From the NCBI GenBank assembly GCA_956465555.1, contig OY101123.1, positions 1,426,001 through 1,490,000 of the forward strand: a stretch of DNA of 64,000 nt, given 5' to 3'. Positions 1 to 64,000 of the stretch are shown here, in pieces (position 1 is the stretch's first letter; each line of letters starts with the position of its first letter). The stretch comes from Nitzschia sp. pyKryTriq1. Taxonomy: Eukaryota > Bacillariophyta > Bacillariophyceae > Bacillariales > Bacillariaceae. The notes below the pieces were generated by a model. That model was not told the DNA's origin, made no database searches, and worked only from the letters and a program-made list of their open reading frames with translations. A program made the translations under genes and the position numbers.

Positions 1-1028
1 CCAGACGACGACGCATTGTATCGCCCCCGAAATCCACTCGAGAGAACGGATTCATAGGCCACTGTGGCTGCGAGGGATGCCTTGGTAAAGGCTCGACCGA
101 CCAGCAGTTTCGTGGCCGCCGCATCCGAAGCGCCACCGATGGACGAGTCTCGATCATCGAAATCCTCCTCTGCTCCGTCTTCTATTATTATTTTGTCGTC
201 TCCTCCCATACCTCCTTCGGCGGCCTCTTTTTCGCTGACGTTGGCTTCGATCAACGAAAATTGTTTGGGTCGAATTTCTTCGGCCTTGTTGGATGCTGCT
301 GCTGTTGATGAAGATGATTCGTCGACTGACGACTCGTTGCGGTTAGCGTCATCCACTTGATCACGAGCCTGGCTCTCAGCAGTCTCTCCAGAGACTTGTT
401 GTTCGTCTGGTTTTGTTTGTTGAAAGCTTTGACGAAAGGTTGTTCCAATTCCAATCGATGGCGCCGCCTTCCACAAATTTGTAGACCTCATCTCTTGAAC
501 CTTGGTGGTCAGAACAGGAGTTCCTTTGGACCACAAGGTTTGTGCATTTTGGTTGGCTCGTTCCTTCAACGTCTGGAAGCGGTTCATCAAGATTTGTGCC
601 CCTTTGCCTGTCGGTTCTCCAGTACCAGTACGTCGCGCCGGAGATGCGGTGGGAGTGGTTGTTGCACTACTAGTAGTAGCAGCAGCAGTAGCAGAATCCG
701 TGGGTGGCTCGGGGACAACATCTGATGCCGGTGGCGCTGGCTCTACCACGTCTGTTTTTTCAACTTCATCGCTCTCCTTGGCAGGTGTCTCTGGCGCTGG
801 TGCTGCTGGCGGTGATACATCGGCTTCCTTCTTTTCCTCCAATGGTCCACCATCCACCGATGGAGTTGTTGCAGGCATATCGGGTTCCGTGGCCGGTGCA
901 GGACTCTTCATAAAAGTACTAATAGTCGCAGTCGCAGCAGCAGTGTCATCCTCGTGGGGTACCGTGGTCGTCGCCTCCTCCTCAGCTGATGGCGGTGCCG
1001 TCACGGCTCCTTCGTCTTCTTGGGACAT
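1..1028 (-). CDS. Partial low-complexity protein, N-terminal part (runs off left edge)
   Basis: The complement of 1028 down to 1 is open for 342 codons with no stop, starting at an ATG at 1028 and leaving two bases at the window edge, so the C-terminus is missing. The first ~140 residues are Ala/Pro/Thr/Glu-rich and acidic, typical of a disordered region. Around residues 145-210 there is a more ordered, basic and amphipathic stretch containing GKGAQILMNRFQTLKERANQ and ending near an FRQSFQ motif. A second acidic/serine region follows, then a more structured tail with LLVGRAFTKASLAATVAY. No family is recognised. It is divergent from the PPR gene and shares a 516-bp upstream region with it. The uninterrupted frame and biased composition support real coding; later exons may lie outside the window. 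Confidence 0.72.
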   Translation of the reverse strand, partial: MSQEDEGAVTAPPSAEEEATTTVPHEDDTAAATATISTFMKSPAPATEPDMPATTPSVDGGPLEEKKEADVSPPAAPAPETPAKESDEVEKTDVVEPAPPASDVVPEPPTDSATAAATTSSATTTPTASPARRTGTGEPTGKGAQILMNRFQTLKERANQNAQTLWSKGTPVLTTKVQEMRSTNLWKAAPSIGIGTTFRQSFQQTKPDEQQVSGETAESQARDQVDDANRNESSVDESSSSTAAASNKAEEIRPKQFSLIEANVSEKEAAEGGMGGDDKIIIEDGAEEDFDDRDSSIGGASDAAATKLLVGRAFTKASLAATVAYESVLSSGFRGRYNASSS

Positions 1029-1544
1029 GATACTAATCAACGCAACCGCTTGAAATGACACTGGGGGTTGTTGGGAGTCGTCGTCAAGGTTTAGTATAAG
1101 AAGCTAAGCTACAAGGACGGCTATTACAAGTACATACAGTATGTGTGGCTGCACTCACTCTTCTCTCCTACCGGTATCGTCATCGTGGTGGCCACAATCG
1201 CAACAACGACGACGACGCATTGGAATGTGGTTCTTGTAGCAGAATATCCGGGTACTTTGGTTTCAAATTGTCCGCGCACGCACGCGACAAAGAAGATTGG
1301 CTGGCTCGGAAAAACGAAACTGCTGGGTGTGTGTACGTCTGTCCTTCGATGGGAACTAAGCGTGACCAATTATTATCCACGAATGAAAGATCTGATCTCT
1401 TCTTTGTTATTATCTAGAGTTTTCTCGCATCCATCCATTGTCCCATGCAACACAACACCATGCAACACATGCAACCCCCACAATACCATTTACATACCAC
1501 ACTCCTTTTCCATTTCAGTCTCGATACGAGAACGACTCATCATC
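1029..1544. other. Divergent intergenic region between two ATGs
   Basis: No gene is supported here. An open frame on the plus strand extends upstream from the PPR gene to a GTG at 1143, but its translation lacks PPR or targeting character. The region probably holds the two 5' UTRs and a shared or back-to-back promoter; no specific element could be recognised. Confidence 0.5.
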
Positions 1545-4478
1545 ATGACACGATGCTGGCCTAACAGCCAAACCAAACGAGGAATACGTTTCGTCGGTCA
1601 TGTTTTCTCGTCTACAAGCAGTAGCAGGAAGCGGCCGGCGGCCACTCGGATCGGAAATCATTTTTCGTGGACTGCCGCATCATGTTCCACCAGTAACGAC
1701 GACATGCGACGACCACTTTCGCTATTATCATTATCATTACCAACCCCGCTGCTTCGAACCAGCTTGGTCTCAGTAAATGATGGTGAAAGGACAGTGCCTC
1801 CTTCACGGTGTTTTTCGACCACAACCAACACGACCTCGTCGTCGTCGTCCTCTTCGACATCTCAAAGAATGGAAAAAATCTGGCGACAAACCACTCAACG
1901 GATACTGAAAGACTCCGAAGTGGGTGCTCTCACCTTCAGTGCTTGGGGAGAAGCTCATTCCTGTATTCTTTTCTGGCTTGGCAGCAACCATAATAATGAT
2001 TCTTCTTCTGTACCGTTAGCAGACAGTATTCGAATCCCGTTGCAACTCTTCGATCGTCTGGTAGAAGAGGAGCAAGCACTATTATTGATGAAAGACCACG
2101 GCGATGACTCCTCCTCGTCAAGACTTCCAGACTTTTTTCATACTGATCTCTTGAATCTCATATTGAACCATTGGCGGAAAATGGTGTCAGAATACTCTGT
2201 ATTGCGGAAAGAACCGGATTTGCATCCTCAAGCGATGGTGGACCGGGTGATCCGTTACCATGAAGAATCATCATCGTCGTCGTCGTCCAAAGTGCAACCC
2301 AACACTCAAACGTTTGCCATGATTGTTGATGGTGCGTCCTCGTTTGTCGTCGCCAACAGCATCGACTCCTCCTCGACCAACGAAAACGGGGTGGTGGTAG
2401 CAGATCGACTGGTCCGTTGGATTCTGCAAGAAGCTCCTGATCATCCGTGGATGCAGCCCAATGTGTACACTTTTTCCTCCTTGATGAATGCGTGGGTCAA
2501 GTCGAAACACCCCGACGCTCCCCAAAAAGTGGAAGCATGGTTGGATCGAATGCACGAATTGCATGAAGCACATCCCGAGTGGGATGATGTGGCTCCCAAT
2601 CATGTCACATATGCAACTGCGATCGATGCATGGGCCCAAGTCGGAAATGTCGATCGGGCCGAACAACTCTTGCAAGATATGCATTCGGCCTATGCACAAG
2701 TCGGAATGGATCATTTGAAACCCAGCCTTCCTGCCTTTAATGGATTGTTAGTGGCATTGGCGAGAGCAGGAGATATGGACCGAGCCGAAGCCTTGTTGGA
2801 ACAGATGGAGGATTTGTACGCTTCTGGGGAACTGGATGAACGACCAAGTGTCATATCCTATTCTACTCTTTTAGATGCCTTTAGCAAATCCAAACAACAG
2901 GGCTCGGCAGAACGTGCCGAAACCATTTTACGACAAATGAAGGAACGAGGGGTCGAAGCCAATTCAATATCATGGAATACAGTCATCGATGCGTATGCCA
3001 AACAAAACAACGTAGAGCAAGCCGAACGATTGCTTCACGAAATGAATGACGAATTTCAGAAAGGAAATCATACTGTCAAACCGACCATGAGAACCTACGG
3101 TGTGGTGCTGTCGGGATGGTCAAGCAAACGATCCTCGCAGTCGGGTGAACGCGGCGAACGACTTCTCAATCTTATGGAACAAATGGCAGAATCAGGCGAG
3201 TTGGAAGAACTAGATCTGGTAGTTTACAACTCTGTACTCGCATGTTGGGCCAGGTCGACATCCCAAGGAGCGGCGATGCGGGCCAAAGACTTCCTCGAGA
3301 CGAAAATGATTCGGGATGGCAAAATGAAACCAGACACATACTCTTTCAATACCGTCATGTCAGCACTGGTTCGTGATGGTCGTATGGTGGAAGCCGAGTC
3401 CATGTTGGATTCCATGTTGGACAATGGCGTCAGTCCTGACATCACAGCATACAATACGCTGATATATGCCTGGACCAAGTCAGGGTCCAAGGATTCTGCT
3501 GCACGTGTTAAAAAGCTTTACAATCGCATGAAAGAAGACTCGAATGTGGAAGCTGACTTGATCACAATGAATTCACTTTTGCATTTCTATTCCAAAACTG
3601 GAAATGCCAGAGCAGCCGAAGCATTGCTCGATGAAATGTGCTCTCTAGATTCCAAGGTCGAACCTGATTCGATTTCTTTCAATACGGTCGTAGCGGCGTG
3701 GACGGGATCCAGAAAATCGGATGCACCGGAGCGGGCCCAAGCTATATTGCAACGTATGATGGATTACGGTGGAAACAAGGTTCAACCCAATGTGATTACG
3801 TTCAATAGCTTATTAAACACATGGGTCAAGGCTCGACCGTCGGAAGCGCTTCCTCATTGCAAACGGCTGGTTGGTATCATGTTCGACTTGGTAGCGGGTG
3901 GAAATTCAAGCGTACAGCCAGATTCTATCACCTACGCTACACTTATCAATGCCCATGGAATGTCCAACGAGAAAGACGCTCAAGTCCAAGCACATACAAT
4001 CTTTCAAGAAATGTATCGTCGCTATCAAGACGGCGACCATCTTCTCAAGCCGACCGTCCACACGTATGGATCATTGATTAATGGGTGGTCACGAAGCTCC
4101 CATCCGGATGCTGGTGAAAAGGCAGAGGAAATTCTTCGCTGGTGGATCGAGAGGGCAGATAAGGGCGAGGTCAACACACGACCCAAAATAGTGGCGTTTA
4201 CAGCTACAATGAAAGCCCACACGAATTGTGGAGATCCTCGAGCTGTCTACAAGGTAGATGGGATTCTGAGCTTGCTATTACGAGAATATGAAAACGGCAA
4301 TGAAAACGCCAAACCCGACGCGAAACTATTTTCCGCCGTGCTACGAGCGTTGATTTCTAGTCCCATACCCCATAAGTCAGAGCCGGCGAAGAAAATCGTC
4401 CACCTAATGAAGCAGCACAATATCCGGCCCGATCGATTCAACATCGAACTATTGAAGCAATGCTGCAACGAACCATGA
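1545..4478 (+). CDS. Pentatricopeptide repeat (PPR) protein, P class, probably mitochondrial
   Basis: A 977-residue intronless protein. The ATG at 1545 was chosen because it opens a basic, Ser/Arg-rich, acid-poor leader (MTRCWPNSQTKRGIRF...) of mitochondrial type; the open frame upstream to a GTG at 1143 looks non-coding. From about residue 305 to the end there are many degenerate 35-residue repeats of the form P-x-x-x-[TS]-[YF]-[NSA]-[TS]-[LV]-[ILM]-x-A-[WY], for example PNVYTFSSLMNAW, PNHVTYATAIDAW, PDTYSFNTVMSAL and PDITAYNTLIYAW. There is no DYW or E domain, so it is P class. Such proteins bind organellar RNA sequence-specifically and affect its processing, stability or translation; the target is unknown. 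Its 3' end lies 52 bp from the convergent SDR gene. Confidence 0.9.
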   Translation: MTRCWPNSQTKRGIRFVGHVFSSTSSSRKRPAATRIGNHFSWTAASCSTSNDDMRRPLSLLSLSLPTPLLRTSLVSVNDGERTVPPSRCFSTTTNTTSSSSSSSTSQRMEKIWRQTTQRILKDSEVGALTFSAWGEAHSCILFWLGSNHNNDSSSVPLADSIRIPLQLFDRLVEEEQALLLMKDHGDDSSSSRLPDFFHTDLLNLILNHWRKMVSEYSVLRKEPDLHPQAMVDRVIRYHEESSSSSSSKVQPNTQTFAMIVDGASSFVVANSIDSSSTNENGVVVADRLVRWILQEAPDHPWMQPNVYTFSSLMNAWVKSKHPDAPQKVEAWLDRMHELHEAHPEWDDVAPNHVTYATAIDAWAQVGNVDRAEQLLQDMHSAYAQVGMDHLKPSLPAFNGLLVALARAGDMDRAEALLEQMEDLYASGELDERPSVISYSTLLDAFSKSKQQGSAERAETILRQMKERGVEANSISWNTVIDAYAKQNNVEQAERLLHEMNDEFQKGNHTVKPTMRTYGVVLSGWSSKRSSQSGERGERLLNLMEQMAESGELEELDLVVYNSVLACWARSTSQGAAMRAKDFLETKMIRDGKMKPDTYSFNTVMSALVRDGRMVEAESMLDSMLDNGVSPDITAYNTLIYAWTKSGSKDSAARVKKLYNRMKEDSNVEADLITMNSLLHFYSKTGNARAAEALLDEMCSLDSKVEPDSISFNTVVAAWTGSRKSDAPERAQAILQRMMDYGGNKVQPNVITFNSLLNTWVKARPSEALPHCKRLVGIMFDLVAGGNSSVQPDSITYATLINAHGMSNEKDAQVQAHTIFQEMYRRYQDGDHLLKPTVHTYGSLINGWSRSSHPDAGEKAEEILRWWIERADKGEVNTRPKIVAFTATMKAHTNCGDPRAVYKVDGILSLLLREYENGNENAKPDAKLFSAVLRALISSPIPHKSEPAKKIVHLMKQHNIRPDRFNIELLKQCCNEP

Positions 4479-4530
4479 ACTAAAAGACTGTGTTTTTTCT
4501 GACACTTTAGCTCAATTCGGCCGACTATCA

Positions 4531-5580
4531 CTATGCTGCCAGCCCGCTCAACTTGCTTTGGACCATTTCCGTGTCTGGTGATTCGCCTTTGACATTCACC
4601 ACTGCAAAGTCCATGTCACGGGCAAAATCACCTTCACAAATTTGAGCTGTTACTTCAGCCAATGTCGATCTCAGCGTATCACCGACGAGCGTATCGCCAA
4701 CTGCTACTTCGACATCCTGAGTTTTCGCATCCTTGTCCAGCTGGAACAGAGTGCCCAAATAGTAGTTGTTGTCGTAAGGCCCCCCAAATAGTTGCCCAGG
4801 TCTGATTATCGTGTAGGAAAATCCATCTTTTTCGGCGGCAGCTTGAATAGCAGCTTCGCCTTTCGCTTTGGCATCCAATACACCACATGCATTCAAGATC
4901 GGAAAAGGCATCTGATCTCGCCGTTGGACACCAATAGAACTCAGCATGATGAGGCGCTTTCGTGGAACTTTGCAGGCATCCTTCCATGCATTGACAAGAT
5001 ATAAATTGGATAAGGCATCAATATTGTTCGGAGTATTGAATCCTTGTTCGTCAAGGGCGGCAATCGCTTTCTTCACGTCAAAAGAGTTGTCGAGAAGGGC
5101 CTTGATGACATCGCCTGCAACTCCTGAATTACTCTCACTTTTTGTCCAGGCCTTTGTTGGAAAAGCGGTAGTGCCGGTGCAAATGACCAAAGCATTAGCA
5201 TTTTCCAGTGCTGGCCTCAGCGATACCGGGCACTTTGTAGAATCTCCCTTCATTTGCTCTTCAAGAAGATTGGCTTCATACAGAGTGATCGACTCCCGGT
5301 TCAAAAATTCTGAAACAGAAGTTGCATCGCGAACAATGCCATTCACTTTGTATGTATCCGACAGACGAAGTGCCACCAATTTCCCCACATTTCCAGAGGC
5401 GCCGACCACTGCCACTGTATCCCCGGGCTGGAGGGCTTTTCGGTTGGGAAGGCTAGCAGCAGCACCAATATTCGGAAAAGACGCTTTAGTGTCCCATGGG
5501 AATTTGAATTCAAATGCCTCCAAGCAAACTAAAATTGAAAGGGTGTAAATGCACACAAATAGCAAGCTAAATTCTTTCAT
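4531..5580 (-). CDS. NAD(P)-binding atypical SDR / NmrA-like protein, likely plastid-targeted
   Basis: A 349-residue protein. The frame extends upstream to a TTG at 5610, but the first ATG (5580) starts directly at a hydrophobic signal-like segment (residues 4-20). The glycine-rich nucleotide site VAVVGASGNVG lies at about 56-66, followed by a Rossmann fold, an IMLSSIGVQ strand and the YTIIRPGQLFGG segment that characterises atypical SDRs resembling plant plastid NAD(P)-binding proteins. The classical catalytic YxxxK is not evident, so a redox-sensor or chaperone-like role is as likely as a dehydrogenase. After the hydrophobic core comes ...CLEA-FEFKFPW: a Phe just after a signal-like cleavage site is the known diatom plastid-import signature, so plastid targeting is inferred. 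The 3' end faces the PPR gene. Confidence 0.82.
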   Translation of the reverse strand: MKEFSLLFVCIYTLSILVCLEAFEFKFPWDTKASFPNIGAAASLPNRKALQPGDTVAVVGASGNVGKLVALRLSDTYKVNGIVRDATSVSEFLNRESITLYEANLLEEQMKGDSTKCPVSLRPALENANALVICTGTTAFPTKAWTKSESNSGVAGDVIKALLDNSFDVKKAIAALDEQGFNTPNNIDALSNLYLVNAWKDACKVPRKRLIMLSSIGVQRRDQMPFPILNACGVLDAKAKGEAAIQAAAEKDGFSYTIIRPGQLFGGPYDNNYYLGTLFQLDKDAKTQDVEVAVGDTLVGDTLRSTLAEVTAQICEGDFARDMDFAVVNVKGESPDTEMVQSKLSGLAA

Positions 5581-8500
5581 CTCGATGCTTTCGTCGTTGT
5601 ATGTGAACAAAGTCAGTCTTCAGTTTATCGTAACATGATCATCAAAACGACAACAAAACGACAATATGACGGGCCTCCCTCCGAATTGAATTGAAAAGTC
5701 TCTCTGTCTCAAGCTACGGTAGCGAATAAGATCTTTTTTATTATTTTGGAGCGACACATACGTACGTAATATTGTACGGGTAGATTTACCGGTACAAGAG
5801 TACGCGCGCAGAGAGCGACCGTTTTGCCGCCTACAGTACGACTAGTACTGTTTTACCTGGTACGAGTATCTGGTACAGTACGTGTACCTGGTACCGAAAT
5901 TGCAACGAAGATACAGCATTTTCATTGTTTTCGTCAACGAAGATTTGATCATGATCATCAATGGGGACGGCAAGATCATTCCAAGTTGAAGTTCACAACG
6001 AGGGCTCGTAATACATACCGTACACCAGCAGTACATCGCCATGCTGCTTTTGCTGAGCATATTTGATTGTTTCGTTGGTGAGTTGAATTGAGGAGTCGAT
6101 ACCAACACAATATTAGAAGAATCGAACTATGTATGTGCATCATTTCTCTGTGACGATAAACCATGGCTTTTTCGAAATAGAAGTATCAGTCTCTGTTACT
6201 CGCTGTTCGAGATTTTTACTTAGACATGTCTGAGAGATCACGACGAAAAACTAGCAGCAACCTTCTCGGTTCCTCTTTTTTATGTTCTACTATCCAAACA
6301 AGCAAGAAGGCTCCTCTCAGCAGCTCTCACATACTATTCGAACTGATCATGTCTTTCCTCGTCTGCTTTCTTGTTACCAGCACAGGCGAACAACAAAGCA
6401 GCACGTGTTGGATCGTTTGACGAAGATCTTCTGAAGTTTGGATACTCTGGTGGCGAAGGCGACAAGGAGATGGACCCAAACCTAAACCCAACAAAATAAG
6501 TCCGCCGGATGATGGTGCTATAGTGCATTGGTGGGGCTGCGTTAAAAGAATCAAATTGCGTTTTCAGATACTGTAGCCGGTGCTATACCCAGGAGAACTT
6601 GAACAAGGCGGAAGAGAGATGGCACCCGCCCATGGTGACGACGCAAGAACAATAATCAGTGTACAATCGATCATTGCCTCCTTCTGGCTTGTTGTTGAGG
6701 TGATCTACTAGAGTCAATGGAGTTTGAGACAAGGCAGGACGAGACATTGAGAAGATCCCACCAAGACCTTCTTCATTGTGCGGTGTTGACCTCATGGGAA
6801 ATTCCACCAAGAGCAAATCCCAATAGCGCCGGTGACGAATCCTCGAAAGAATAGTACACCATCGTCTCGGCGCCGACCGCAATCAAAGACAGTTAACTCA
6901 ACAGACAGACTGACATTGATTTGTAGGAGGAAGAGCGGCACAAGCCTAATTCAGTAAAGCTCCATTCAATACCCCTATCGACCGCCCCCTTTTGTTAGTC
7001 TTTGTTGGGCGACATATTAGGCGAAGTAGCGAGAAACCAATCCAAGAATGACCAGCATACAACCTTTGAAAGGGAGAGAGTACCCTCGATAAATATTGCT
7101 CTGCTAGAAACACATGTAGATCTTCTGGTGGCGATAATATTTTATCTTGCCCCCCTCCCTATGAACGTCCGACAAGACGAGGACCCGGCATCAAAGAAAA
7201 CACTCCAGCATCGATCAATTGTATGGATACTTGATTTGCTCCAGGATAACGAAGCTATGAGCATTCTCATCGCATAATAATCACCATCGTCAGCAACAGT
7301 GCCATAAGTGTAAATGCCATAAAGATTATTTGGTCCCTTTGGCCAGCTAGTAGCCCATGATGTGACGAAAACGAACCATAAGAATCTACTGGTCGTACCC
7401 GCCATCCACAAACAAATCACCAGGTAGAGATTACTGGAAGTGATAATCTTGTAGAGGCTTTTGACATTGTCTTGGCCTGAAGTATAATATGTGATGATAT
7501 ATTGGGAGCGGAAATGGATTTAGTGGAAGATCAACGAAGGGCAACAAGCAAACAAAGTCAAATTGAACATCGGCGAGGCGAATCAGCTAAACCCCTTGGT
7601 TTGTCGTCAACAAAGAAGGCGCGATGGCCTCTTCTTGGGATCTAATAATATAGACACAAGTTTTATCGTCCTTCTCGCTCATCAATAATACTCTATTACC
7701 ATAATTGTCATGCCATGAAAATTGATAGGACTTACCACGAAGTACGGACTGCCGCCATTTTCTCGGCTGCCGATCGCGCGATGTCTGAGAAAATCGATCG
7801 AGATTCCCCCTTCTCTATTCCTGCTATATCCTGAGACAGGGAATATGGTAGCTCTAGAGAAAAAGTCTACTCGTAGAGGAGAAAGTGAAGGAAACGAAGA
7901 AGACACGGTTGTGTGTCGTTGCTCGCATCTTTTGTCTTCGTGATTCGGACGAAACACAAAAATCAAAATGTTGTGTCATGGTCAATGGTCACAGGAGTTA
8001 ATCCAAGGAGTCGGAGAATTCTTTAAATTGGATCGTTCTTCGTCTGGCCGCATACACGTAGCTTCCGTGGCGCGGGTCCCGCGTGCCAAAAGACACATCG
8101 TGTGGAATGACCATTTTGGAATTTACATAAAGGCGGGGTCATTTCGTCAGGTTGCGGTCCTTTTTGAGGGGTTAAAGGAGATGGATATAAGGAAATCAAT
8201 TTGATGGAGATGACCCCTTTGTGGAGGGTGCAGCTCTTGCTCGGAAAAGGGGCTTTCTTTTTTGTCGACGACGACGACGACGACGCCGGCCATCAATCTT
8301 TCGATTTATTTCCTCCCACCAACAAAACACCAGTTATGCGCGGTACGAGTGAAGTATTTTATGTGGGGTAGAACGATCGTTCAGTAGTGGTTCGCACGTC
8401 GCCGCCAGCCGGCAAGCCGCGCAGAAGCTTGTGATGCAATAACGGAAGGATGCTCTGCTAAATCGATTTACCTGGTATCCATACCGTACCGGTACTTGTA

Positions 8501-8679
8501 CTCTCCGCTCTCTCTGGAACACAACCAACGAAACCCCAACCAGGAACACGAAAGTGCTTTCATAACAATTCTTGCAAAAGTATTGCTACTTCTGCGTCAA
8601 GCTAACTACCGCACCGTCGTCTGGATCTGGTGTTTGTATCGCTGCTGGGTCAATCAGTGCGTACCAAAAAATACCGGCC
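5581..8679. other. 3.1-kb gene-poor region
   Basis: Only short, unconvincing open frames are present. A cluster of GTAC-centred palindromes lies at about 5774-5903 (TACCGGTAC, CCTGGTAC, GGTACAGTACGTGTACCTGGTACC units). A (GAC)n run lies at about 8265-8285. A 43-codon ATG frame starts near 7514 (MDLVEDQRRATSKQSQ...) with charged composition but no other support. The region may hold non-coding transcripts or regulatory DNA; I see no recognisable gene, tRNA or transposon. Confidence 0.5.
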
Positions 8680-10560
8680 ATGACGCAAGGCCACGATGAC
8701 GACGACGTTTCGATTCGACTCGATGAGGCCACCAGAAAACGGATAAACAAGGTTGCCATCGAACGGAAAAAATCTATCAATTCCAGACAATCGAAAAACG
8801 ATCGAAAGAATGCTATTTTTTCAGCCGCGGATAAGTGGGCAGAACCCTTTGGGGAAGATGATGTTATCCCCCCTGCTCGGAGAACTTCGATGCCAGTATC
8901 CAAGAAAAAACCTAAAGGAAGAGATGAAATGTCACTCAGCGAACATACCGGGAGGGCAAGCAGAGACAGGCGCCGCCAAGACGACAACGATGACGACAAC
9001 GATTTGAAGGGCGACCGAACGGTGAAACCGGGCGACGATGAAGGGAAACTGGGGGACTTGTTGGGGAAGATGAATGACTCCAAACCTATTAAAAGGCGAG
9101 ATTCGCGGACTGTTGCTTCGATGCCAGTCAGTTCTAGCCGGGATGGTTCCCCTCGGCGGAGAATGAGCGGCGAGAGAAAAAGCCCATCAGGTGGTAGGCC
9201 GCGGAGCTCCCATGTTATGAAACATAAACCCGGTGAAGGCCCGATAAAGCATAAACCCGGGGAAGGCCCAATGAAACGGAGAACTGCGAGTCCTGGTCCC
9301 ATGAAGAAGAGATCCGCGTCACCGGGGCCTCATAATGAGAGAAGACGATCGAGTTCCGTGGGTCCGTTGAAAAGCAAAGTCGAACCATCATCACCAACGA
9401 AAAGCCCTGCAACACCAAAGAGACGGGCATCTGCACGAGCTGGAAGCAAGGATTCGGATGGGGCAGGTCTAGATGACTTTCTAGGAAGCTCAAAACCGAA
9501 AAGAAAGAGTTCGTCCAGTGGTGGAAGTGTAGCAAGTGCTCCAGCCTTACGGAGAAAGGACAGCAGTCGAAGGTCAAGGCGGTCATCTCGTGGTTCAGTT
9601 TCTACAAGACGAACGCGATCAGCCGATATCGACGAACCGCTGGTAGAAGAAAAGGCGTTAGAAAGTCCCAAGCGCCGAAGGGCGAGGTCCGCCGACGATG
9701 TAGATCTAGGTATCGGAGAGGAGTCTCTGAACGATGAGCCATCATCTCCACCGAAGAATTTTTCACAAAGGCTCTCCAAGAGACTCAACTCCTTCCGAAA
9801 GTTGGCTGGTCTTGGCGGTAGCCAGAAGACAATGGCCACCCATCAAGGTGACTCTTCAAGCACGGAGGATACGGAGGCACTCTTACCCAAGAAGAGCAGT
9901 CGCGCTGGGCGAAGAGAGCCGGTGCGATCCAAAGAGAAGCCAACGAGGAGTAGTAGTGCTGGGCCATTGAGTAGGCCGGGAAGAAAAGACAGGGAAGATC
10001 GTCGGGCGGGATTAACTAAATCAAAGCGAAACAACGGCGCAGAGCCTGCCGAGGATGACGAGGGCGAACGTCAGATGAAACCACCACAAAGAGCACAGAG
10101 TATGATGCTTCATCGAGAAGCTACTCGTCGTGGGAAATCTGCTTCACTGATGGATCTTCAACAATACTCAGAAGAAGAGATTCACAGCACATCATATTTT
10201 GCAAGTAACCACGTGCTGGTGAATCGTGAGAGGATGAAGCGAGGCCTTCGTCCACTTACAAGAAATATTGCAATGGATCAGATAGCACGAGAAAATGCAG
10301 AGAAAATGTCAAAAGCGTCAGGTACAACCCCACTTCCAGCGACTTATGTCGGAAACGTGCTACGAGGCGAGTCTATTCGTGCTATCCATCGGGCCATTAT
10401 GCTAAACAAGGAGGGAAGGGAACGCGCAAATCTTCTAAGCCCGTACTTTCAAGAGTTTGGGGTTGGAACGGCAAAAAGTGGAGATGGAATGTTGTATGTC
10501 TGTCAGCTTTTCAGTGAGCGTCTCGAGCTGACCATCACGGACACAATTGCTCCTGCGTAG
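8680..10560 (+). CDS. CAP/SCP-domain protein with long basic disordered N-terminus
   Basis: A 626-residue protein. The frame begins at a TTG at 8572; the first ATG (8680, MTQGHDDDDVS) was chosen. Residues 1 to ~500 are disordered, rich in Ser, Arg, Lys, Pro and Gly, with local repeats (KHKPGEGP twice, then ASPGPMKKRSASPGP-like units) and many R-R-x-S sites. The C-terminal ~120 residues fit a CAP (cysteine-rich secretory, PR-1, YkwD-like) domain: HVLVNRERMKRGLRPLTRN, IARENAEKMS, then GESIRAIHRAIM and FGVGTAKSGDGMLYVCQLF. Unlike typical secreted CAP proteins there is no signal peptide, and the N-terminus looks intracellular. It shares domain order with the gene at 13945, so the two are probably duplicates. 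Molecular function is unknown. Confidence 0.82.
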   Translation: MTQGHDDDDVSIRLDEATRKRINKVAIERKKSINSRQSKNDRKNAIFSAADKWAEPFGEDDVIPPARRTSMPVSKKKPKGRDEMSLSEHTGRASRDRRRQDDNDDDNDLKGDRTVKPGDDEGKLGDLLGKMNDSKPIKRRDSRTVASMPVSSSRDGSPRRRMSGERKSPSGGRPRSSHVMKHKPGEGPIKHKPGEGPMKRRTASPGPMKKRSASPGPHNERRRSSSVGPLKSKVEPSSPTKSPATPKRRASARAGSKDSDGAGLDDFLGSSKPKRKSSSSGGSVASAPALRRKDSSRRSRRSSRGSVSTRRTRSADIDEPLVEEKALESPKRRRARSADDVDLGIGEESLNDEPSSPPKNFSQRLSKRLNSFRKLAGLGGSQKTMATHQGDSSSTEDTEALLPKKSSRAGRREPVRSKEKPTRSSSAGPLSRPGRKDREDRRAGLTKSKRNNGAEPAEDDEGERQMKPPQRAQSMMLHREATRRGKSASLMDLQQYSEEEIHSTSYFASNHVLVNRERMKRGLRPLTRNIAMDQIARENAEKMSKASGTTPLPATYVGNVLRGESIRAIHRAIMLNKEGRERANLLSPYFQEFGVGTAKSGDGMLYVCQLFSERLELTITDTIAPA

Positions 10561-11035
10561 ATGTGATGTGGTCCCTCCGGCGTTTTCATTTTGTTTGGCG
10601 TCATTTGGATACGGCTGCTCGATTTGTGATGGAAATGATACTGGCTACGCCCACGATCATACATTCGAAGATCTGTTGCCGTCAAGTGGGCACTAATTCC
10701 AGAAAGGACCGACGAGATGAATAGGTACACGTACTCAAAATCTTGGATTCGGTACCATTGATTTACCATAACTGAAGGCCGAACTGAGATTGTCTACGGG
10801 CCATAAGAAGATTTGGTAGACTTTGAAGAAGCTGTTTGCATGTGACACCACCACCACGGGAGACATGTTTCCAGAATGCGAAGCAAATACCCCGAACCAA
10901 TAATCCAGCAGTGCACTCCCTCTACTAGCTAGAGGACGAAAAAATGCGGAAATCTCCACTTAACCGAGTTCACTTATTGGATCATCAATTCACCGAACAT
11001 GTGGTCCACTGGCTCCTTCTTCATGGACTTTCTTG

Positions 11036-11590
11036 TTTTGCTAGAGTATTACTAGTAGCAAAAGGACGAGCAGCGAAGCAAAAGCAGGAATATGCTACTA
11101 GTAGCTAGTACGCTTATTACTCTACTAGTAGAGCTAGAGTACTCCCGGTACTAGCTCTACTAGAGGAGTAATCTGAGAGTTATTCTGCTTGTTCTCTCCT
11201 CTCTACTAGTTAGAGCTCTCTACACTCTAGAGAGTAGCCATAATGGAGGGTAGTACTATACTACTAGAAAGTGCTGGTGAGGACGACACCTCCTCGTTGA
11301 AGACGAGGGGTGCACCCTTTTCGTCGTCCTCGTCCTCGTCGAATGGTGGTAGACCAGTAGTCGCAATACCGGTCATAGCTAGTAGTAGTGGTCCTCACAA
11401 GCAGTAGCTAGAGCGCTGAAAAGGCGACCTACTACCTAGCTAGTAGAGAGAGTGTAGACTACACTCTCTACTACTACTCTACCAGCTCTAGTAGAGTACT
11501 ACTACTCTACTCTAGCTCTCTCTCTCTCTACTACTACTCTACTAGAGAGAGTAGAGAGTAGAGAGTAGAGAGTAGAGAGTAGGGTAGAAC
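11036..11590. repeat. CTACTAGTAG / GTAGAGA simple-repeat and palindrome field
   Basis: Directly visible: dense, imperfect inverted units built from CTACTAGTAG, CTCTACTAGAG and GAGCTAGAGTACTC, ending in a clean tandem array of four GTAGAGA heptamers at 11551-11578. It is not a telomere repeat. A small inverted pair around 11288-11313 (CACCTCCTCGT / ACGAGGGGTG) sits within it. Similar but shorter fields occur at 29870-29900, 32700-32810 and 62520-62660. Confidence 0.85.
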
Positions 11591-12006
11591 CCAAAGTACC
11601 AGGGTGCTGGTACTCCACAAGATAGAGTACTAGTGTTTTCCTGGTTTTCGGCCTATGGGTTTTCGGCCTTGAAAACGACCCAATCTCATTGGCAGACTGT
11701 AACTTGGCCGGAGCACAAGCAATTAAGCAGCCAAGCAAATGGCTGAATACGTCATGCTTTTACGAATTGAACCAAGATTGAACGATGCGATTCGCCGCCG
11801 TCAGGGTTGGGGAAATTCCAGGCAGAAGTCAGAAGCAATCAGAATCCTTAGAACGTGTCATTTCACATGTCACATACCTTAAATAATGACAAGGCACTTC
11901 GACCGTTTCTATCGCCATTTCTTCTAAGTAAAGTGTGACGCAAAATCACCCCTGCCATTTCGCTGAGTCGGCTCGTCTCACAAATTCTTTCATTTTCATT
12001 CCAACC

Positions 12007-12150
12007 AAGTTAAAGAACAGAACCGTTATTACGCAGGTGGTGTTGCAACAGCGGGGTGGGGGGCGGATCAGCATTGGGGTGTGTAGTGTACCGGTACTGT
12101 AGATTGTAGAGTGTTGAGTGAGGGTGCAACGGCCTGATTATTTTTATGGT
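12007..12150. repeat. Direct repeat, copy 1 (partner at 12240)
   Basis: Starts AAGTTAAAGAACAG and ends CTGATTATTTTTATGGT. It matches 12240-12406 through nearly its whole length, with scattered substitutions and a few indels (for example a CTG insertion and a 14-16-bp GT/G-rich insertion in the second copy). No coding potential was seen. Confidence 0.9.
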
Positions 12151-12239
12151 CTGTCGCTATAAAAACTACTGTAAGAAATATTAGTTTCCGGTCGAGAAGC
12201 CTTGGAGAGTTTGAATCGGGAAGATTGGTCGTTATCAGT

Positions 12240-12406
12240 AAGTTAAAGAACAGTACCGTTATTACGCAGGTGGTGTTGCAATGGCGGGATGGGGAGCGGA
12301 TCAGCATTGGGGCGTGTAGTGTACCGGTAGTACTGTACATTGTCGAGTGTTGAGTGCTGAGGGTGCAACGGTGAGTGTGTGGGGGGCGCCTGATTATTTT
12401 TATGGT
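12240..12406. repeat. Direct repeat, copy 2 (partner at 12007)
   Basis: Second copy of the unit at 12007-12150, at a 233-bp period. The level of divergence suggests an old local duplication rather than an assembly artefact. Confidence 0.9.
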
Positions 12407-12695
12407 AGAAGAAGACATGATATTGTTGGAGAGATTTGACTGATGTACTGGTGAATTCAGCAGGGGTCTTGGAGATTTCTATGGAGTAGCGGGAGGCCAA
12501 AAATACGATAGTGAGGGATCGCCAGGAGCATTTGCCAGAGAAAATCTGCAGGCGGAATTTGCAAGCTCCCTGGAGAATTTGGCAGAGAAAAAGTACCTTA
12601 ATTAAATCTGAAGTTTCTTCTTAAGAGAATTCTGCCTACTATATAAATAATATCGGGGACATCCTGCCAATCCTGCCGATTCTGCGCCTCTGATG

Positions 12696-12730
12696 TCCGC
12701 CATCCTGGAGGAGATTCTGCGCCGCCTCAG
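12696..12730. repeat. Short dispersed element, inverted relative to 39205-39233
   Basis: TCCGCCATCCTGGA, GATTCTGCGC and CTCAG blocks match the reverse complement of 39205-39233 with two 3-bp insertions. The flanks (12530-12660) also share motifs such as CTGGAGAATT and GAATTCTGCC with the 39.3-39.43 kb block, in the opposite orientation. Confidence 0.7.
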
Positions 12731-12958
12731 ATGAACCTCCTTTGCTCAAAAGGCGTAACTCAAGCTACCAAGGATGCACTCGTCGAAGCCGCCATCGATG
12801 TGACGGCTCTCCCCGGTAAGTACAACACCAACGCTCTATCATCGTCTTCCAAGGCCGAAAACCGGTTCGGAGAAATTATTAAATTTTTGGGTCTCTTCTT
12901 TCTCCCCACAATTACTACCGGTAGAGGGAGGTGCTACCCCCAAGTAATAGTTCGATGA
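12731..12958 (+). CDS. Short hypothetical ORF or 5' exon remnant
   Basis: ATG immediately after the dispersed element; 75 codons. The first 29 residues (MNLLCSKGVTQATKDALVEA...) look protein-like and end at ALPG, where GGTAAGTAC offers a good splice donor (GT at about 12817); the remainder in frame is less convincing. No downstream exon could be placed. Because it follows a repeat shared with another site, it may be a fragment of a mobile or duplicated gene. Function unknown. Confidence 0.25.
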   Translation: MNLLCSKGVTQATKDALVEAAIDVTALPGKYNTNALSSSSKAENRFGEIIKFLGLFFLPTITTGRGRCYPQVIVR

Positions 12959-13944
12959 GTTCGTTTATTATCAGTGATTGCAACCATGTTGGTACGAAAG
13001 GGGCTGGACAGTCTGAAGGGGTCGATTGTGCCTGTCGAAAGTACGTAAGATTGGGTCGTTTTGTAACGCCGACAACCAGTAAAACACTGGTACTCGTACG
13101 GCACTACCGCCCGGTACTTGCACTAGAGTTAGTGGAGAGACGAGCATCGACACGATGACTGTATTGTTTTGAATATTATAGCCTTCGGTCTTGCACATTC
13201 TATTTTTTAAAGTATCAGGCATAAATGATTCCTATTTTCTGCCATAAGTCTTGAATGAATTATTATTTGAATTACAACGTGGTCTGGTCATCCTACCAAT
13301 AACTAACTGGAAGCCTGTAGTACCGTAGTGTACGAGTACCAGGTACTGTGCAATTAGTACCGTTACGAGTAAGTCTACAACGCACTCGCTAGCTTGAGAG
13401 ATGAACGTAATATTTTTTTTTTGGTCTTTCTCCGTACATACGGTGCAGTAGTCCCCAACGACTGCGCCCGCGGGAGCGCCGGGCTGGGCTATGGGAACTC
13501 TTGTACCGTACTTGTACTGGGCCGAATTACAGTTGGTTATCATTCTCACTAAGTGTTGTGGCACAATAAATTTTCGTTCGTGTGTAAAGTATGCATATGA
13601 TGTTTACTCGCATTGTTGGTGGTACAGTTAGTCTTACTGTACGTGGTTGCGTATGTTGTGAGCAGTGACCGAGATAATAGAGCGAAGGAGCAGATAATCC
13701 TCATCATGAGAATAATCATCATCATCTTCATTATTATCCCGCCATATCCCATCATCTCAGCGATCTCTGTTTGTGAAGTTTCCTGTCCTGCTATTCATTC
13801 TCTCTCTAGAGAGGCCCTGCAGTACTTTCTTCTTTCTACCACCACTTTCTCCATAAAATAGCACATATCACGCAACACACATACGAACAGCCTACACACT
13901 GCCTGCCATACAACTTCCTTGATCGGATACAAACAATCGGCAAG

Positions 13945-15384
13945 ATGACAATAAAAAAGAGGCTCAGTATGACGGGCGCAATTGTTGCGGACTTCGACGA
14001 ACCTGAGGCACTGAAAGATAGGCTGGACTTTTTCGGGCAAAATCCCGACACTTCTCAATCGAGCATTACTTTGGAGGTCCAGAAGAGTCCACGAGAGGCA
14101 ACATCAGCGAGGCGGCGGCGAAGCTGGTTTGGAGACTCTGGTGGACACCGAGGGGGTTCGATCGAGCGTTCGGACGTACCCCAGAAGCCCAGCTCTCGTC
14201 GGAGGCACAGCTTGCTTGGGTCCTCAGCTCCCGATCTCTCTAAGGAAAAGGAGCCCGGTACGTCCAAAAAATCCACCACCAGGTGTGGTTTCTTTGGCCA
14301 ATCGACAAAATCAGCCAACGATACATCAAGTACGGCAGAAATGGACGATGAACCCTCAGAGCGTTCCGAGTCGACGATATCCTCACGACCTACGCCCACG
14401 GCACGCCGGAGAAGTCTTTTGGGGTCATCTACACCCACGCTGGACGAAACCATCGGGAGAAAACCGCCTCGACCAACTAAAAGCAGTGAACAATCTGAAA
14501 CAAGTGACAACAGTCAAAGTTTGAACTCAGCAGAAACCCCCCCTCGAATTGCGAGTCGCGGAGTGGACCGAACCAAGAGTCTCGACGGAAGTCCTCTCAG
14601 AAAAGAAAGGAATAAACTGAACCGAGGGCATGGTCTTGGTGCGTCGTGGTCGTTTCACAGTGGGGATAAACAAATACGAGCCCGTCAACAACAGGCTCGA
14701 TCGGCTGAAAAAGATATAGTGGGTTCTCCAGGCACGCCGAACTCGAAAACTGTTCGACGTCTTAGTTTAGGGTCCTTTATCGGTATGCCGGCTTCTCCAG
14801 GTACCCCCAAAACACGGAAGACTGTGAGACGTCTTAGCTTAGGGTCCTTGATGGGTATGGGTGGAAACAACAACAATGAAACTGGCGAGGCAGAGGGGAC
14901 ACCCAAGAATTCCGCCCCCCGTCGTAACAGTCTGACATCTGCCTTCATCTTCAGTCCCCCCTCCAAGAGCAGAAGCAACTCAGACAAGACGCCGAGCCAC
15001 GGCTCTCCGAGCCATACAAGTCCTAAGAGTGATTCCACCCCGCCACCTCCCGGACCCCAAACCATCACAAATCCGTATGAGTTGGTCAGCAAGTCCAGAA
15101 CGAAACGCGGATTGCCAGACTTTTCTCGCAATATGTTGATGGATACTCTTGCCAAGCAAGTCGCTATTGATTTGGCGGCATCCAATGGTAACCGTTGCAC
15201 TCCAACAAGCTATCATGGGAATATAGGACAAGGCGAGTCCATTGAAAAAATCCACAGGACAATGATGAAACAAAAGGGGGAGACGGCCCGCTTCAATCTC
15301 TTGGCGAGGCACTGGACCCAGATTGGCATTGGAATTGCGAAAAGCAAGGACGGTTTGATTTATATGTGCCAATTGTTCAAATAA
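13945..15384 (+). CDS. CAP/SCP-domain protein with repeated RRxSLxG motifs
   Basis: A 479-residue intronless protein starting at ATG 13945. The first ~370 residues are disordered and basic, with recurring serine motifs embedded in arginines: RRRSWFGDSG, RRRHSLLGSSAPDL, ARRRSLLGSSTPTL, then two copies of TVRRLSLGS followed by [FL][IM]GM. R-R-x-S is the consensus of basophilic (PKA/AGC-type) kinases and can create 14-3-3 sites; phosphorylation is inferred. Residues ~375-479 form a CAP-like domain (KSRTKRGLPDFSRNMLMDTL; GESIEKIHRTMMKQKGETAR; IGIGIAKSKDGLIYMCQLFK) closely parallel to that at the end of the 8680-10560 protein. No signal peptide or membrane segment is seen, so an intracellular location is likely. 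Probable paralog of the upstream CAP gene, same strand, 3.4 kb away. Confidence 0.8.
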   Translation: MTIKKRLSMTGAIVADFDEPEALKDRLDFFGQNPDTSQSSITLEVQKSPREATSARRRRSWFGDSGGHRGGSIERSDVPQKPSSRRRHSLLGSSAPDLSKEKEPGTSKKSTTRCGFFGQSTKSANDTSSTAEMDDEPSERSESTISSRPTPTARRRSLLGSSTPTLDETIGRKPPRPTKSSEQSETSDNSQSLNSAETPPRIASRGVDRTKSLDGSPLRKERNKLNRGHGLGASWSFHSGDKQIRARQQQARSAEKDIVGSPGTPNSKTVRRLSLGSFIGMPASPGTPKTRKTVRRLSLGSLMGMGGNNNNETGEAEGTPKNSAPRRNSLTSAFIFSPPSKSRSNSDKTPSHGSPSHTSPKSDSTPPPPGPQTITNPYELVSKSRTKRGLPDFSRNMLMDTLAKQVAIDLAASNGNRCTPTSYHGNIGQGESIEKIHRTMMKQKGETARFNLLARHWTQIGIGIAKSKDGLIYMCQLFK

Positions 15385-15645
15385 GGACAGTACAAAGTAC
15401 TGCATATTCTTACTTTACCATACGTACCTACCTCGTACTAACTTCAGAGGGTTGAAAGCCGCAAAGGGAATGCTGCTGCACAAGTTAAAAGAAAAGGCGC
15501 ATATCCGGGTTTTCGCCAAATATGAGTATTATCTAACCAAACCATTCAGTCAGAGCCTCACGTCACGATTGCTACGTGGGCATAGTCGTTTAGCTAGACT
15601 AGGTAGGTAGAGAGAACTTTGACGACTAAAGCTACTACTACTTCT

Positions 15646-15814
15646 ATATCGCAAAGCAGCGAAAAAGTGCACTGTCTAATTTAGTTACTACCTTGACGGT
15701 CGAGAGCAATTAATCTCTCTTCCGTGTAACTACTCTACTAGTAGAGGATATCGTAAAGCAGCGAAAAAGTGCAGTCTAATTTAGCTACATGCTACCTTGG
15801 CGGTCGAGAGCAAT
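15646..15814. repeat. 65-67-bp direct repeat, two copies
   Basis: Copy 1 spans 15646-15710 and copy 2 15748-15814. Both contain AAAGCAGCGAAAAAGTGCA, TCTAATTTAG and CGGTCGAGAGCAAT, with a few substitutions and short indels. The 37 bp between them include ACTCTACTAGTAGAG. Confidence 0.9.
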
Positions 15815-15989
15815 GAATCATGACGGAGAACAACAACCCAATCTACGGCGGTAACGTACCTGGTACTTGTTGCGATCGACTGCATTATTAGAGGGAAAGA
15901 GTTCGGGTAGTAGGTAGTATTAGTCTGACACGAATTCGACCGACACGACCACAACATAATTAGTCCGGGTTGTCGAGAACGTATCATCT

Positions 15990-16165
15990 GTACATACATA
16001 CGGTACCAGGTACGGTACCTGGGGGTACCACGGCGAGATTGAGGGGAGATAGCATCTACTGGTACCGGGGTAGGCGGGACGCGCAGGGACCCTGCAGGCA
16101 GGGCATCTACTGTACAGTACTCTACACCGGTAGAGACGACTCTTCGTACCGCTACAGTATGTACC
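15990..16165. repeat. Cluster of GTAC-centred palindromes
   Basis: Contains GGTACCAGGTAC, GGTACCTGGGGGTACC, GGTACCGGGG, TACTGTACAGTAC and TACACCGGTAG units. The same vocabulary recurs in other intergenic clusters at 5774-5903, 36635-36715, 40605-40700, 42280-42840, 56140-56290 and 63620-63780. Confidence 0.75.
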
Positions 16166-16327
16166 GGTATCATAGGGTACAAGCTTGTTTTTCGAGCCCA
16201 CAACATAAAAAACTCCTTGATGATCACCTCAAACTACTGAAATCAATAATTTAGTGAACGAAATTTATAACACGATAAAATCACTGTGTTCAGCGAAAAA
16301 AGTGGCTTCGTGAAAAAGAGTGGTATG

Positions 16328-16366
16328 GCACCGGTCCTAATGATACAGTAAGAAAAGGACCGGTGC
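16328..16366. repeat. 39-nt hairpin, copy 1
   Basis: GCACCGGTCCT and AGGACCGGTGC arms of 11 nt around a 17-nt loop. It is repeated 74 bp downstream with the arms intact and only the loop changed, a pattern expected if the stem matters or if this is a terminal-inverted-repeat mini element. Confidence 0.85.
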
Positions 16367-16400
16367 TTAAAAATTGGACTGGTAGGACTCGTGCGCATTT

Positions 16401-16441
16401 GGCACCGGTCCTAATCATACCCTAACAATAGGACCGGTGCC
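16401..16441. repeat. 39-41-nt hairpin, copy 2
   Basis: GGCACCGGTCCTA and TAGGACCGGTGCC arms of 13 nt around a 15-nt loop. The arms equal those of the copy at 16328; the loops share TAAT-AT and TAA positions but differ elsewhere. Confidence 0.85.
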
Positions 16442-16794
16442 TTGATATTTGACTGACTTGACGTGGAAGACAGCTTGACAGGTGCCCATGCGACTTGTAC
16501 AGTATCAAACTAATGTCTTGACTTTGTTCACTCGCTGAAGGACAAAAAAGGCAATCCCCTCTTTGAACTGGAGATGCTCAAGAATGATAAAGATCATTTG
16601 TATGGTTCCGAGACGATAGTTCGAGATCGTTCGTTGGACTGACATTGGTGTCTGATGGACGGTCAGACACGATTCTCTTCTTTTCTCGTACTCGTACGAG
16701 TAGTACACCTCTCATCAACTACTGTGTACGATACCGGTCGGTATGTCATACCGATGGCATCTCTCAACTCTCGAAGAGTTATATTCACTATCTA

Positions 16795-16810
16795 CCCCCC
16801 CCCCCCCCCC
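16795..16810. repeat. Homopolymer C run (16)
   Basis: Sixteen consecutive C, then A and five more C. Length is likely variable between reads; frame across it should not be trusted. Confidence 0.9.
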
Positions 16811-17008
16811 ACCCCCTCCGAGAAGAGTTATGTACCGGTATTGTCCAACCGCCCCCTTTCAAAACAATCACAAAGCTGAGAAACTCACAGTTCAAAGCCA
16901 CTCACTTGACCTTGAAACCTCGCCTGTCCCAGAAAGCAAGCAACCAGAGGCGAAAAGAGGAGCGAATTGCAAGACCTACAGTACCAGTACTTGTTGAAAC
17001 GAGAAAAC

Positions 17009-18544
17009 ATGGGATCGAGGTGGTCAGCATCCGCCACGGAAGAGTCGTCGTCGTCGTCGTCGTCTTCAAATTCAGCCCCCTCTGCATCATCATCGAACGA
17101 GCCAAACTCTACAGGAGGACGAGCTGCGGGGAGATGTACTCGACATAGACGGAAGCGGAATAGGGCAGAGACAGAAGAACGCGAGGATCCCTCCTCGCCG
17201 ACAGATTCCTCGAGAAGTTCATTCCTTCGAAGAAAGAAGCGACGCTTGTCCACCGATGGCAGAAGCATGTGGACTTCTTCCTTGAGTCTCTCCTCGGCAT
17301 ATAATGCTATTGCAGATTCGATGTCATTCTTTTTCGCCAAGGTGTTTTTGTATGCCGCAGAATTAGCTGCCAAATCCGCTAAACCTGGTGAGCTAGCCGA
17401 GGAGGGCGATTTGATCAAAGGGATCATTCAGTCTTTGGATTGTTTTCAGAACACTGATTTGGATATTTTGCGACGGGGATGGCGAGTATTGTGTGTTTGT
17501 AGTAAGGATTGTGATCCAGCTACTGTGACCGCGCTATTCCAAGAAGGTTCGACTTTAGAGTCCGACTTGGCAGCGGTACTGACAGGTATGGAGAGACATC
17601 CCGAACGGATCAAGATTCAATTACTGGGATTTCGGGCGTTGCGAACAATACTTGTCACCGAGAACAACGAACGATGGGATGCCTTGTTTGATGCAAGGGC
17701 TATCCCTGTCTTCATTCAAGCCATGAGAACCCACTCGAATGATGTTGTGATTCAAGGGCTTGGTATTACCTTCTTGGCCATGTTGGTTCGCGAGATAAAC
17801 TCTCGACCTCGCGAACAAGTGGTCAATCTAGGAGGTATTCAGCTGATCATTGAGGCGATGCGAAATTTTGATGACGATCCACGTCTGTTGCACACGGCTT
17901 GTTATGCACTACTTCAATTCGGGTTCAATCGACGGATAAGAGAGATGATTTTGGCGCTCGACGGCGTCGATCTCTTTTCAGAAGTAATGGAGAATCATAT
18001 TAACGATTCTGACGTCGTTGACCTCTGCCTTTCAGCACTGGGAAAACTCGGTGATAGGCGAATTTTTGATTGGGGTACAATATCAGAGGTGATACTGAAG
18101 GTGATGGGGCGATGGCCTAGAATATCATCCATCCAGGGACACTGCCTCGTTCTTCTCATTCGTGGCGCTGGGCGCCTGCCGATGCGGTATACTAAAGATG
18201 CAATCCGTCTTACCGTACAAGTCATGAAGAATTACCCAAGCACGCCTACTCTTCAATTCTTTTCTTGCGCTGTCCTACGCGAATTATTGGAAGGAGCGCC
18301 CGCTACATCGCATGTTCGCAAATGGGTTTTAGAAGAGGGCGGTATGGAATGCGTTGTCTGGGCCCTTGTGCACCATCGAGATCATTTTGGACTCCATCCA
18401 ATGGGTTTATTAGCGCTCATGAATGTTCTGGAGCATCGTACTCCGGGAGAAGCAGCAGCAACCACTGCATTTGGAGGCGACGAGCGCGCCGTCGCTGCAA
18501 TCACTGGTGTACAACTTGAATTGGTGCAAGACGATGGAAACTAG
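17009..18544 (+). CDS. Armadillo-like helical repeat protein
   Basis: A 511-residue protein. The frame reaches a TTG at 16967, but the ATG at 17009 (MGSRWSASATEESS) was chosen. Residues ~1-95 are Ser-rich then strongly basic (RRKRNRAE, FLRRKKRR), possibly a nuclear-localisation region. From ~105 onward there are alpha-helical ARM/HEAT-like units of 40-45 residues, with repeated patterns such as IKIQLLGFRALRTIL, VVIQGLGITFLAMLV, LLHTACYALLQFGF and VVDLCLSALGKLGD. Such solenoids bind partner proteins; no specific subfamily is recognised. It converges on another ARM-like gene 135 bp downstream, which shares length and architecture and may be an inverted duplicate. Confidence 0.8.
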   Translation: MGSRWSASATEESSSSSSSSNSAPSASSSNEPNSTGGRAAGRCTRHRRKRNRAETEEREDPSSPTDSSRSSFLRRKKRRLSTDGRSMWTSSLSLSSAYNAIADSMSFFFAKVFLYAAELAAKSAKPGELAEEGDLIKGIIQSLDCFQNTDLDILRRGWRVLCVCSKDCDPATVTALFQEGSTLESDLAAVLTGMERHPERIKIQLLGFRALRTILVTENNERWDALFDARAIPVFIQAMRTHSNDVVIQGLGITFLAMLVREINSRPREQVVNLGGIQLIIEAMRNFDDDPRLLHTACYALLQFGFNRRIREMILALDGVDLFSEVMENHINDSDVVDLCLSALGKLGDRRIFDWGTISEVILKVMGRWPRISSIQGHCLVLLIRGAGRLPMRYTKDAIRLTVQVMKNYPSTPTLQFFSCAVLRELLEGAPATSHVRKWVLEEGGMECVVWALVHHRDHFGLHPMGLLALMNVLEHRTPGEAAATTAFGGDERAVAAITGVQLELVQDDGN

Positions 18545-18679
18545 CTCTGGTGTTGCACAAGGGCAAATATCCTATTGCAGTCAGAACTTGGCTATTCATG
18601 ATTAGCTATACTCGTACTGTTGAACGCTAACATTAGCAACCGACTCATAAAGCTGCCGCGTCGAGAAAATGCGCTTTCG

Positions 18680-20191
18680 TTAATCTTCTGCATGATTGGG
18701 ATCTGGTGGCACAATCCCCCTTGTCATAGTCCCTAGAACCTGGAGGCCTCCCCCAAATGCCGTCTCAACCCCATTCCGTTGATCCCTGAGGAGGCAGCTG
18801 TGAAACCATAAGGCATTGTGCTGTGCTCGAAGATTGCAACGATGCTTCAACTGGCATTGATACACTGCTTCAAGGCATCCTGACTGCTTAATGACAGCGC
18901 TCGCCTTTTCGGATTGTGAGGCAATGTGAGCAAGTATCTCGCACGAATCCGCTTGAATTGCCGTATCTTCGGGATGGAGCTTCATCGAATTCCCAATGAC
19001 ACTGATCTTTTCCAACACCGTAGAAATGGCTTCATCTCTCTCGTTTCCATCTGCAATAAGAATTCTCAAGAGGTTCAGCCCGTTGCGATGAACTTTGGGT
19101 GAGTGCGGGTGAGTTTCCATTCCGAGTAAGACAAAGTTGGCCACTTCGATGCTGGAAAGATCAAAAGTCTCCTGACGATGATGGGATGAAAGAGCTCCAC
19201 TCAACACGCAAAGGCTGTTACCAAAGACCATTGGATTGTTCAAGAATCGTTTCATTGTATCGAATACAGTCGAAAGGTCAGTAACATGAAGTATCGATGA
19301 GCTTGAATCTGATGTATGAATAAGCCAAGACAGCGTCGCCGTAGCGTTGCACTGTACTGTTTCGTCCCATGCATGGATTCTCATGTTCTTGAGCAACAGT
19401 GCGACTCCACCGTCATTGACAAGCACATCCCGACTCGGTTTCTCCTCGATGGCCCAAGAAAAAATGGAGATGCCAATCTGCTGGGTTGACAAGTCGGAAA
19501 TATTATCTTTCAGCAATCGAAGTATGGACGATATTACCTTGACCTCACAGGCGATCTTTTGGAGCTCTTCCTTCGAGCATCCAATCAGATATCTTAGAAT
19601 ATCTAAGATTATGTATCTCAATTGAAGGGAGCTGGAATGATAATTTAGAGATTCGATGAGCATGAGAATATTTTCGCAGACTTTGTGCAACACATCTTTG
19701 TCCGGTTTTATCCACTGTAGCAGGGCACGGCAAGCCTCGAAATGGATACAAGGAAGATCCATGTGTGTCTTCATGGCATTCAAGAGCCTCTCAACAAAAA
19801 GTTGGGCTCCTAAGATTTTCGGTCCAGATTCTGCCAATACACGAATCCCAGTGTATTGAAGGATATAATTGTCAAGCTGAGCATTCATCATTTCTGCGAC
19901 TAGCCATGTTCTAGCGGGAAGGGAGTGGATTTCGTCCAGAAACTGTGGCAGTGGCGAGGCCGGTACAGGAGTGCCATAATGACGAAGAGAGAAGTAGCAG
20001 CTCCATAGTGCTGCTGCATCGCCGCAATATACCGTTATCGGAGGCCCGAACAACGATAGCTGCTGTTTCACACAACGGCGCTTGCCCTTTGAACCCTCTG
20101 TGCACGTGGCCACCAAAGGACGCTTTTTTCGAACTTGTTGCATTGGCATGGGTTTTCTGTCGAGCCACTGCATTCGGGAGAAAGTATTCAT
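18680..20191 (-). CDS. Armadillo-like helical repeat protein
   Basis: A 503-residue intronless protein from ATG 20191. A short basic N-terminus (VRKKRPLVATC, KGKRRC) precedes helical repeats from about residue 80: VAEMMNAQLDNYILQYTGIR, IHFEACRALLQWI, LQLRYIILDILRYLIG, VQCNATATLSWLI, VHRNGLNLLRILI and IQADSCEILAHIA. Repeat length and hydrophobic spacing resemble those of the convergent protein at 17009-18544, and the two are of nearly equal size, so an ancient tail-to-tail duplication is plausible; overall identity looks low by eye. A scaffold or adaptor role is inferred. The C-terminal 60 residues are less repetitive and end in PDPNHAED. Confidence 0.8.
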   Translation of the reverse strand: MNTFSRMQWLDRKPMPMQQVRKKRPLVATCTEGSKGKRRCVKQQLSLFGPPITVYCGDAAALWSCYFSLRHYGTPVPASPLPQFLDEIHSLPARTWLVAEMMNAQLDNYILQYTGIRVLAESGPKILGAQLFVERLLNAMKTHMDLPCIHFEACRALLQWIKPDKDVLHKVCENILMLIESLNYHSSSLQLRYIILDILRYLIGCSKEELQKIACEVKVISSILRLLKDNISDLSTQQIGISIFSWAIEEKPSRDVLVNDGGVALLLKNMRIHAWDETVQCNATATLSWLIHTSDSSSSILHVTDLSTVFDTMKRFLNNPMVFGNSLCVLSGALSSHHRQETFDLSSIEVANFVLLGMETHPHSPKVHRNGLNLLRILIADGNERDEAISTVLEKISVIGNSMKLHPEDTAIQADSCEILAHIASQSEKASAVIKQSGCLEAVYQCQLKHRCNLRAQHNALWFHSCLLRDQRNGVETAFGGGLQVLGTMTRGIVPPDPNHAED

Positions 20192-20749
20192 GGTTACAAT
20201 TCTGCGTTGCTTCTTGACACTGTATTGCGAGATGATGTTGAACTCCGTAGGAAACTGTGTACATTATTATTGTCGAGAAGCTAAAAGATACACTATAGAT
20301 GATGATTCATCGATCTTGCTTGTTCTTTTCCTTCGGCTGCTTCTCTACAGTTGTTGTTGTTGCAGTTGAAGAAGAAAACAAGCGATGTTCAAGTCCCCAA
20401 TGTCAGTTCGATTTGAAGAAGTTTGTGAGTGGATAATTGTGTCGCAGCTCAAGGTTCATTTATAAGCCCATTGAATTCTATATAAGCCCTAAGTTGCTTC
20501 AATGAGTTTTCCATTCTTGCTCCCGCCGCCACGCACGGCATGCAGCAGGCCGGCGGGTGGCGCCATCAGTGCGAAATGAACGATCTTTTATTCCGCCGCA
20601 GCTGCTACAGTCAGCACTTTGTTCTGTACTGGTACCAGCAGGGACAGCGAGTAGTAGAGGGACCCTCTACTACTAGTAGCAATTCTCTCCCCCGCCCGCC
20701 CACCCGGTCTACCGTACCGGCCGTACCACCATCCAGGGCACCACCAACA
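20192..20749. other. Intergenic region upstream of the RT remnant
   Basis: No convincing gene. Contains the 5' flank of the ARM gene, a TTG-rich stretch near 20345, and GTACTGGTACC / CTCTACTACTAGTAG motifs near 20628-20680. Confidence 0.45.
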
Positions 20750-21106
20750 ACGTACGGTATGTTTGTGCGTGATGCTCACTCAACAATTCAAATATGGCCT
20801 GCACCAGACCTTGGCGCTGACAATAGAGCAACCATATCTTCCTGTCTTGAAATGGCAAAGTTTGGATTGGGACACTCCCTGCTCACTTTCCAAGGCAAGT
20901 ACTACTACAGAGATGACGGTGATCTTTCAGTCGAATCCAAAGGTCTGACTATTGGAGGTTACGAGTCCGCATGCTTGGCTGACCTCGTTGCTAGCGGTAA
21001 TTATTTGCTTGAAGTAACTCGCTGGTCCTTGTTCTCATCATAGTGTATTTTTGACGGCATCTACCGTGGCGAGGATGGTCTTCTGGTTTTTCAGGGGCAA
21101 AGAACA
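20750..21106 (+). pseudogene. Degraded reverse-transcriptase fragment
   Basis: The plus-frame protein shows the order of RT core motifs: ISSCLEMAKFGLGHSLLTFQ, GKYYYRDDGD, then GLTIGGYESACLADLVAS (the G-x-x-IG-x-x-x-S-x-x-LA-L element of RT motif B). After a TAG at 21041-21043 the same frame continues with CIFDGIYRGEDGLLVFQGQR, where YR-x-x-DG-LV-F corresponds to the catalytic [YF]xDD box (motif C) but with the acidic pair altered (GED). The single in-frame stop, the damaged active site and the absence of upstream fingers or downstream thumb regions mark a dead remnant, probably of a diatom retroelement. The open frame from 20540 to 20750 is unrelated low-complexity sequence. Confidence 0.65.
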
Positions 21107-21315
21107 CCTATTATGCTATCTTAGTAGGGCGTTTCTGATATCCTCTGGGAAGGGGGCATGTCGGTAGTATATATACAAACTTTAGCCGTATCCTCGCTGA
21201 GATCTTCGCAACTACAGCATAGTATGCAAACAACCAAACTAGTAGAAAAAAGGACCACCCCTCAAATATATACATAAGAAACTGCACCGACTTCCAAAGC
21301 CTCAGCCTATTGCTC

Positions 21316-22999
21316 TCAGTCGTCACCCGAAAGATCATCTTCTTCCTTGCGTAGAAGACTTTCCTCGGCAGTTGCCGCAGCCGTCGCGGCAGCAGCCACT
21401 ACTTTAGCCCGGATAAATTTCTCAACACCAGCGAGACTAGGAGGCTTGACATTGCTTCGGGAAGGTTGGGGTTCCTTATCATTGCGAACGGAGACAATTT
21501 TCGCAGCCAGATCTCTCTTTTGTCTCTGAAAATATTGGTGGTGGAAGCAATCTGTGCCTGTCCCACTTGTCAAACGAACGAAGCCCCATCTTGACCCACA
21601 ACAACAAAATGAGCTGCCTTTTCAAAACAAAGGCATCGAACAATCTCCTCCTTTTACGTACCGATGTAGTTTCCTCACAAAGCTAGCATATTTTGATCCT
21701 TTAAAGATCTTGTTCAAAACTTGACTACAAAAAAGGTCTGGATTGACAACAACAAACGATTTTCCATCCGGCAACCACGCGACCGATTCCTCGTTGCCGT
21801 AATCCGTGATAGCACTCATGAGCTTCTCTGGAAAGCTTCGCGTTCGCTTCTTCTTGTCCACATTGTTTACCTTCCTTGCCTTTGCAGGCTTTTTAGTCGA
21901 AGCATCTTGTTCCTCACTAAGTAGCGCCGACAAGCCTTTTGCCTGCTGCGCAGAGGTTCCAGAAATGGAGGAGCCGCGCCTTGCCTGTGCCTGTGCCTGC
22001 TGTGCTGCCATGGCATTTTGCTGCTGCTGTGGAAAGTGCTGGAACTGTTGTTGATGTTGCTGGAATTGGAACGTGGCCGGGTTTATGCCGTTCATCCCCC
22101 CAAGAGCCATCCCCGCATTCTGGTACGGGTCCTGGAATCCATTGTGATCTGTTCCACCAGACATGGCTCCAAACTGGATCGTGGTCGGACCGAATGCTGC
22201 CGGATTAAACTGCTGCCCCATTTGTCCGATCCAAGGAAACTGCTGTTGTGGCTGGTTCTGTTGTTGCTGCTGCTGCTGCGGAAAGATAGCGTTTCGTTGA
22301 TCATGCTGCTCGGGCTGGTTCTGCTGTGGTTGCTCTTGTCCTTGTGCTTGTCCTCCGGCGCCACTACTCGAACCAAGCTGCTGCTGAAGGCTCATGAGCT
22401 GTTGCTGCAGGCCTTGCAGTCCATTGAACGAATGCGGGAAACCTTGTGGAAGCGCTGTCGGGTTGAGACCTTGCAGCTGATCAAGTCCAGCGAATGGATT
22501 CTGTTGGGCCGAGGCGGCGGCAGAGGCTGGTTGTGGCGCCGGCTGCTGAGCACTAGGAGCGCCGTTTTGTTGTTGCGAATTATTGTTGGCGGCAGCGAGG
22601 ACCGACGCAAGCAACTGCTCAGGGGACTGATTCTGAAAGGCACTCATCAGGACATTGGCGTTAATATTCTGAAATTGTCCAAGCCCTGTGCCACCCTGCT
22701 GCTGCTGCGGGGCACCACCTGACTGCCCCGCCAGTTGTTGCTGCATTTGGCGCATCAAATCATTTTGTATCATTGAGTTGCCTGCGCAGTATTCCAATCA
22801 AGTCAAAGTGTGAGGACAAAGTTCGCGTAGATCAGCCATCAGCCGTCCCGCCGGCAACGACAAGTTCGTAACGTGTAAACGGTACAGATGACACAATCAT
22901 CGCGACATAACACTTACTTCCATCTTCTTGTTGTGGATTATTCGGGGCATCAGTCGCGCCCTCTGCCCCAGCGAACATTTGCATTTGGGGAAAGTTCAT
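21316..22999 (-). CDS. Heat-shock-factor-type transcription factor, C-terminal DBD, three exons
   Basis: Exons are complement 22918-22999, 21662-22781 and 21316-21589; introns of 136 and 72 bp have GTAAGT...CAG and GTACGT...AAG borders. The joined length is 1476 nt, giving 491 residues in frame. Residues ~28-320 are Gln/Asn/Ala/Gly-rich with a poly-Q run, typical of a transactivation region. The HSF DNA-binding domain starts near residue 344 (FPEKLMSAITDYGNEESVAW), passes KYASFVRKLHRWGF (intron 2 splits the Arg codon) and ends near 432 (FHHQYFQRQKRDLAAKI). In yeast and metazoan HSFs the DBD is N-terminal; here it is near the C-terminus and no clear leucine-zipper trimerisation domain follows, only an Ala-rich helix and an acidic end. 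HSFs are an expanded regulator family in diatoms. Divergent from fibrillarin. Confidence 0.88.
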
Positions 23000-23750
23000 C
23001 CTGTTCGACTTATCCCAAAGATTTCCGAAATAAAGGAAGCAGGTGAATTGGCTTGTGAGTTGAGATGAGTGCTGTTTTCTCTCATCGAGAATGGAGAAGG
23101 GATAATCATAATGTCCGGAGCACGTAGTTGGCGATGTAGCATGGCTCAAGATGACATTTTCAGGTTCTGATAGGCCTACTGCAAATATAGACAGACTCTC
23201 CATTGAGTAAAATCGGTAACTTTATATCCAATTATACTCAAAAGACTACAAGCCCTTGTTTAAAATTTATTATTTTCTGTAGAGATATTCAATCAATTTG
23301 CTGCCGTCCCGTGAGCCTTCGGTACTTTGCCGTCGTAGAACTCGACAAAAAGAAAATCAGGCAGGATGAGCTCCATTCTATGCGTAGGAAAAGTCCTTAA
23401 ATATCGATATTCGCTTCGCCTCTTGTCATTAATCGGATGACCAACCAATACATAACGAAACTAGCTCGCGCGCTGGACAAACTCGGCCGGCGCATGGTTC
23501 GCCCCCGTCTGTACCTATATCCGAATATGGATGTCGTCAGACCGGCGTCAGGAGACATGCGATGCCATTCAACGCCATCCAAACGAGCACAAACCACTCG
23601 AGAAAATCTTTCTTGTTTTGCACCTTGCACCATCGGAGGCAACGAGCGATGGCGGTGACAATAATCCAATAGACATCTGCAAAGAAGCCCGAAAGCTTTT
23701 GATTTCTTTCCTTTGAGTAGTTCATAAAGGAAAGACACGCATACATTACA
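23000..23750. other. Divergent intergenic region HSF/fibrillarin
   Basis: 751 bp between divergent ATGs. No ORF with coding character and no GTAC cluster. It should contain both promoters; I recognise no specific element. Confidence 0.5.
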
Positions 23751-24905
23751 ATGAGTGGTAGAGGCAGAGGACGAGGAGGCGGCGGAAGATCACCAGGTGG
23801 CCGAGGGGGCTTCGGAAGGTACGACGACTCGAAACTCGGATGTGTTCGTCGAGTCGACTCTTGCCGTAACACACGCTGACTATAGTCTTGTATGGCTTTC
23901 TTGTTTAAAATTTTCAGAGGCGGTGGTGGACGCGGAGGAGGCCGCGGAGGTGGTCGTGGTGGTTTCAGCGGTCGGGGTGGCCGTGATGGTGGACGCGGTG
24001 GAGGACGAGGTGGACGCGGCGGAGGACGAGGAGGCGGCCGCGGTGGTGGCAGAGGTGGCATGCAGGGTGGTGCTAAGGTTGTTGTTGAACCTCACCGCCA
24101 CGAGGGAATTTTCGTCGCACGTGGAAAAGAAGATGCGTTGGTAACGCTGAACTCGACGCCTGGAGTTGCCGTTTACGGAGAGAAGAGAATTAGCGTCGAG
24201 AATCCTAGTGCCACCCCAGGAGGCGTTGCTGAAAAGGTGGAATACCGAGTTTGGAATCCATTCCGCTCCAAAAGTAAGTCGGGATCGGATTCGTTTTACT
24301 TTTTATCGTCTCGATGTTACACATGTGCGACTCACCCTGAAATTTTCGTCTCCTGCGATCAACTTGCAGTTGCTGCTGCAGTTCTCGGTGGAGTTGACAA
24401 TATTTGGATCAAACCTGGCTCTAAAGTGTTGTACATTGGAGCCGCAGCAGGAACTTCTTGCTCGCATGTATCAGATATTGTAGGAAAGACTGGTGCTGTC
24501 TACGCAGTTGAATTCTCGCATCGTCCAGGACGCGACCTCTTGGGCGTGGCCAAGTTGCGAACCAACATTATTCCCATTATCGAAGATGCTCGACACCCTC
24601 TCAAGTACCGCATGCTGGTTGGTATGGTTGACGTTGTCTTTGCCGATGTGGCTCAGCCAGATCAAGCCCGTATTGTGGCTTTGAACTCGCATTATTTCCT
24701 AAAGAACGGAGGGCATGCGGTGATTGCCATCAAGGCGAGTTGTATCGATTCCACAGCAGCACCCGAGGCGGTCTTTCGAAGGGAGGTCAGCAAGCTGCAG
24801 TCAGAGAATTTCAAGCCGCTAGAACAGCTCACGTTAGAGCCATACGAGAGAGACCACGCCGTTGTCATTGCCGAATACAGACCGAAGAAGAAGAGCAAGG
24901 ATTAG
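23751..24905 (+). CDS. FBL: Fibrillarin, box C/D snoRNP 2'-O-methyltransferase (three exons)
   Basis: Exons 23751-23818, 23918-24273 and 24370-24905 join to 960 nt, 319 residues. Intron 1 (99 bp) splits an Arg codon inside the GAR region; intron 2 (96 bp, a multiple of three without stop) follows NPFRSK, and removing it restores [15 protein letters not shown]. Residues 1-~75 form the Gly/Arg-rich (RGG) domain. The methyltransferase part includes [20 protein letters not shown] (SAM site) and the fibrillarin signature [15 protein letters not shown], then [14 protein letters not shown] and [12 protein letters not shown]. It methylates rRNA ribose 2'-OH in the nucleolus, guided by box C/D snoRNAs with NOP56/NOP58 and SNU13. 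Because intron 2 is readable, a retained-intron isoform with a 32-residue insertion is possible. Confidence 0.95.
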
Positions 24906-25379
24906 ACTAATTGTGGAAGAAAGGTAGTAAGCTTTCACTGACGTTAAGGAAGTAAAGCGACAAGCCGCCAGGCAGCAAATGCCGGAAGGGGGTCCAGAAA
25001 AAATTAAAACTAATGGTGCGACATGTAGCTTATATGTTCTTTCATTGGGTGCTGGTATGATATCTGTATACCTACTAGTTTTCGCTACATGCATGCATGG
25101 TGAGAGTCCAACTGAATCGGTCCTGCATACGTGGTTTGATCGGCTATTCACATAAACTTCTTCACTGTGCAACGACGATCGACAACACAAAGGATATTGC
25201 TGATGCTTCTAGATGTATGTATGTATCGATATTGATTTTTGTCTAGTGTACCATTGCCCCGCAAGCAGGCCCGCTGGTCTCGTCCATCGTCCCTCACTGA
25301 CAGGCACACGCTGTTTGATGCACTCAATTGGGAGAGTACGTGATGCATTCACCATCCATCGTGTGATGTTTCCTATCGC
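24906..25379. other. Convergent 3' intergenic region
   Basis: 474 bp between the fibrillarin and NTF2 stops; no gene, no strong repeat. Presumably 3' UTRs and polyadenylation sites. Confidence 0.5.
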
Positions 25380-25930
25380 TTACAATCCGTAATTTAGTCG
25401 AAATACGTCATTGTGGACATAGTACTGGCCAGGGCCAGTACTCACCAGCTGAAAGAATTCACAAAAGTGCAAGGGATTTCCTCCATCAATTTGCACACTT
25501 CCAGTGACAAAGATCACCAGGGCATTGGCATCGTTGGACGGTTGGACGTCCATACTCTTCACAGTATGTTGAACTCTTCCGACGGTCTTGAGCTTGTTGA
25601 TGATGTTTTGTGTCCCTTGGAACTGTTGGCCCTCGAACGTCAACATGGACCCTGGGTTCTGGAGGAAGCGAACGATAGATGATGGAGCAGTATTATGAAT
25701 TTGACAAGACAACGAGTGCGTGAGTGGGGTGCGCCGGGTTAGAATGAATGACTCAAGACGCAGCTGGCATCATCCGACAAGGAATCCGCATTACAATCAT
25801 CACAGGAATGACTTGTACCAAGGAACAGCCAATGACGACTTACGTATAGACCCGCGAGACTGTCTGGGTTGGAAGCAAATGCTGGGTAGAAATGACCAAC
25901 GAACGCTTTGGCAACATCTTCGGCACTCAT
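25380..25930 (-). CDS. NTF2: Nuclear transport factor 2 (two exons)
   Basis: Exons complement 25844-25930 and 25380-25658; the 185-bp intron runs GTAAGTCG...CTCCAG and is in phase 0. The joined protein is 121 residues, normal for NTF2 (~125). It begins MSAEDVAKAFVGHFYPAF and continues LAGLY-NPGSMLTFEGQQFQG, VGRVQHTVKSMDVQPS, ALVIFVTGSVQID and ends YYVHNDVFRLNYG, matching the whole NTF2 fold. NTF2 is a homodimer that imports RanGDP by binding FxFG nucleoporins. Reading through the intron would replace the strand at residue 30 with unrelated sequence, which supports the splice call. Confidence 0.95.
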
Positions 25931-26592
25931 GATATCAATCTATTTTTTTCGAAGGTGGAAATGATATCAGAAACACTGTATGGACTGTTGAGAGGAATGA
26001 TAGCTGGGTATGACTATCGAAAGTCGGTGTTGTATAGCGTCCTTGTAGCACTGCTCTCTTTGTCTCACCACCACCATGGGCAACGGGATCGAGTGGTGGC
26101 GGCCAAGCAAAAATTCAAAACCTCGTCGCCTCAGTCCTCGCGATCATCGACATGACATCGAAATCCGATGCGCGGAAAGTAGAAGAACTCTGACGAGCGA
26201 AAGGCAGACCAATCTGTTTGACTTACATGACCCAACCGATTTCTGTGCTTTACAGCCATTTACTGTACCAGGTACAGTACGTAACTGGTACGGCACTCAT
26301 AGCGACAAAACGCACCGAGAGAGGTTTCTCGCTCAGCAGTGCGCGCTCAGAGACCGATGAGCGCGCGGACGGGCGAAAGACATGCGTTGTACACTTTGCC
26401 GCTCTCTTTTATTTTCGTATGTACTCGTATCATCGCATGTCGTCGTTTCTGCATGCATGCTGTGGTTGCCATTTGCCTTCGACCGATCGGCGTCGTTCGA
26501 CTATGAGCACATGCAAATAAGTGCAGGGGTCCGTGTTAAATTGTTGTATTTCGTTACAGGAAGTGAGTGGATTGGAGATCCTTGCCATCATC
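25931..26592. other. Divergent intergenic region NTF2/TAF8-like
   Basis: 662 bp. Contains TGTACCAGGTACAGTACGT near 26267-26285. No convincing gene; short frames here have no family character. Confidence 0.45.
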
Positions 26593-27837
26593 ATGGAGGT
26601 TCGAGAGCCCATTTATACTTTTGAAATAGCTAGAAGATCAGTGGGGCGGGCGGCCCTTCATCTAGGGATTGACAGCATGTCGGAGGGTGCTTTGGATGTC
26701 ATGGCAGACATACTGCTGAATTATTTGAACCGAGTGGGTCGGACGCTGTCTCATCTGGTGGAATCTAGTGGGCGAACGAGCGCCCATGTCAATATTTTGG
26801 ATGCTCTCCAAGCGTGCGAGCTTGTCGCTTCCCCGGCTGTTGAGCGACTGCATATACGGGATACTTCGAGCGAAGAGGATCTTTTTCCGGGGGGAGCAAC
26901 CACAGCAAGAGCGCACTTGTCTTCGGATTGGCAGGGGCTAGCGGCTTTTCTGTTTGGACCAAAATGGCTGCAAGAGAAGGAAGAAGATGACGAATCTCCC
27001 TCCACGGTACGGCAGCAGGGAAGTGGTGGAGGCAAAGTGGGTCCCTCCGCCACGGAGGATGCGCCAAAGGCGAAAACGTTGGGGTGGGATGCACCCTATT
27101 TAGATGAGGTTGCGCCGTTCCCTCAAGCGAGTGAGAAGTGTGCCAACCCTCATCCGTTGCCGCCTTATGTGGGGCTGTCGCTGCATCGCGCAGACGAAGA
27201 CGAGGAACACCAAAATGAAGAGACGGATTCGGACGAAGAAGAATTAGATCACATCCCTGATAAGGTGTTCACTGGTTCTTGGGGAAGCATTTCGAAACGC
27301 AAAGCCGATTCCTTGGACGAGAATCAGTCGGAGGATGTCACCATGACGGATGCAGATGATGCCGCTAAGCCGCCGCCGAAGAAGAAGGTCAAAATTGCCG
27401 ATGGCAAGGCAGTCAGTGCAAGCAATGCCGAGGACCAAACCCCAAAGACAGAAGACGATAAGCGGGAGGACGCCAAGGCGAAGATTCAGATTCCTTCCTT
27501 CTATCCTGCTCCACCGGTGATGAAAACTGCACCCTCCAAGAAAGGACGGACGATTGTGGATATTCCAACTGTACCCAGAGTGGAACGGGAAGAAAAAGAG
27601 GGCTCGCGATCAGTGCGATCGTCACTGGTACAGCTGGGAAACTATTGGGGTTCTGGATGGGACGATCCTTCCGCCAGTAAAGCCTCCACAGATGCATCAT
27701 TGGCAGTTCCTCTGGGACGCAGCGATGGTGGAGAGCAAGCACCGACATCGTCACTGGTGGTTCCTTTGGGGCGTGCGAGTGGCTCGCGAGTGAGTCGTAT
27801 TCTGGAAGGTTCCATGGATGCTGCCGCTATGCAGTAA
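26593..27837 (+). CDS. Histone-fold (BTP/bromodomain-associated) protein, TAF8-like
   Basis: A 414-residue protein. The frame opens at a GTG at 26521; ATG 26593 starts exactly at the domain (MEVREPIYTFEIARRSVGRA). Residues ~5-80 match the bromodomain-associated histone fold of TAF8/TAF3 and SAGA SPT7-like subunits: RRSVGRAALHLGIDSMSEGA, ILLNYLNRVGRTLSHLVESS, ILDALQACE. Around residue 185 APFPQASEK...HPLPPYVG resembles the Pro-rich TAF8 C-terminal motif that contacts TAF2/TAF10, which is why TAF8 is preferred. The remainder is acidic and then Lys/Pro-rich with an apparent NLS (PPPKKKVKI) and ends in repeated [LV]VPLGR motifs (SLAVPLGRSDGG, SLVVPLGRASGS). Likely a nuclear TFIID component; assignment to TAF8 over TAF3 or SPT7 is tentative. 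Convergent with the phosphagen-kinase-like gene, 133 bp away. Confidence 0.75.
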   Translation: MEVREPIYTFEIARRSVGRAALHLGIDSMSEGALDVMADILLNYLNRVGRTLSHLVESSGRTSAHVNILDALQACELVASPAVERLHIRDTSSEEDLFPGGATTARAHLSSDWQGLAAFLFGPKWLQEKEEDDESPSTVRQQGSGGGKVGPSATEDAPKAKTLGWDAPYLDEVAPFPQASEKCANPHPLPPYVGLSLHRADEDEEHQNEETDSDEEELDHIPDKVFTGSWGSISKRKADSLDENQSEDVTMTDADDAAKPPPKKKVKIADGKAVSASNAEDQTPKTEDDKREDAKAKIQIPSFYPAPPVMKTAPSKKGRTIVDIPTVPRVEREEKEGSRSVRSSLVQLGNYWGSGWDDPSASKASTDASLAVPLGRSDGGEQAPTSSLVVPLGRASGSRVSRILEGSMDAAAMQ

Positions 27838-27970
27838 AGGAATAGCAGTCTCTACGAGTAGAGGAGAAGGGCGTGTGTTTCTAGTAGCTTGGACTATTCT
27901 TGTTGCTTTTACTTGAAAGGCATTGTACAAAACAGATCTACTTTTATTATCGTCATTCTCTCTCTTTGTA

Positions 27971-29356
27971 TCACATGACGTCCTCGAGATTCACCGTTTC
28001 TCCATTTTCCAGCTTTTTCTCCAAGCTAATCAAAATTCCCACTCCATTTATCATTGTATTGATCAGCTGTACTTCACTCTGGCCTAATCGCTCCGCATTG
28101 GCAATATCATAAATACCAGAGGATTTCTCATCGTTGAAACGACTAGATACCTCCAAACGCAGACGATCCAATAGATCTTCAAATCCAGGTTGGTGGCCCA
28201 AGCGAGGGAGTTTCACAAAGACACTCGCTCGAAGGGCTGTTCCAAGATTTTCAGGTGATGGATTCAAAAATCCAAGTCGGGGGTGCATGCTATAGTAGTG
28301 TCCCCGGCTTCTCAACGACATATCCAAGGAACTGAGGAGCTTCGTTAAACGTGTGAAGACACCCAACAAATCGCCACCCCGGCTGGTGCTTATGACACGA
28401 AAGTGGTCTTCAAAATTCACCCACACGATCAAGCTAGGATCCTCAATCGAATTTAGGTATATGCCACGGGCATCGGGCCAATCTCTTCCCATCCCAGCGC
28501 TAATGCTGTATTCATCTGGATCATGAAAGAGAATATGCCGCTGGATCAAATCCGCGTGCTGCTCATTGCTCATGTCCATTACGCGGAGGTAGTTGCCCCC
28601 GATTTCGGGATCGTCCTTCCAATCAGCAACACACTCGCGGAAGACGTCTTCCAGTTGTCGACGCTCTTCTCGCGAAATCACAGGGGAAAACCGAAAGCCT
28701 TTGATGGAACGAGCGACCCGCATGCGAGTGTGCAAGACGTATTGACCATCAGGATCTAGTTGCTGTTGCAAGACATAATTTGGATTCAGATTTGTGACTT
28801 GTCGACGCAATAAAGGATTCGGACGGCCACGAGGCGTCACATTCGTAACCTTGCTTCGGCGAGGAACCATTCGAAAGTGGTGATAATCCTCCAAGATAGG
28901 CACCAGAAGCTTCGAGAATACCTGGTACGATTCAGCATCACCGGCATATATTCCGCATCCTCGAGGAGGTCGGGCGCCCCAGGGAAGCGAGACGCCTGAA
29001 CGAATTAAATCCTCCAAAGTGACCCCAGATGGCGTTTTCTTATCCTTGAGTTCCTTGTAGACCTCTGGCGTCAAGTAGCGTTTCAGGTAGGAGTGTTGGC
29101 CGAAACGAGACAAATCTGGATACGAGGGATCGACCCCTTCGTCGCAAGCTACTATATGAATAGGCATGAGAACATCGCGGGCCGGCCGTGCCAACGACAT
29201 CCACGCCATCGGATCTACTTTCTCGTTGGTGCTGGCATCGATGATATTATTATTGTCGGATAGTTCTTCTTCGATCCTGTACAAGTAAAATAAGCCTCCT
29301 AACCCGGCGCTGGACAGCGCAGCTGCTGCAGTCCTACCGAACTTGGCAGAGGACAT
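27971..29356 (-). CDS. Phosphagen (creatine/arginine) kinase homolog with Cys-to-Ser active site
   Basis: A 461-residue protein from ATG 29356 (the frame extends to a TTG at 29395). The full guanidino-kinase architecture is visible: N-terminal FGQHSYLKRYLTPEVYKELK and CGIYAGDAESYQVF; then LHTRMRVARSIKGF, ISAGMGRDWPDARGIYLN, WVNFEDHFRVISTSRGGDLL, LNPSPENLGTALRASV, FVKLPRL and SGIYDIANAERLGQSEVQL. These map onto creatine kinase motifs, but the catalytic Cys of CPSNLGT is Ser367 here, NEEDH is NFEDH (residues 314-318), and the flexible RGTGG / RGTRGEHTE loop is EVSSRFNDEK and shorter. The first ~30 residues (MSSAKFGRTAAAALSSAGLG) are basic/alanine-rich and hydrophobic, suggesting a mitochondrial or membrane leader. 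It may be a low-activity, altered-specificity or non-catalytic homolog. Confidence 0.88.
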   Translation of the reverse strand: MSSAKFGRTAAAALSSAGLGGLFYLYRIEEELSDNNNIIDASTNEKVDPMAWMSLARPARDVLMPIHIVACDEGVDPSYPDLSRFGQHSYLKRYLTPEVYKELKDKKTPSGVTLEDLIRSGVSLPWGARPPRGCGIYAGDAESYQVFSKLLVPILEDYHHFRMVPRRSKVTNVTPRGRPNPLLRRQVTNLNPNYVLQQQLDPDGQYVLHTRMRVARSIKGFRFSPVISREERRQLEDVFRECVADWKDDPEIGGNYLRVMDMSNEQHADLIQRHILFHDPDEYSISAGMGRDWPDARGIYLNSIEDPSLIVWVNFEDHFRVISTSRGGDLLGVFTRLTKLLSSLDMSLRSRGHYYSMHPRLGFLNPSPENLGTALRASVFVKLPRLGHQPGFEDLLDRLRLEVSSRFNDEKSSGIYDIANAERLGQSEVQLINTMINGVGILISLEKKLENGETVNLEDVM

Positions 29357-30209
29357 TGCGACCGCAGTGTTCAAAGGAAGTATATTCGTGCCCAATCAAT
29401 CGTCAAGTGTGCTGTACCTTTTTGTTAGTTAGTTGTCGCGCTGGACAATGGACAAGGTCCGATGATCGATGATCGATGATCGATGATCGTGATCGGATGA
29501 TGGAGATGCGATAACATATTATGTTACTGGAGAAGACGGATGAGCAGGAGCAAGTAAGGCAGGAGCTGTAACAGCAAAGTACCTGGTACAGTACCAGTAC
29601 TGGTACTGTAGCTGCAAGCGTTCCTGGACGAGCATTCCCGATTGTTCAGGCCCCAAAATATCGGAATGAATTCCCTGTCTTCCACGAGGAATGCGTGACT
29701 ATTTGTTGTGCAATTCTTTCTATCAATAAACCATATCACTAAACACAAAGCCTTGTTAATTAAGAGATTTCCTGGCATCTTCCACGTGTAAATATAGCGA
29801 CGGGGTTCGGGAGATCGAGCATCATCGAGCGACGAATTCAGAATAGTCGTACTTGAGACAAAAGAAGTAGTCTACTACTACTAGTAGTAGTAGTAGTAGC
29901 TACAGTTGTCCCGAGAAATAATAGGATCACCGTGTTGGCAAATAGTTCTTTCTTTTGCCCCTTACCACTACGAGTATTGCAAGTATGCCACCGGTAGAGA
30001 GAGAGATAGCAGTAAATGATGCTCTCACAGATTCTCCCAGTAGTACTATAATCCTAGCTTCTGAAGGTTCAGTAGTACGCGCGACTTTTTCTACCAACGC
30101 TTTCCTACGTTTGAGCTCCAAGTACTACGGTAGCATTGTTTTTCTAAACGCAATGCTACCTTATGAAGAGATTATTGCGGTTTTTTACTTCATAGTCTAC
30201 TTCCCCCAA
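29357..30209. other. Intergenic region
   Basis: 853 bp with a GATGATC tandem tract (29461-29490), a GTAC cluster (29578-29612) and an ACTACTACTAGTAGTAGTAG palindrome (about 29872-29900). Open frames here are short and unconvincing. Confidence 0.5.
29461..29497. repeat. GATGATC-type tandem repeat
   Basis: About four copies of the 8-mer GATGATCG/CGATGATC in tandem, ending GTGATCGG; each unit contains the palindrome CGATCG or GATC. Confidence 0.85.
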
Positions 30210-32051
30210 TCAAATTGAATCCTCGGATTTGTCGTCCGGAAAACTGATCACAGATCGTTCTACAAGCTGTTCTGCCATATCATCCATGGCGATTCCGCGG
30301 CGTGAATCGTCAAACAGTGCGTTTTCGCCAAATTTACCTACGCTAGTGGATGCCCTGATATCCAAGATTTCAGCGACGACATCTGCGTTACCGATGATCA
30401 TATTGAAAGTAAGTCTTGCAACCAGCCATCTCATACCGTGGATAAATCGATAGGCGTCGTTTTCGGAAGGAGCTTCAAAAACAAACTCTTGGCCTCTGTT
30501 AAGCAGTAAGTAGACAGTCCGGCTCGGAATCGCGTAGGGGTAATCCTTCAGCTGCACAGGTGATGCTCGTTCCAGAAGTTGAATATCAAACAAGTTTACA
30601 CCATATGTCTCGAATTCGCTTTCTTGCCAAACCAGTCGCGGGCCGCAGTACGTGCCCTGAGGAGTCCGATAGCCTTTTTTCAATCGCAAGGTGACCGTAG
30701 TTGGATTCATTGTCATTGTTTCCTTCTGCCAGAAGAAAGAAAACCCAATATGAACCATATCATAGACAAACGCTTGGACGAATCCACGATCCTTTGGATT
30801 CATTTTTTCACTTGCCCTCGAGGATACATTTGAGAGTTCCGAGATCGGTGCACTGCGCGAAGGTGTCAGATGAGGAATGTCCAGAGGCTCATTTTGACCC
30901 ATCACAAATGCTGCATTTTGCCTCGCAGGGGAGCGCATCGGATCTACGGACACCCCGATATTCCCTGCAAGACGGGTACTTGTTGGAGACGTCGGGTCTT
31001 CAAAAGCTTTCTTCGGACCCGTCTTGTTCTGGCCCGGCTCCTTTTCTCCGCTCCAGCCAGAATTGTCGGCTTTCTCCGACCCCCCTGGACTCATTCGAGG
31101 TGAGGAACTATCTTGACTATTATTTCCTTGAACATCCTTTGTTTGTTGCTGCTGCCGTTTCCTTTCTAGTCGCTTCGCTCTCCCTCCGCGATCACCGTGA
31201 CTAGAAGCCGACGTGTCTTCATCCAGGGACCCATCGTACATACTATCCTCCGAATCACTGAAGACATCCTCCTCAGCACCACACTGATGCTCGATCAGTT
31301 CCAAGACCTGGTTGCCAATCATATTGGCAATCTTTCTTCCATTCACTGTAGATTTCCTCCTTCGGCGAGAGCTGCCATCCAATGCAATTCTTTCTTTCTT
31401 CTTCCGCTCTTGTGCGATTTTCATTTTCGTTTTCCACCTTTGTTGTTGCTCCGCCTTGATTTCTTCCTGCGTTTTGCGAACAAGTGCAGATGCGTTAACG
31501 GTGAGATCTTGATCAATTCCCTTACTGGATTCATCCCTCATGCGGGCCATTGGAGAGGCACTTTCGACAGGTTTGCTGCTGTGCTGGTCAGAGGCCGAGA
31601 TTCCTGTAGGTTGTATTCTTGCGTTTTCAACCAGAGACAAACTATCACGTTTGCCTTCAGACAAAGCTTCTCGACCCGCTGAAGAAAATGATGTCGAGTA
31701 ATACGTCGTTGGCTCCTTGATAAGCTTCTCGCGTATATCGTCGGACTTTCCTATTTTCGTACAGTCGTATGTGTAGCCACAAAACGGGTCTTCTTTCTTC
31801 TCTTCGAATACTGAATCCAACTTTTTCTTGAACGAAGCCATGCTTTCCATAGGGCTGCCTTTGTTCATATTGATGTTTTCTTCAGCGACCTCTTCAGCGC
31901 TTCTTGGCTGAACAGGCTGGTTCAAATCCCTGATATGTTGTATAGCATGGGAAATGCCAACCGAGACAGCTGCCGCAGCACTGAGCAGACTCGCCTGCGA
32001 AACGCATCCAAGATGAACACTCTTCCCGCCCTCTCTTGCATCAGAACTCAT
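30210..32051 (-). CDS. Uncharacterised protein with C-terminal PH-like domain
   Basis: A 613-residue protein from ATG 32051 (the frame extends four codons to a TTG). Residues 1-~50 contain a hydrophobic Ala-rich stretch (SLLSAAAAVSVGISHAI) that could be a membrane segment. Residues ~195-250 are a Lys/Arg/Glu-rich coiled-coil-like helix (TQEEIKAEQQQRWKTKMKIA). An acidic serine region follows, with a second basic helix (RAKRLERKRQQQQ). The last ~190 residues are globular: FVQAFVYDMVHIGFSFFWQK, TVTLRLKKGYRTPQGTYCG, GVNLFDIQLLERAS, TVYLLLNRGQEFVFEAPSEN, AYRFIHGMRWLVARLTFNMI; the alternating strands and final amphipathic helix resemble a PH domain. Lipid or protein binding is inferred; no named family is recognised. 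Confidence 0.7.
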   Translation of the reverse strand: MSSDAREGGKSVHLGCVSQASLLSAAAAVSVGISHAIQHIRDLNQPVQPRSAEEVAEENINMNKGSPMESMASFKKKLDSVFEEKKEDPFCGYTYDCTKIGKSDDIREKLIKEPTTYYSTSFSSAGREALSEGKRDSLSLVENARIQPTGISASDQHSSKPVESASPMARMRDESSKGIDQDLTVNASALVRKTQEEIKAEQQQRWKTKMKIAQERKKKERIALDGSSRRRRKSTVNGRKIANMIGNQVLELIEHQCGAEEDVFSDSEDSMYDGSLDEDTSASSHGDRGGRAKRLERKRQQQQTKDVQGNNSQDSSSPRMSPGGSEKADNSGWSGEKEPGQNKTGPKKAFEDPTSPTSTRLAGNIGVSVDPMRSPARQNAAFVMGQNEPLDIPHLTPSRSAPISELSNVSSRASEKMNPKDRGFVQAFVYDMVHIGFSFFWQKETMTMNPTTVTLRLKKGYRTPQGTYCGPRLVWQESEFETYGVNLFDIQLLERASPVQLKDYPYAIPSRTVYLLLNRGQEFVFEAPSENDAYRFIHGMRWLVARLTFNMIIGNADVVAEILDIRASTSVGKFGENALFDDSRRGIAMDDMAEQLVERSVISFPDDKSEDSI

Positions 32052-32957
32052 GGTTTCTTTCAAATTGGGTCAATGAATGTCTTGCTGCTAATCGTAACCA
32101 ACAATTCTTTTGGTTTTGCATCCCAAAGAAATGCATTACGCGTCTACAGCTGACCATTACCCCGGTACGCATACGGCGGCACTTCGGTGACTGAGATTTG
32201 AGATCAGCCGGTTTGCTTCCAAAATTTCTGGAGCACGGATTCACATACGTTTGACTATGGTAATTAGGCCACCAATCGACGACATTTTATTTATAAATGT
32301 ATTCATTCATGTATATGTTAATATACCCTCGCGCCAATTTGGCTGCTATGATGTCTTCCGAAGCAAGACGACTGAATGCCTTTATCAGTCTTACAGAAAT
32401 GCAGTACTGGTACCGGTACAAGTACTGTTCGTAGAGTGTTGTTCGAGTGCAAGACTGGATTGACCCACACCGGACAGACCGAGCCTGACGTCAGATGGCA
32501 GCGAACAATCTTCGCCAGGTACCGGTACAGTATTCGTATGAATTGCGTACTGGTACCATTACTGCGTACAAGTACACTCGCTAGACGACTCAGTGGACTC
32601 TTGCACGCGTAAACGTACGGCCATGAAGCGCTCTCTGGTAAGAGGAGTCAGTCTACACATCTACCGGTACGGAGACGATGGAGATACTCCCGTTACCTGG
32701 ATATCTCTACTCTACTAGAGTAGAGTAGCTCTACTCTAGTAGTAGAGAAGGCCAAGCTAGCAAGGCTCTACAGTAGCTCTACTCTACTAGTAGAGTAGAG
32801 AGAGATGGTAGAAATAACTACTGTTCTCGACGAGCTCGTGTTTTAATCTCAGAACCCCCTTGGTCTACTCTACTAGTAGGGACTAGTAGTGGGCTCTTCC
32901 GTCATTTTTCAACAGAGGACCACCACCAAGACGAACTGAACTCCAAAATGGAACATT
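32052..32957. other. Intergenic region with GTAC and CTACTAGTAG repeats
   Basis: 906 bp. GTAC motifs at 32402-32425 and 32518-32580; CTCTACTCTACTAGAGTAGAGTAG-type repeats at about 32703-32810. No gene supported. Confidence 0.55.
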
Positions 32958-35900
32958 TCACTGTTTTTCAATGTCACGTTCACCAGAAGAAGAAGGAATT
33001 TTGCCATTGTTCGTTTCGTCCTCAACAAAGTCATCACCTTCGACTTTGTATTTATAGCTGTACAGCTCGTAGACGCTCAAATTGAACCGCTGGATGATCA
33101 AAACCTTGGACACCTCGTGGACCAAAAAGGGAAACACGCTCATGCCTGCTACCAACAAGTAGGATTGCCAATCCAAGTAATCCGTCCGCATGATGTCCTT
33201 CAGACCTGGCACGTGCGTCATCAAAATGATAATGGCCATGGAAGAAAACGCCGAAATGTTCATCCACTTGCCAGAAAAGAAACCCACCGAAAAAATCGAC
33301 CGGTCTGGAGCCCTATGCGAGAAGCCCAACAACAATTCCGCAATGTTGATGAGCAGAATAAACATCGTTCGAGTCTTTTCCAGCGCCGTATCATAGTCGT
33401 CGGCGTAGCCAGTGTCGTATCCTCGCAAGTTGCCCAAATACCACATGTTGCCAACCAGAATGATGACAAGGTAGGACAGCATCAAGGCAAAGTTGGTGAT
33501 GGTAATACTGATGTACGTAAAGCGGTTCAGCACGGACGTGTCACGCCGTAGGGGAGCACGTTTCATCAAATCTCCCTCTGCTTCTTCCAACGAAAGCGCA
33601 ATGGCTGGGAAACCATCCGTCAACAGATTCAGAACAAGCAGATTGAGAGCATCTAAGGTAATCACCACGTCAGCGAACGTCAGTGTCAAATAGATCACCA
33701 CTTCACTAATGTTGGTCCCGAGCAGAAAGAGCAGGAATTTCAAAATGTTGTCAAATCCCAAGCGTCCCGCTCGAATGGCCTCGACAATGCCGGAAAAGGA
33801 GGAATCCACCAGAATCATGTCGCCAGCAGCCTTCGCAATGTCGGATCCGTTGCCCATGGCAATACCGACATTGGCCCCACGGAGTGCGGGTGCATCGTTG
33901 GCGCCATCTCCCGTCATGGCGGTCACCAATTTCATGCTCTTGGCCACTTCGACGAACCACCGTTTCTGGAGAGGGGACACGCGACCAATGATCAGTCCCT
34001 TGTTGTGTGTCATGGAGTAGCGTAATCGACGGTGAATCTCGGTCTTGGCTTGAGATTCGTCCATATCGCCAAAGAGTTCAAAGGCATTAATGAGACACAT
34101 TTTCTCATCTTCTTTGGTCAAATCCTGGACCAGACCAACCTGCCGTGCAATGCTCAATCCGGTAATGGGGTTATCGCCTGTAATCATAGTAACAACGACA
34201 CCTGCTCCGCGAATAATCTTAATGTTTTCTGCCACATCCACCCGCGGAGGATCCTGCAGGACCATGCAGCCCAAAAAGACAAAGTCGTCTCCAAAATCAC
34301 CAATCTCGCCCTCGATAATCCGTTCGGGAAGTTCCTCGACGAGCTTGGCGGCCACACAAATGACACGGTATCCTTCTTGGGCCCAGTTGTCAACCGTGAT
34401 CATGCGTTGATTGGGATCAAAAGTGTCAATGGTGGACTTGTCCCAATGGCCCAGGTCGGTCTTGAGAGTGGCTTGTCCTGTCACACCGCGAAGGACCCAG
34501 TCGGATCCCACCTTGACAAGATACTTTTGCCCATTGATGGTGACGGCCATTCGAGCCAGCTTGGTCTTGGAGGAGGCCGTCTCTAGTAAGAGACGTTCAA
34601 AGCTTCTCTGGTTGTCCGAGTCAATCTCTTTGGGGTATGCCTGCTTGCAGGCATCGCCAGTAGGATTGGACCGCAAGTCGTCCTGGGCTTTGGCGGCCAA
34701 GAGTCGAATATACGTTGGCAAATAGGACTTTGACACAGATTCGACAGGAATGGCAGTGGCATTCTGGGGCCCGACAAATTGTTCCTCCAATCCCACGTAT
34801 CCTTGCGTGGTCACTACGGCTCGTGCCGTCATTTCATTCTTGGTGAGTGTCCCGGTCTTGTCGGTAAAGACATAATTCAATCGACTGAGCTCCTCTCCGG
34901 CTGGCAATGACTTGACAATGACACCTTTTTTGGCGAGACTCTTGATGACGGCGGCCAGTGCAATCACCAGGGCGACGGGTAGATTTTCTGGCACGGCGGC
35001 CACGGTCAATGCGACCGAGTTCAAGATACACGTCAAGGTTTGGGGGTCTTCCGAGTTGGGTTCGACGCCACGTCCGGTGGGAATGCACACGGCAGCGTTC
35101 AAGGCGGAGGCGGCAATACTGACCAGTGCCAACAGCAAGACTAGGCGATCAATCATTTTTTGCAGTGGCGACATTTCTGGTTCTTGATCGGCCATGGCTT
35201 GAAAGATGCGCCCCATCTCGGTCCGTTGGCCCGTTTCGACGACCAACGCCATGCAGTCACCATTGAATTCGGTTCCCATGAAGAGTCGGGTCATGCATTC
35301 GCGTTTGTACAAGTAGTCTTTGGCTTTGCGTTGTGACTCCGTGTCCTTCTTGTCTTTGTTGTTGTTGTTGACGTTGTTGTCCTCCAAACTGGTTCGACTC
35401 GAGCTGTTGGGGAGATTGTTGTTGGAATCTTCTTCCACTTCGTCCACTTCTTCTTGGTCGACGAAATACTGATGTTTTTGTACGGGTTCACTTTCTCCCG
35501 TCAACATGGCTTCGTTGCAGAAACAATCTTGCGATTTTTGATCGAGAATAATGGCATCGGCCGGCACGATATCTCCCGTTTTCAACTGAATAATCATGCC
35601 CGGCAACAGTTTGGTATTGATCAGAGGAAACCATCCCTGTTGGTTTCCGGGATGATTGTAACTTTTGACCAAGGTGGTACCTGGAAGATCTCCGAGGTCG
35701 GCTGCCGCCTTGTTGGACGTGTATTCAGTGTAAGCTCCAATGTTGGTGGCAATCAAGACGATAATGAGAATAGCCGAGGCAGCCACCACATCTCCCACAG
35801 CATACAAGACAATCATGGCAATCACCAATAGAATCATCATGATATCATAAAAGGAATGAATCCAAAGAGACAGATAGGATTCCAGTTTCGGTTTGGGAAG

Positions 35901-36284
35901 TTCATTTGGTCCATATTCCTCCAGGCGTTCCTTGAGACCAGCTTCGGCATTATTCTTATTGTTTTTACCCAAGAGTTCCCAGTCCAATCCGTGTTGCAAG
36001 ACGTCGTCTAGATTCCGAAAAGACGCCAGGTTCCAACACAACTCGAACGATTTGACAATTTTCCACTGTTCGGGTGCGTCGACAGGAGCAAATGCGGGGG
36101 GAAGATTCTCCAAATTGCCACGACGGAGGCATGAGGGGGAAGAAGCAGCATTGGCTTCAGCAAACGCAGCCGCAGCAGCCTTTTCCGATTGGCGTGACTC
36201 AACGGAGCACTGAGATCGTTGCGAATGACGCTGAAGATTCTTCAAAGACAAGGGGCGATGTCCATCCAATCGCAACGCTTCCAT
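32958..36284 (-). CDS. P2-type cation-transporting ATPase (Ca2+-ATPase-like)
   Basis: A 1108-residue intronless protein from ATG 36284. Order: cytosolic N-terminus, cation-ATPase N domain (LKERLEEYGPNELPKPKLES), M1-M2, actuator with LTGES (~260), an Asn/acidic insertion, M3-M4 with VAAVPENLPVAL, phosphorylation site DKTGTLTKNEMT (Asp ~475), MITGDNPITGLSIARQVG, hinge TGDGANDAPALRGANVGIAM (~789), then M5-M10. Ion-site positions of SERCA are mostly kept: Glu in PENLP, Asn and Glu in NISEVV (M5), and Asn, Thr, Asp in NLLTDGFPA (M6). Differences from SERCA/PMR1 are PENLP for PEGLP, FTDKTGT for CSDKTGT and KVGSD near the usual KGAxE. It should pump cations, most likely Ca2+, at the expense of ATP; membrane location is not evident. 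The last ~60 residues are a hydrophilic tail. Confidence 0.92.
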   Translation of the reverse strand: MEALRLDGHRPLSLKNLQRHSQRSQCSVESRQSEKAAAAAFAEANAASSPSCLRRGNLENLPPAFAPVDAPEQWKIVKSFELCWNLASFRNLDDVLQHGLDWELLGKNNKNNAEAGLKERLEEYGPNELPKPKLESYLSLWIHSFYDIMMILLVIAMIVLYAVGDVVAASAILIIVLIATNIGAYTEYTSNKAAADLGDLPGTTLVKSYNHPGNQQGWFPLINTKLLPGMIIQLKTGDIVPADAIILDQKSQDCFCNEAMLTGESEPVQKHQYFVDQEEVDEVEEDSNNNLPNSSSRTSLEDNNVNNNNKDKKDTESQRKAKDYLYKRECMTRLFMGTEFNGDCMALVVETGQRTEMGRIFQAMADQEPEMSPLQKMIDRLVLLLALVSIAASALNAAVCIPTGRGVEPNSEDPQTLTCILNSVALTVAAVPENLPVALVIALAAVIKSLAKKGVIVKSLPAGEELSRLNYVFTDKTGTLTKNEMTARAVVTTQGYVGLEEQFVGPQNATAIPVESVSKSYLPTYIRLLAAKAQDDLRSNPTGDACKQAYPKEIDSDNQRSFERLLLETASSKTKLARMAVTINGQKYLVKVGSDWVLRGVTGQATLKTDLGHWDKSTIDTFDPNQRMITVDNWAQEGYRVICVAAKLVEELPERIIEGEIGDFGDDFVFLGCMVLQDPPRVDVAENIKIIRGAGVVVTMITGDNPITGLSIARQVGLVQDLTKEDEKMCLINAFELFGDMDESQAKTEIHRRLRYSMTHNKGLIIGRVSPLQKRWFVEVAKSMKLVTAMTGDGANDAPALRGANVGIAMGNGSDIAKAAGDMILVDSSFSGIVEAIRAGRLGFDNILKFLLFLLGTNISEVVIYLTLTFADVVITLDALNLLVLNLLTDGFPAIALSLEEAEGDLMKRAPLRRDTSVLNRFTYISITITNFALMLSYLVIILVGNMWYLGNLRGYDTGYADDYDTALEKTRTMFILLINIAELLLGFSHRAPDRSIFSVGFFSGKWMNISAFSSMAIIILMTHVPGLKDIMRTDYLDWQSYLLVAGMSVFPFLVHEVSKVLIIQRFNLSVYELYSYKYKVEGDDFVEDETNNGKIPSSSGERDIEKQ

Positions 36285-37310
36285 GGTGAAAAAGTAAACA
36301 GTAGCGACTGCTGACTAAATGGAGGCGAGGTTAGCGTGGAGGCAAGGTTAGCGTAAGTGGACTCACAATAGTACTCTTGATATTAGCTGCTTTATGATGT
36401 TGTTGATCAAGATTATGTCCTATGTCTTGCCTTTCTTGTCGCCGATCGGGCAGGGGCTTCCTCTCCTGTCGTCTCATGCTTCTCGCGGCGAGAGCGACGG
36501 AGCTGGAGCGGCCGTCAGCCGCTTCTCACGTACGTACAGTACTCGTCGCGCGCCCCTGAGAAAGGGCGATGAGAAGATGAAGATGTCTTGCCTTTCTGGA
36601 AATTGGGGCTTCCTCCTGTCGTCTCTTGCTACCGGTGCGTACAGTACGGTACCGGTACTGTACCAGGTACCTGCGTACAAGAACCGGTACCTGGTCCCAC
36701 TCTGTACTGGTAATTGCTGCTCGCGGGCGGGGAAAGGGGAGAGCCGCGGAGTAGCGGCTTCTCCACGCCACGAGCGAGGGGCGAGCAAATGCGCACGTCA
36801 CGAGTTGGATGATTCGCACTCAGGATGTTGGGCTTTGGGGCAAGTTTGGGGTGCCCCAATATTCAGAGTCCAATGGATCGACTGCGCGGAATCTCTCTCT
36901 GAGAAGACCAAAACGAACGGAGAGGATCCCATACCGTATGGTATGGTCCCTCTCATTCTCTCGTCATAAACTTCTTCCATCACATCTCACATCCTACCGG
37001 TATTTCTTAATCAGACCTTTGGATTCAACTGAAAGATCACCGTCATATTCGTAGTACTTGTCCTGGAACGTGAGGAGGGAATGTCCAGCCCAAACTTTAT
37101 CATTTGAAGACAGGAAGATATCGTTGCTCTATCTTCAGCGTCAATAGTCGCTGTGTAGTGATATAGCCCACCGAACTTGTATCTACTACTACTGTAATAG
37201 CCATTTGGTTTGCAGTGAAAACTTCACTGTGAAAAACCATGAAAAAAACAGCACTCAACAAACATTTTAACAAGAATATAATCGTCGTTCCATGTTCTCG
37301 TACTCCTACT
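36285..37310. other. 1.0-kb intergenic region
   Basis: No gene supported. A diverged direct repeat is present: ATGTCTTGCCTTTCT followed by GGGGCTTCCT and CCTGTCGTCTC occurs at about 36421-36476 and again at 36581-36629. A GTAC cluster lies at 36635-36715. The 191-codon plus-strand frame at 36394 runs through both and lacks protein-like character. Confidence 0.5.
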
Positions 37311-38666
37311 CTAGATCATTTCCCAAATATCCTTTTGCATACCCCAAAGCGTCTTGGTGGACTGAAGAAGCTTTGCTTTTTCGGAACCCGTGAGAGGAAG
37401 TTCGACGACACGACGAACACCTGTAGAACCAACCACGCATGGCATAGAGGTGAATATGTCCTCTTCAATTCCATACAATCCACGAACACAGGTGCTAAGA
37501 GGCATCACCTGCCGGGTATCATCCATGACTGCTCTCGCAATATGCGACCCTGTCAGACCAACAGCCCAATTGGTGTAGCCTTTCTTTTGAATCACATCGT
37601 ATGCTGACATGACAACTTCATTGTGCATACTATCGTGTAAAGAGGTGGGCTCTTCGCCGTTTTTCAAGAGAGGAACACCACCGACGCGAACAGAACTCCA
37701 AACTGGAACACTCGAATCTCCATGCTCCCCAATAACATAACCATTAACAGCAGAGGCATCCAAATCCAGTTTCTTTGCGAGCAAGGACCGAAGACGTGAA
37801 GAATCGAGGCACGTACCAGAGCCAAAAATGCGACCAGGAGGAATAGACGGCCCCGCAATTTTGGCCGCCACTGCAGTCATTATATCTACTGGGTTGGCAA
37901 CAATGCAGATGGATGCATTGGGCGAAAAAGTGAGTACTTTCGGTACAATATTTTTCATAATGCCGACATTTCGTTCCAACAGATTCAAGCGAGATTCTCC
38001 CGGTTTCTGGGCAGCTCCTGCAGTGATGATGACCAAGTTCGAGTCCTGGGAAACCGACTGTACCATAGCAACGGTCAGAGCATACCACAGTATGAATATT
38101 TTCACTGAATGAGTGCCCCGTCTATGGGTTGACTACCTTTTCGTTGACACTTACGTATTCATCAGACGCCAAAATGCGCACATGTTGGTGGAAGGCAGAG
38201 CCTTGTTCAAGGTCCTTTGCTTCGCCGAAAAGTTTTTCCTTGTTCATGTCGACAAGGGCAATCGTTCCTGCGGTGACTTGATTGAGCATGGAATAAGCGA
38301 TTGCCATACCCACCTATGGAATAATGGTGGTGAGAATTGACGACACAAAATGTGCAAAACGCCCATGGTAAGAAAACGACAGACACTCACCTGTCCACAA
38401 CCGACAACAGACACCTTCTTGTGACCGAGTTTGTCATCTACCGTGTTTAAGGGAGTAAGTTCAACACCAGAAGTGTAGGGAATAGGCTCAACCGAATGTT
38501 TCAGACGTAGATGAGACAAGCCGGTTTCTTGTTGAAGAAGGTTGTTGTCTTCATCGGAAGTAGTTAAAAGAGATGGGGTCGAGCTAGTGAAACGAGCCGT
38601 TCGAGCTCGACCAGAGTTGAACGACACGGCGCGACTGGACAAACGAAGAAACTTTGGCCCAATCAT
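37311..38666 (-). CDS. L-lactate dehydrogenase-like (LDH/MDH family), mitochondrial leader, three exons
   Basis: Exons complement 38391-38666, 38155-38313 and 37311-38057 join to 1182 nt (393 residues); both introns (77 and 97 bp) are phase 0 with GTGAGT...TAG and GTAAGT...CAG. Residues 1-~60 form a basic, Ser/Arg-rich mitochondrial-type leader (MIGPKFLRLSSRAVSFNSGR). The NAD site VSVVGCGQVGMA has Gly89, 91 and 94. The substrate loop AAQKPGESRLNL has Gln162 where malate dehydrogenases have Arg (position 102 of LDH numbering), with Arg168 equivalent to Arg109. NPVDIM, LDSSRLR (Arg233 = Arg171) and GEHGDSS (His257 = His195) complete the site. These residues predict NAD-dependent interconversion of pyruvate and L-lactate rather than oxaloacetate/malate. 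Whether it is truly imported is inferred. Confidence 0.9.
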
Positions 38667-39204
38667 TGTTGTATAGCAATTTAAAACTCCAGGACGAAAA
38701 TCTTTTGTGCTACCTCTCCCGGTCGGAATAACAATGAGACATGAGACGTTGGATGTTGGATCTTCCTTTCCCGCTCGTTGTTTAGCATTTTTTTAAAGCA
38801 TTTTGGGCTTCGCTCTCTAGACTACGTACTGTACCGGTGGTATCCACAATACAGATAGCTCGTCGCCGGGAGAGAAAGAATTCTTTTGGGAAAAGAAAAT
38901 GACGTTAAAAGAAGGTTGGATGGTGTCCGCCCCGGCGGCCGGCGGATACGAAAATTTTTTTGGGCCTCAGTGCTTGCTGTCGAATTGATATGGTCATATT
39001 AGTCAGACTAGTAGCGGTCGGGTCATTTGAGAATGACTGTTACCGATCGCTTGTTGCTCTATCCTTAGAGAACGATATGATTTTCAATAAGAATTGTGAG
39101 CCAAGACAGCCCTTGGGAGTAGACCGCCGGCTCGCTAACAATCCGGTCGGTGAGGCCTGTCTGGCGCGCATATATTCTATTCATTCCTTATGCCGCCAAA
39201 ACAT
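38667..39204. other. Intergenic region upstream of LDH
   Basis: 538 bp with one ACTGTACCGGTGG motif near 38829 and no supported gene. Confidence 0.45.
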
Positions 39205-39433
39205 CTGAGGCGCAGAATCTCCAGGATGGCGGATCTGTTCTCCAGGGGATTCTCCAGGGGATTCTCCAGGGGATTCTCCATGGTCTCCTTAGAGATTCTC
39301 CTAGGAGAAAGGTCATACGTTCTTCCTTTACATCCAATTGCCGAATTCACCTGCCGAATTCACCTGCCGAACCCACCTGCCTGAATTTGCGCAGAAAAAT
39401 TCTCCAGACAAATTCTCCAGACAAATTCTTCCT
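39205..39433. repeat. Composite minisatellite/dispersed element
   Basis: Begins with CTGAGGCGCAGAATCTCCAG (inverse of 12696-12730), followed by 3.6 copies of the 12-mer TTCTCCAGGGGA (39238-39280), then GAATTCACCTGCC-type units (39341-39385) and two AAATTCTCCAGAC units (about 39395-39425). It looks like a low-copy mobile or duplicated element built on CTCCAG/CTGCC motifs. Confidence 0.75.
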
Positions 39434-39443
39434 AAGAATTTGA

Positions 39444-39677
39444 TGGGGCTTTCTCCAGACCCAATCTCCCCATTTGCTTTACATCGAGCATACATCTAAG
39501 ACAACATTGGCCGATAGTACCCATCCAAACCGCTACTTATTATTATTATCACATTAGACTTGGGGCTTTCTCCAGACCCAATCACCCCATTTGCTTTACA
39601 TCGAGCATACACCTAAGACAACATTGGCAGATAATACCCATCCAAACCGCTACTTATTATTATTATCACATTAGACT
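39444..39677. repeat. 117-bp tandem duplication (two copies)
   Basis: Units 39444-39560 and 39561-39677 abut exactly, each starting TGGGGCTTTCTCCAGACCCA and ending TATTATCACATTAGACT, with only a handful of substitutions between them (for example ATCTCCCC/ATCACCCC, CATCTAAG/CACCTAAG, GCCGATAGT/GCAGATAAT). Confidence 0.95.
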
Positions 39678-39789
39678 TGGACCATTTCCAAGGTAATTTT
39701 CCTCCCAGCTAACATGCACAATAAACTTTGACACAATTTCTCCATAGTAATCAAGTGATAGTAAAATTGATCCACATTGGATGATCTAT

Positions 39790-40017
39790 CTAAATAGCAA
39801 TTAAATCTAGTGCATTTTCTGCCACAGGCATCTCGCCATTATCTTGGCCACCTCCATCCGGCCCCATTTCCTTTGCCCAAGTTTCCAGCAGTTTTTTCTC
39901 CAACTCCTCACCCGTCGGAACGGGTTGTCTTTCATCAAATCGGCAATCGTTGATGGGGTTGACCGAGGGGATGGGACTAGAAACCATAAGTTGCAGAAAT
40001 TCCTCGAACTTTCCCAT
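39790..40017 (-). CDS. Small hypothetical protein
   Basis: 75 codons from ATG 40017 (MGKFEEFLQLMVSSPIPSVN) to a TAG at 39790. Composition is protein-like and acidic, with a helical segment (TGEELEKKLLETWAKEMG) and no low complexity. A stop lies upstream in frame, so either this is a complete small protein or a last exon whose acceptor I cannot place. A competing 205-codon plus-strand frame (39844-40461) overlaps it; only one is likely to be real. No family is recognised. It borders the repeat block at 39.2-39.7 kb, so a fragment of an element is possible. Confidence 0.3.
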   Translation of the reverse strand: MGKFEEFLQLMVSSPIPSVNPINDCRFDERQPVPTGEELEKKLLETWAKEMGPDGGGQDNGEMPVAENALDLIAI

Positions 40018-41017
40018 TTCCTTGAGGATGTAGATCAATTTGAATCAGCTGAGAGCTACAACACGAACGGTGGAGAGAGGCGGCTAAAATTTTACAAGCG
40101 CTTGGCAAAGACTGCTCAGCAACGCGATGATGCCACTGTGCTGGGACAGACAGCGGGCCGCTTGGCGGAGTCGTTGGTTCTTGAACAAGTACACAATTCG
40201 ACGGAATCGATGGACAAGGAGTCTATTCAGCTATACAGAGCAATTGTATATCAGTGGTACATATCTCGTCAAGAGATCGCTGATATTTTTTTGTCAACAT
40301 TTGGTAGACTACAGTACAAGTACGCTGCGAATTTTTTATCAACTCCCGTCGCTCGGTCGTCGTCGCAAGTCGTCGTCTTCGTTCGTTCGAGCATACTCGC
40401 ATTACTGTTTGTATTGGGGAATGACCCAATGATATTTACGATTAGGGCTTATACGAGATGAGGCGCGCGAAAAAAATGCCAGTAGCAAGACACATACAGT
40501 ACTATACATAATTGAAAATACTTATAGCCGACGGACTGGATGGCTGGCGGCCGAGACGTCATCATCAATTTTCTTTTATTTGCTAGCTGGGTGCGTGCAT
40601 GCGAGTACCGGTACGTTCACACTACATACCGGTACCGGTACAGTACAGTACGCGACAATCCACGTACAGTATGTACAGTACCAGGTACAGTAGGGCGCCA
40701 CAGTCTACTGAAAAGACGGTGACGTTCGTACTGCGGACGGTCGGTGAGCGAAGAAAAGTCAACAAAACACAAAACCGGGCACACGAATGCGGGTCGCGAT
40801 AATCGTAGAATCTGGTACAAAATGTACGAGGGAACGAGAAACAGCAGCAACGTTGACCGCGAAAATAATCAGTGTTTTCGTCGAGGAGAGCTACGGTAGC
40901 AGCGTGGAGCACACTTTTGTCCATCATCGATCATCGCTCGAGCAAGAGCGTCTTGTGCATTTATTTACTCTATTACTTCCATTTTCACTTTTTTAATATT
41001 GTAAAGATACGCTGAAG
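40018..41017. other. Intergenic region with GTAC cluster
   Basis: 1.0 kb. The overlapping plus frame (to 40461) has a plausible helical segment (KFYKRLAKTAQQRDDATVLG) but no recognised family. GTAC palindromes at 40605-40700 (TACCGGTACCGGTACAGTAC). The last 300 bp are presumably the promoter and 5' UTR of the gene at 41018. Confidence 0.45.
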
Positions 41018-41659
41018 ATGATTGAAGACTCTGAAATTGCTACTGTGCCAATCAGCTCCGATAGGAGTATTGCGAGTGTTGCCAGTTTTTCCTCCACAGC
41101 AACAGTAAAGGACTCGCAAGAAATCCGGTCTCGACTTTTGCATCGACTTGGAATCCACGATGTCTCCGGAGCGTTAGCGCAGCCAATGTCTGCTGCCCAG
41201 CATCGCCGAGTACGCATTCTTCGTGGAATGGGCGTCGGCCATACCACCTTTGCATCGCCACCCGATGGTTCTGCGATGCGCTCGCCGCTAGGTGGCGTTA
41301 TCCCCTCGAAGGAGCCATTGAAAGACCAAGCAACCATTCCCACGTCAGTGGAGCAGAAGCAAACACGGATCGCCTTTGTTGACGAGGTCGACGTTGTTCC
41401 CATCCCGACGCGGCATGAATACAGCGACAGAATAAAGTCTCGAATTTGGAGCAACCGATATGAGCTACAGGAGAACGCAGAGCGCAACGCCGTTGAATTC
41501 GCTGCGGAGGGTTGGAACTGGCGAAATGTTACTGAGGACGAAGGCATGTATATTTGCTCAGCGAGTGGGGAGCTTGTGCATCCTGCCTGGGTCGGGGACC
41601 TTCCTCGAGTGGATGAAAACGCCAAAAGGCTAGAACGCGGAGGCGCGGTCCACTCCTAG
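41018..41659 (+). CDS. Uncharacterised family A member 1 (IPTRHEYS / SGELVHP protein)
   Basis: A 213-residue protein from ATG 41018. It has two blocks shared with the genes at 43278 and 46431. Block 1 (residues ~35-46) is [14 protein letters not shown]. Block 2 (117-~190) is [64 protein letters not shown]. The region between is disordered. R117-I-A-F followed by VDVV fits the RVxF-PhiPhi arrangement used to dock on protein phosphatase 1; that function is my inference. No signal peptide, membrane segment or catalytic motif is visible. I know block 2 only from uncharacterised diatom proteins. Intronless. Confidence 0.8.
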
Positions 41660-43277
41660 CAACGGCCAACATTATTATTTGTGTCACTTGTGCCATGTTT
41701 GAGTTTCGGGATCGGAAACGCTACTTGCCGATTGCTCGGGTTGTTTTGACGGAGGACTCTTATCCACACTTTATAATATCAATCACATTTTACAACGGAA
41801 GGGCCGAGACGTTGAGCGCTAGTTTGCCTCTAAACGGAGCCTGGATAGGGAGTAGTTACATCCTCTCGGTCTCTGAAGACGCGTCCACTGCTAATACACT
41901 ATTCGTACTGCAGCATTAGACAATTTATTGTAGTGTGCCACCGATTCACTGTGACAACGTGTGGGAGTAGGAAATAAGAAAGATGAATCATCTATCCTTA
42001 CGCGAGAATTTGCGAATGTCTCCTTGTAGTACTGGAGTAGCTTGTAGAGAACCATAAGGATAACGTTATTATGGGTCGCTATTACTTTTTAGCAGCAAAG
42101 TCCGTCGACTTGGGAAACAAGTTGGTTATAAAGCTGCTCGCTCTATCAATAGTTTAAGATCGTCTGACGACCCTTGACATGCCTCCTCTACTACTTCGTA
42201 GTAGAGATCTCACAACAACACAACAACAGTTTCAATTTCCTTCTCATCGTTCTTGATGATTTTCGAGATGAGCTATTTTAGTACGTACCGGTATGTACTC
42301 GTAGACCCAAGATTTCGTGCTGGGGAACTGTTCCCAGCGCTCTACTCGTATGATCTGGGTACCAGGTAGCAAAAACCAACCGCTTCAGGTACTGTAGACG
42401 ACTACCGCACAGTACCAGGTACTTACAGTCAGTACTGGTACTGTACCTGTATGTGGTTGTACACGAGTACCGCACCTGTACCACCGCCGTTACAGTGCAG
42501 GACATCCTCATGTTTGGTCAGAACTTGAGTACCAGGTACTGGTACAGTGCATACAAGTACCGAGCTCACAAACAGCAAACAGCTCGCAAGAACATCGACG
42601 CAACGAAGATGATTTGATATGCCTGACATATAAATGAGGACTGGCATCACCCAATCCACTGACGCACGTGTGTCAGCAGCTACATTTTACTTGGTAGACT
42701 GTACCGGTACTAGGTACCTGGTACCGATCGAGCGATAGAAGATGATGATTCGTACTGGTACAGTTAGTACCTGGTACCGTACCGGTACTGTACTGTACCG
42801 GTACGGTTCGTACCTGGTACAGTACAGTACTTGACGTGCATGTAGATTTGAGGAATTGATGCCGGTGCGGTGTGTCCCTCTATCACAACAACACAAGAGC
42901 ATTGCAGGGTATCCATGTAGGACACCGCATCGCCCAATGGCCAATGGGGGATGGGGGACGCCATCGGCGATCGGCGTCCATCGATCACACAAAGAAGTAC
43001 GAAGTACTTTACGTTTATGATCTAGGTCGATGATCCATCACTCACCGCTTACCTCATAATTTCAGCATCGCATAGCAAGCATATCCTTTCGATCCAAGCA
43101 AGGTTCAACTCCAAAGTCGAAGGAAGCAGTCAGGAGACACCACCATCCATCCAATAACAAATCATTTGATATCTCTCCAAGCATAGCTTCTTCAACCAAT
43201 TCTCGACTCCAATTTTCATTCCAACAGGTATATCACAGACAGTCAGTACAAGTCCTTGATGGAGAGATAATATTGCC
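41660..43277. other. 1.6-kb intergenic region with dense GTAC motifs
   Basis: No gene supported. The densest GTAC field of the window lies at 42280-42840 (GTACCAGGTACTGGTACAGTG, GTACCGTACCGGTACTGTAC and others). A 74-codon frame at 41695 is unconvincing. Confidence 0.55.
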
Positions 43278-43859
43278 ATGACTCGTCCTACATTCAAAGA
43301 GACAAACGAAGCAAGACAACGGTTATTGAATCGTTTGGGATATTTCAAAGATTCGCCTCTGCCAAGGGACGAAGTAAACAAAGGAGGGCAGTTTTCACCG
43401 CTCGAAAGAAGGTGCAGCACCGCATCGCTGGATAGTATTGGACGAACATTACTCCGTAGTGCCGTCCCCTTTCAACAAGAGCTTCATGACGACACGACCA
43501 CTTCAAAAGTTGAAAGCCTTTCGCCGAGATCGGCAAGAGTACAGTTCAATCACGTGGTTTCCGGAGTTGAAATCCCATCGAGACATCAGTACTCCAGCCG
43601 AATTAAGAGAACGATGTGGGCTGATAGAGCCGAGATCAGCGCGATGGTTGAACGAAACAGCATTGAATTTGAATCAGAGGGCTTTGATTGGGAAAATGTA
43701 GTTCTTGATCAAGATATGTATGTCAACGAAGTGAGTGGGGAGCTCGTTCATCCTTGTCACTACGATGTCAAAGGTCATCACGACATCGATGATGATGATC
43801 AAGATGGAGCGGGCGACCACTACTTCCCACCATTGCGACGCCATAACTCTGTTTCATGA
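43278..43859 (+). CDS. Uncharacterised family A member 2
   Basis: A 193-residue intronless protein from ATG 43278. Block 1 is EARQRLLNRLGYFKD near the N-terminus (~residues 11-25). Block 2 starts at R87-V-Q-F-NHVVSGV and continues IPSRHQYSSRIKRTMW, VERNSIEFESEGFDWENV, DQDMYVNEVSGELVHPCHY. An acidic Asp-rich tail follows. It is the most diverged of the three paralogs (IPSRHQYS for [13 protein letters not shown] for EGWDW), yet keeps every landmark including the RVxF-like start. Function unknown. Confidence 0.8.
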   Translation: MTRPTFKETNEARQRLLNRLGYFKDSPLPRDEVNKGGQFSPLERRCSTASLDSIGRTLLRSAVPFQQELHDDTTTSKVESLSPRSARVQFNHVVSGVEIPSRHQYSSRIKRTMWADRAEISAMVERNSIEFESEGFDWENVVLDQDMYVNEVSGELVHPCHYDVKGHHDIDDDDQDGAGDHYFPPLRRHNSVS

Positions 43860-44274
43860 ATGAATCGCTACCAACTTCAGTACTATACCAGAGTGCACCA
43901 ATTTTGATCAACACCCGCAGCATTACGCTCACTATTACGTCGTGTACAATGAACCCAAGCTTATCCATTCTAATCACACTCCAGAGTCTATCGTACCACA
44001 TACATAAGCTTCTAATCATCATACTTTACTGAACTCACGATTAGTGCTGGTTGCTAGTAGGAGTAGACGGCATTGTCGGACTATGCACTGTCTGTACTAT
44101 CATGCTCCCAACATCATAAAACTGTGAGCTGGCAACTTATCCTTGATCTCAGGTCATCTATTCGTAATCGTTGCATGAATCCGTTGTGTCAGATGATACA
44201 ATGAAAAAACTCAGCCAGATGTAACTCGCCTGCTGACAACTATGATTTGACCAATTGTATCTGCTAGAGAGTGA
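43860..44274. other. Intergenic region
   Basis: 415 bp between convergent stops; no gene, repeat or RNA recognised. Confidence 0.45.
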
Positions 44275-45432
44275 TTATCCCTCCTGACCAAAGCGATAAA
44301 TAAGGACTTTGAGACCACGTTCGATATCATCGCATGCAAAAGATGAAGGGTTATCCAATCGCTCCACGAGGGTCAAGACCGGAGCTTCCATCGCGACCAA
44401 ATCCTGAAGCCATCGAGAATCCAATTCAGGGGCGTTCAAGCATAGCATAACAAATCCTCCATCAACCAGAAGGTCTGGTAAACGACGGATGATCTTGCCG
44501 TAATCCTTCTTGGCCACAAAGCTGTTCTTTTGGAAACTCGGCGGGTCCGCTACAATGATATCATATGGACCGAGTTTACGTATCTTGCCCCACGACTTGA
44601 AAATATCATGAGCCAGAAAACGAGCACCGCCTTTCCTCAGTTCATTCAATTCATGGTTGCGCTGTCCGGTCTTCAGCACTCCGTTTACCATGTCCATGTT
44701 GACGACAGAGTCTGCACCACCACAAAGTGCCGCCACGGAAAACCCACAAGTGTACGAAAACAAGTTCAAGATGTTCTTATCTTTTGCTCGTTGTCGGACC
44801 CAATCGCGACCATTGGCCATATCAAGAAATATCCCATGATTCTTGGCTCGGTCCAATCGGACCAAGAATTTCATGCCGTTCTCGGACACGACATGGGGAT
44901 CGGGGATGGCTCCAGCCAACACAGAAGTCGTTGCATTTGTAGGAGATCGAAATTGGTAGACAAAATTCAACGGGTCGGAAGTCGTATCTGATTCCAGACC
45001 CTGAGATGAAATGGCTTGTTGGATTGTTTGAAGATCCCCAGAGTCTATCTCTTGGTTGTAGCTTGTCAGTAACCAGACGGGGGGAAACCAATCCATGGTT
45101 ATATGTTCGCAGTCGGGAAACAATCCACCACGCCCATGAAATACACGTAATGCTTCTGATGGACCTAACTGCGACCTTTGGACATGCTGCAGTAATGGAA
45201 GCAAAGGGTGGTTGTCATTCGGAGCGAATGCGTCGCCTTCACTTTGACAATTTTCAACGGAAGAGTCTTCGTTGAGCGAAGCCCATGTTACCGCAACGAG
45301 GTTTCGTGAAGGACTTGGAAATAGCAAAACCGAGAACGACTCGATGGGCTGTATAACCCCCCACAGTAAGATTGTCAAAGCAAGCCACCAACGGCATTCT
45401 GAAGACCTACTCCAATCACATCCTTTCTTCAT
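44275..45432 (-). CDS. SAM-dependent methyltransferase, RlmI/RlmK-like, organelle-targeted
   Basis: A 385-residue protein from ATG 45432. Residues ~15-33 form a hydrophobic signal-like helix (WWLALTILLWGVIQPIES) followed by FSVLLFPSPSRN: a Phe right after a signal-type site, suggesting the diatom plastid presequence. The catalytic half contains KFLVRLDRAKNHGIFLDMAN, motif I ILNLFSYTCGFSVAALCGGA, VVNMDMVNGVLKTG, and motif IV DIIVADPPSFQKNSF, the signature of the YccW/RlmI-type class I methyltransferases that modify rRNA cytosine or guanine (m5C/m2G). A PUA domain, usual in RlmI, is not evident. rRNA methylation in the plastid is inferred. It sits on the opposite strand between family A members 2 and 3 and is probably unrelated to them. 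Confidence 0.82.
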   Translation of the reverse strand: MKKGCDWSRSSECRWWLALTILLWGVIQPIESFSVLLFPSPSRNLVAVTWASLNEDSSVENCQSEGDAFAPNDNHPLLPLLQHVQRSQLGPSEALRVFHGRGGLFPDCEHITMDWFPPVWLLTSYNQEIDSGDLQTIQQAISSQGLESDTTSDPLNFVYQFRSPTNATTSVLAGAIPDPHVVSENGMKFLVRLDRAKNHGIFLDMANGRDWVRQRAKDKNILNLFSYTCGFSVAALCGGADSVVNMDMVNGVLKTGQRNHELNELRKGGARFLAHDIFKSWGKIRKLGPYDIIVADPPSFQKNSFVAKKDYGKIIRRLPDLLVDGGFVMLCLNAPELDSRWLQDLVAMEAPVLTLVERLDNPSSFACDDIERGLKVLIYRFGQEG

Positions 45433-46430
45433 CGCGGCCGCTTTCTCCAGAAATTATCTTCGTGATGTCTTCCCGCTTTCATCCGCCCAACATTGCGGAT
45501 CGGTCCCTGGTGTGAATGAACCCTCTGTGGAATAGTCTGATCTAAACGATGATGATGATGATGATGATGATGTAAACGCAGATGATTATCTTTGGATGTG
45601 TAGGTACCTACTAGTAGAGACTCTACCGGTAGTAGTACGAGTAGATGTGAGAGATGGATGGACGTGAAAGATGATTCAGAATTGTGATTATTTGTGATGC
45701 GAAAGATACCAGGTACCGGTACGAACGCCGCCCATGACGCACGCGCGCTGATGATGACGAGGCAGGGAGAACGAACCGGATGATGACGCGACACAGAAAG
45801 CGAACGCGTGTGGTGTGTCTGTGTTCGCCGGCGTTCGTTTATCTATTTAAGCCATTCTTGATGAGCATGACACCAATGTTCCTTGTTTTTATCAAAAACA
45901 ATGCCAACGGAAATGAATCGCTGTCAAAGAGCAAGAGTCAAGTTTTCACTCTGGCTGTTTGTTTTGCAAGGAATGGAATCTCATTCGCCAGCTTCTCCCA
46001 AAGACACATGATTTTATTTATAAAAGAGGTGAGAGGTCTTTATTTTAAAAACGTAACGACAACAACGCTTGGAACGTTTGCCCCGCCCCCGTCCACTTTG
46101 TACCGGTAGATCTGTCAGTAGACTTGTGCAGTACCTGTACCAGTGTTTTATGGTTCTCCATCTGGTCCACTCGTACGAACTCACCGTATTGTATGTACAC
46201 GGCGAAAGGCCCTTCGCTACCGGTACGTGTACTCTACCGATATGCCGAGAAGACAGCGCAGCCTTTTGCGTTTTCCCGGCATTGGCGCGAAAGCACGGCG
46301 AGTGCGATGAAAAGACATCACAAAAAAGGAAACCTCGTCTTCTTTCCTGTTCTGGTTCTCTATCGTCCCGGTCTTCGCACTTCCGATTGCTTTCCAAAGA
46401 ACCAAACTATCTTTACCATACTCTGAAACC
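45433..46430. other. 1.0-kb divergent intergenic region
   Basis: Has a (GAT)n run at about 45549-45573, CTACTAGTAGAG/ACCGGTAG motifs near 45608-45640, and GTACC motifs near 45710 and 46100-46145. No gene supported. Confidence 0.5.
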
Positions 46431-47138
46431 ATGGGAAAAGTTGTAGCATCACCGAGAAGTCAACCTCTCCCTCATGATCATGCTATCCGGTCCAAGCTGC
46501 TGAACAGTTTGGGCATTTACAAGACTCTTCCAGTCCGAAACGCTGGCGAGCGAAGAAAACACGTGATCCGTAGTGGCATCACGGCAGTAGCGACCTCGCA
46601 GTCATCGATGCACCATCGAAGAAATCATTCAGAGCCTTTTCGGTTGCCGCTGAACGATAATTACGACTCCTCTCTACCTACTACTTCCAACCAGCCTCTG
46701 GCCTTTTCGTCATCCTCCACTTCTGTTTGGGCGACATCGATATCACCACCTTCCTCCACCTCGTCGATTGAACCATCAAATGAACGAAGCATCCAATTCG
46801 AAAATGAAGTCACGGTAATGCCGATACCAACTCGCCACGAGTACTCCAATCGCATCAAGAAGTTTCTCTGGAGCGGATCAGAAGAAATCTCCGAGAATGT
46901 GGAACGAAATCGCGCTGAATTCGCCGCTGAAGGCTGGGACTGGCACAGCGTTCTTGAGGATGATGATATGTATGTCGATGCGCAATCCGGGGAACTCGTG
47001 CACCCTGTGTGGTTTGAAGAAGACTTCGACGACGAGGAGGAGGATGACGCAATGTTGTTAGATACCATGGCAGAGGATCTCCCCCCACTTATTCGAAGTC
47101 CCTCCTTTGCAACGAATCTCCAAGAGCTGAACGAATAA
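46431..47138 (+). CDS. Uncharacterised family A member 3
   Basis: A 235-residue intronless protein from ATG 46431. Block 1 is AIRSKLLNSLGIYKT (~residues 18-32). A Ser-rich linker with RRNHSEPF follows. Block 2 begins R119-S-I-Q-F-ENEVTVM and continues [54 protein letters not shown]. The C-terminus is very acidic (FDDEEEDDAM) and ends with a short Ser/Pro motif. The FENEVTVMP stretch closely resembles known F-x-x-x-V-x-V PP1 docking contexts. Same strand and similar size as the members at 41018 and 43278. Confidence 0.82.
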   Translation: MGKVVASPRSQPLPHDHAIRSKLLNSLGIYKTLPVRNAGERRKHVIRSGITAVATSQSSMHHRRNHSEPFRLPLNDNYDSSLPTTSNQPLAFSSSSTSVWATSISPPSSTSSIEPSNERSIQFENEVTVMPIPTRHEYSNRIKKFLWSGSEEISENVERNRAEFAAEGWDWHSVLEDDDMYVDAQSGELVHPVWFEEDFDDEEEDDAMLLDTMAEDLPPLIRSPSFATNLQELNE

Positions 47139-47460
47139 ATTGTGCTTAGTGCAAGAAAGCTCAAAGCTTTCCAGTATCGTTTTTGAATACATTGTTCTAT
47201 ACCAAGCTAGCGAACCGCACACGTGCCAAACAATTTGAGCATACTGTAATGTCTAAACGGAAATAGTAGCGGCTGCATCATATGATTTTTACTAAAAGTA
47301 CAAGCATCTAGACTAGGGTTCTACTGTATCTCTATACAACATGCTTATGAACCTTGTCAGTACATTGTATCGTCGTACTGAACAGCAAGGATGTTTCTAT
47401 TGTACTATCTCCGCATTTGAACGTGGCGTTGCAGTAGGCATATTGGCAAAAGCAGCGCCG
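47139..47460. other. Convergent intergenic region
   Basis: 322 bp; a short plus frame starting at 47341 overlaps the next gene antisense. Nothing recognised. Confidence 0.4.
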
Positions 47461-48066
47461 CTATTCGGCAGCCCACAGTGCTTGTTTCTCCTGAGTGTAC
47501 CCATCAGGATACAAGATGTCAACGATGCTCCTTGGAAGATCAAACTGCGAGATTGTAGTAGAGTGCGTTCCCTGGTCACCGTTGATGGAAGGCAGGTCTT
47601 CAAATAGTCGACCATTAATCATCAAATCATGACAGCGGAAGTCGGGAGCTACATTTCGTACGGGTGCCTTTCGAGTCGCCAGTATCTCCAATCGCAACGA
47701 ACCATCACGTGATGTCCATGAGTGGGAAAAGACCGCTGCCCCGGGTTTTCTGCCAAACCATACTTCCTCGCCATTCATTTCTACGAGTTGCTTTCCTGTC
47801 GTGTAGCTCCAAGTAAGACATACCGAATGAGTCTTCGTTACAGCTTCTGGCATCGTAGGAGTAATATTCTGCGATGGAGGTAACGCCAAGAAATCTCCTG
47901 CGGATCCAAGCAGATCTTCGGAGGGTGGCGGCGGTGGCGGCGGCGGTGGTGCCGCTCCTGTTTCAGTAGACTGAAAGGTCCAAGTGAACCGCTGCTTTGC
48001 CTGCTTTCGAAGCTTTCCAGCATCTTCTTCTACAAAGTCGACCTTGAATAGACTTTCCGAAACCAT
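47461..48066 (-). CDS. Hypothetical beta-rich protein, possibly FAIM1-like
   Basis: A 201-residue protein from ATG 48066. Residues ~35-50 hold a poly-proline run (nine Pro). Residues ~78-160 alternate strands in a pattern like the FAIM1 beta-sandwich: HSVCLTWSYTTGKQLVEMNG, EEVWFGRKPGAAVFSHSW, LRLEILATRKAP, then FRCHDLMINGRLFEDLP. The first half parallels the FAIM H-x-V-x-L-x-H-x-x-x-[ST]-GK-x-x-x-x-[DN]G motif, but similarity is weak and the call could be wrong. No targeting signal. Function unknown; FAIM1 in animals protects against stress and protein aggregation. Confidence 0.55.
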   Translation of the reverse strand: MVSESLFKVDFVEEDAGKLRKQAKQRFTWTFQSTETGAAPPPPPPPPPSEDLLGSAGDFLALPPSQNITPTMPEAVTKTHSVCLTWSYTTGKQLVEMNGEEVWFGRKPGAAVFSHSWTSRDGSLRLEILATRKAPVRNVAPDFRCHDLMINGRLFEDLPSINGDQGTHSTTISQFDLPRSIVDILYPDGYTQEKQALWAAE

Positions 48067-48767
48067 TGCTGCTCACTTTATTGTTGCAATGTTATCGTAT
48101 CAAACTGATAGTGGTCCAAGGGATACTTATTTCTGGATTGTACGAATCATCATATCATCTCAACTCTCAACTCTCAACGCCAATCTCTTCTTCAATCTTG
48201 CTTGTGGATGTTGGTTTCTTGCTCGCCACCTTCTCGTTGTTTTTACCGGTACTGACTGTACGTGAATCCCGTAAAGTAAACACGTCATTATTCATTCCTG
48301 ATCTCTAGAGCGCTTTTATTTTCATTGCTTGTGTACAGTATTTATTTTAAAAAAAAATACTCCTATTTTTCTTGCGTTGGGTTTCATTCCCGATCCCCGC
48401 ACGCCGCCACGAGGTGGGTCGACTAGATCGACTTGTCACATACATCGTTTGGTTTGGTCAGGGGTAAATACTGCAAGACGTACCCCTGGGTTTGGTTCTC
48501 CCAGTTACGTGTACGGTATCATAGAGAGGGCAGTTGGTACCTGGTCTTCCTCCAGAGGGGTGCGGGCGATGATGCCAGATGGGCGATTGTGATCGCGATG
48601 ATGACGATGATGATGATGGATGCATGATGAAGTCCACAACATAACAGCGGCCTCTCATGATGAGAAATGAGCATTGCATGTGCATTGCTGTCAGATTACA
48701 AGCCCCTTAACCATTGTCTCTGAAGGATCTTTGCATCATTTGTACCGGTATCTATTTAATCGACACC
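48067..48767. other. Divergent intergenic region
   Basis: 701 bp containing an ATG/GAT trinucleotide run near 48598-48620 and one TGTACCGGTATC motif near 48740. No gene supported. Confidence 0.45.
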
Positions 48768-49880
48768 ATGCATGGCAGAAAGAGAGCCGAGTACAAGGCG
48801 AAACTTGGCGACCCCAAAACCGCGGCGATTTTGTCAGCCAAAGCCGAACAATGGCACCAACTAGTCCAAGAACTCGCCAGGCGACGATCCGACAGCAATG
48901 ACGGACAAACTACTATGGCGTTGCTGGAAAAGGCTCTTTTGGTGAACCCAGATCCGCTGCATTTATGGAATCATCGGCGCGAGCGTATTTTACTGTTGGA
49001 CGTCAGCAAAGACGAGGGAGCCCCTACCTCCTCGTCGCCAGCAGCAGCAGCAGCAGCAGCTCTTCAGACCGACTTGACTTTGACGCAGGCAGCTTTGGAG
49101 AGAAATCCAAAAGCCTACGGAGCATGGATGCACCGAAAGTGGATATTGCAACATGTGAAAGCGTCATCGTCTGTTCTGCAAGCAGAATTAGCTTTGACGG
49201 CGCAGTTTCTCAAATTGGATGAACGCAACTTTCACTGCTGGAACCACCGGAGATTCGTCGTAGCATGTCTTGCAGCCGCTGAAGCAAATCAAGGAGACGA
49301 CTCGAAAACGGAATATGTTTATACGGGACAGTGGGCCGAGCCGGCAATGGGCATTCAACTAGTACCGCCTGCGACAAGTGTAGCGAGCCCTCCTCAGCCC
49401 ATCACAGATGAACTACTTCAGACAGAATGGGACTTTACAACCGGAAAAATCCAGGACAATTTCTCGAACTTTTCAGCCTTTTACTATCGAAGTCAGCTTT
49501 TACCAAGATACTTGCGAATCGCCGACGACACCCTTTCTGTTTGGCAGGAAGAACTTCAGTTGATTGAAAATGCCGTGTGCACAGAACCGGATGATCAGAC
49601 AGCATGGTGGTATCAAGCCCTCTTGTTTTCCTACGATGACACCTTGTTTCCGCTCGAAGCACTACGAGAGCGACTGTTGGAGCAAGGTGAACTCCTGCGG
49701 GAACTTCTGGAGGACTCGCCCAACAGCAAATGGGTCCTGCTTGGACTCCACCGCCTGCTAGAAAAACTGCAGATTGATTTTGAAGAACAAAGGCACATTC
49801 TACACAAGCTACAACAGGTGGACCCAGATCGATCTCAGCGCTATCAAGAACTACTGGATAGCATCGTGGACGTGGACTAG
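48768..49880 (+). CDS. RABGGTA: Rab geranylgeranyltransferase alpha subunit
   Basis: A 370-residue protein. The frame extends upstream to a TTG at 48714; ATG 48768 (MHGRKRAEYKAKLGDPKTAA) matches the conserved MHGR-x-K start of this family. PFTA repeats are clear: DPLHLWNHRRERIL (~64), AYGAWMHRKWIL (~119), NFHCWNHRRFVVA (~156), NFSAFYYRSQLL (~234) and DQTAWWYQALLF (~277). The repeat set and start fit RabGGTase alpha rather than protein farnesyltransferase alpha. With the beta subunit and Rab escort protein it transfers geranylgeranyl to C-terminal cysteines of Rab GTPases. The leucine-rich repeats and Ig-like domain of the mammalian protein are absent, as in yeast Bet4. Confidence 0.92.
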   Translation: MHGRKRAEYKAKLGDPKTAAILSAKAEQWHQLVQELARRRSDSNDGQTTMALLEKALLVNPDPLHLWNHRRERILLLDVSKDEGAPTSSSPAAAAAAALQTDLTLTQAALERNPKAYGAWMHRKWILQHVKASSSVLQAELALTAQFLKLDERNFHCWNHRRFVVACLAAAEANQGDDSKTEYVYTGQWAEPAMGIQLVPPATSVASPPQPITDELLQTEWDFTTGKIQDNFSNFSAFYYRSQLLPRYLRIADDTLSVWQEELQLIENAVCTEPDDQTAWWYQALLFSYDDTLFPLEALRERLLEQGELLRELLEDSPNSKWVLLGLHRLLEKLQIDFEEQRHILHKLQQVDPDRSQRYQELLDSIVDVD

Positions 49881-50452
49881 TACGTGTAGCCTGTTGTTTC
49901 TTGAAACTACTTTAGAATACTGGAGTGAGTCAGTCGGCATGAAAAGATTTCGTTCACAGACCGTCGTATAGCAGACTGTTCGTCTAGTTGCAAAACAATT
50001 TGAACTCGTTCTATGTACTGTTTTCGAAGTCTCGAATCTCTTACCAACAAATCCATCCGTGTACTTGCGACGACTCTAGTAGAGAGTAGCTATGGGTATG
50101 GATACAAGTAGTCTACTGGTATGTTGTACTCTTTCTACAGCCGACGGTCGTCCCTCTAGATAAAGACCAATCGGAGCAAAACAATATCTATCCGACCGGT
50201 CCGACCAAACATGAATTATGGCGAGAATAGAAGCTACTTGTATCGTTATACTGTACCGCTGGTAGTCTACCGGTACAGCAGCAAGGTACAGGTATTACGT
50301 AGCATTGGCGAAATTTCAAATTGGAACGCCCAATAAGAATAACGTCCACATGTGATGCTTTGTTTCCATTTTCCATCAATGTCCCATTATGGTGTCCGGT
50401 GTAACCAACACTACCACTGTCCGTTCTAACATTTCGATTTCTCTCTAGTACC
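49881..50452. other. Intergenic region
   Basis: 572 bp with CTCTAGTAGAGAG near 50076 and GTACAGCAGCAAGGTACAGG near 50272-50292. No gene supported. Confidence 0.45.
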
Positions 50453-51242
50453 ATGGCCGGAGAAAAGGGAGGAACTGTGACTGCATTCCTTGCCGGAGCA
50501 GCATCGGCAACTGTAGCTTTCATGGCGTGGAAGGCGCTCAAAAAGGAAGATCGCACCAATGGTATGGTGATTATTTGATTTGTGTGTAGTTGGAATGTTT
50601 CGACTGAATTCATCCTCCTGACGTTTTATCGACACGTTGTCCCTTCTCTCTACACCAGCTGGGGCATCGGTGGAAGGGTGGGATTTAAGTTTATTTTATG
50701 GTGATGTCAAAGAGCTGACCACAATTACAGACAAACGCAAATTCCTGCCCAAGGATGTGTATGGCACCCTGGTTCGGGATGCGGTGGTTTGTTGTGTCGA
50801 TTGCCTCATTGTAAGAACCGACGCAAACGGCAAAAAGCAATGCTTACTTGTAAAACGGTCTTCTGAGCCCGTCAAGGGAGTGTGGTGGTTGCCTGGTGGA
50901 AGATTGCTAAAAGGAGAAACCTTCTTTGCGGCAGCACGTCGAAAGGCACAGCAAGAGACTGGGCTGACGGATGTGACACCCATTCAAGTTTTGGGTGTAT
51001 GGAATACGTTCTTCCCAACCTCGTATTGGGATACAGAAACTGAAAAGGGGACCCAGACAGTTAATCCGATCGTGTTGGTAGAATTGAACGAGCCGGTTGC
51101 CGTTATCAAACTGAACGAAACGAGCGAACAGTGGCGTTGGATTGGCTTAGATCCAGAAACGGCTGCCAAGAATGGAGAGGACAGATACGTTTTGCAAGCT
51201 CTTCTTCGTCTAAATGCGTGGAATCCTAAGTATTGCTCTTGA
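50453..51242 (+). CDS. Nudix hydrolase, GDP-mannose mannosyl hydrolase-like, with N-terminal anchor (two exons)
   Basis: Exons 50453-50561 and 50659-51242 join to 693 nt, 230 residues; the 97-bp intron (GTATGG...CAG) splits an Ala codon. Exon 1 encodes MAGEKGGTVTAFLAGAASAT VAFMAWKALKKEDR, a short hydrophobic helix that could anchor the enzyme in a membrane. The catalytic part contains LLVKRSSEPVKGVWWLPGGR and a degenerate Nudix box at 117-139 (GRLLKGE, AARRKAQQETGL), where canonical R-E-x-x-E-E is R-K-x-x-Q-E. The GGR-x-x-K-x-E form, the missing glutamate and the following GVW-x-x-F segment (LGVWNTFFPTSYW) resemble GDP-mannose mannosyl hydrolase, a family known for an altered box. Hydrolysis of a GDP-sugar is inferred. 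Confidence 0.82.
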
Positions 51243-51320
51243 GGTAATGTATGTCTTCTTGGGCACTAAAGTATTAGCGAAAAAAGAAGTGGCCACGAGC
51301 TGTTTTGGGCTTGTCCTTTT

Positions 51321-53756
51321 CTATGAACGATGTGGGAACATGATACTTCGATAGGCATCAATGAGAATTTGTTTTCGAGACATGTTCCTCTTTTCGTCTC
51401 CGGGTCTCAGCCAAAGAGGGTCTTCCTTTCCTGGCCGTGCTCTATTTTCGTTGTCTTCCCAGCCTCGCTGGACAGCCAAATATCGATTGAGTTCTTCCAA
51501 GGACTCGAGAGACGCAGCCTTTCGACCGTAAGCTTCTTCCACATGGAAGGGCACAACTGTAACGGGGTAATTCGTGACAGGAACATTGGCAGGGGGTGCT
51601 TCCGCTTCAGCTAATAAGTGGGTCTGTTCCATAGCCATTTCGTCACGGGCATACAAATCCTCTCCCATGACTCCAAGCCCCCCTCCTCCTTCCTTTCTCT
51701 TCAGCACTTTCAATGTGGCGGTATTGGTAGGACCTACTTCTGTATAACGATAGAGTGGTGTGGAAAATCCTTCGATAGGCCCATTTAGACCATGCGACTC
51801 TGTGGTCGAATCTGAGTATTGATCCCGCACCGCAATTTCGACAAATTTCTGGCTTTGCATGGCCATCGCTGTATTCATGATTTGGTGATTCTCTTCCGCG
51901 TCAAGGGCTGAGACACCAGCATTGGTCAAGACGGCATGTTCAATCGCTTTCAACAAATGAGGGTTCACAGTTCCACCCTCTTCATCTGCAAAGGGGAGGC
52001 CCCAGATCATGATGCCACGGATTCGGCCATTGCTATCCAGATAAAACACAGCACCGATTCCATATATTGGCTGGATCAAACCCATCCGTTTCCTCCGACG
52101 AGACATGCGACGACGAGCGGTACGGTATTCGGAGAGTCTTTGTTCTGCATCGGGTCGCCCAATAACTTTCTCTTCCTCGTCTTCTATGATGCGGTGAAGC
52201 TTTCGCTGGGCCGAGGAATTGGTCCACCAAAATCCCCTTGTGGCCAGGCGTTCTGAGTCGCAATTGCCAACGCACAATGCCTGGATACCCAGACTGGATA
52301 AAGCCGACGTTACTGGAGCTCCTTGTCCAGGATACGAGGTAATATCAGATCGCCACACAGGTAGGGAACTTGTAGCGAAGGACTCGGCTTCTTCTTTGTA
52401 GTAACTGGAAAAGGTGCCTGCTTGGGCTAGATATTCGCGTGACATGTTGACTGCAGCTACTCGACCTGCCTCAGAGCCATTGAAGCTACCTTCACCAGCG
52501 ATACTGGCTTGCCCTGTGCCTGAATTGGGATATTTCGCAACCGATCCTGCTGCAAAAATCTTCGACGCTACCGAAAGCTCGGCATTGACCGCAACCCGAC
52601 CGTCGTCTTCGAAACAGGCTACCACCGATGGCTCCAGAGGTGAAGACTTGGTCAGCTGCGACCATGTCTTGTACCATGGTCTACCATCCGAAGATTCTTT
52701 CATTCGTTCTGGAGTCTCAGTTGTGGGGAGTGCAGCGGTTCCTTTGGTCCCAAAGCAATCGGGAGCCACAACGAGAAGATCCAAGACAATGCGACGCGTG
52801 TCCAGTAAATCGTATACTTTGGCAGTGTGCAATTCAAGCTTTCGGGTGCGATTTTGCTCGGCTGTGTATCTCACAACTGATCGATCCAGTATATCAATTT
52901 CCCGCCGGACCATTTTCTTGCGAAGTTCCGAACTCAAGTATTGCGGGAGAATATTCCATGCTGGACCAGGATTCCCAAATACAATGGTTGGCTTTTTGCG
53001 ACCTACTTTTTCGGCAGCGCAAACCAAATCAAGAGCCTCCCAACCAGAACCCAGAACGGCAACCTTTCCACCATTGGATGCCACTTTGACAAGCGTCGAT
53101 CGTACTTTTTCCGGTGCCATGATGGGCCGTTTTGTATTGCCCACCAGTTCTGTCGTCCGAAGTTCCAAAACTCGCGACAATGACGAGGCTTCAAACAGTT
53201 CTAGCGGTGGCGGGGCTCCTCGGGCACCCGTGGCCACGAGAACTCCGTATTTATACTGTAGCTGCGTTTGGCGGTCTGACAGAAATTGAACCGTCCTTTG
53301 TTTCGGATCAAATCCAGTCACCGTTTCACGATAGTGATCTATTCGCCCGCGATCTGAGGTATCGGTCAATCTCAGCGGGTCAATGACAGCAATTTTGGCC
53401 TTGGGGCATCGTTCTCGTAGTGTACGAAGTGCACTTTGTCCCGCATTTCCATTTCCAATAATGATAAAGTCGTATTGTATCGTGTCAATAGTACTCTCTG
53501 TTGGTGCAGAGAGACCAATCGACGAATCTAGAGAAGTTTTGGTCGGTTCGAGAAATGAGGTAAAGAAATGATGAAGGCATTGCGCGGGATTCTTGGTCTG
53601 CTCATGTGACCGAGAAAGAGAAGATGATTTGTCATTATTTCCGTCAGAGCTGTTGCTTCCCTCGCCCGCACTGTAAAATCCCAGTCCCAAGGACGAGGTG
53701 CCGACGGCCCAAGCCCGCCGAACGGCAGAAGAATATAACACCTGCCGGGGAGACAT
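51321..53756 (-). CDS. AIF-like pyridine nucleotide-disulphide oxidoreductase, mitochondrial
   Basis: An 811-residue intronless protein. The frame extends to a TTG at 53792; ATG 53756 begins MSPRQVLYSSAVRRAWAVGT, a good mitochondrial presequence. FAD site: YDFIIIGNGNAGQSALRTL (~95-113); NAD site: KVAVLGSGWEALDLVCAAEK (~235-255); the C-terminal FAD motif is in KIFAAGSVAKYPNSG. The layout matches apoptosis-inducing factor (AIFM1), a mitochondrial NADH-dependent flavoprotein needed for respiratory-chain assembly; RHEN-like positions were not checked. It is ~200 residues longer than human AIF, with an Arg-rich linker (RTARRRMSRRRKRMG) before the GAVFYLDSNGRIRGIMIWGL segment and an extra hydrophilic C-terminus. 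The stop is 78 bp from the convergent Nudix gene. Confidence 0.85.
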   Translation of the reverse strand: MSPRQVLYSSAVRRAWAVGTSSLGLGFYSAGEGSNSSDGNNDKSSSLSRSHEQTKNPAQCLHHFFTSFLEPTKTSLDSSIGLSAPTESTIDTIQYDFIIIGNGNAGQSALRTLRERCPKAKIAVIDPLRLTDTSDRGRIDHYRETVTGFDPKQRTVQFLSDRQTQLQYKYGVLVATGARGAPPPLELFEASSLSRVLELRTTELVGNTKRPIMAPEKVRSTLVKVASNGGKVAVLGSGWEALDLVCAAEKVGRKKPTIVFGNPGPAWNILPQYLSSELRKKMVRREIDILDRSVVRYTAEQNRTRKLELHTAKVYDLLDTRRIVLDLLVVAPDCFGTKGTAALPTTETPERMKESSDGRPWYKTWSQLTKSSPLEPSVVACFEDDGRVAVNAELSVASKIFAAGSVAKYPNSGTGQASIAGEGSFNGSEAGRVAAVNMSREYLAQAGTFSSYYKEEAESFATSSLPVWRSDITSYPGQGAPVTSALSSLGIQALCVGNCDSERLATRGFWWTNSSAQRKLHRIIEDEEEKVIGRPDAEQRLSEYRTARRRMSRRRKRMGLIQPIYGIGAVFYLDSNGRIRGIMIWGLPFADEEGGTVNPHLLKAIEHAVLTNAGVSALDAEENHQIMNTAMAMQSQKFVEIAVRDQYSDSTTESHGLNGPIEGFSTPLYRYTEVGPTNTATLKVLKRKEGGGGLGVMGEDLYARDEMAMEQTHLLAEAEAPPANVPVTNYPVTVVPFHVEEAYGRKAASLESLEELNRYLAVQRGWEDNENRARPGKEDPLWLRPGDEKRNMSRKQILIDAYRSIMFPHRS

Positions 53757-54688
53757 CCTCGTTGCGGAATGAATCCCAAATCCGATCAACAATGACAGAA
53801 ACCAAATAATGTGAGCTTCTTGCTTGGATTAATCATTTTTGTTTTCCATGCATTCGACCCTTGCTGCTTCCTCGTCATCTTCTCCCAACAACTCCAACCC
53901 TGTTCTATTCCAGCAAACCGTGTCCTGATCTCGTCATCATCGATCAACGATTATCTTCCGATCGTCAAAAATCGTCATGATCTTTATTGCGCGGAGATCC
54001 CCTTATTATGTTCGCCCTTTGATGCGAATGACACGTCATCTTGGCAGAATCAGAAGTCGAGTCATTCGAATCATCATTCCTGCATGCTTGCATGCTGTTT
54101 CTCCTACCGAGATACTAAAGCCATCTGTGACGTCACAGTCTGTCCATCAGTCCGTTGTCAGACGAAACACGCGCGCGCAGAGCGGATCCATCCAATAATT
54201 TTAAAGATCGGATCCAGCATGCACCGCGACGTGATACCGGTCCATACCGGTACGTGCGTGATGCCTCTCGCTCCCTACAACCTCTCCACCGGTACGCGTA
54301 GGTACACCACAGTGGTATCTTCTGTCCTCTGTCGACCTCGATCGATGAGAGGATAGAAGAAAGATAATGAATGAAGTGTGGGAAGAGGTCAAGTACCATA
54401 TCATCGTTGCACATAATTCTTTTGGAAGCTGCACTAGAGTAAACTACAGAGTACATTTTGCTGTTAGAAGAATTATAATATCCCATTGATTTCGGCAGAG
54501 TAGAGGCCCGCTGGCTGGACCTCAAAACATTCAGGCAATTTGAAATCCTAACGACTAATGCTTCCTTCGGAAACTGTTATGGTGCTGGGAGGGATTGATG
54601 TCAAAACTATGATGGTTCACGATGGTTGTTCGATTCGCTTGCTCGGTGGCCCCGCCGGGCCGTACGAACACTGTATCCCAAGGGAGAA
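53757..54688. other. Intergenic region
   Basis: 932 bp. ATACCGGTCCATACCGGTACG lies at 54236-54255 and CACCGGTACGCGTAGGTACACC near 54289. No gene supported in either strand. Confidence 0.5.
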
Positions 54689-55621
54689 TCAAAAGCTGTA
54701 CGCTCTGTTCAGCCGCCGCACCGGATCTTCCGGTATCTTAGTAGGAGAAGATTCTTCACCGAGAACTAGCTTTCTCAACCTACGGCTGGCAGCTTCTCTT
54801 ATTGCATTGAACGAATCCCATTTTTTGTTCTGAAGTGAAAGCATTAACTCACGCCGAGCCAAATCGTTGGAAACCGCAGCTTCTACGATATCACTCATCG
54901 AATATCCGTGTAAAAGGAGTCTGGAGATGAAGTGGCAAGCAAGAACACAACAGCACGTATTAGAATACACACTCAACACACCAAGTTTCTTTTCTGAAAT
55001 TGGGGACATCGATTGCAGGAATGCAGCAGGCAGAGAGAATATCCTCGATGACGAAGAATCGACGAAGCAACTCTTGTTGCCCAAATGGAAGACTTACATG
55101 TTTGATCTTTCGTGCGGACTCAATCGAAAGGAATGGGAGCGTCCTTTGGTTGTAGAACGACGCTTGCTTTTCATTTCCTCATACTTATCAATGCATACCG
55201 TGTATTCAGCTTGCAAGTCATTAGTAATGCAGAGTGGCGCGCCCTCTGAGTAGGGACAATCCCCCAACTCGACACGGAATTCGCGAATATTGATGTCTAC
55301 AAAAGTCACCCGCCCTCGGTCAGTTGTTGAACCAATTTCAGAGATTGACAAGTCTGACGTTCTCTGAGAAAAATCTCCTTTTGTATCACTCTCTATCTGC
55401 GATGATACGGAAAATGCGGTGGCACTACTACTGGTGCTAGTCTCATCTCGTTTTAAGATGGGCTTGACCCCAGGTGGTTGTCGCGAAACATAAGGATGTT
55501 TCATTCTTCGGCTATATTCATATTTCTCTCGCTTCACTTTTGGTGGTGATTGAATTGGCTTGGAATACGTCTTTGCATGGAGCATAGCTTGTTGAGCTGC
55601 GGAAGATGCCAAGGAAAACAT
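54689..55621 (-). CDS. Uncharacterised family B protein (RVTF / GYS motif), two exons
   Basis: Exons complement 55098-55621 and 54689-54920; the 177-bp intron is GTAAGT...CCAG and splits an Ile codon. Joined length is 756 nt, 251 residues. Residues 1-~100 are basic then Ser-rich. At R104-V-T-F the conserved part begins: RVTFVDINIREFRVELGDCP, CITNDLQAEYTVCIDKYEEM, RRSTTKGRSHSFRLSPHER. Exon 2 supplies ILLLHGYSMSDIVEAAVSND and a helical, basic C-terminus. The order V-x-F-x(5)-REF/REY-x(3)-LGD, a later Y-E, a basic patch and GYS is one I recognise from a widespread uncharacterised diatom family. The RVTF start is a PP1-docking-type motif, as in family A. Function unknown. Confidence 0.75.
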
Positions 55622-56680
55622 TATAATGATATCTTGTTTGTTCTTTATATGTCAAAAGTAGTACCGGTATTCTACAAATCGTGATTGTGAGAAACAGCGC
55701 CGCTTGAACGAAAGGAAAGACTCCGGCTGGCGTACTAGCGAGGATAAGATAAAAGCTGACGATTTATTATTCACTCAATTTTCTCTTTGCAAAAGCCTCT
55801 GCGGTGACTTTCGGATTTCCCTGTGGCTGTCCATTCACGCTCGATGATCAACGTAGAACAGCTTTATGTCTTGTTGTCGTTATACTGTGACAAGAAGCAC
55901 TAGAAGAAGACATAACTCTGATGTCATATTATTGCCCTTTGCCCTGTTTGTGATATTGCATGGAGAAAGAAAATTTGGTACCGGTATTGGCAGCTGTGGT
56001 AAAGGACCTTCGGATTCGGCGTAACGCGAATCTCGGAGAGAATCTTCAATGAACTTGTACGAGAAAAAATAGGAAGTAATGGAATGAAAACAACTATTTT
56101 TTTGAACAGTCGGTTGAGTCAAATGTACGATCGACGCCGCACGGTCGTACCGATACCAGTACTGTACAGTGCAGTACAGTGTACCGTACGGTACCGTGTA
56201 CCGTGTACCGTACCGGTAGGCGTCAGTCAGTCGTCACGCATATGCTGCTGCTGCTGCTGTACCAGGTTCCAGGTACGGTACGAGTACCAGGCACAGGTAT
56301 GTGTTCCGAATGACGACTGATTCGACTCCTCCTCGCTCTAAAAGACGTGACCGATTTTTTGTGGCGACACTCCGAGCGAGAGAGGGTGCAACTGTACGCA
56401 TACCGGTACTGGTAGTACCGGTACCTCTGCAAAAGAATGCGAGAAAAGAACAAAGAAGATTGCGAAGATGAAAACAAAACTGAATTCGCAGCGTGGTGGG
56501 GTGACACTCCAGAGCTAGAAATAATACACGCAGTGTCGGAAACCAAGCAGAGGTGCGAGAACATGTCATCAGCACTATCGATTGGAAGCCTGTTTGGGTC
56601 TCATCGATGAATACATTGAAATCTCTTAATCAATCAGATCCTTTCAATAGAAACTCCATCATTTCTCTTGCGACAATAAT
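55622..56680. other. 1.06-kb divergent intergenic region with GTAC cluster
   Basis: Dense GTAC palindromes at 56140-56220 (GTACTGTACAGTGCAGTACAG, GTACCGTACGGTACCGTGTAC) and 56258-56300, and GTACTGGTAGTACCGGTACC near 56407. Open frames across it are artefacts of the repeats. Confidence 0.6.
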
Positions 56681-58159
56681 ATGACTTTATGCCATTGCAA
56701 CGAGGATGGAGCATGGAAAGAGTCTCCGTCGCGCCGTTGGATTCTATACGTGTTTTGCTTCCTCACTGTTGGCACGGCAGCGGGAGTGGTCTACGGCTGG
56801 CCTGCATTACGAAAACAGTTGCAAGAAGATGGCTCGACACTGGACGAGTCTTCACTGGGGGCGATCTTTACGGTCGGAGCCTGGAGCACGCAAGGGGGTA
56901 GATTTTTCGTGGGCTTGGCACGAGATCGTTTCGGGACTAGAAGTGTTTCTGCCGTATGTATTTTATTTGTGGGTTTGGGATCGCTGGGAGTGGCGTGGAG
57001 CGATCCAAGTAATGCTCTTGCCCTGAGTGTTAGTATGTTTTCGTTGGGATTGGGCTCGGGTGCACAGCTTTGTGTCCAGCCTGTGGCAGGTTTGTTTCCG
57101 AATACGTCAGGAACTGTGCTAGCATCCTTGTCAGGAGCGTTTCAGATCTCCGGGCTGGTGTTTTTGGCTCTGACAAGTGGGGATAGCGTCGGAACCCGGA
57201 AAGCCCGCTTTTCAAGCTTTGCAATATTGATGGCGGCCATCAGTGCTGGGACTATGATTCTGCTTCCTCGAGGTAAATCTTTCATATTGGTGAAAGAGAA
57301 TATCACGGACAATGAACCAGAGGACGAAGATGCCAATGGAACGGATTACAATAATTCGACGACAATAGCAACTGCAAGAGACGCTAGCTCTACTTTCAAC
57401 GACCTGGAAGGTCCAGAAGCGAGCGACGCGCCCGACGAGCAAAATACATGCCAGCCTGCATTCAAAACGATCAGAGAGGAGGGAGAAGAAGAAATCAGTA
57501 ACGACCGCATATTGGATACCGAAGTGGTTTCTGCGAGAGAATCACAATCACACCTGACAACGCCCTCAACATCACAACCTACTGCTTTGGAACAGATGAA
57601 AAGCGCTGAATACGTTTCGCTCTGCATCTGGTTCTCGGTATGTCTTATTCCGTTACAATACTACATTGGTTCGATTGGTTTTCAATTGGAAGAAAAGGGC
57701 GACGGTGGATTTTACACCGATCTCTTCTCGATTGTGTACGCAGGGTCTGTTGTTTTTTCCCCTGCGGGTGGGTACTTGTCAGATCGGATAAGTCTCGGCT
57801 TTACGCAAGGCGTTGCCACGATAATGTGCGCTGCCTCTTTCTTTTTTCTAGCATCCGAAATTTCGCTGCAAGGGCAGAGTTTCGGCCTTGTGTTGTACGG
57901 GGTGGGCAGACTCCTGGTCTTTGGTATGTACTTTGCTAATTGTGGAAAACGATTTGGCTACACAAACTTTGGTACATTGGCAGGTCTGGGCCTACTCATC
58001 AGTGCATTAGCAAGTCTACTACAATATCCAATGATTTCGGCTGCGGCCAACGGCCAGTCACAAGCGGTCAATATCGGGTCAGGCGTAGCACTCATGGCCC
58101 AAATCCCCTACTTTATCTGGTTGCATCGACGTGAGATGGCGACGACCCGTGAAGCGTGA
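56681..58159 (+). CDS. Major facilitator superfamily transporter
   Basis: A 492-residue intronless protein from ATG 56681. About 12 hydrophobic segments: six before residue ~205 (e.g. WILYVFCFLTVGTAAGVVYG; VFLALTSGDS region) and six after ~315 (VSLCIWFSVCLIPLQYYIG; GVATIMCAASFFFLAS; TLAGLGLLISALASLL). A central cytosolic loop of ~110 residues is acidic and Ser/Thr-rich. GRFFVGLARDRFGTRSV fits the MFS loop 2-3 motif G-x-x-x-D-R-x-G, and GGYLSDRIS the mirrored motif in the second half. The architecture resembles SLC43/FMP42-type amino-acid or small-solute carriers, but the substrate cannot be read from sequence. Convergent with the next gene at 207 bp. Confidence 0.85.
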   Translation: MTLCHCNEDGAWKESPSRRWILYVFCFLTVGTAAGVVYGWPALRKQLQEDGSTLDESSLGAIFTVGAWSTQGGRFFVGLARDRFGTRSVSAVCILFVGLGSLGVAWSDPSNALALSVSMFSLGLGSGAQLCVQPVAGLFPNTSGTVLASLSGAFQISGLVFLALTSGDSVGTRKARFSSFAILMAAISAGTMILLPRGKSFILVKENITDNEPEDEDANGTDYNNSTTIATARDASSTFNDLEGPEASDAPDEQNTCQPAFKTIREEGEEEISNDRILDTEVVSARESQSHLTTPSTSQPTALEQMKSAEYVSLCIWFSVCLIPLQYYIGSIGFQLEEKGDGGFYTDLFSIVYAGSVVFSPAGGYLSDRISLGFTQGVATIMCAASFFFLASEISLQGQSFGLVLYGVGRLLVFGMYFANCGKRFGYTNFGTLAGLGLLISALASLLQYPMISAAANGQSQAVNIGSGVALMAQIPYFIWLHRREMATTREA

Positions 58160-58366
58160 TGAATGAGCGCCTAATAGTACCTGTGGCCGAGGAACAGATA
58201 GAATTGCCGTGACAAAGATCGAGACATCGGCATGTGTTCTCTGTCAACGCCGTTAGGGAGCAGTTTCTTCGGGCGATGAACATGATAAGGCAATGTACAG
58301 TAGTAAAGTAGAGCCGAGAATGAATCACCAGAAGGCAAGAACAACATGGCTACATACCCCTCCTTA

Positions 58367-59158
58367 CTAGTTGGCAATGTCTGGTAGTAAGACCTCCATG
58401 CGGTCCAAGTCCAGGAAATCGATCTTGCTTCCATCCGGGACTTCTTCGCCCACCTTTTCCAGTTGAGGCACCTCCACGGTTGCCAGAAAAATGGCCAACA
58501 CACATTCCGCCCGACTCACAGCGAACAAAGGATCGTCCTTGATTCGGTCTTCGATATCTTTTTCGTTTTCCTCCGATTTCAATACACCAAACGTGCTCCA
58601 TTCATTGTACTTTTTGACCCATTCCACGCCCGATACTCGTTCATATAGTGTCCCCTCCAGATCGTCCAAACGCATAATGACCCCTAAAACTCGCCCAGCA
58701 ATGGTTTGCTCCTCCTTTTGAGTTAGTTTCATCCCATCCGCCTCACTAGCGTCTTGACGCTTTGTAATTGCTGTTGCTGCGATCTTTCCCGCTGTAATTG
58801 CGATATCCAGAGGCTTGACTGTATCGGACACCCTGAAGTTCATGCCATCCACTTCGCGCGCTCGGGCTTTGAGAGCTTCTGCAATGGCGTTGATCGTCGT
58901 AGGATGCAAGGACGGTCGAATGCCTGTTGCTTCTCGCAGAGGATCACCCTTCGCATTCAAGTTCGTCGCGAGTCCTTGTTGGCACTGATACAGAGCTCGG
59001 TAATAATTGGGAGACGACTTAATGATGCCAGACTGCTGAGAATGAGACACGGGTAACAATGTAGGCGTCACCAGCAGACCAAAGACCAACGCCGTCTGGT
59101 GTGCCGCGAACAACGCGACCACGACCGTCAGAAAAAGTCGGGATCGATCCTTGATCAT
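58367..59158 (-). CDS. Hypothetical secreted or plastid-targeted protein
   Basis: A 263-residue protein. The frame reaches a TTG at 59221; ATG 59158 starts MIKDRSRLFLTVVVALFAAH, a typical signal peptide ending near TALVFG, with a Phe just after the presumed site, again compatible with complex-plastid import. The mature part has NYYRALYQCQQGLATNLN, then helices containing INAIAEALKARAREV, VKPLDIAITAGKIAATAI and EQTIAGRVLGVIMRLDDLEG, and a C-terminus with FAVSRAECVLAIFLATVEVP and IDFLDLDRMEVLLPDI. It appears all-helical. I recognise no named family; lumenal or stromal function is possible. Confidence 0.7.
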   Translation of the reverse strand: MIKDRSRLFLTVVVALFAAHQTALVFGLLVTPTLLPVSHSQQSGIIKSSPNYYRALYQCQQGLATNLNAKGDPLREATGIRPSLHPTTINAIAEALKARAREVDGMNFRVSDTVKPLDIAITAGKIAATAITKRQDASEADGMKLTQKEEQTIAGRVLGVIMRLDDLEGTLYERVSGVEWVKKYNEWSTFGVLKSEENEKDIEDRIKDDPLFAVSRAECVLAIFLATVEVPQLEKVGEEVPDGSKIDFLDLDRMEVLLPDIAN

Positions 59159-59722
59159 GATGAAATTATGTGAATATAATATAAACCTGGAGGATACAGA
59201 TGTAATATTCAATGGCAACAATGAATCACTAACTGAAATGAGATGAGTTGTACAGTACTGTACAAGTGCAAATTAAGCTTGTTGGAACAGCTACTGGCTA
59301 CTGCAGTTGGGTAAATGTTCGTGGGTGGTGATGCGCGTCGGCGGCAGAAACACTCTCTTTCCGAGATCTTTTTTCGGACGACGTCAGACTCCTCCACGCG
59401 CGACTTTGCGCAAGCAAGGGATATATCTTCGACTCATTAGACCAAGGGAATTACCGCAATTTTTTTAGCGCACGTTCTATCAAGCTTTCGCTATCTCTCA
59501 TCGTTGCGATGGCAGAACGAAGCAGGAAGCAGAGCCGATGATGATTGGCTTCCCACGCACGACAAAAGCACGTTTGCAAGCTGGGCTATCAAAGTGAAAA
59601 AGTCTGAGAAGCATAGTTCTTCTACGGTCCATTACTTCTTTGGAATGTTGGTGGAACGGTTTCAGAGTCTTGTCGTGTATTGTTGGAGTCAATTCAAGGA
59701 TTTTCTAGTCGAGGTACCCACC
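59159..59722. other. Divergent intergenic region
   Basis: 564 bp with one GTACAGTACTGTACAAG motif near 59250. The plus frame from 59504 is open upstream of the aminotransferase ATG but has no domain character. Confidence 0.45.
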
Positions 59723-61304
59723 ATGAGATCGCGTCTCTTGTTTCAGACTGCTACCGGCACAAGTCGCCGAATGCTTCGTTCGGCCTGGTTGGGCAGCCAC
59801 GCAGGTCATCCATCCGTTGCGACGGTCCCTTCTACTCGGTTGTACCATAGTACTTCTCCAGCAAGCGAATCTCGTATCAGTGCCTCCCGGGCGGCCAAGG
59901 CTGTAAGTCTGCTGCCTAGCTACCTCGTGGATGCCCGTGCCGTGGTGAAGTACTCCCCCGAGACCCCGGACGGTGCGCTCCAATTGAGCGTTGCGGAGAA
60001 TCAAATGCTGGAAGATTTGTTGATTCCAAGTTTGATGGAAATGTATTCAACACAGGGATTTCCAGCGGATGCGATTTACTATCAACCGACGCATGGTCGA
60101 CCAAAAACGCGGGAGGCCATGGCAGAATACTTGGAAGATATTCTAGGATTGTCGCGCAAGATGGATGTCGATGGCATTGTGGTAGGGGCTGGTTGCAACG
60201 CGGTTCTAGAAAATTTGTGTATTACACTAGCGGAGCCTGGAGAAGGTGTCATGATCCCCACACCTTACTATGCTGCCTTTGAATTTGATCTCGTTGCCAG
60301 GGCCGGTAAGTTGTTGCAGTCGTCATTCGTCGTCGTCGTCGTCCTCCTCCAAATGTTAAAACATAAATCCCTCATCGCGATTTCCCTGGCTAGGCCTGTC
60401 AATTGTCCCCGTGACGACAATGGATTATCAAGCTTTTGACGAAAGCAATTCCATTCCGGAAAAGGCATACTATCCCAACCGAGAATCCTTGGATGCAGCA
60501 GTACAGGCCTCTGAGAAAAATGGGGTCACACCTCGAGTTCTTTTGATCAGTCATCCCATGAATCCTCTGGGAATCTGTTATCCTCCTGACGTTATTCAAG
60601 AAATGGTAGATTGGTGTCGGGAGCGAGAAATCCATTTGGTCAGTGATGAAATTTATGCTGGTAGTGTATACCGCCCTGACCAAGCCAAATTTGTTTCCAC
60701 ATTGGAGGTGGCGTCGTCTGATTCCAATATTGACGACTCCTCTGAATTCTTAGGGCTTGGACCCTTCATTCATTTAGTGTATGCCTTTTCGAAGGATTTT
60801 GCACTGTCTGGACTGAGGGTCGGCGCATTGTACTCTGAAAATCCAGAAATCAGATTACCCCTACAGAAACTGAATGACTTGTGTTCGATATCTTCCCAAA
60901 CTCAGCTGTTGGTAGAGCGGATGCTCACCACTGCCTCCCATGACCCGAAGGTGTCGTGGACTCGTCGGTTCATGGCGAGGAATCACGAACGCTTGCGAGC
61001 GCGGGGCGATGCCTGGGAACAATGTCTGGACCAAGTCGGTATTCCGTACCTGCGGGCAACCGCCGGGTTATTTGTATGGATGGATTTTTCGGAATTCTTG
61101 CCTGCAGAGGGAACTGCCGACGAGAGGGAACGCGCTCTCTATTTGGAGTTGCTGATGGACTATGGCCTCCTGTTCACTCCTGGACGTAGTATGAAGAACG
61201 AACTACCCGGCTTCTTCCGCTGCGTTTTCACTGCCGCGAGCCAAGTGGAATTCGAGCTCGGCATGGAGCGTCTTCGAAAATACGTGCAAGCCAAGCGAGG
61301 ATAA
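59723..61304 (+). CDS. PLP-dependent aminotransferase, ACC-synthase-like, mitochondrial leader (two exons)
   Basis: Exons 59723-60305 and 60394-61304 join to 1494 nt, 497 residues; the 88-bp intron (GTAAGT...TAG) splits a Gly codon. ATG 59723 was chosen because it begins MRSRLLFQTATGTSRRMLRS ... RLYHSTSP, a strong mitochondrial presequence with an R-x-Y-type site. Class I/II aminotransferase landmarks: LQLSVAENQMLEDLLIPSL, YYQPTHGRPKTREAMAEYLE, GAGCNAVLENLCITLAEPGE, PTPYYAAFEFDL, SHPMNPLGICYP, LVSDEIYAGSVY, and the PLP lysine K328 in VYAFSKDFALSGLRVG, then the Arg of PGFFRCVF. The pattern is that of 1-aminocyclopropane-1-carboxylate synthase and its aminotransferase relatives; ethylene-pathway activity is not implied without biochemical proof. 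Confidence 0.88.
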
Positions 61305-61430
61305 AGTAGACAATAGTCAAATCGATTCATTCAAGAATCTCTACTTTAAGGCGTTAAAAGTCAACGAGCCTGTTTCGTGGAACACAAACCCCCACTAGTC
61401 GAGATTTGTTCAAAGATAGATATTGTTCCC

Positions 61431-62023
61431 TTATCGCAGCTTTTTGTACAAGAGATAGCAGTGCGGTGGATCGATTCGTCGGTAGTAGTTTTCCACCATC
61501 TCACCCTTTTCAAATCCAAAATGTTTGGTGTAAAAGTCGATGGCCTCATCATTAGAGATCTGTACGTGCAAAGCAATCTCTTCGACATCCTTGAATTCCG
61601 TGTCTTTGTTTTCCTCATAATGATCTAATATCGACTGAATCAGCTGAGTACCAATGGTGTGTCCTCTGTAGGCTGCCAATACCCCTAAAGTCATGATGTA
61701 CAGACGCTGCTTGGTTGTTTCATTCGCCATGACCTCTACTCGAGCGCACGCAGCCCCCACTATAAACCCGCCAAAATACGCAAATTTGCAGAGTCCTTCA
61801 TCTTTCCGATCCGTGACCTCCTTGTAAAACGTCTCTTGATACTGGACGGGAAAACAAGCAAGATTTACTTTTCTCAGCTATAGGAAGGCCGACGATGAAG
61901 AAAGTTATGTGTCAGCAACAAAGACTCAACGACTTGGAGGCAAAACACTCACAAGGCACCACTTACCATCTCCACATTGTCCGTAGTAATCGGGCCGAAT
62001 TCCACGTCCAAAGGCCTTCCCAT
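61431..62023 (-). CDS. NAA50: N-alpha-acetyltransferase 50 (NAA50/San), two exons
   Basis: Exons complement 61967-62023 (19 codons) and 61431-61877 join with a phase-0, 89-bp intron (GTAAGT...TAG) to 167 residues, the size of human NAA50. The protein runs MGRPLDVEFGPITTDNVEM | LRKVNLACFPVQYQETFYKE, LCKFAYFGGFIVGAACARVE, RLYIMTLGVLAAYRGHTIGT, IALHVQISNDEAIDFYTKHF, FEKGEMVENYYRRIDPPHCY. LYIMTL, the HVQISN segment and the NYY-[KR]-RI motif are diagnostic. The acetyl-CoA loop is R-G-H-T-I-G-T instead of the usual R-x-x-G-x-G. It acetylates N-terminal Met followed by hydrophobic residues and associates with the NatA complex. The start ATG at 62023 gives an N-terminus aligning with human NAA50. Confidence 0.92.
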
Positions 62024-62887
62024 TTTGCAAAAATAATACTAGTAAATATATTGCGTCTAAGAATCTCTCTGCCTGGAGGTGCGATGCCCTCTAGAGTCAA
62101 CTGTGAATTGATCAACGAGCTGGGAAGATATGTAGACCAAACACGTCGATGATAATGATCCTCGCCAAAGCCGAATGCCAAAACCCAAGCGATGATGATG
62201 ATGATGATGATGATCAGTCGAAAGTCGAAGACCGAAGAAACGGCGCAGCAAGCCGCAACAAGCTGAGCCGGCCCAATGACTTCGTCCGCCGTTCTTTTCT
62301 TCTCGAACAGCATCTGGCGCGCCTCTTTTCGTTGGCCCATCCGGATTGGGCGACAGACAGACATATAAATGAGCGGTTGGAAGCAGAATTGATGACGTGG
62401 CATTTTCTTGGATTGGCGTTTTCTCGAAAAGCTCATCCGCCAGAAGGTGGTTTGTCTTGGTCGGTCGAGATTTATCAAGTTGCGCCGATCTCTTTTTGAT
62501 CTACCGGTACGCGTACCTGGTAGTAGGCTCCAAGGTACCGTAGTCTACTCTAGCTAGAGAGGGGAAGAATTAGTCCAATCCAATCCATTAGAGCATTTAC
62601 TGATATCAAAACTCTCCTCTCCTCTCTTTAGTAGACGAGAGAGTAGTACACCGGCTACTGTAGAATCTCCCGACGAACAAATAATTACTTTGGTCCGCAA
62701 CAACGATTCTGAATACAACCCACTAGTAGAATATAAAGATTCTCGAATGTGCCGAGAATGAGCTAATTTATTCTAACCGCAGTTGACCAAGTTTCGTCCC
62801 GCGTGGACGTAGCTATTCGCATGTATCAACTTCTACTACTACTTCTTCTTCTTCTCCTTCTTCGTTTACACCAAATAATATTTTAGA
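62024..62887. other. Intergenic region
   Basis: 864 bp. A (GAT)n tract lies at about 62191-62214, CTACCGGTACGCGTACCTGGTAG at 62501-62523, and CTCTAGCTAGAGAG / CTCTCCTCTC motifs around 62545-62645. CTACTACTACTTCTTCTTC near 62832. No gene supported. Confidence 0.5.
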
Positions 62888-63457
62888 CTACTTTTCGACA
62901 GTCACTTCAATATCGTCCATACCTTCGGATTCTTCTTGAAGCGCCTGTTCCATTCTGTTGGCATTATAGTCGGATATCTTTCTTCGTTTGCGCTCTCCCA
63001 ACACTTGTTTGATGGCACCCATGCTCTTCTGGACCTTCTTCAAACGATGGGGCTGCGGAAAGATTAATTGCCGTCGTCTCGAAAGTTGCTGCTCTGTCAG
63101 CAGCATATTTCGCTCCATGTACAAAACATACCACAGCTTGTGTAAATCCTCGTAGGATTTGCGGCGCAACTCTTCGGCGCTCCAAGCTCGGCCGACGGGT
63201 TGCTTGGCTCGGGTTTCTCGATCGACAGGATCTCTAAAGGCGTCCAACAATGAGCTATTGTTGTTGGAAGAATAGGACGACAAGGACCTTCCTCCTGTCA
63301 AATGCGGCAGCGAGACCGGCGATGCCCGGAGAGGCAGAACGCCAATATTATTGTTTGCGACAGTATGGGATGAGGTGGTTTGCCATGATGTTGTTGTCAC
63401 CCGTGAGACTCCAACGACGGCTCTGGATATCCGTGAACGTGCACAAGAGCTCCACAT
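62888..63457 (-). CDS. MRPL47: Mitochondrial ribosomal protein uL29m (MRPL47/Mrpl4 family)
   Basis: A 189-residue intronless protein from ATG 63457. Residues 1-~65 are a Ser/Arg/Thr-rich mitochondrial leader (MWSSCARSRISRAVVGVSRV). The core matches the MRP-L47 family: LLDAFRDPVD, VGRAWSAEELRRKSYEDLHK, LWYVLYMERNMLLTEQQLSR and a basic helical region RLKKVQKSMGAIKQVLGERK. WxxxELRxKSxxDLHKLWYVLLKERN is the family hallmark. It is the mitochondrial equivalent of bacterial uL29 near the tunnel exit of the large subunit. The short acidic C-terminus (SEGMDDIEVTVEK) is normal for the family. Confidence 0.93.
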   Translation of the reverse strand: MWSSCARSRISRAVVGVSRVTTTSWQTTSSHTVANNNIGVLPLRASPVSLPHLTGGRSLSSYSSNNNSSLLDAFRDPVDRETRAKQPVGRAWSAEELRRKSYEDLHKLWYVLYMERNMLLTEQQLSRRRQLIFPQPHRLKKVQKSMGAIKQVLGERKRRKISDYNANRMEQALQEESEGMDDIEVTVEK

Positions 63458-64000
63458 GGTACCTTTGTGGATTGTGGAGAGCGAAGGTTGGGGGCTTCTA
63501 AGAGTAGCCTTCTGGTATGCTCTTGCGTGCTTGACGCCGTGGCTCTACTGGTTTTTGTGTGGGCGTTGGGCGTCATGGTCATGGTCGACGTCCAAAATTC
63601 GTGGTGCTACATGCAGCGCCCGTACTTGTGCCAGGTACACCAGCAGGTATGTGTGGTACAAGCAGGTATGATGTATGATACAAGCAGATACACGGTGGTT
63701 AGACTACGGCGAGTTCAAGACATCAGCAGAATACCAGCAAGCATACAGGTACCAGTACCACTACTGTACCTGGTACGCGTCTGTCGCAGAACCCGAGGAT
63801 AGCTGGTGCGGCCTGCGGCGGCCAGACGGACCCAATCGGCTGAATCATCGACGACTCACAGGACTCAACTGATTCGGCAGCAAGTTCGTGGTTCGTCTGG
63901 TCACCGCTCGTTGCCCTATTTTTACTCGTTGTTGACAATGACACAGATTTTGAAGAGCATCAGTGATGAAACGTACCAGGTAATTTGATGATTATGACCT
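63458..64000. other. Right-edge region
   Basis: GTAC motifs at 63622-63650 and 63745-63780 (GTACCAGTACCACTACTGTACC). Apart from the possible exon at 63938, nothing is supported. Confidence 0.45.
63938..63979 (+). CDS. Possible first coding exon of a gene continuing beyond the right edge
   Basis: ATG at 63938 gives MTQILKSISDETYQ up to CAG followed by GTAATT, an acceptable splice donor at 63980. The exon size (42 nt, phase 0) is similar to first exons in this window (57 to 109 nt), and the gene would be divergent from uL29m. Too short to name; the window ends 20 bp later. Confidence 0.3.

Follow-up and report, generated by a model that had tools for sequence, protein, structure and literature searches.

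Three same-strand genes in the window, the 64,000-nt stretch of contig OY101123.1 of Nitzschia sp. pyKryTriq1 that was analysed here, probably encode mostly disordered adaptors that would dock on diatom protein phosphatase 1 (PP1) via a string of the RVxF-PhiPhi-R-W type. The genes, their homology and conservation, the spacing of the string and the occurrence of PP1 genes with conserved pockets in the same genome were established, and the encoded proteins are most likely lineage-specific PP1 targeting subunits. Diatoms may thus possess a sizeable repertoire of phosphatase-directing proteins of their own that has not been described. In the open-access literature no paper was found on diatom PPP1R15 or on RVxF together with diatoms and protein phosphatase 1. 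Judged by title and abstract start, a search for RVxF in diatoms returned nothing relevant and one for Phaeodactylum with protein phosphatase 1 regulatory subunit only unrelated matches; among the matches listed for two broader searches, none dealt with diatom PP1 regulators by title.

Gene organization and shared sequence blocks

The three paralogs reported in the initial annotation were confirmed on the + strand, to which the coordinates of all their features refer, as uninterrupted ORFs from ATG to stop: paralog 1 (P0001, 213 aa) at 41018..41659, paralog 2 (P0002, 193 aa) at 43278..43859 and paralog 3 (P0003, 235 aa), for which an AlphaFold2 model was used, at 46431..47138. Their similarity is far above chance, with P0003 as tblastn query matching P0001 at E 2.5e-27 and P0002 at E 3.1e-23. 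A methyltransferase gene (PF10672) is located on the opposite strand at 44275-45453, between the second and the third paralog.

The shared blocks and motif positions were found by sequence comparison in all three proteins as previously described. The N-terminal block covers aa 36-46 of P0001 (41123..41155, also seen in the alignment), aa 12-22 of P0002 (ARQRLLNRLGY, 43311..43343) and aa 19-29 of P0003 (IRSKLLNSLGI, 46485..46517), the last overlapping a helix predicted for aa 15-26. A MyPhoNE or SILK motif in this block was considered and dismissed by eye against the patterns of these motifs. The RVxF-PhiPhi-R-W-like string begins with R117-IAF-120 in P0001, R87-VQF-90 in P0002 and R119-SIQF-123 in P0003, and extends to a tryptophan in each case (F120 to W144, 41366..41449; F90 to W114, 43536..43619; F123 to W147, 46785..46871, the latter also inspected in the AlphaFold2 model). 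It is followed by a post-Trp helix block and the SGELVHP motif at 41450..41584 in P0001 (ERNxxEF..EGWNW; SGELVHP at aa 183-189), at 43620..43754 in P0002 (SGELVHP at aa 153-159) and at 46872..47006 in P0003 (helix at aa 150-166 in the model; SGELVHP at aa 186-192).

A Pfam scan of the three proteins revealed no convincing family, and a single-chain PDB search gave chance matches only. A recent tandem triplication was considered as an origin of the three genes; the domain tree contains no well-supported (starred) branch, does not resolve the three genes and does not show them as mutual closest relatives.

Family size within the genome

The paralogy of the three genes holds, but the family is larger than the three members initially described: tblastn searches of the 40.65-Mb genome, whose silicon transporters mark it as that of a diatom, revealed 11 close members within a total of at least 83 loci, the latter being a lower bound obtained as a union made by hand. 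Besides the window paralogs, eight further loci match P0003 at E 9.3e-23 to 3.2e-5. Three other matches, L012, L014 and L015, at E-values between 0.089 and 4.84, were dropped because the domain is absent from them, and L013 (E 0.52) was retained as a member of the wider family. Several wider-family loci with tblastn E-values above 1 were accepted because the string and the neighbouring blocks are readable in them. The profiles were built without L074, which is near-identical to L073, and without L083, which carries an in-frame stop. In many members of the wider family the string precedes another C-terminal module, a helical hairpin with an RGLE block. Outside the genome, none of 41 pattern matches to P0003 in viral contigs and none of four pattern matches to alignment A1 in prokaryote genomes was confirmed as a relative.

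Conservation and spacing of the putative docking string

Within the 257 stop-to-stop ORFs of the window, the RVxF pattern alone occurs at chance level (64 regex matches versus 57.0 in shuffled sequences). Addition of V/I at +4 and V/I/G at +6 gave 4 matches versus 1.18, addition of Trp at +24 gave 5 versus 0.87, and the three patterns combined matched solely the three window genes (3 versus 0.017), with all regex patterns having been composed after the family had been seen.

Across the family the string is almost gapless and reads [V/I]-x-[F/W]-x3-[V/I]-x-[V/I], with Trp 24 residues past Phe. This distance is exactly 24 in 58 of the 66 tabulated loci; seven have Trp at +23, +25 or +27 and one has a stop codon. 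Conservation of the Val and Phe positions, proposed as a check of the docking idea and examined within this genome, was clear for the Phe and weaker for the Val. The Phe is identical in 11/11 close members and the anchor is F/W in 66/66 tabulated loci, 18 of which had been picked with a pattern requiring it; in a separate set of 17 loci, consisting of two that fail the anchor pattern and 15 fetched later, F/W was counted by eye in 16 and [VI]x[FW] in 14 (exceptions L098, L106 and L110). The [VI] position holds V/I in 59/66 loci (64/66 with Leu counted) and in 7/11 close members, the remaining ones having Leu (2), Ala (1) or Thr (1).

The other hydrophobic positions are likewise more variable than the F/W anchor. 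V/I at F+4 together with V/I/A/G at F+6 is found in only 41/66 loci, with V at F+4 in all 11 window-family members and Gly at F+6 in P0002. A basic residue precedes the motif at F-3 or F-4 in 57/66 loci (11/11 in the window family, 46/55 in the wider family). The regex [KR].?[VI][^P][FW] matches 7/11 window-family members and 50/66 loci overall; a stricter RVxF definition matches only 1/11 and 38/66, respectively. K/R at F+20 is present in 11/11 window-family members and R at F+18 in eight of them, the former not being general across the wider family (30/58 loci overall).

Predicted structures and profile searches

Burial of the Val and Phe in a folded domain had been named as an observation that would speak against docking; as far as the secondary structure in the AlphaFold2 models tells, the docking idea withstands this check. 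The RVxF segment lies outside predicted helices and strands in both P0003 and the wider-family protein L069; in P0003 aa 119-134 carry neither helix nor strand and a helix follows at 140-146. The pLDDT of the P0003 stretch is nevertheless 85-89, and such high values without secondary structure mean that packing on the helices is possible.

The conserved block could instead be a small self-contained mini-domain, built around a core of V, F, V, V, I, Y and W and packed against the helices after it, that serves a partner other than PP1. The high pLDDT of P0003 residues 121-170 (block means 81-89) fits this explanation, which would account equally well for the constant Phe-to-Trp spacing. We consider it unlikely: the V-x-F-x3-VxV stretch has no predicted strand, the pTM of the P0003 model is 0.26, and the VSF block of L069 has a pLDDT of 70, below the 87-98 of its helical hairpin. 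A hydrophobic core would also demand neither a position restricted to F/W nor preceding basic residues. Structure searches with P0003 returned a single, meaningless Foldseek match and no VIA-align match (1/2 chains aligned); for L069, among the best 50 of 64 Foldseek matches the best E was 0.44, none reached E<=0.001 and the top ten were all ribosome entries.

A further argument against a mini-domain is that the docking stretch by itself matches PP1-bound peptides in profile searches. The PDB was queried with a total of five profiles. The docking-only profile (19 columns, 64 loci), for which the stretch had been cut out with the docking idea already in mind, gave two matches at E<=10 among 177,635 sequences, PPP1R15A (4xpn, E 0.21) and KNL1/CASC5 (6czo, E 0.36), which are individually weak and both PP1 partners. 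With the docking profile of the window family (11 loci) three matches were obtained, PPP1R15A ranking first and third (E 0.081 and 2.2) and ribosomal L1 second. The docking-profile matches at E 0.08-0.36 span just about F-6 to F+9. A control profile of the 33 columns after the docking stretch yielded five matches, none of them a PP1 partner. The full-domain profiles performed less well than the docking ones: profile A2 of the 11 close members matched no PP1 partner, and with the profile of 64 members, KNL1 ranked second and PPP1R15A thirteenth of 14, amid unrelated matches.

PP1 catalytic subunits and proposed mechanism

Three PP1 catalytic subunits are encoded in the genome. Nine RVxF-pocket residues as well as Y78, D71, N271, I133 and Y134 are conserved in all three, and the contact residues for RVxF, PhiPhi, the basic residue (D71) and Trp are kept throughout; in two of the three genes Thr replaces Y70 and Gly replaces S129.

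From the signature and these pockets we infer PP1 binding, regulation and substrates of the window proteins as follows. [VI]-x-F would occupy the RVxF pocket, the VxV stretch would join PP1 as an extra beta-strand, Lys/Arg at F+18 or F+20 would contact Asp71, and Trp at F+24 would pack against Ile133/Tyr134. The amphipathic helix after Trp may lie on the hydrophobic groove or close to it; together with the N-terminal helix and the conserved EG[WF][DN]W/SGELVHP tail, it might choose substrates or place the enzyme. The wider family, about 80 in the genome, would rely on the identical string, and in about half of the wider class a kinase could turn off docking at the Ser between V and F.

The basic-V-x-F stretch could instead be a kinase dock or target, such as a D-motif for MAP kinases or a KRxS site of the PKA/Aurora type, in view of the basic residues ahead of a hydrophobic-x-hydrophobic pair and of the Ser in basic context at F-1 in 27/55 wider-family loci. 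This is quite improbable, as 9/11 window-family members lack Ser/Thr at F-1 (the residue between V and F is Ala or Gln in the three window proteins), and D-motifs, by definition, need no F/W-only anchor, no V/I at +4 and +6 and no Trp at +24.

There is roughly an even chance that PP1 regulatory subunits have expanded in diatoms into a lineage-specific superfamily, about 80 to a genome, in which one string is combined with varied modules, namely the EGWDW/SGELVHP tail, the RGLE helical hairpin and a 2OG-oxygenase-like domain. In animals, PP1 specificity is conferred by many adaptors that are mostly unrelated in ancestry; in diatoms it would then have diversified through gene-family expansion instead of through adaptors of separate origin, and the family would comprise a phospho-switchable (VSF) class beside a constitutive (window) class. 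With some 80 homologous string-bearing members, a single alga would offer an exceptionally clear natural experiment on the working of the string, its key positions and the way substrate choice diversifies, and many diatom genes without a family in the Pfam scans made here would gain a testable role.

Comparison with known PP1 partners

The RVxF-PhiPhi-R-W string is common to Phactr, neurabin/spinophilin, PNUTS and PPP1R15. The diatom proteins share with Phactr1-4, neurabin/spinophilin, PNUTS and PPP1R15A/B the order and roughly the spacing of its elements, a predicted helix after Trp and a largely disordered protein context. Similarity beyond the string was not detected; the diatom Tyr-Ser (F+15/16), IPxR, EGWDW/SGELVHP and RGLE blocks are missing from the human chains examined, and about 80 members in one genome set the diatom family apart. 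The mechanism of the string on PP1 is treated in PMC7599070 and PMC12185105.

The sequence signature behind the PP1-docking proposal of the initial annotation stands and extends to a Trp at PPP1R15A spacing that had not been noted there, whereas its PPP1R15 analogy fails beyond that residue. In place of the arginine-rich helix cited there for PPP1R15, a different helix follows the Trp. According to PMC8500838, the helix residues of PPP1R15A contacting actin/eIF2alpha include F592 and R595. The Arg-rich actin/eIF2alpha helix is absent from the diatom proteins when charge and spacing are compared by eye, and the Phe of ERNxxEF in P0001 lies 17 residues past the Trp, versus 10 for F592 in PPP1R15A. 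With the actin/eIF2-binding half missing, the window proteins are, as judged from their sequences, not PPP1R15 members. PF10488 (PP1c_bdg) did not match the three proteins or six segments at E<=10, nor 30 wider-family proteins at E<=1; a search over the whole genome was silent, as were its 14 control genomes. That the genes are true PPP1R15 (GADD34/CReP) orthologs dephosphorylating eIF2alpha with actin is therefore highly improbable in spite of the equal RVxF-to-Trp distance and Arg/Lys position and of the top PDB rank of PPP1R15A with the window-family docking profile, the more so as 11 close members would exceed the need of one conserved eIF2alpha subunit.

Under the preferred reading, PP1 docking by a lineage-specific family, the nearest counterparts besides the RVxF-PhiPhi-R-W group as a whole are KNL1/CASC5 and PPP1R15A. 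KNL1/CASC5 (6czo), a kinetochore protein of unrelated architecture, aligns gaplessly to the wider-family profile with RRVSF-ADT-IKV and has the Ser between V and F in common with it, its match stopping short of the Trp part. The Phe-to-Trp distance is 20 in Phactr1, 19 in PPP1R15B and 24 in PPP1R15A (4xpn, 7nzm), which displays KVRF-SEK-VTV with R at F+20, where the window family has K/R, and W at F+24, where the three window proteins have Trp as well.

Gene family in the genome

The genome of the window (40.65 Mb in 20 contigs) carries eight silicon-transporter loci, which identifies the source as a diatom. The three open reading frames with their shared motifs reported in the initial annotation are present at 41018-41659 (P0001), 43278-43859 (P0002) and 46431-47138 (P0003), all on the forward strand. 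With P0003 as tblastn query, 11 genome loci were obtained at E<1e-4, including the three window genes (the window family). A wider class sharing the docking-like string, in many cases with a C-terminal RGLE block, surfaced when more divergent members served as queries. The union of all searches, compiled by hand, amounts to at least 83 distinct places in the genome; all 83 loci were examined, 66 being tabulated (11 close and 55 wider members) and 17 added later.

Between paralogs 2 and 3, a SAM-dependent methyltransferase gene is located on the opposite strand (44275-45453, PF10672, E 1.4e-92), and short repeats of the GTACC/GGTAC type, GTACCGGTACC and its variants, were seen by eye to be densely packed in the intergenic regions 42260-42860 and 40600-40700. 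Elsewhere in the genome, the string of L011 (G000:C11, ORF 1-2916) is set inside a long low-complexity protein with a sub-threshold match to the 2OG-Fe(II) oxygenase model PF13640 (E 3.2e-5, 25.3 bits versus a cut-off of 27). The wider-family loci L073 (G000:C7:2171956, reverse strand) and L074 (2174434, forward strand) form a near-identical inverted pair about 2.3 kb apart, beside a third, more diverged member, L096 (G000:C7:2177110). The near-identical copies L114 (G000:C1:4622728) and L115 (C3:3480056), also of the wider family, are each located some 120-130 kb from a contig end, which suggests a segmental duplication. Many wider-family ORFs, including L069, start with MAPL or MPP and several end with AA or AAA; these may be further short conserved signals.

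Residue conservation along the string

Positions are counted from the anchor Phe (F120, F90 and F123 in P0001-P0003). The [VI] and F positions, on which the proposed PP1 docking had been staked, are conserved family-wide: among the 66 tabulated loci, V/I occupies F-2 in 59 (V/I/L in 64) and the anchor position is filled by F in 64 loci and by W in the other 2, hence F/W in 66/66, with 18 of these loci picked by a pattern demanding F or W; by our own count, 14 of the 17 later loci contain [VI]x[FW] and 16 have F/W at the anchor. For the window family taken separately, the Phe holds throughout (11/11) and V/I only in part (7/11, the remaining members having Leu twice, Ala once and Thr once). A basic K/R is found at F-3 or F-4 in 57/66 loci, and the Trp lies at +24 in 58, +25 in 5, +27 in 1 and +23 in 1. 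Where the Trp is at +24 (58 rows), +4 and +6 prefer V/I, +15 is Y/M/L/F/I, +16 is mostly S/T, Glu occurs at +19 in 43 and Glu/Asp at +29 in 55, with Ile/Met predominating at +33. The invariant columns of the 11-member domain alignment are F, V(+4), I(+9), S(+16), W(+24), N, E, F and E.

In the wider-family locus L083 (G000:C5:2721829), possibly a decayed copy, an in-frame stop replaces the conserved Trp. The ORF of L009 (G000:C4:1274450, window family) stops at EFASEG and the remainder of the block, WNWRNCLEDER, resumes downstream in the same frame, so that the interruption looks like an intron within the conserved block.

Chance level and profile searches

Across 257 window ORFs, RVxF by itself means nothing, since 64 regex matches compare with 57.0 in shuffles. 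With patterns composed after the fact, RVxF plus the hydrophobic positions gave 4 matches versus 1.18, RVxF plus Trp only 5 versus 0.87, and the complete string 3 versus 0.017, P0001-P0003 being the only carriers.

The most telling test of PP1 docking is a profile of F-6 to F+12 built from 64 loci, which was run against 177,635 PDB sequences; at E<=10 its matches were two, PPP1R15A (4xpn, E 0.21) and KNL1/CASC5 (6czo, E 0.36); these E-values are weak singly and the stretch was delimited with docking in mind, so the weight of the result lies in the identity of the matches. Entry 6czo is a PP1 complex. Entry 4xpn is one according to PMC8500838. The 11-member docking profile placed PPP1R15A at ranks 1 (0.081) and 3 (2.2), with a ribosomal protein at rank 2. 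Longer profiles are less clear: the 64-member version had PP1 partners at ranks 2 and 13 of 14, and the 11-member version retrieved no PP1 partner from the PDB. A 33-column profile of the region past F+12 retrieved five sequences, none of them a PP1 partner.

PP1 catalytic subunits and predicted structures

Three PP1-type genes are present in the genome, one of them close to human PP1alpha (235/276 aligned residues identical). Nine residues of the RVxF pocket are kept in all three, as are Y78, D71, N271, I133 and Y134; Y70 and S129 are changed in two.

The AlphaFold2 model of P0003 (mean pLDDT 59, pTM 0.26) has a helical N-terminal block (15-26), further helices at 140-146 and 150-166, and an RVxF-VxV stretch without predicted helix or strand. 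The pLDDT of this loop is high (85-89), which leaves room for a conserved block that forms a mini-fold, and this explanation is retained as a less likely alternative to PP1 docking. The model of L069, a wider-class member (mean pLDDT 78.8, pTM 0.53), places VSF within a loop (block pLDDT 70) and has two helices, 60-66 and 70-86, besides a helical hairpin of high confidence formed by 104-131/136-180 (block pLDDT 87-98). No clear PDB structural match was found for either model.

Phosphorylation between V and F weakens RVxF docking. A Ser at this position with K/R at F-3/F-4 is found in 27/55 wider-class loci and in only 2/11 window-family members, neither inside the window. The wider class may thus be switchable, and the window genes may be constitutive.

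Comparison with known PP1 partners

The literature searches yielded no account of a diatom family of this kind, in two broader ones among the papers listed. Membership in PPP1R15 was rejected, as the actin/eIF2alpha half is absent and the Pfam PPP1R15 model gave no match. According to PMC7599070, the Phactr1 string comprises LIRF (519-522) as RVxF and 527-530 as PhiPhi, Arg 536 contacts PP1 D71, Trp 542 contacts I133 and a neighbouring Tyr, and binding is weakened about 650-fold by a change of F522 and about 40-fold by a change of W542. The RVxF-PhiPhi-R-W string is common to neurabin/spinophilin, PNUTS and PPP1R15A/B, as stated in PMC12185105. Counted on PDB chains, the Phe-to-Trp distance is 24 in PPP1R15A, 19 in PPP1R15B and 20 in Phactr1, and PPP1R15A has Arg at +20; the window family carries K/R at +20 and W at +24 in 11/11. 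Judged by sequence, the diatom family shares with RVxF-PhiPhi-R-W proteins the anchor, the PhiPhi stretch and the Trp, and its members are putative PP1 partners of this type; the K/R at +20 may correspond to the Arg motif.
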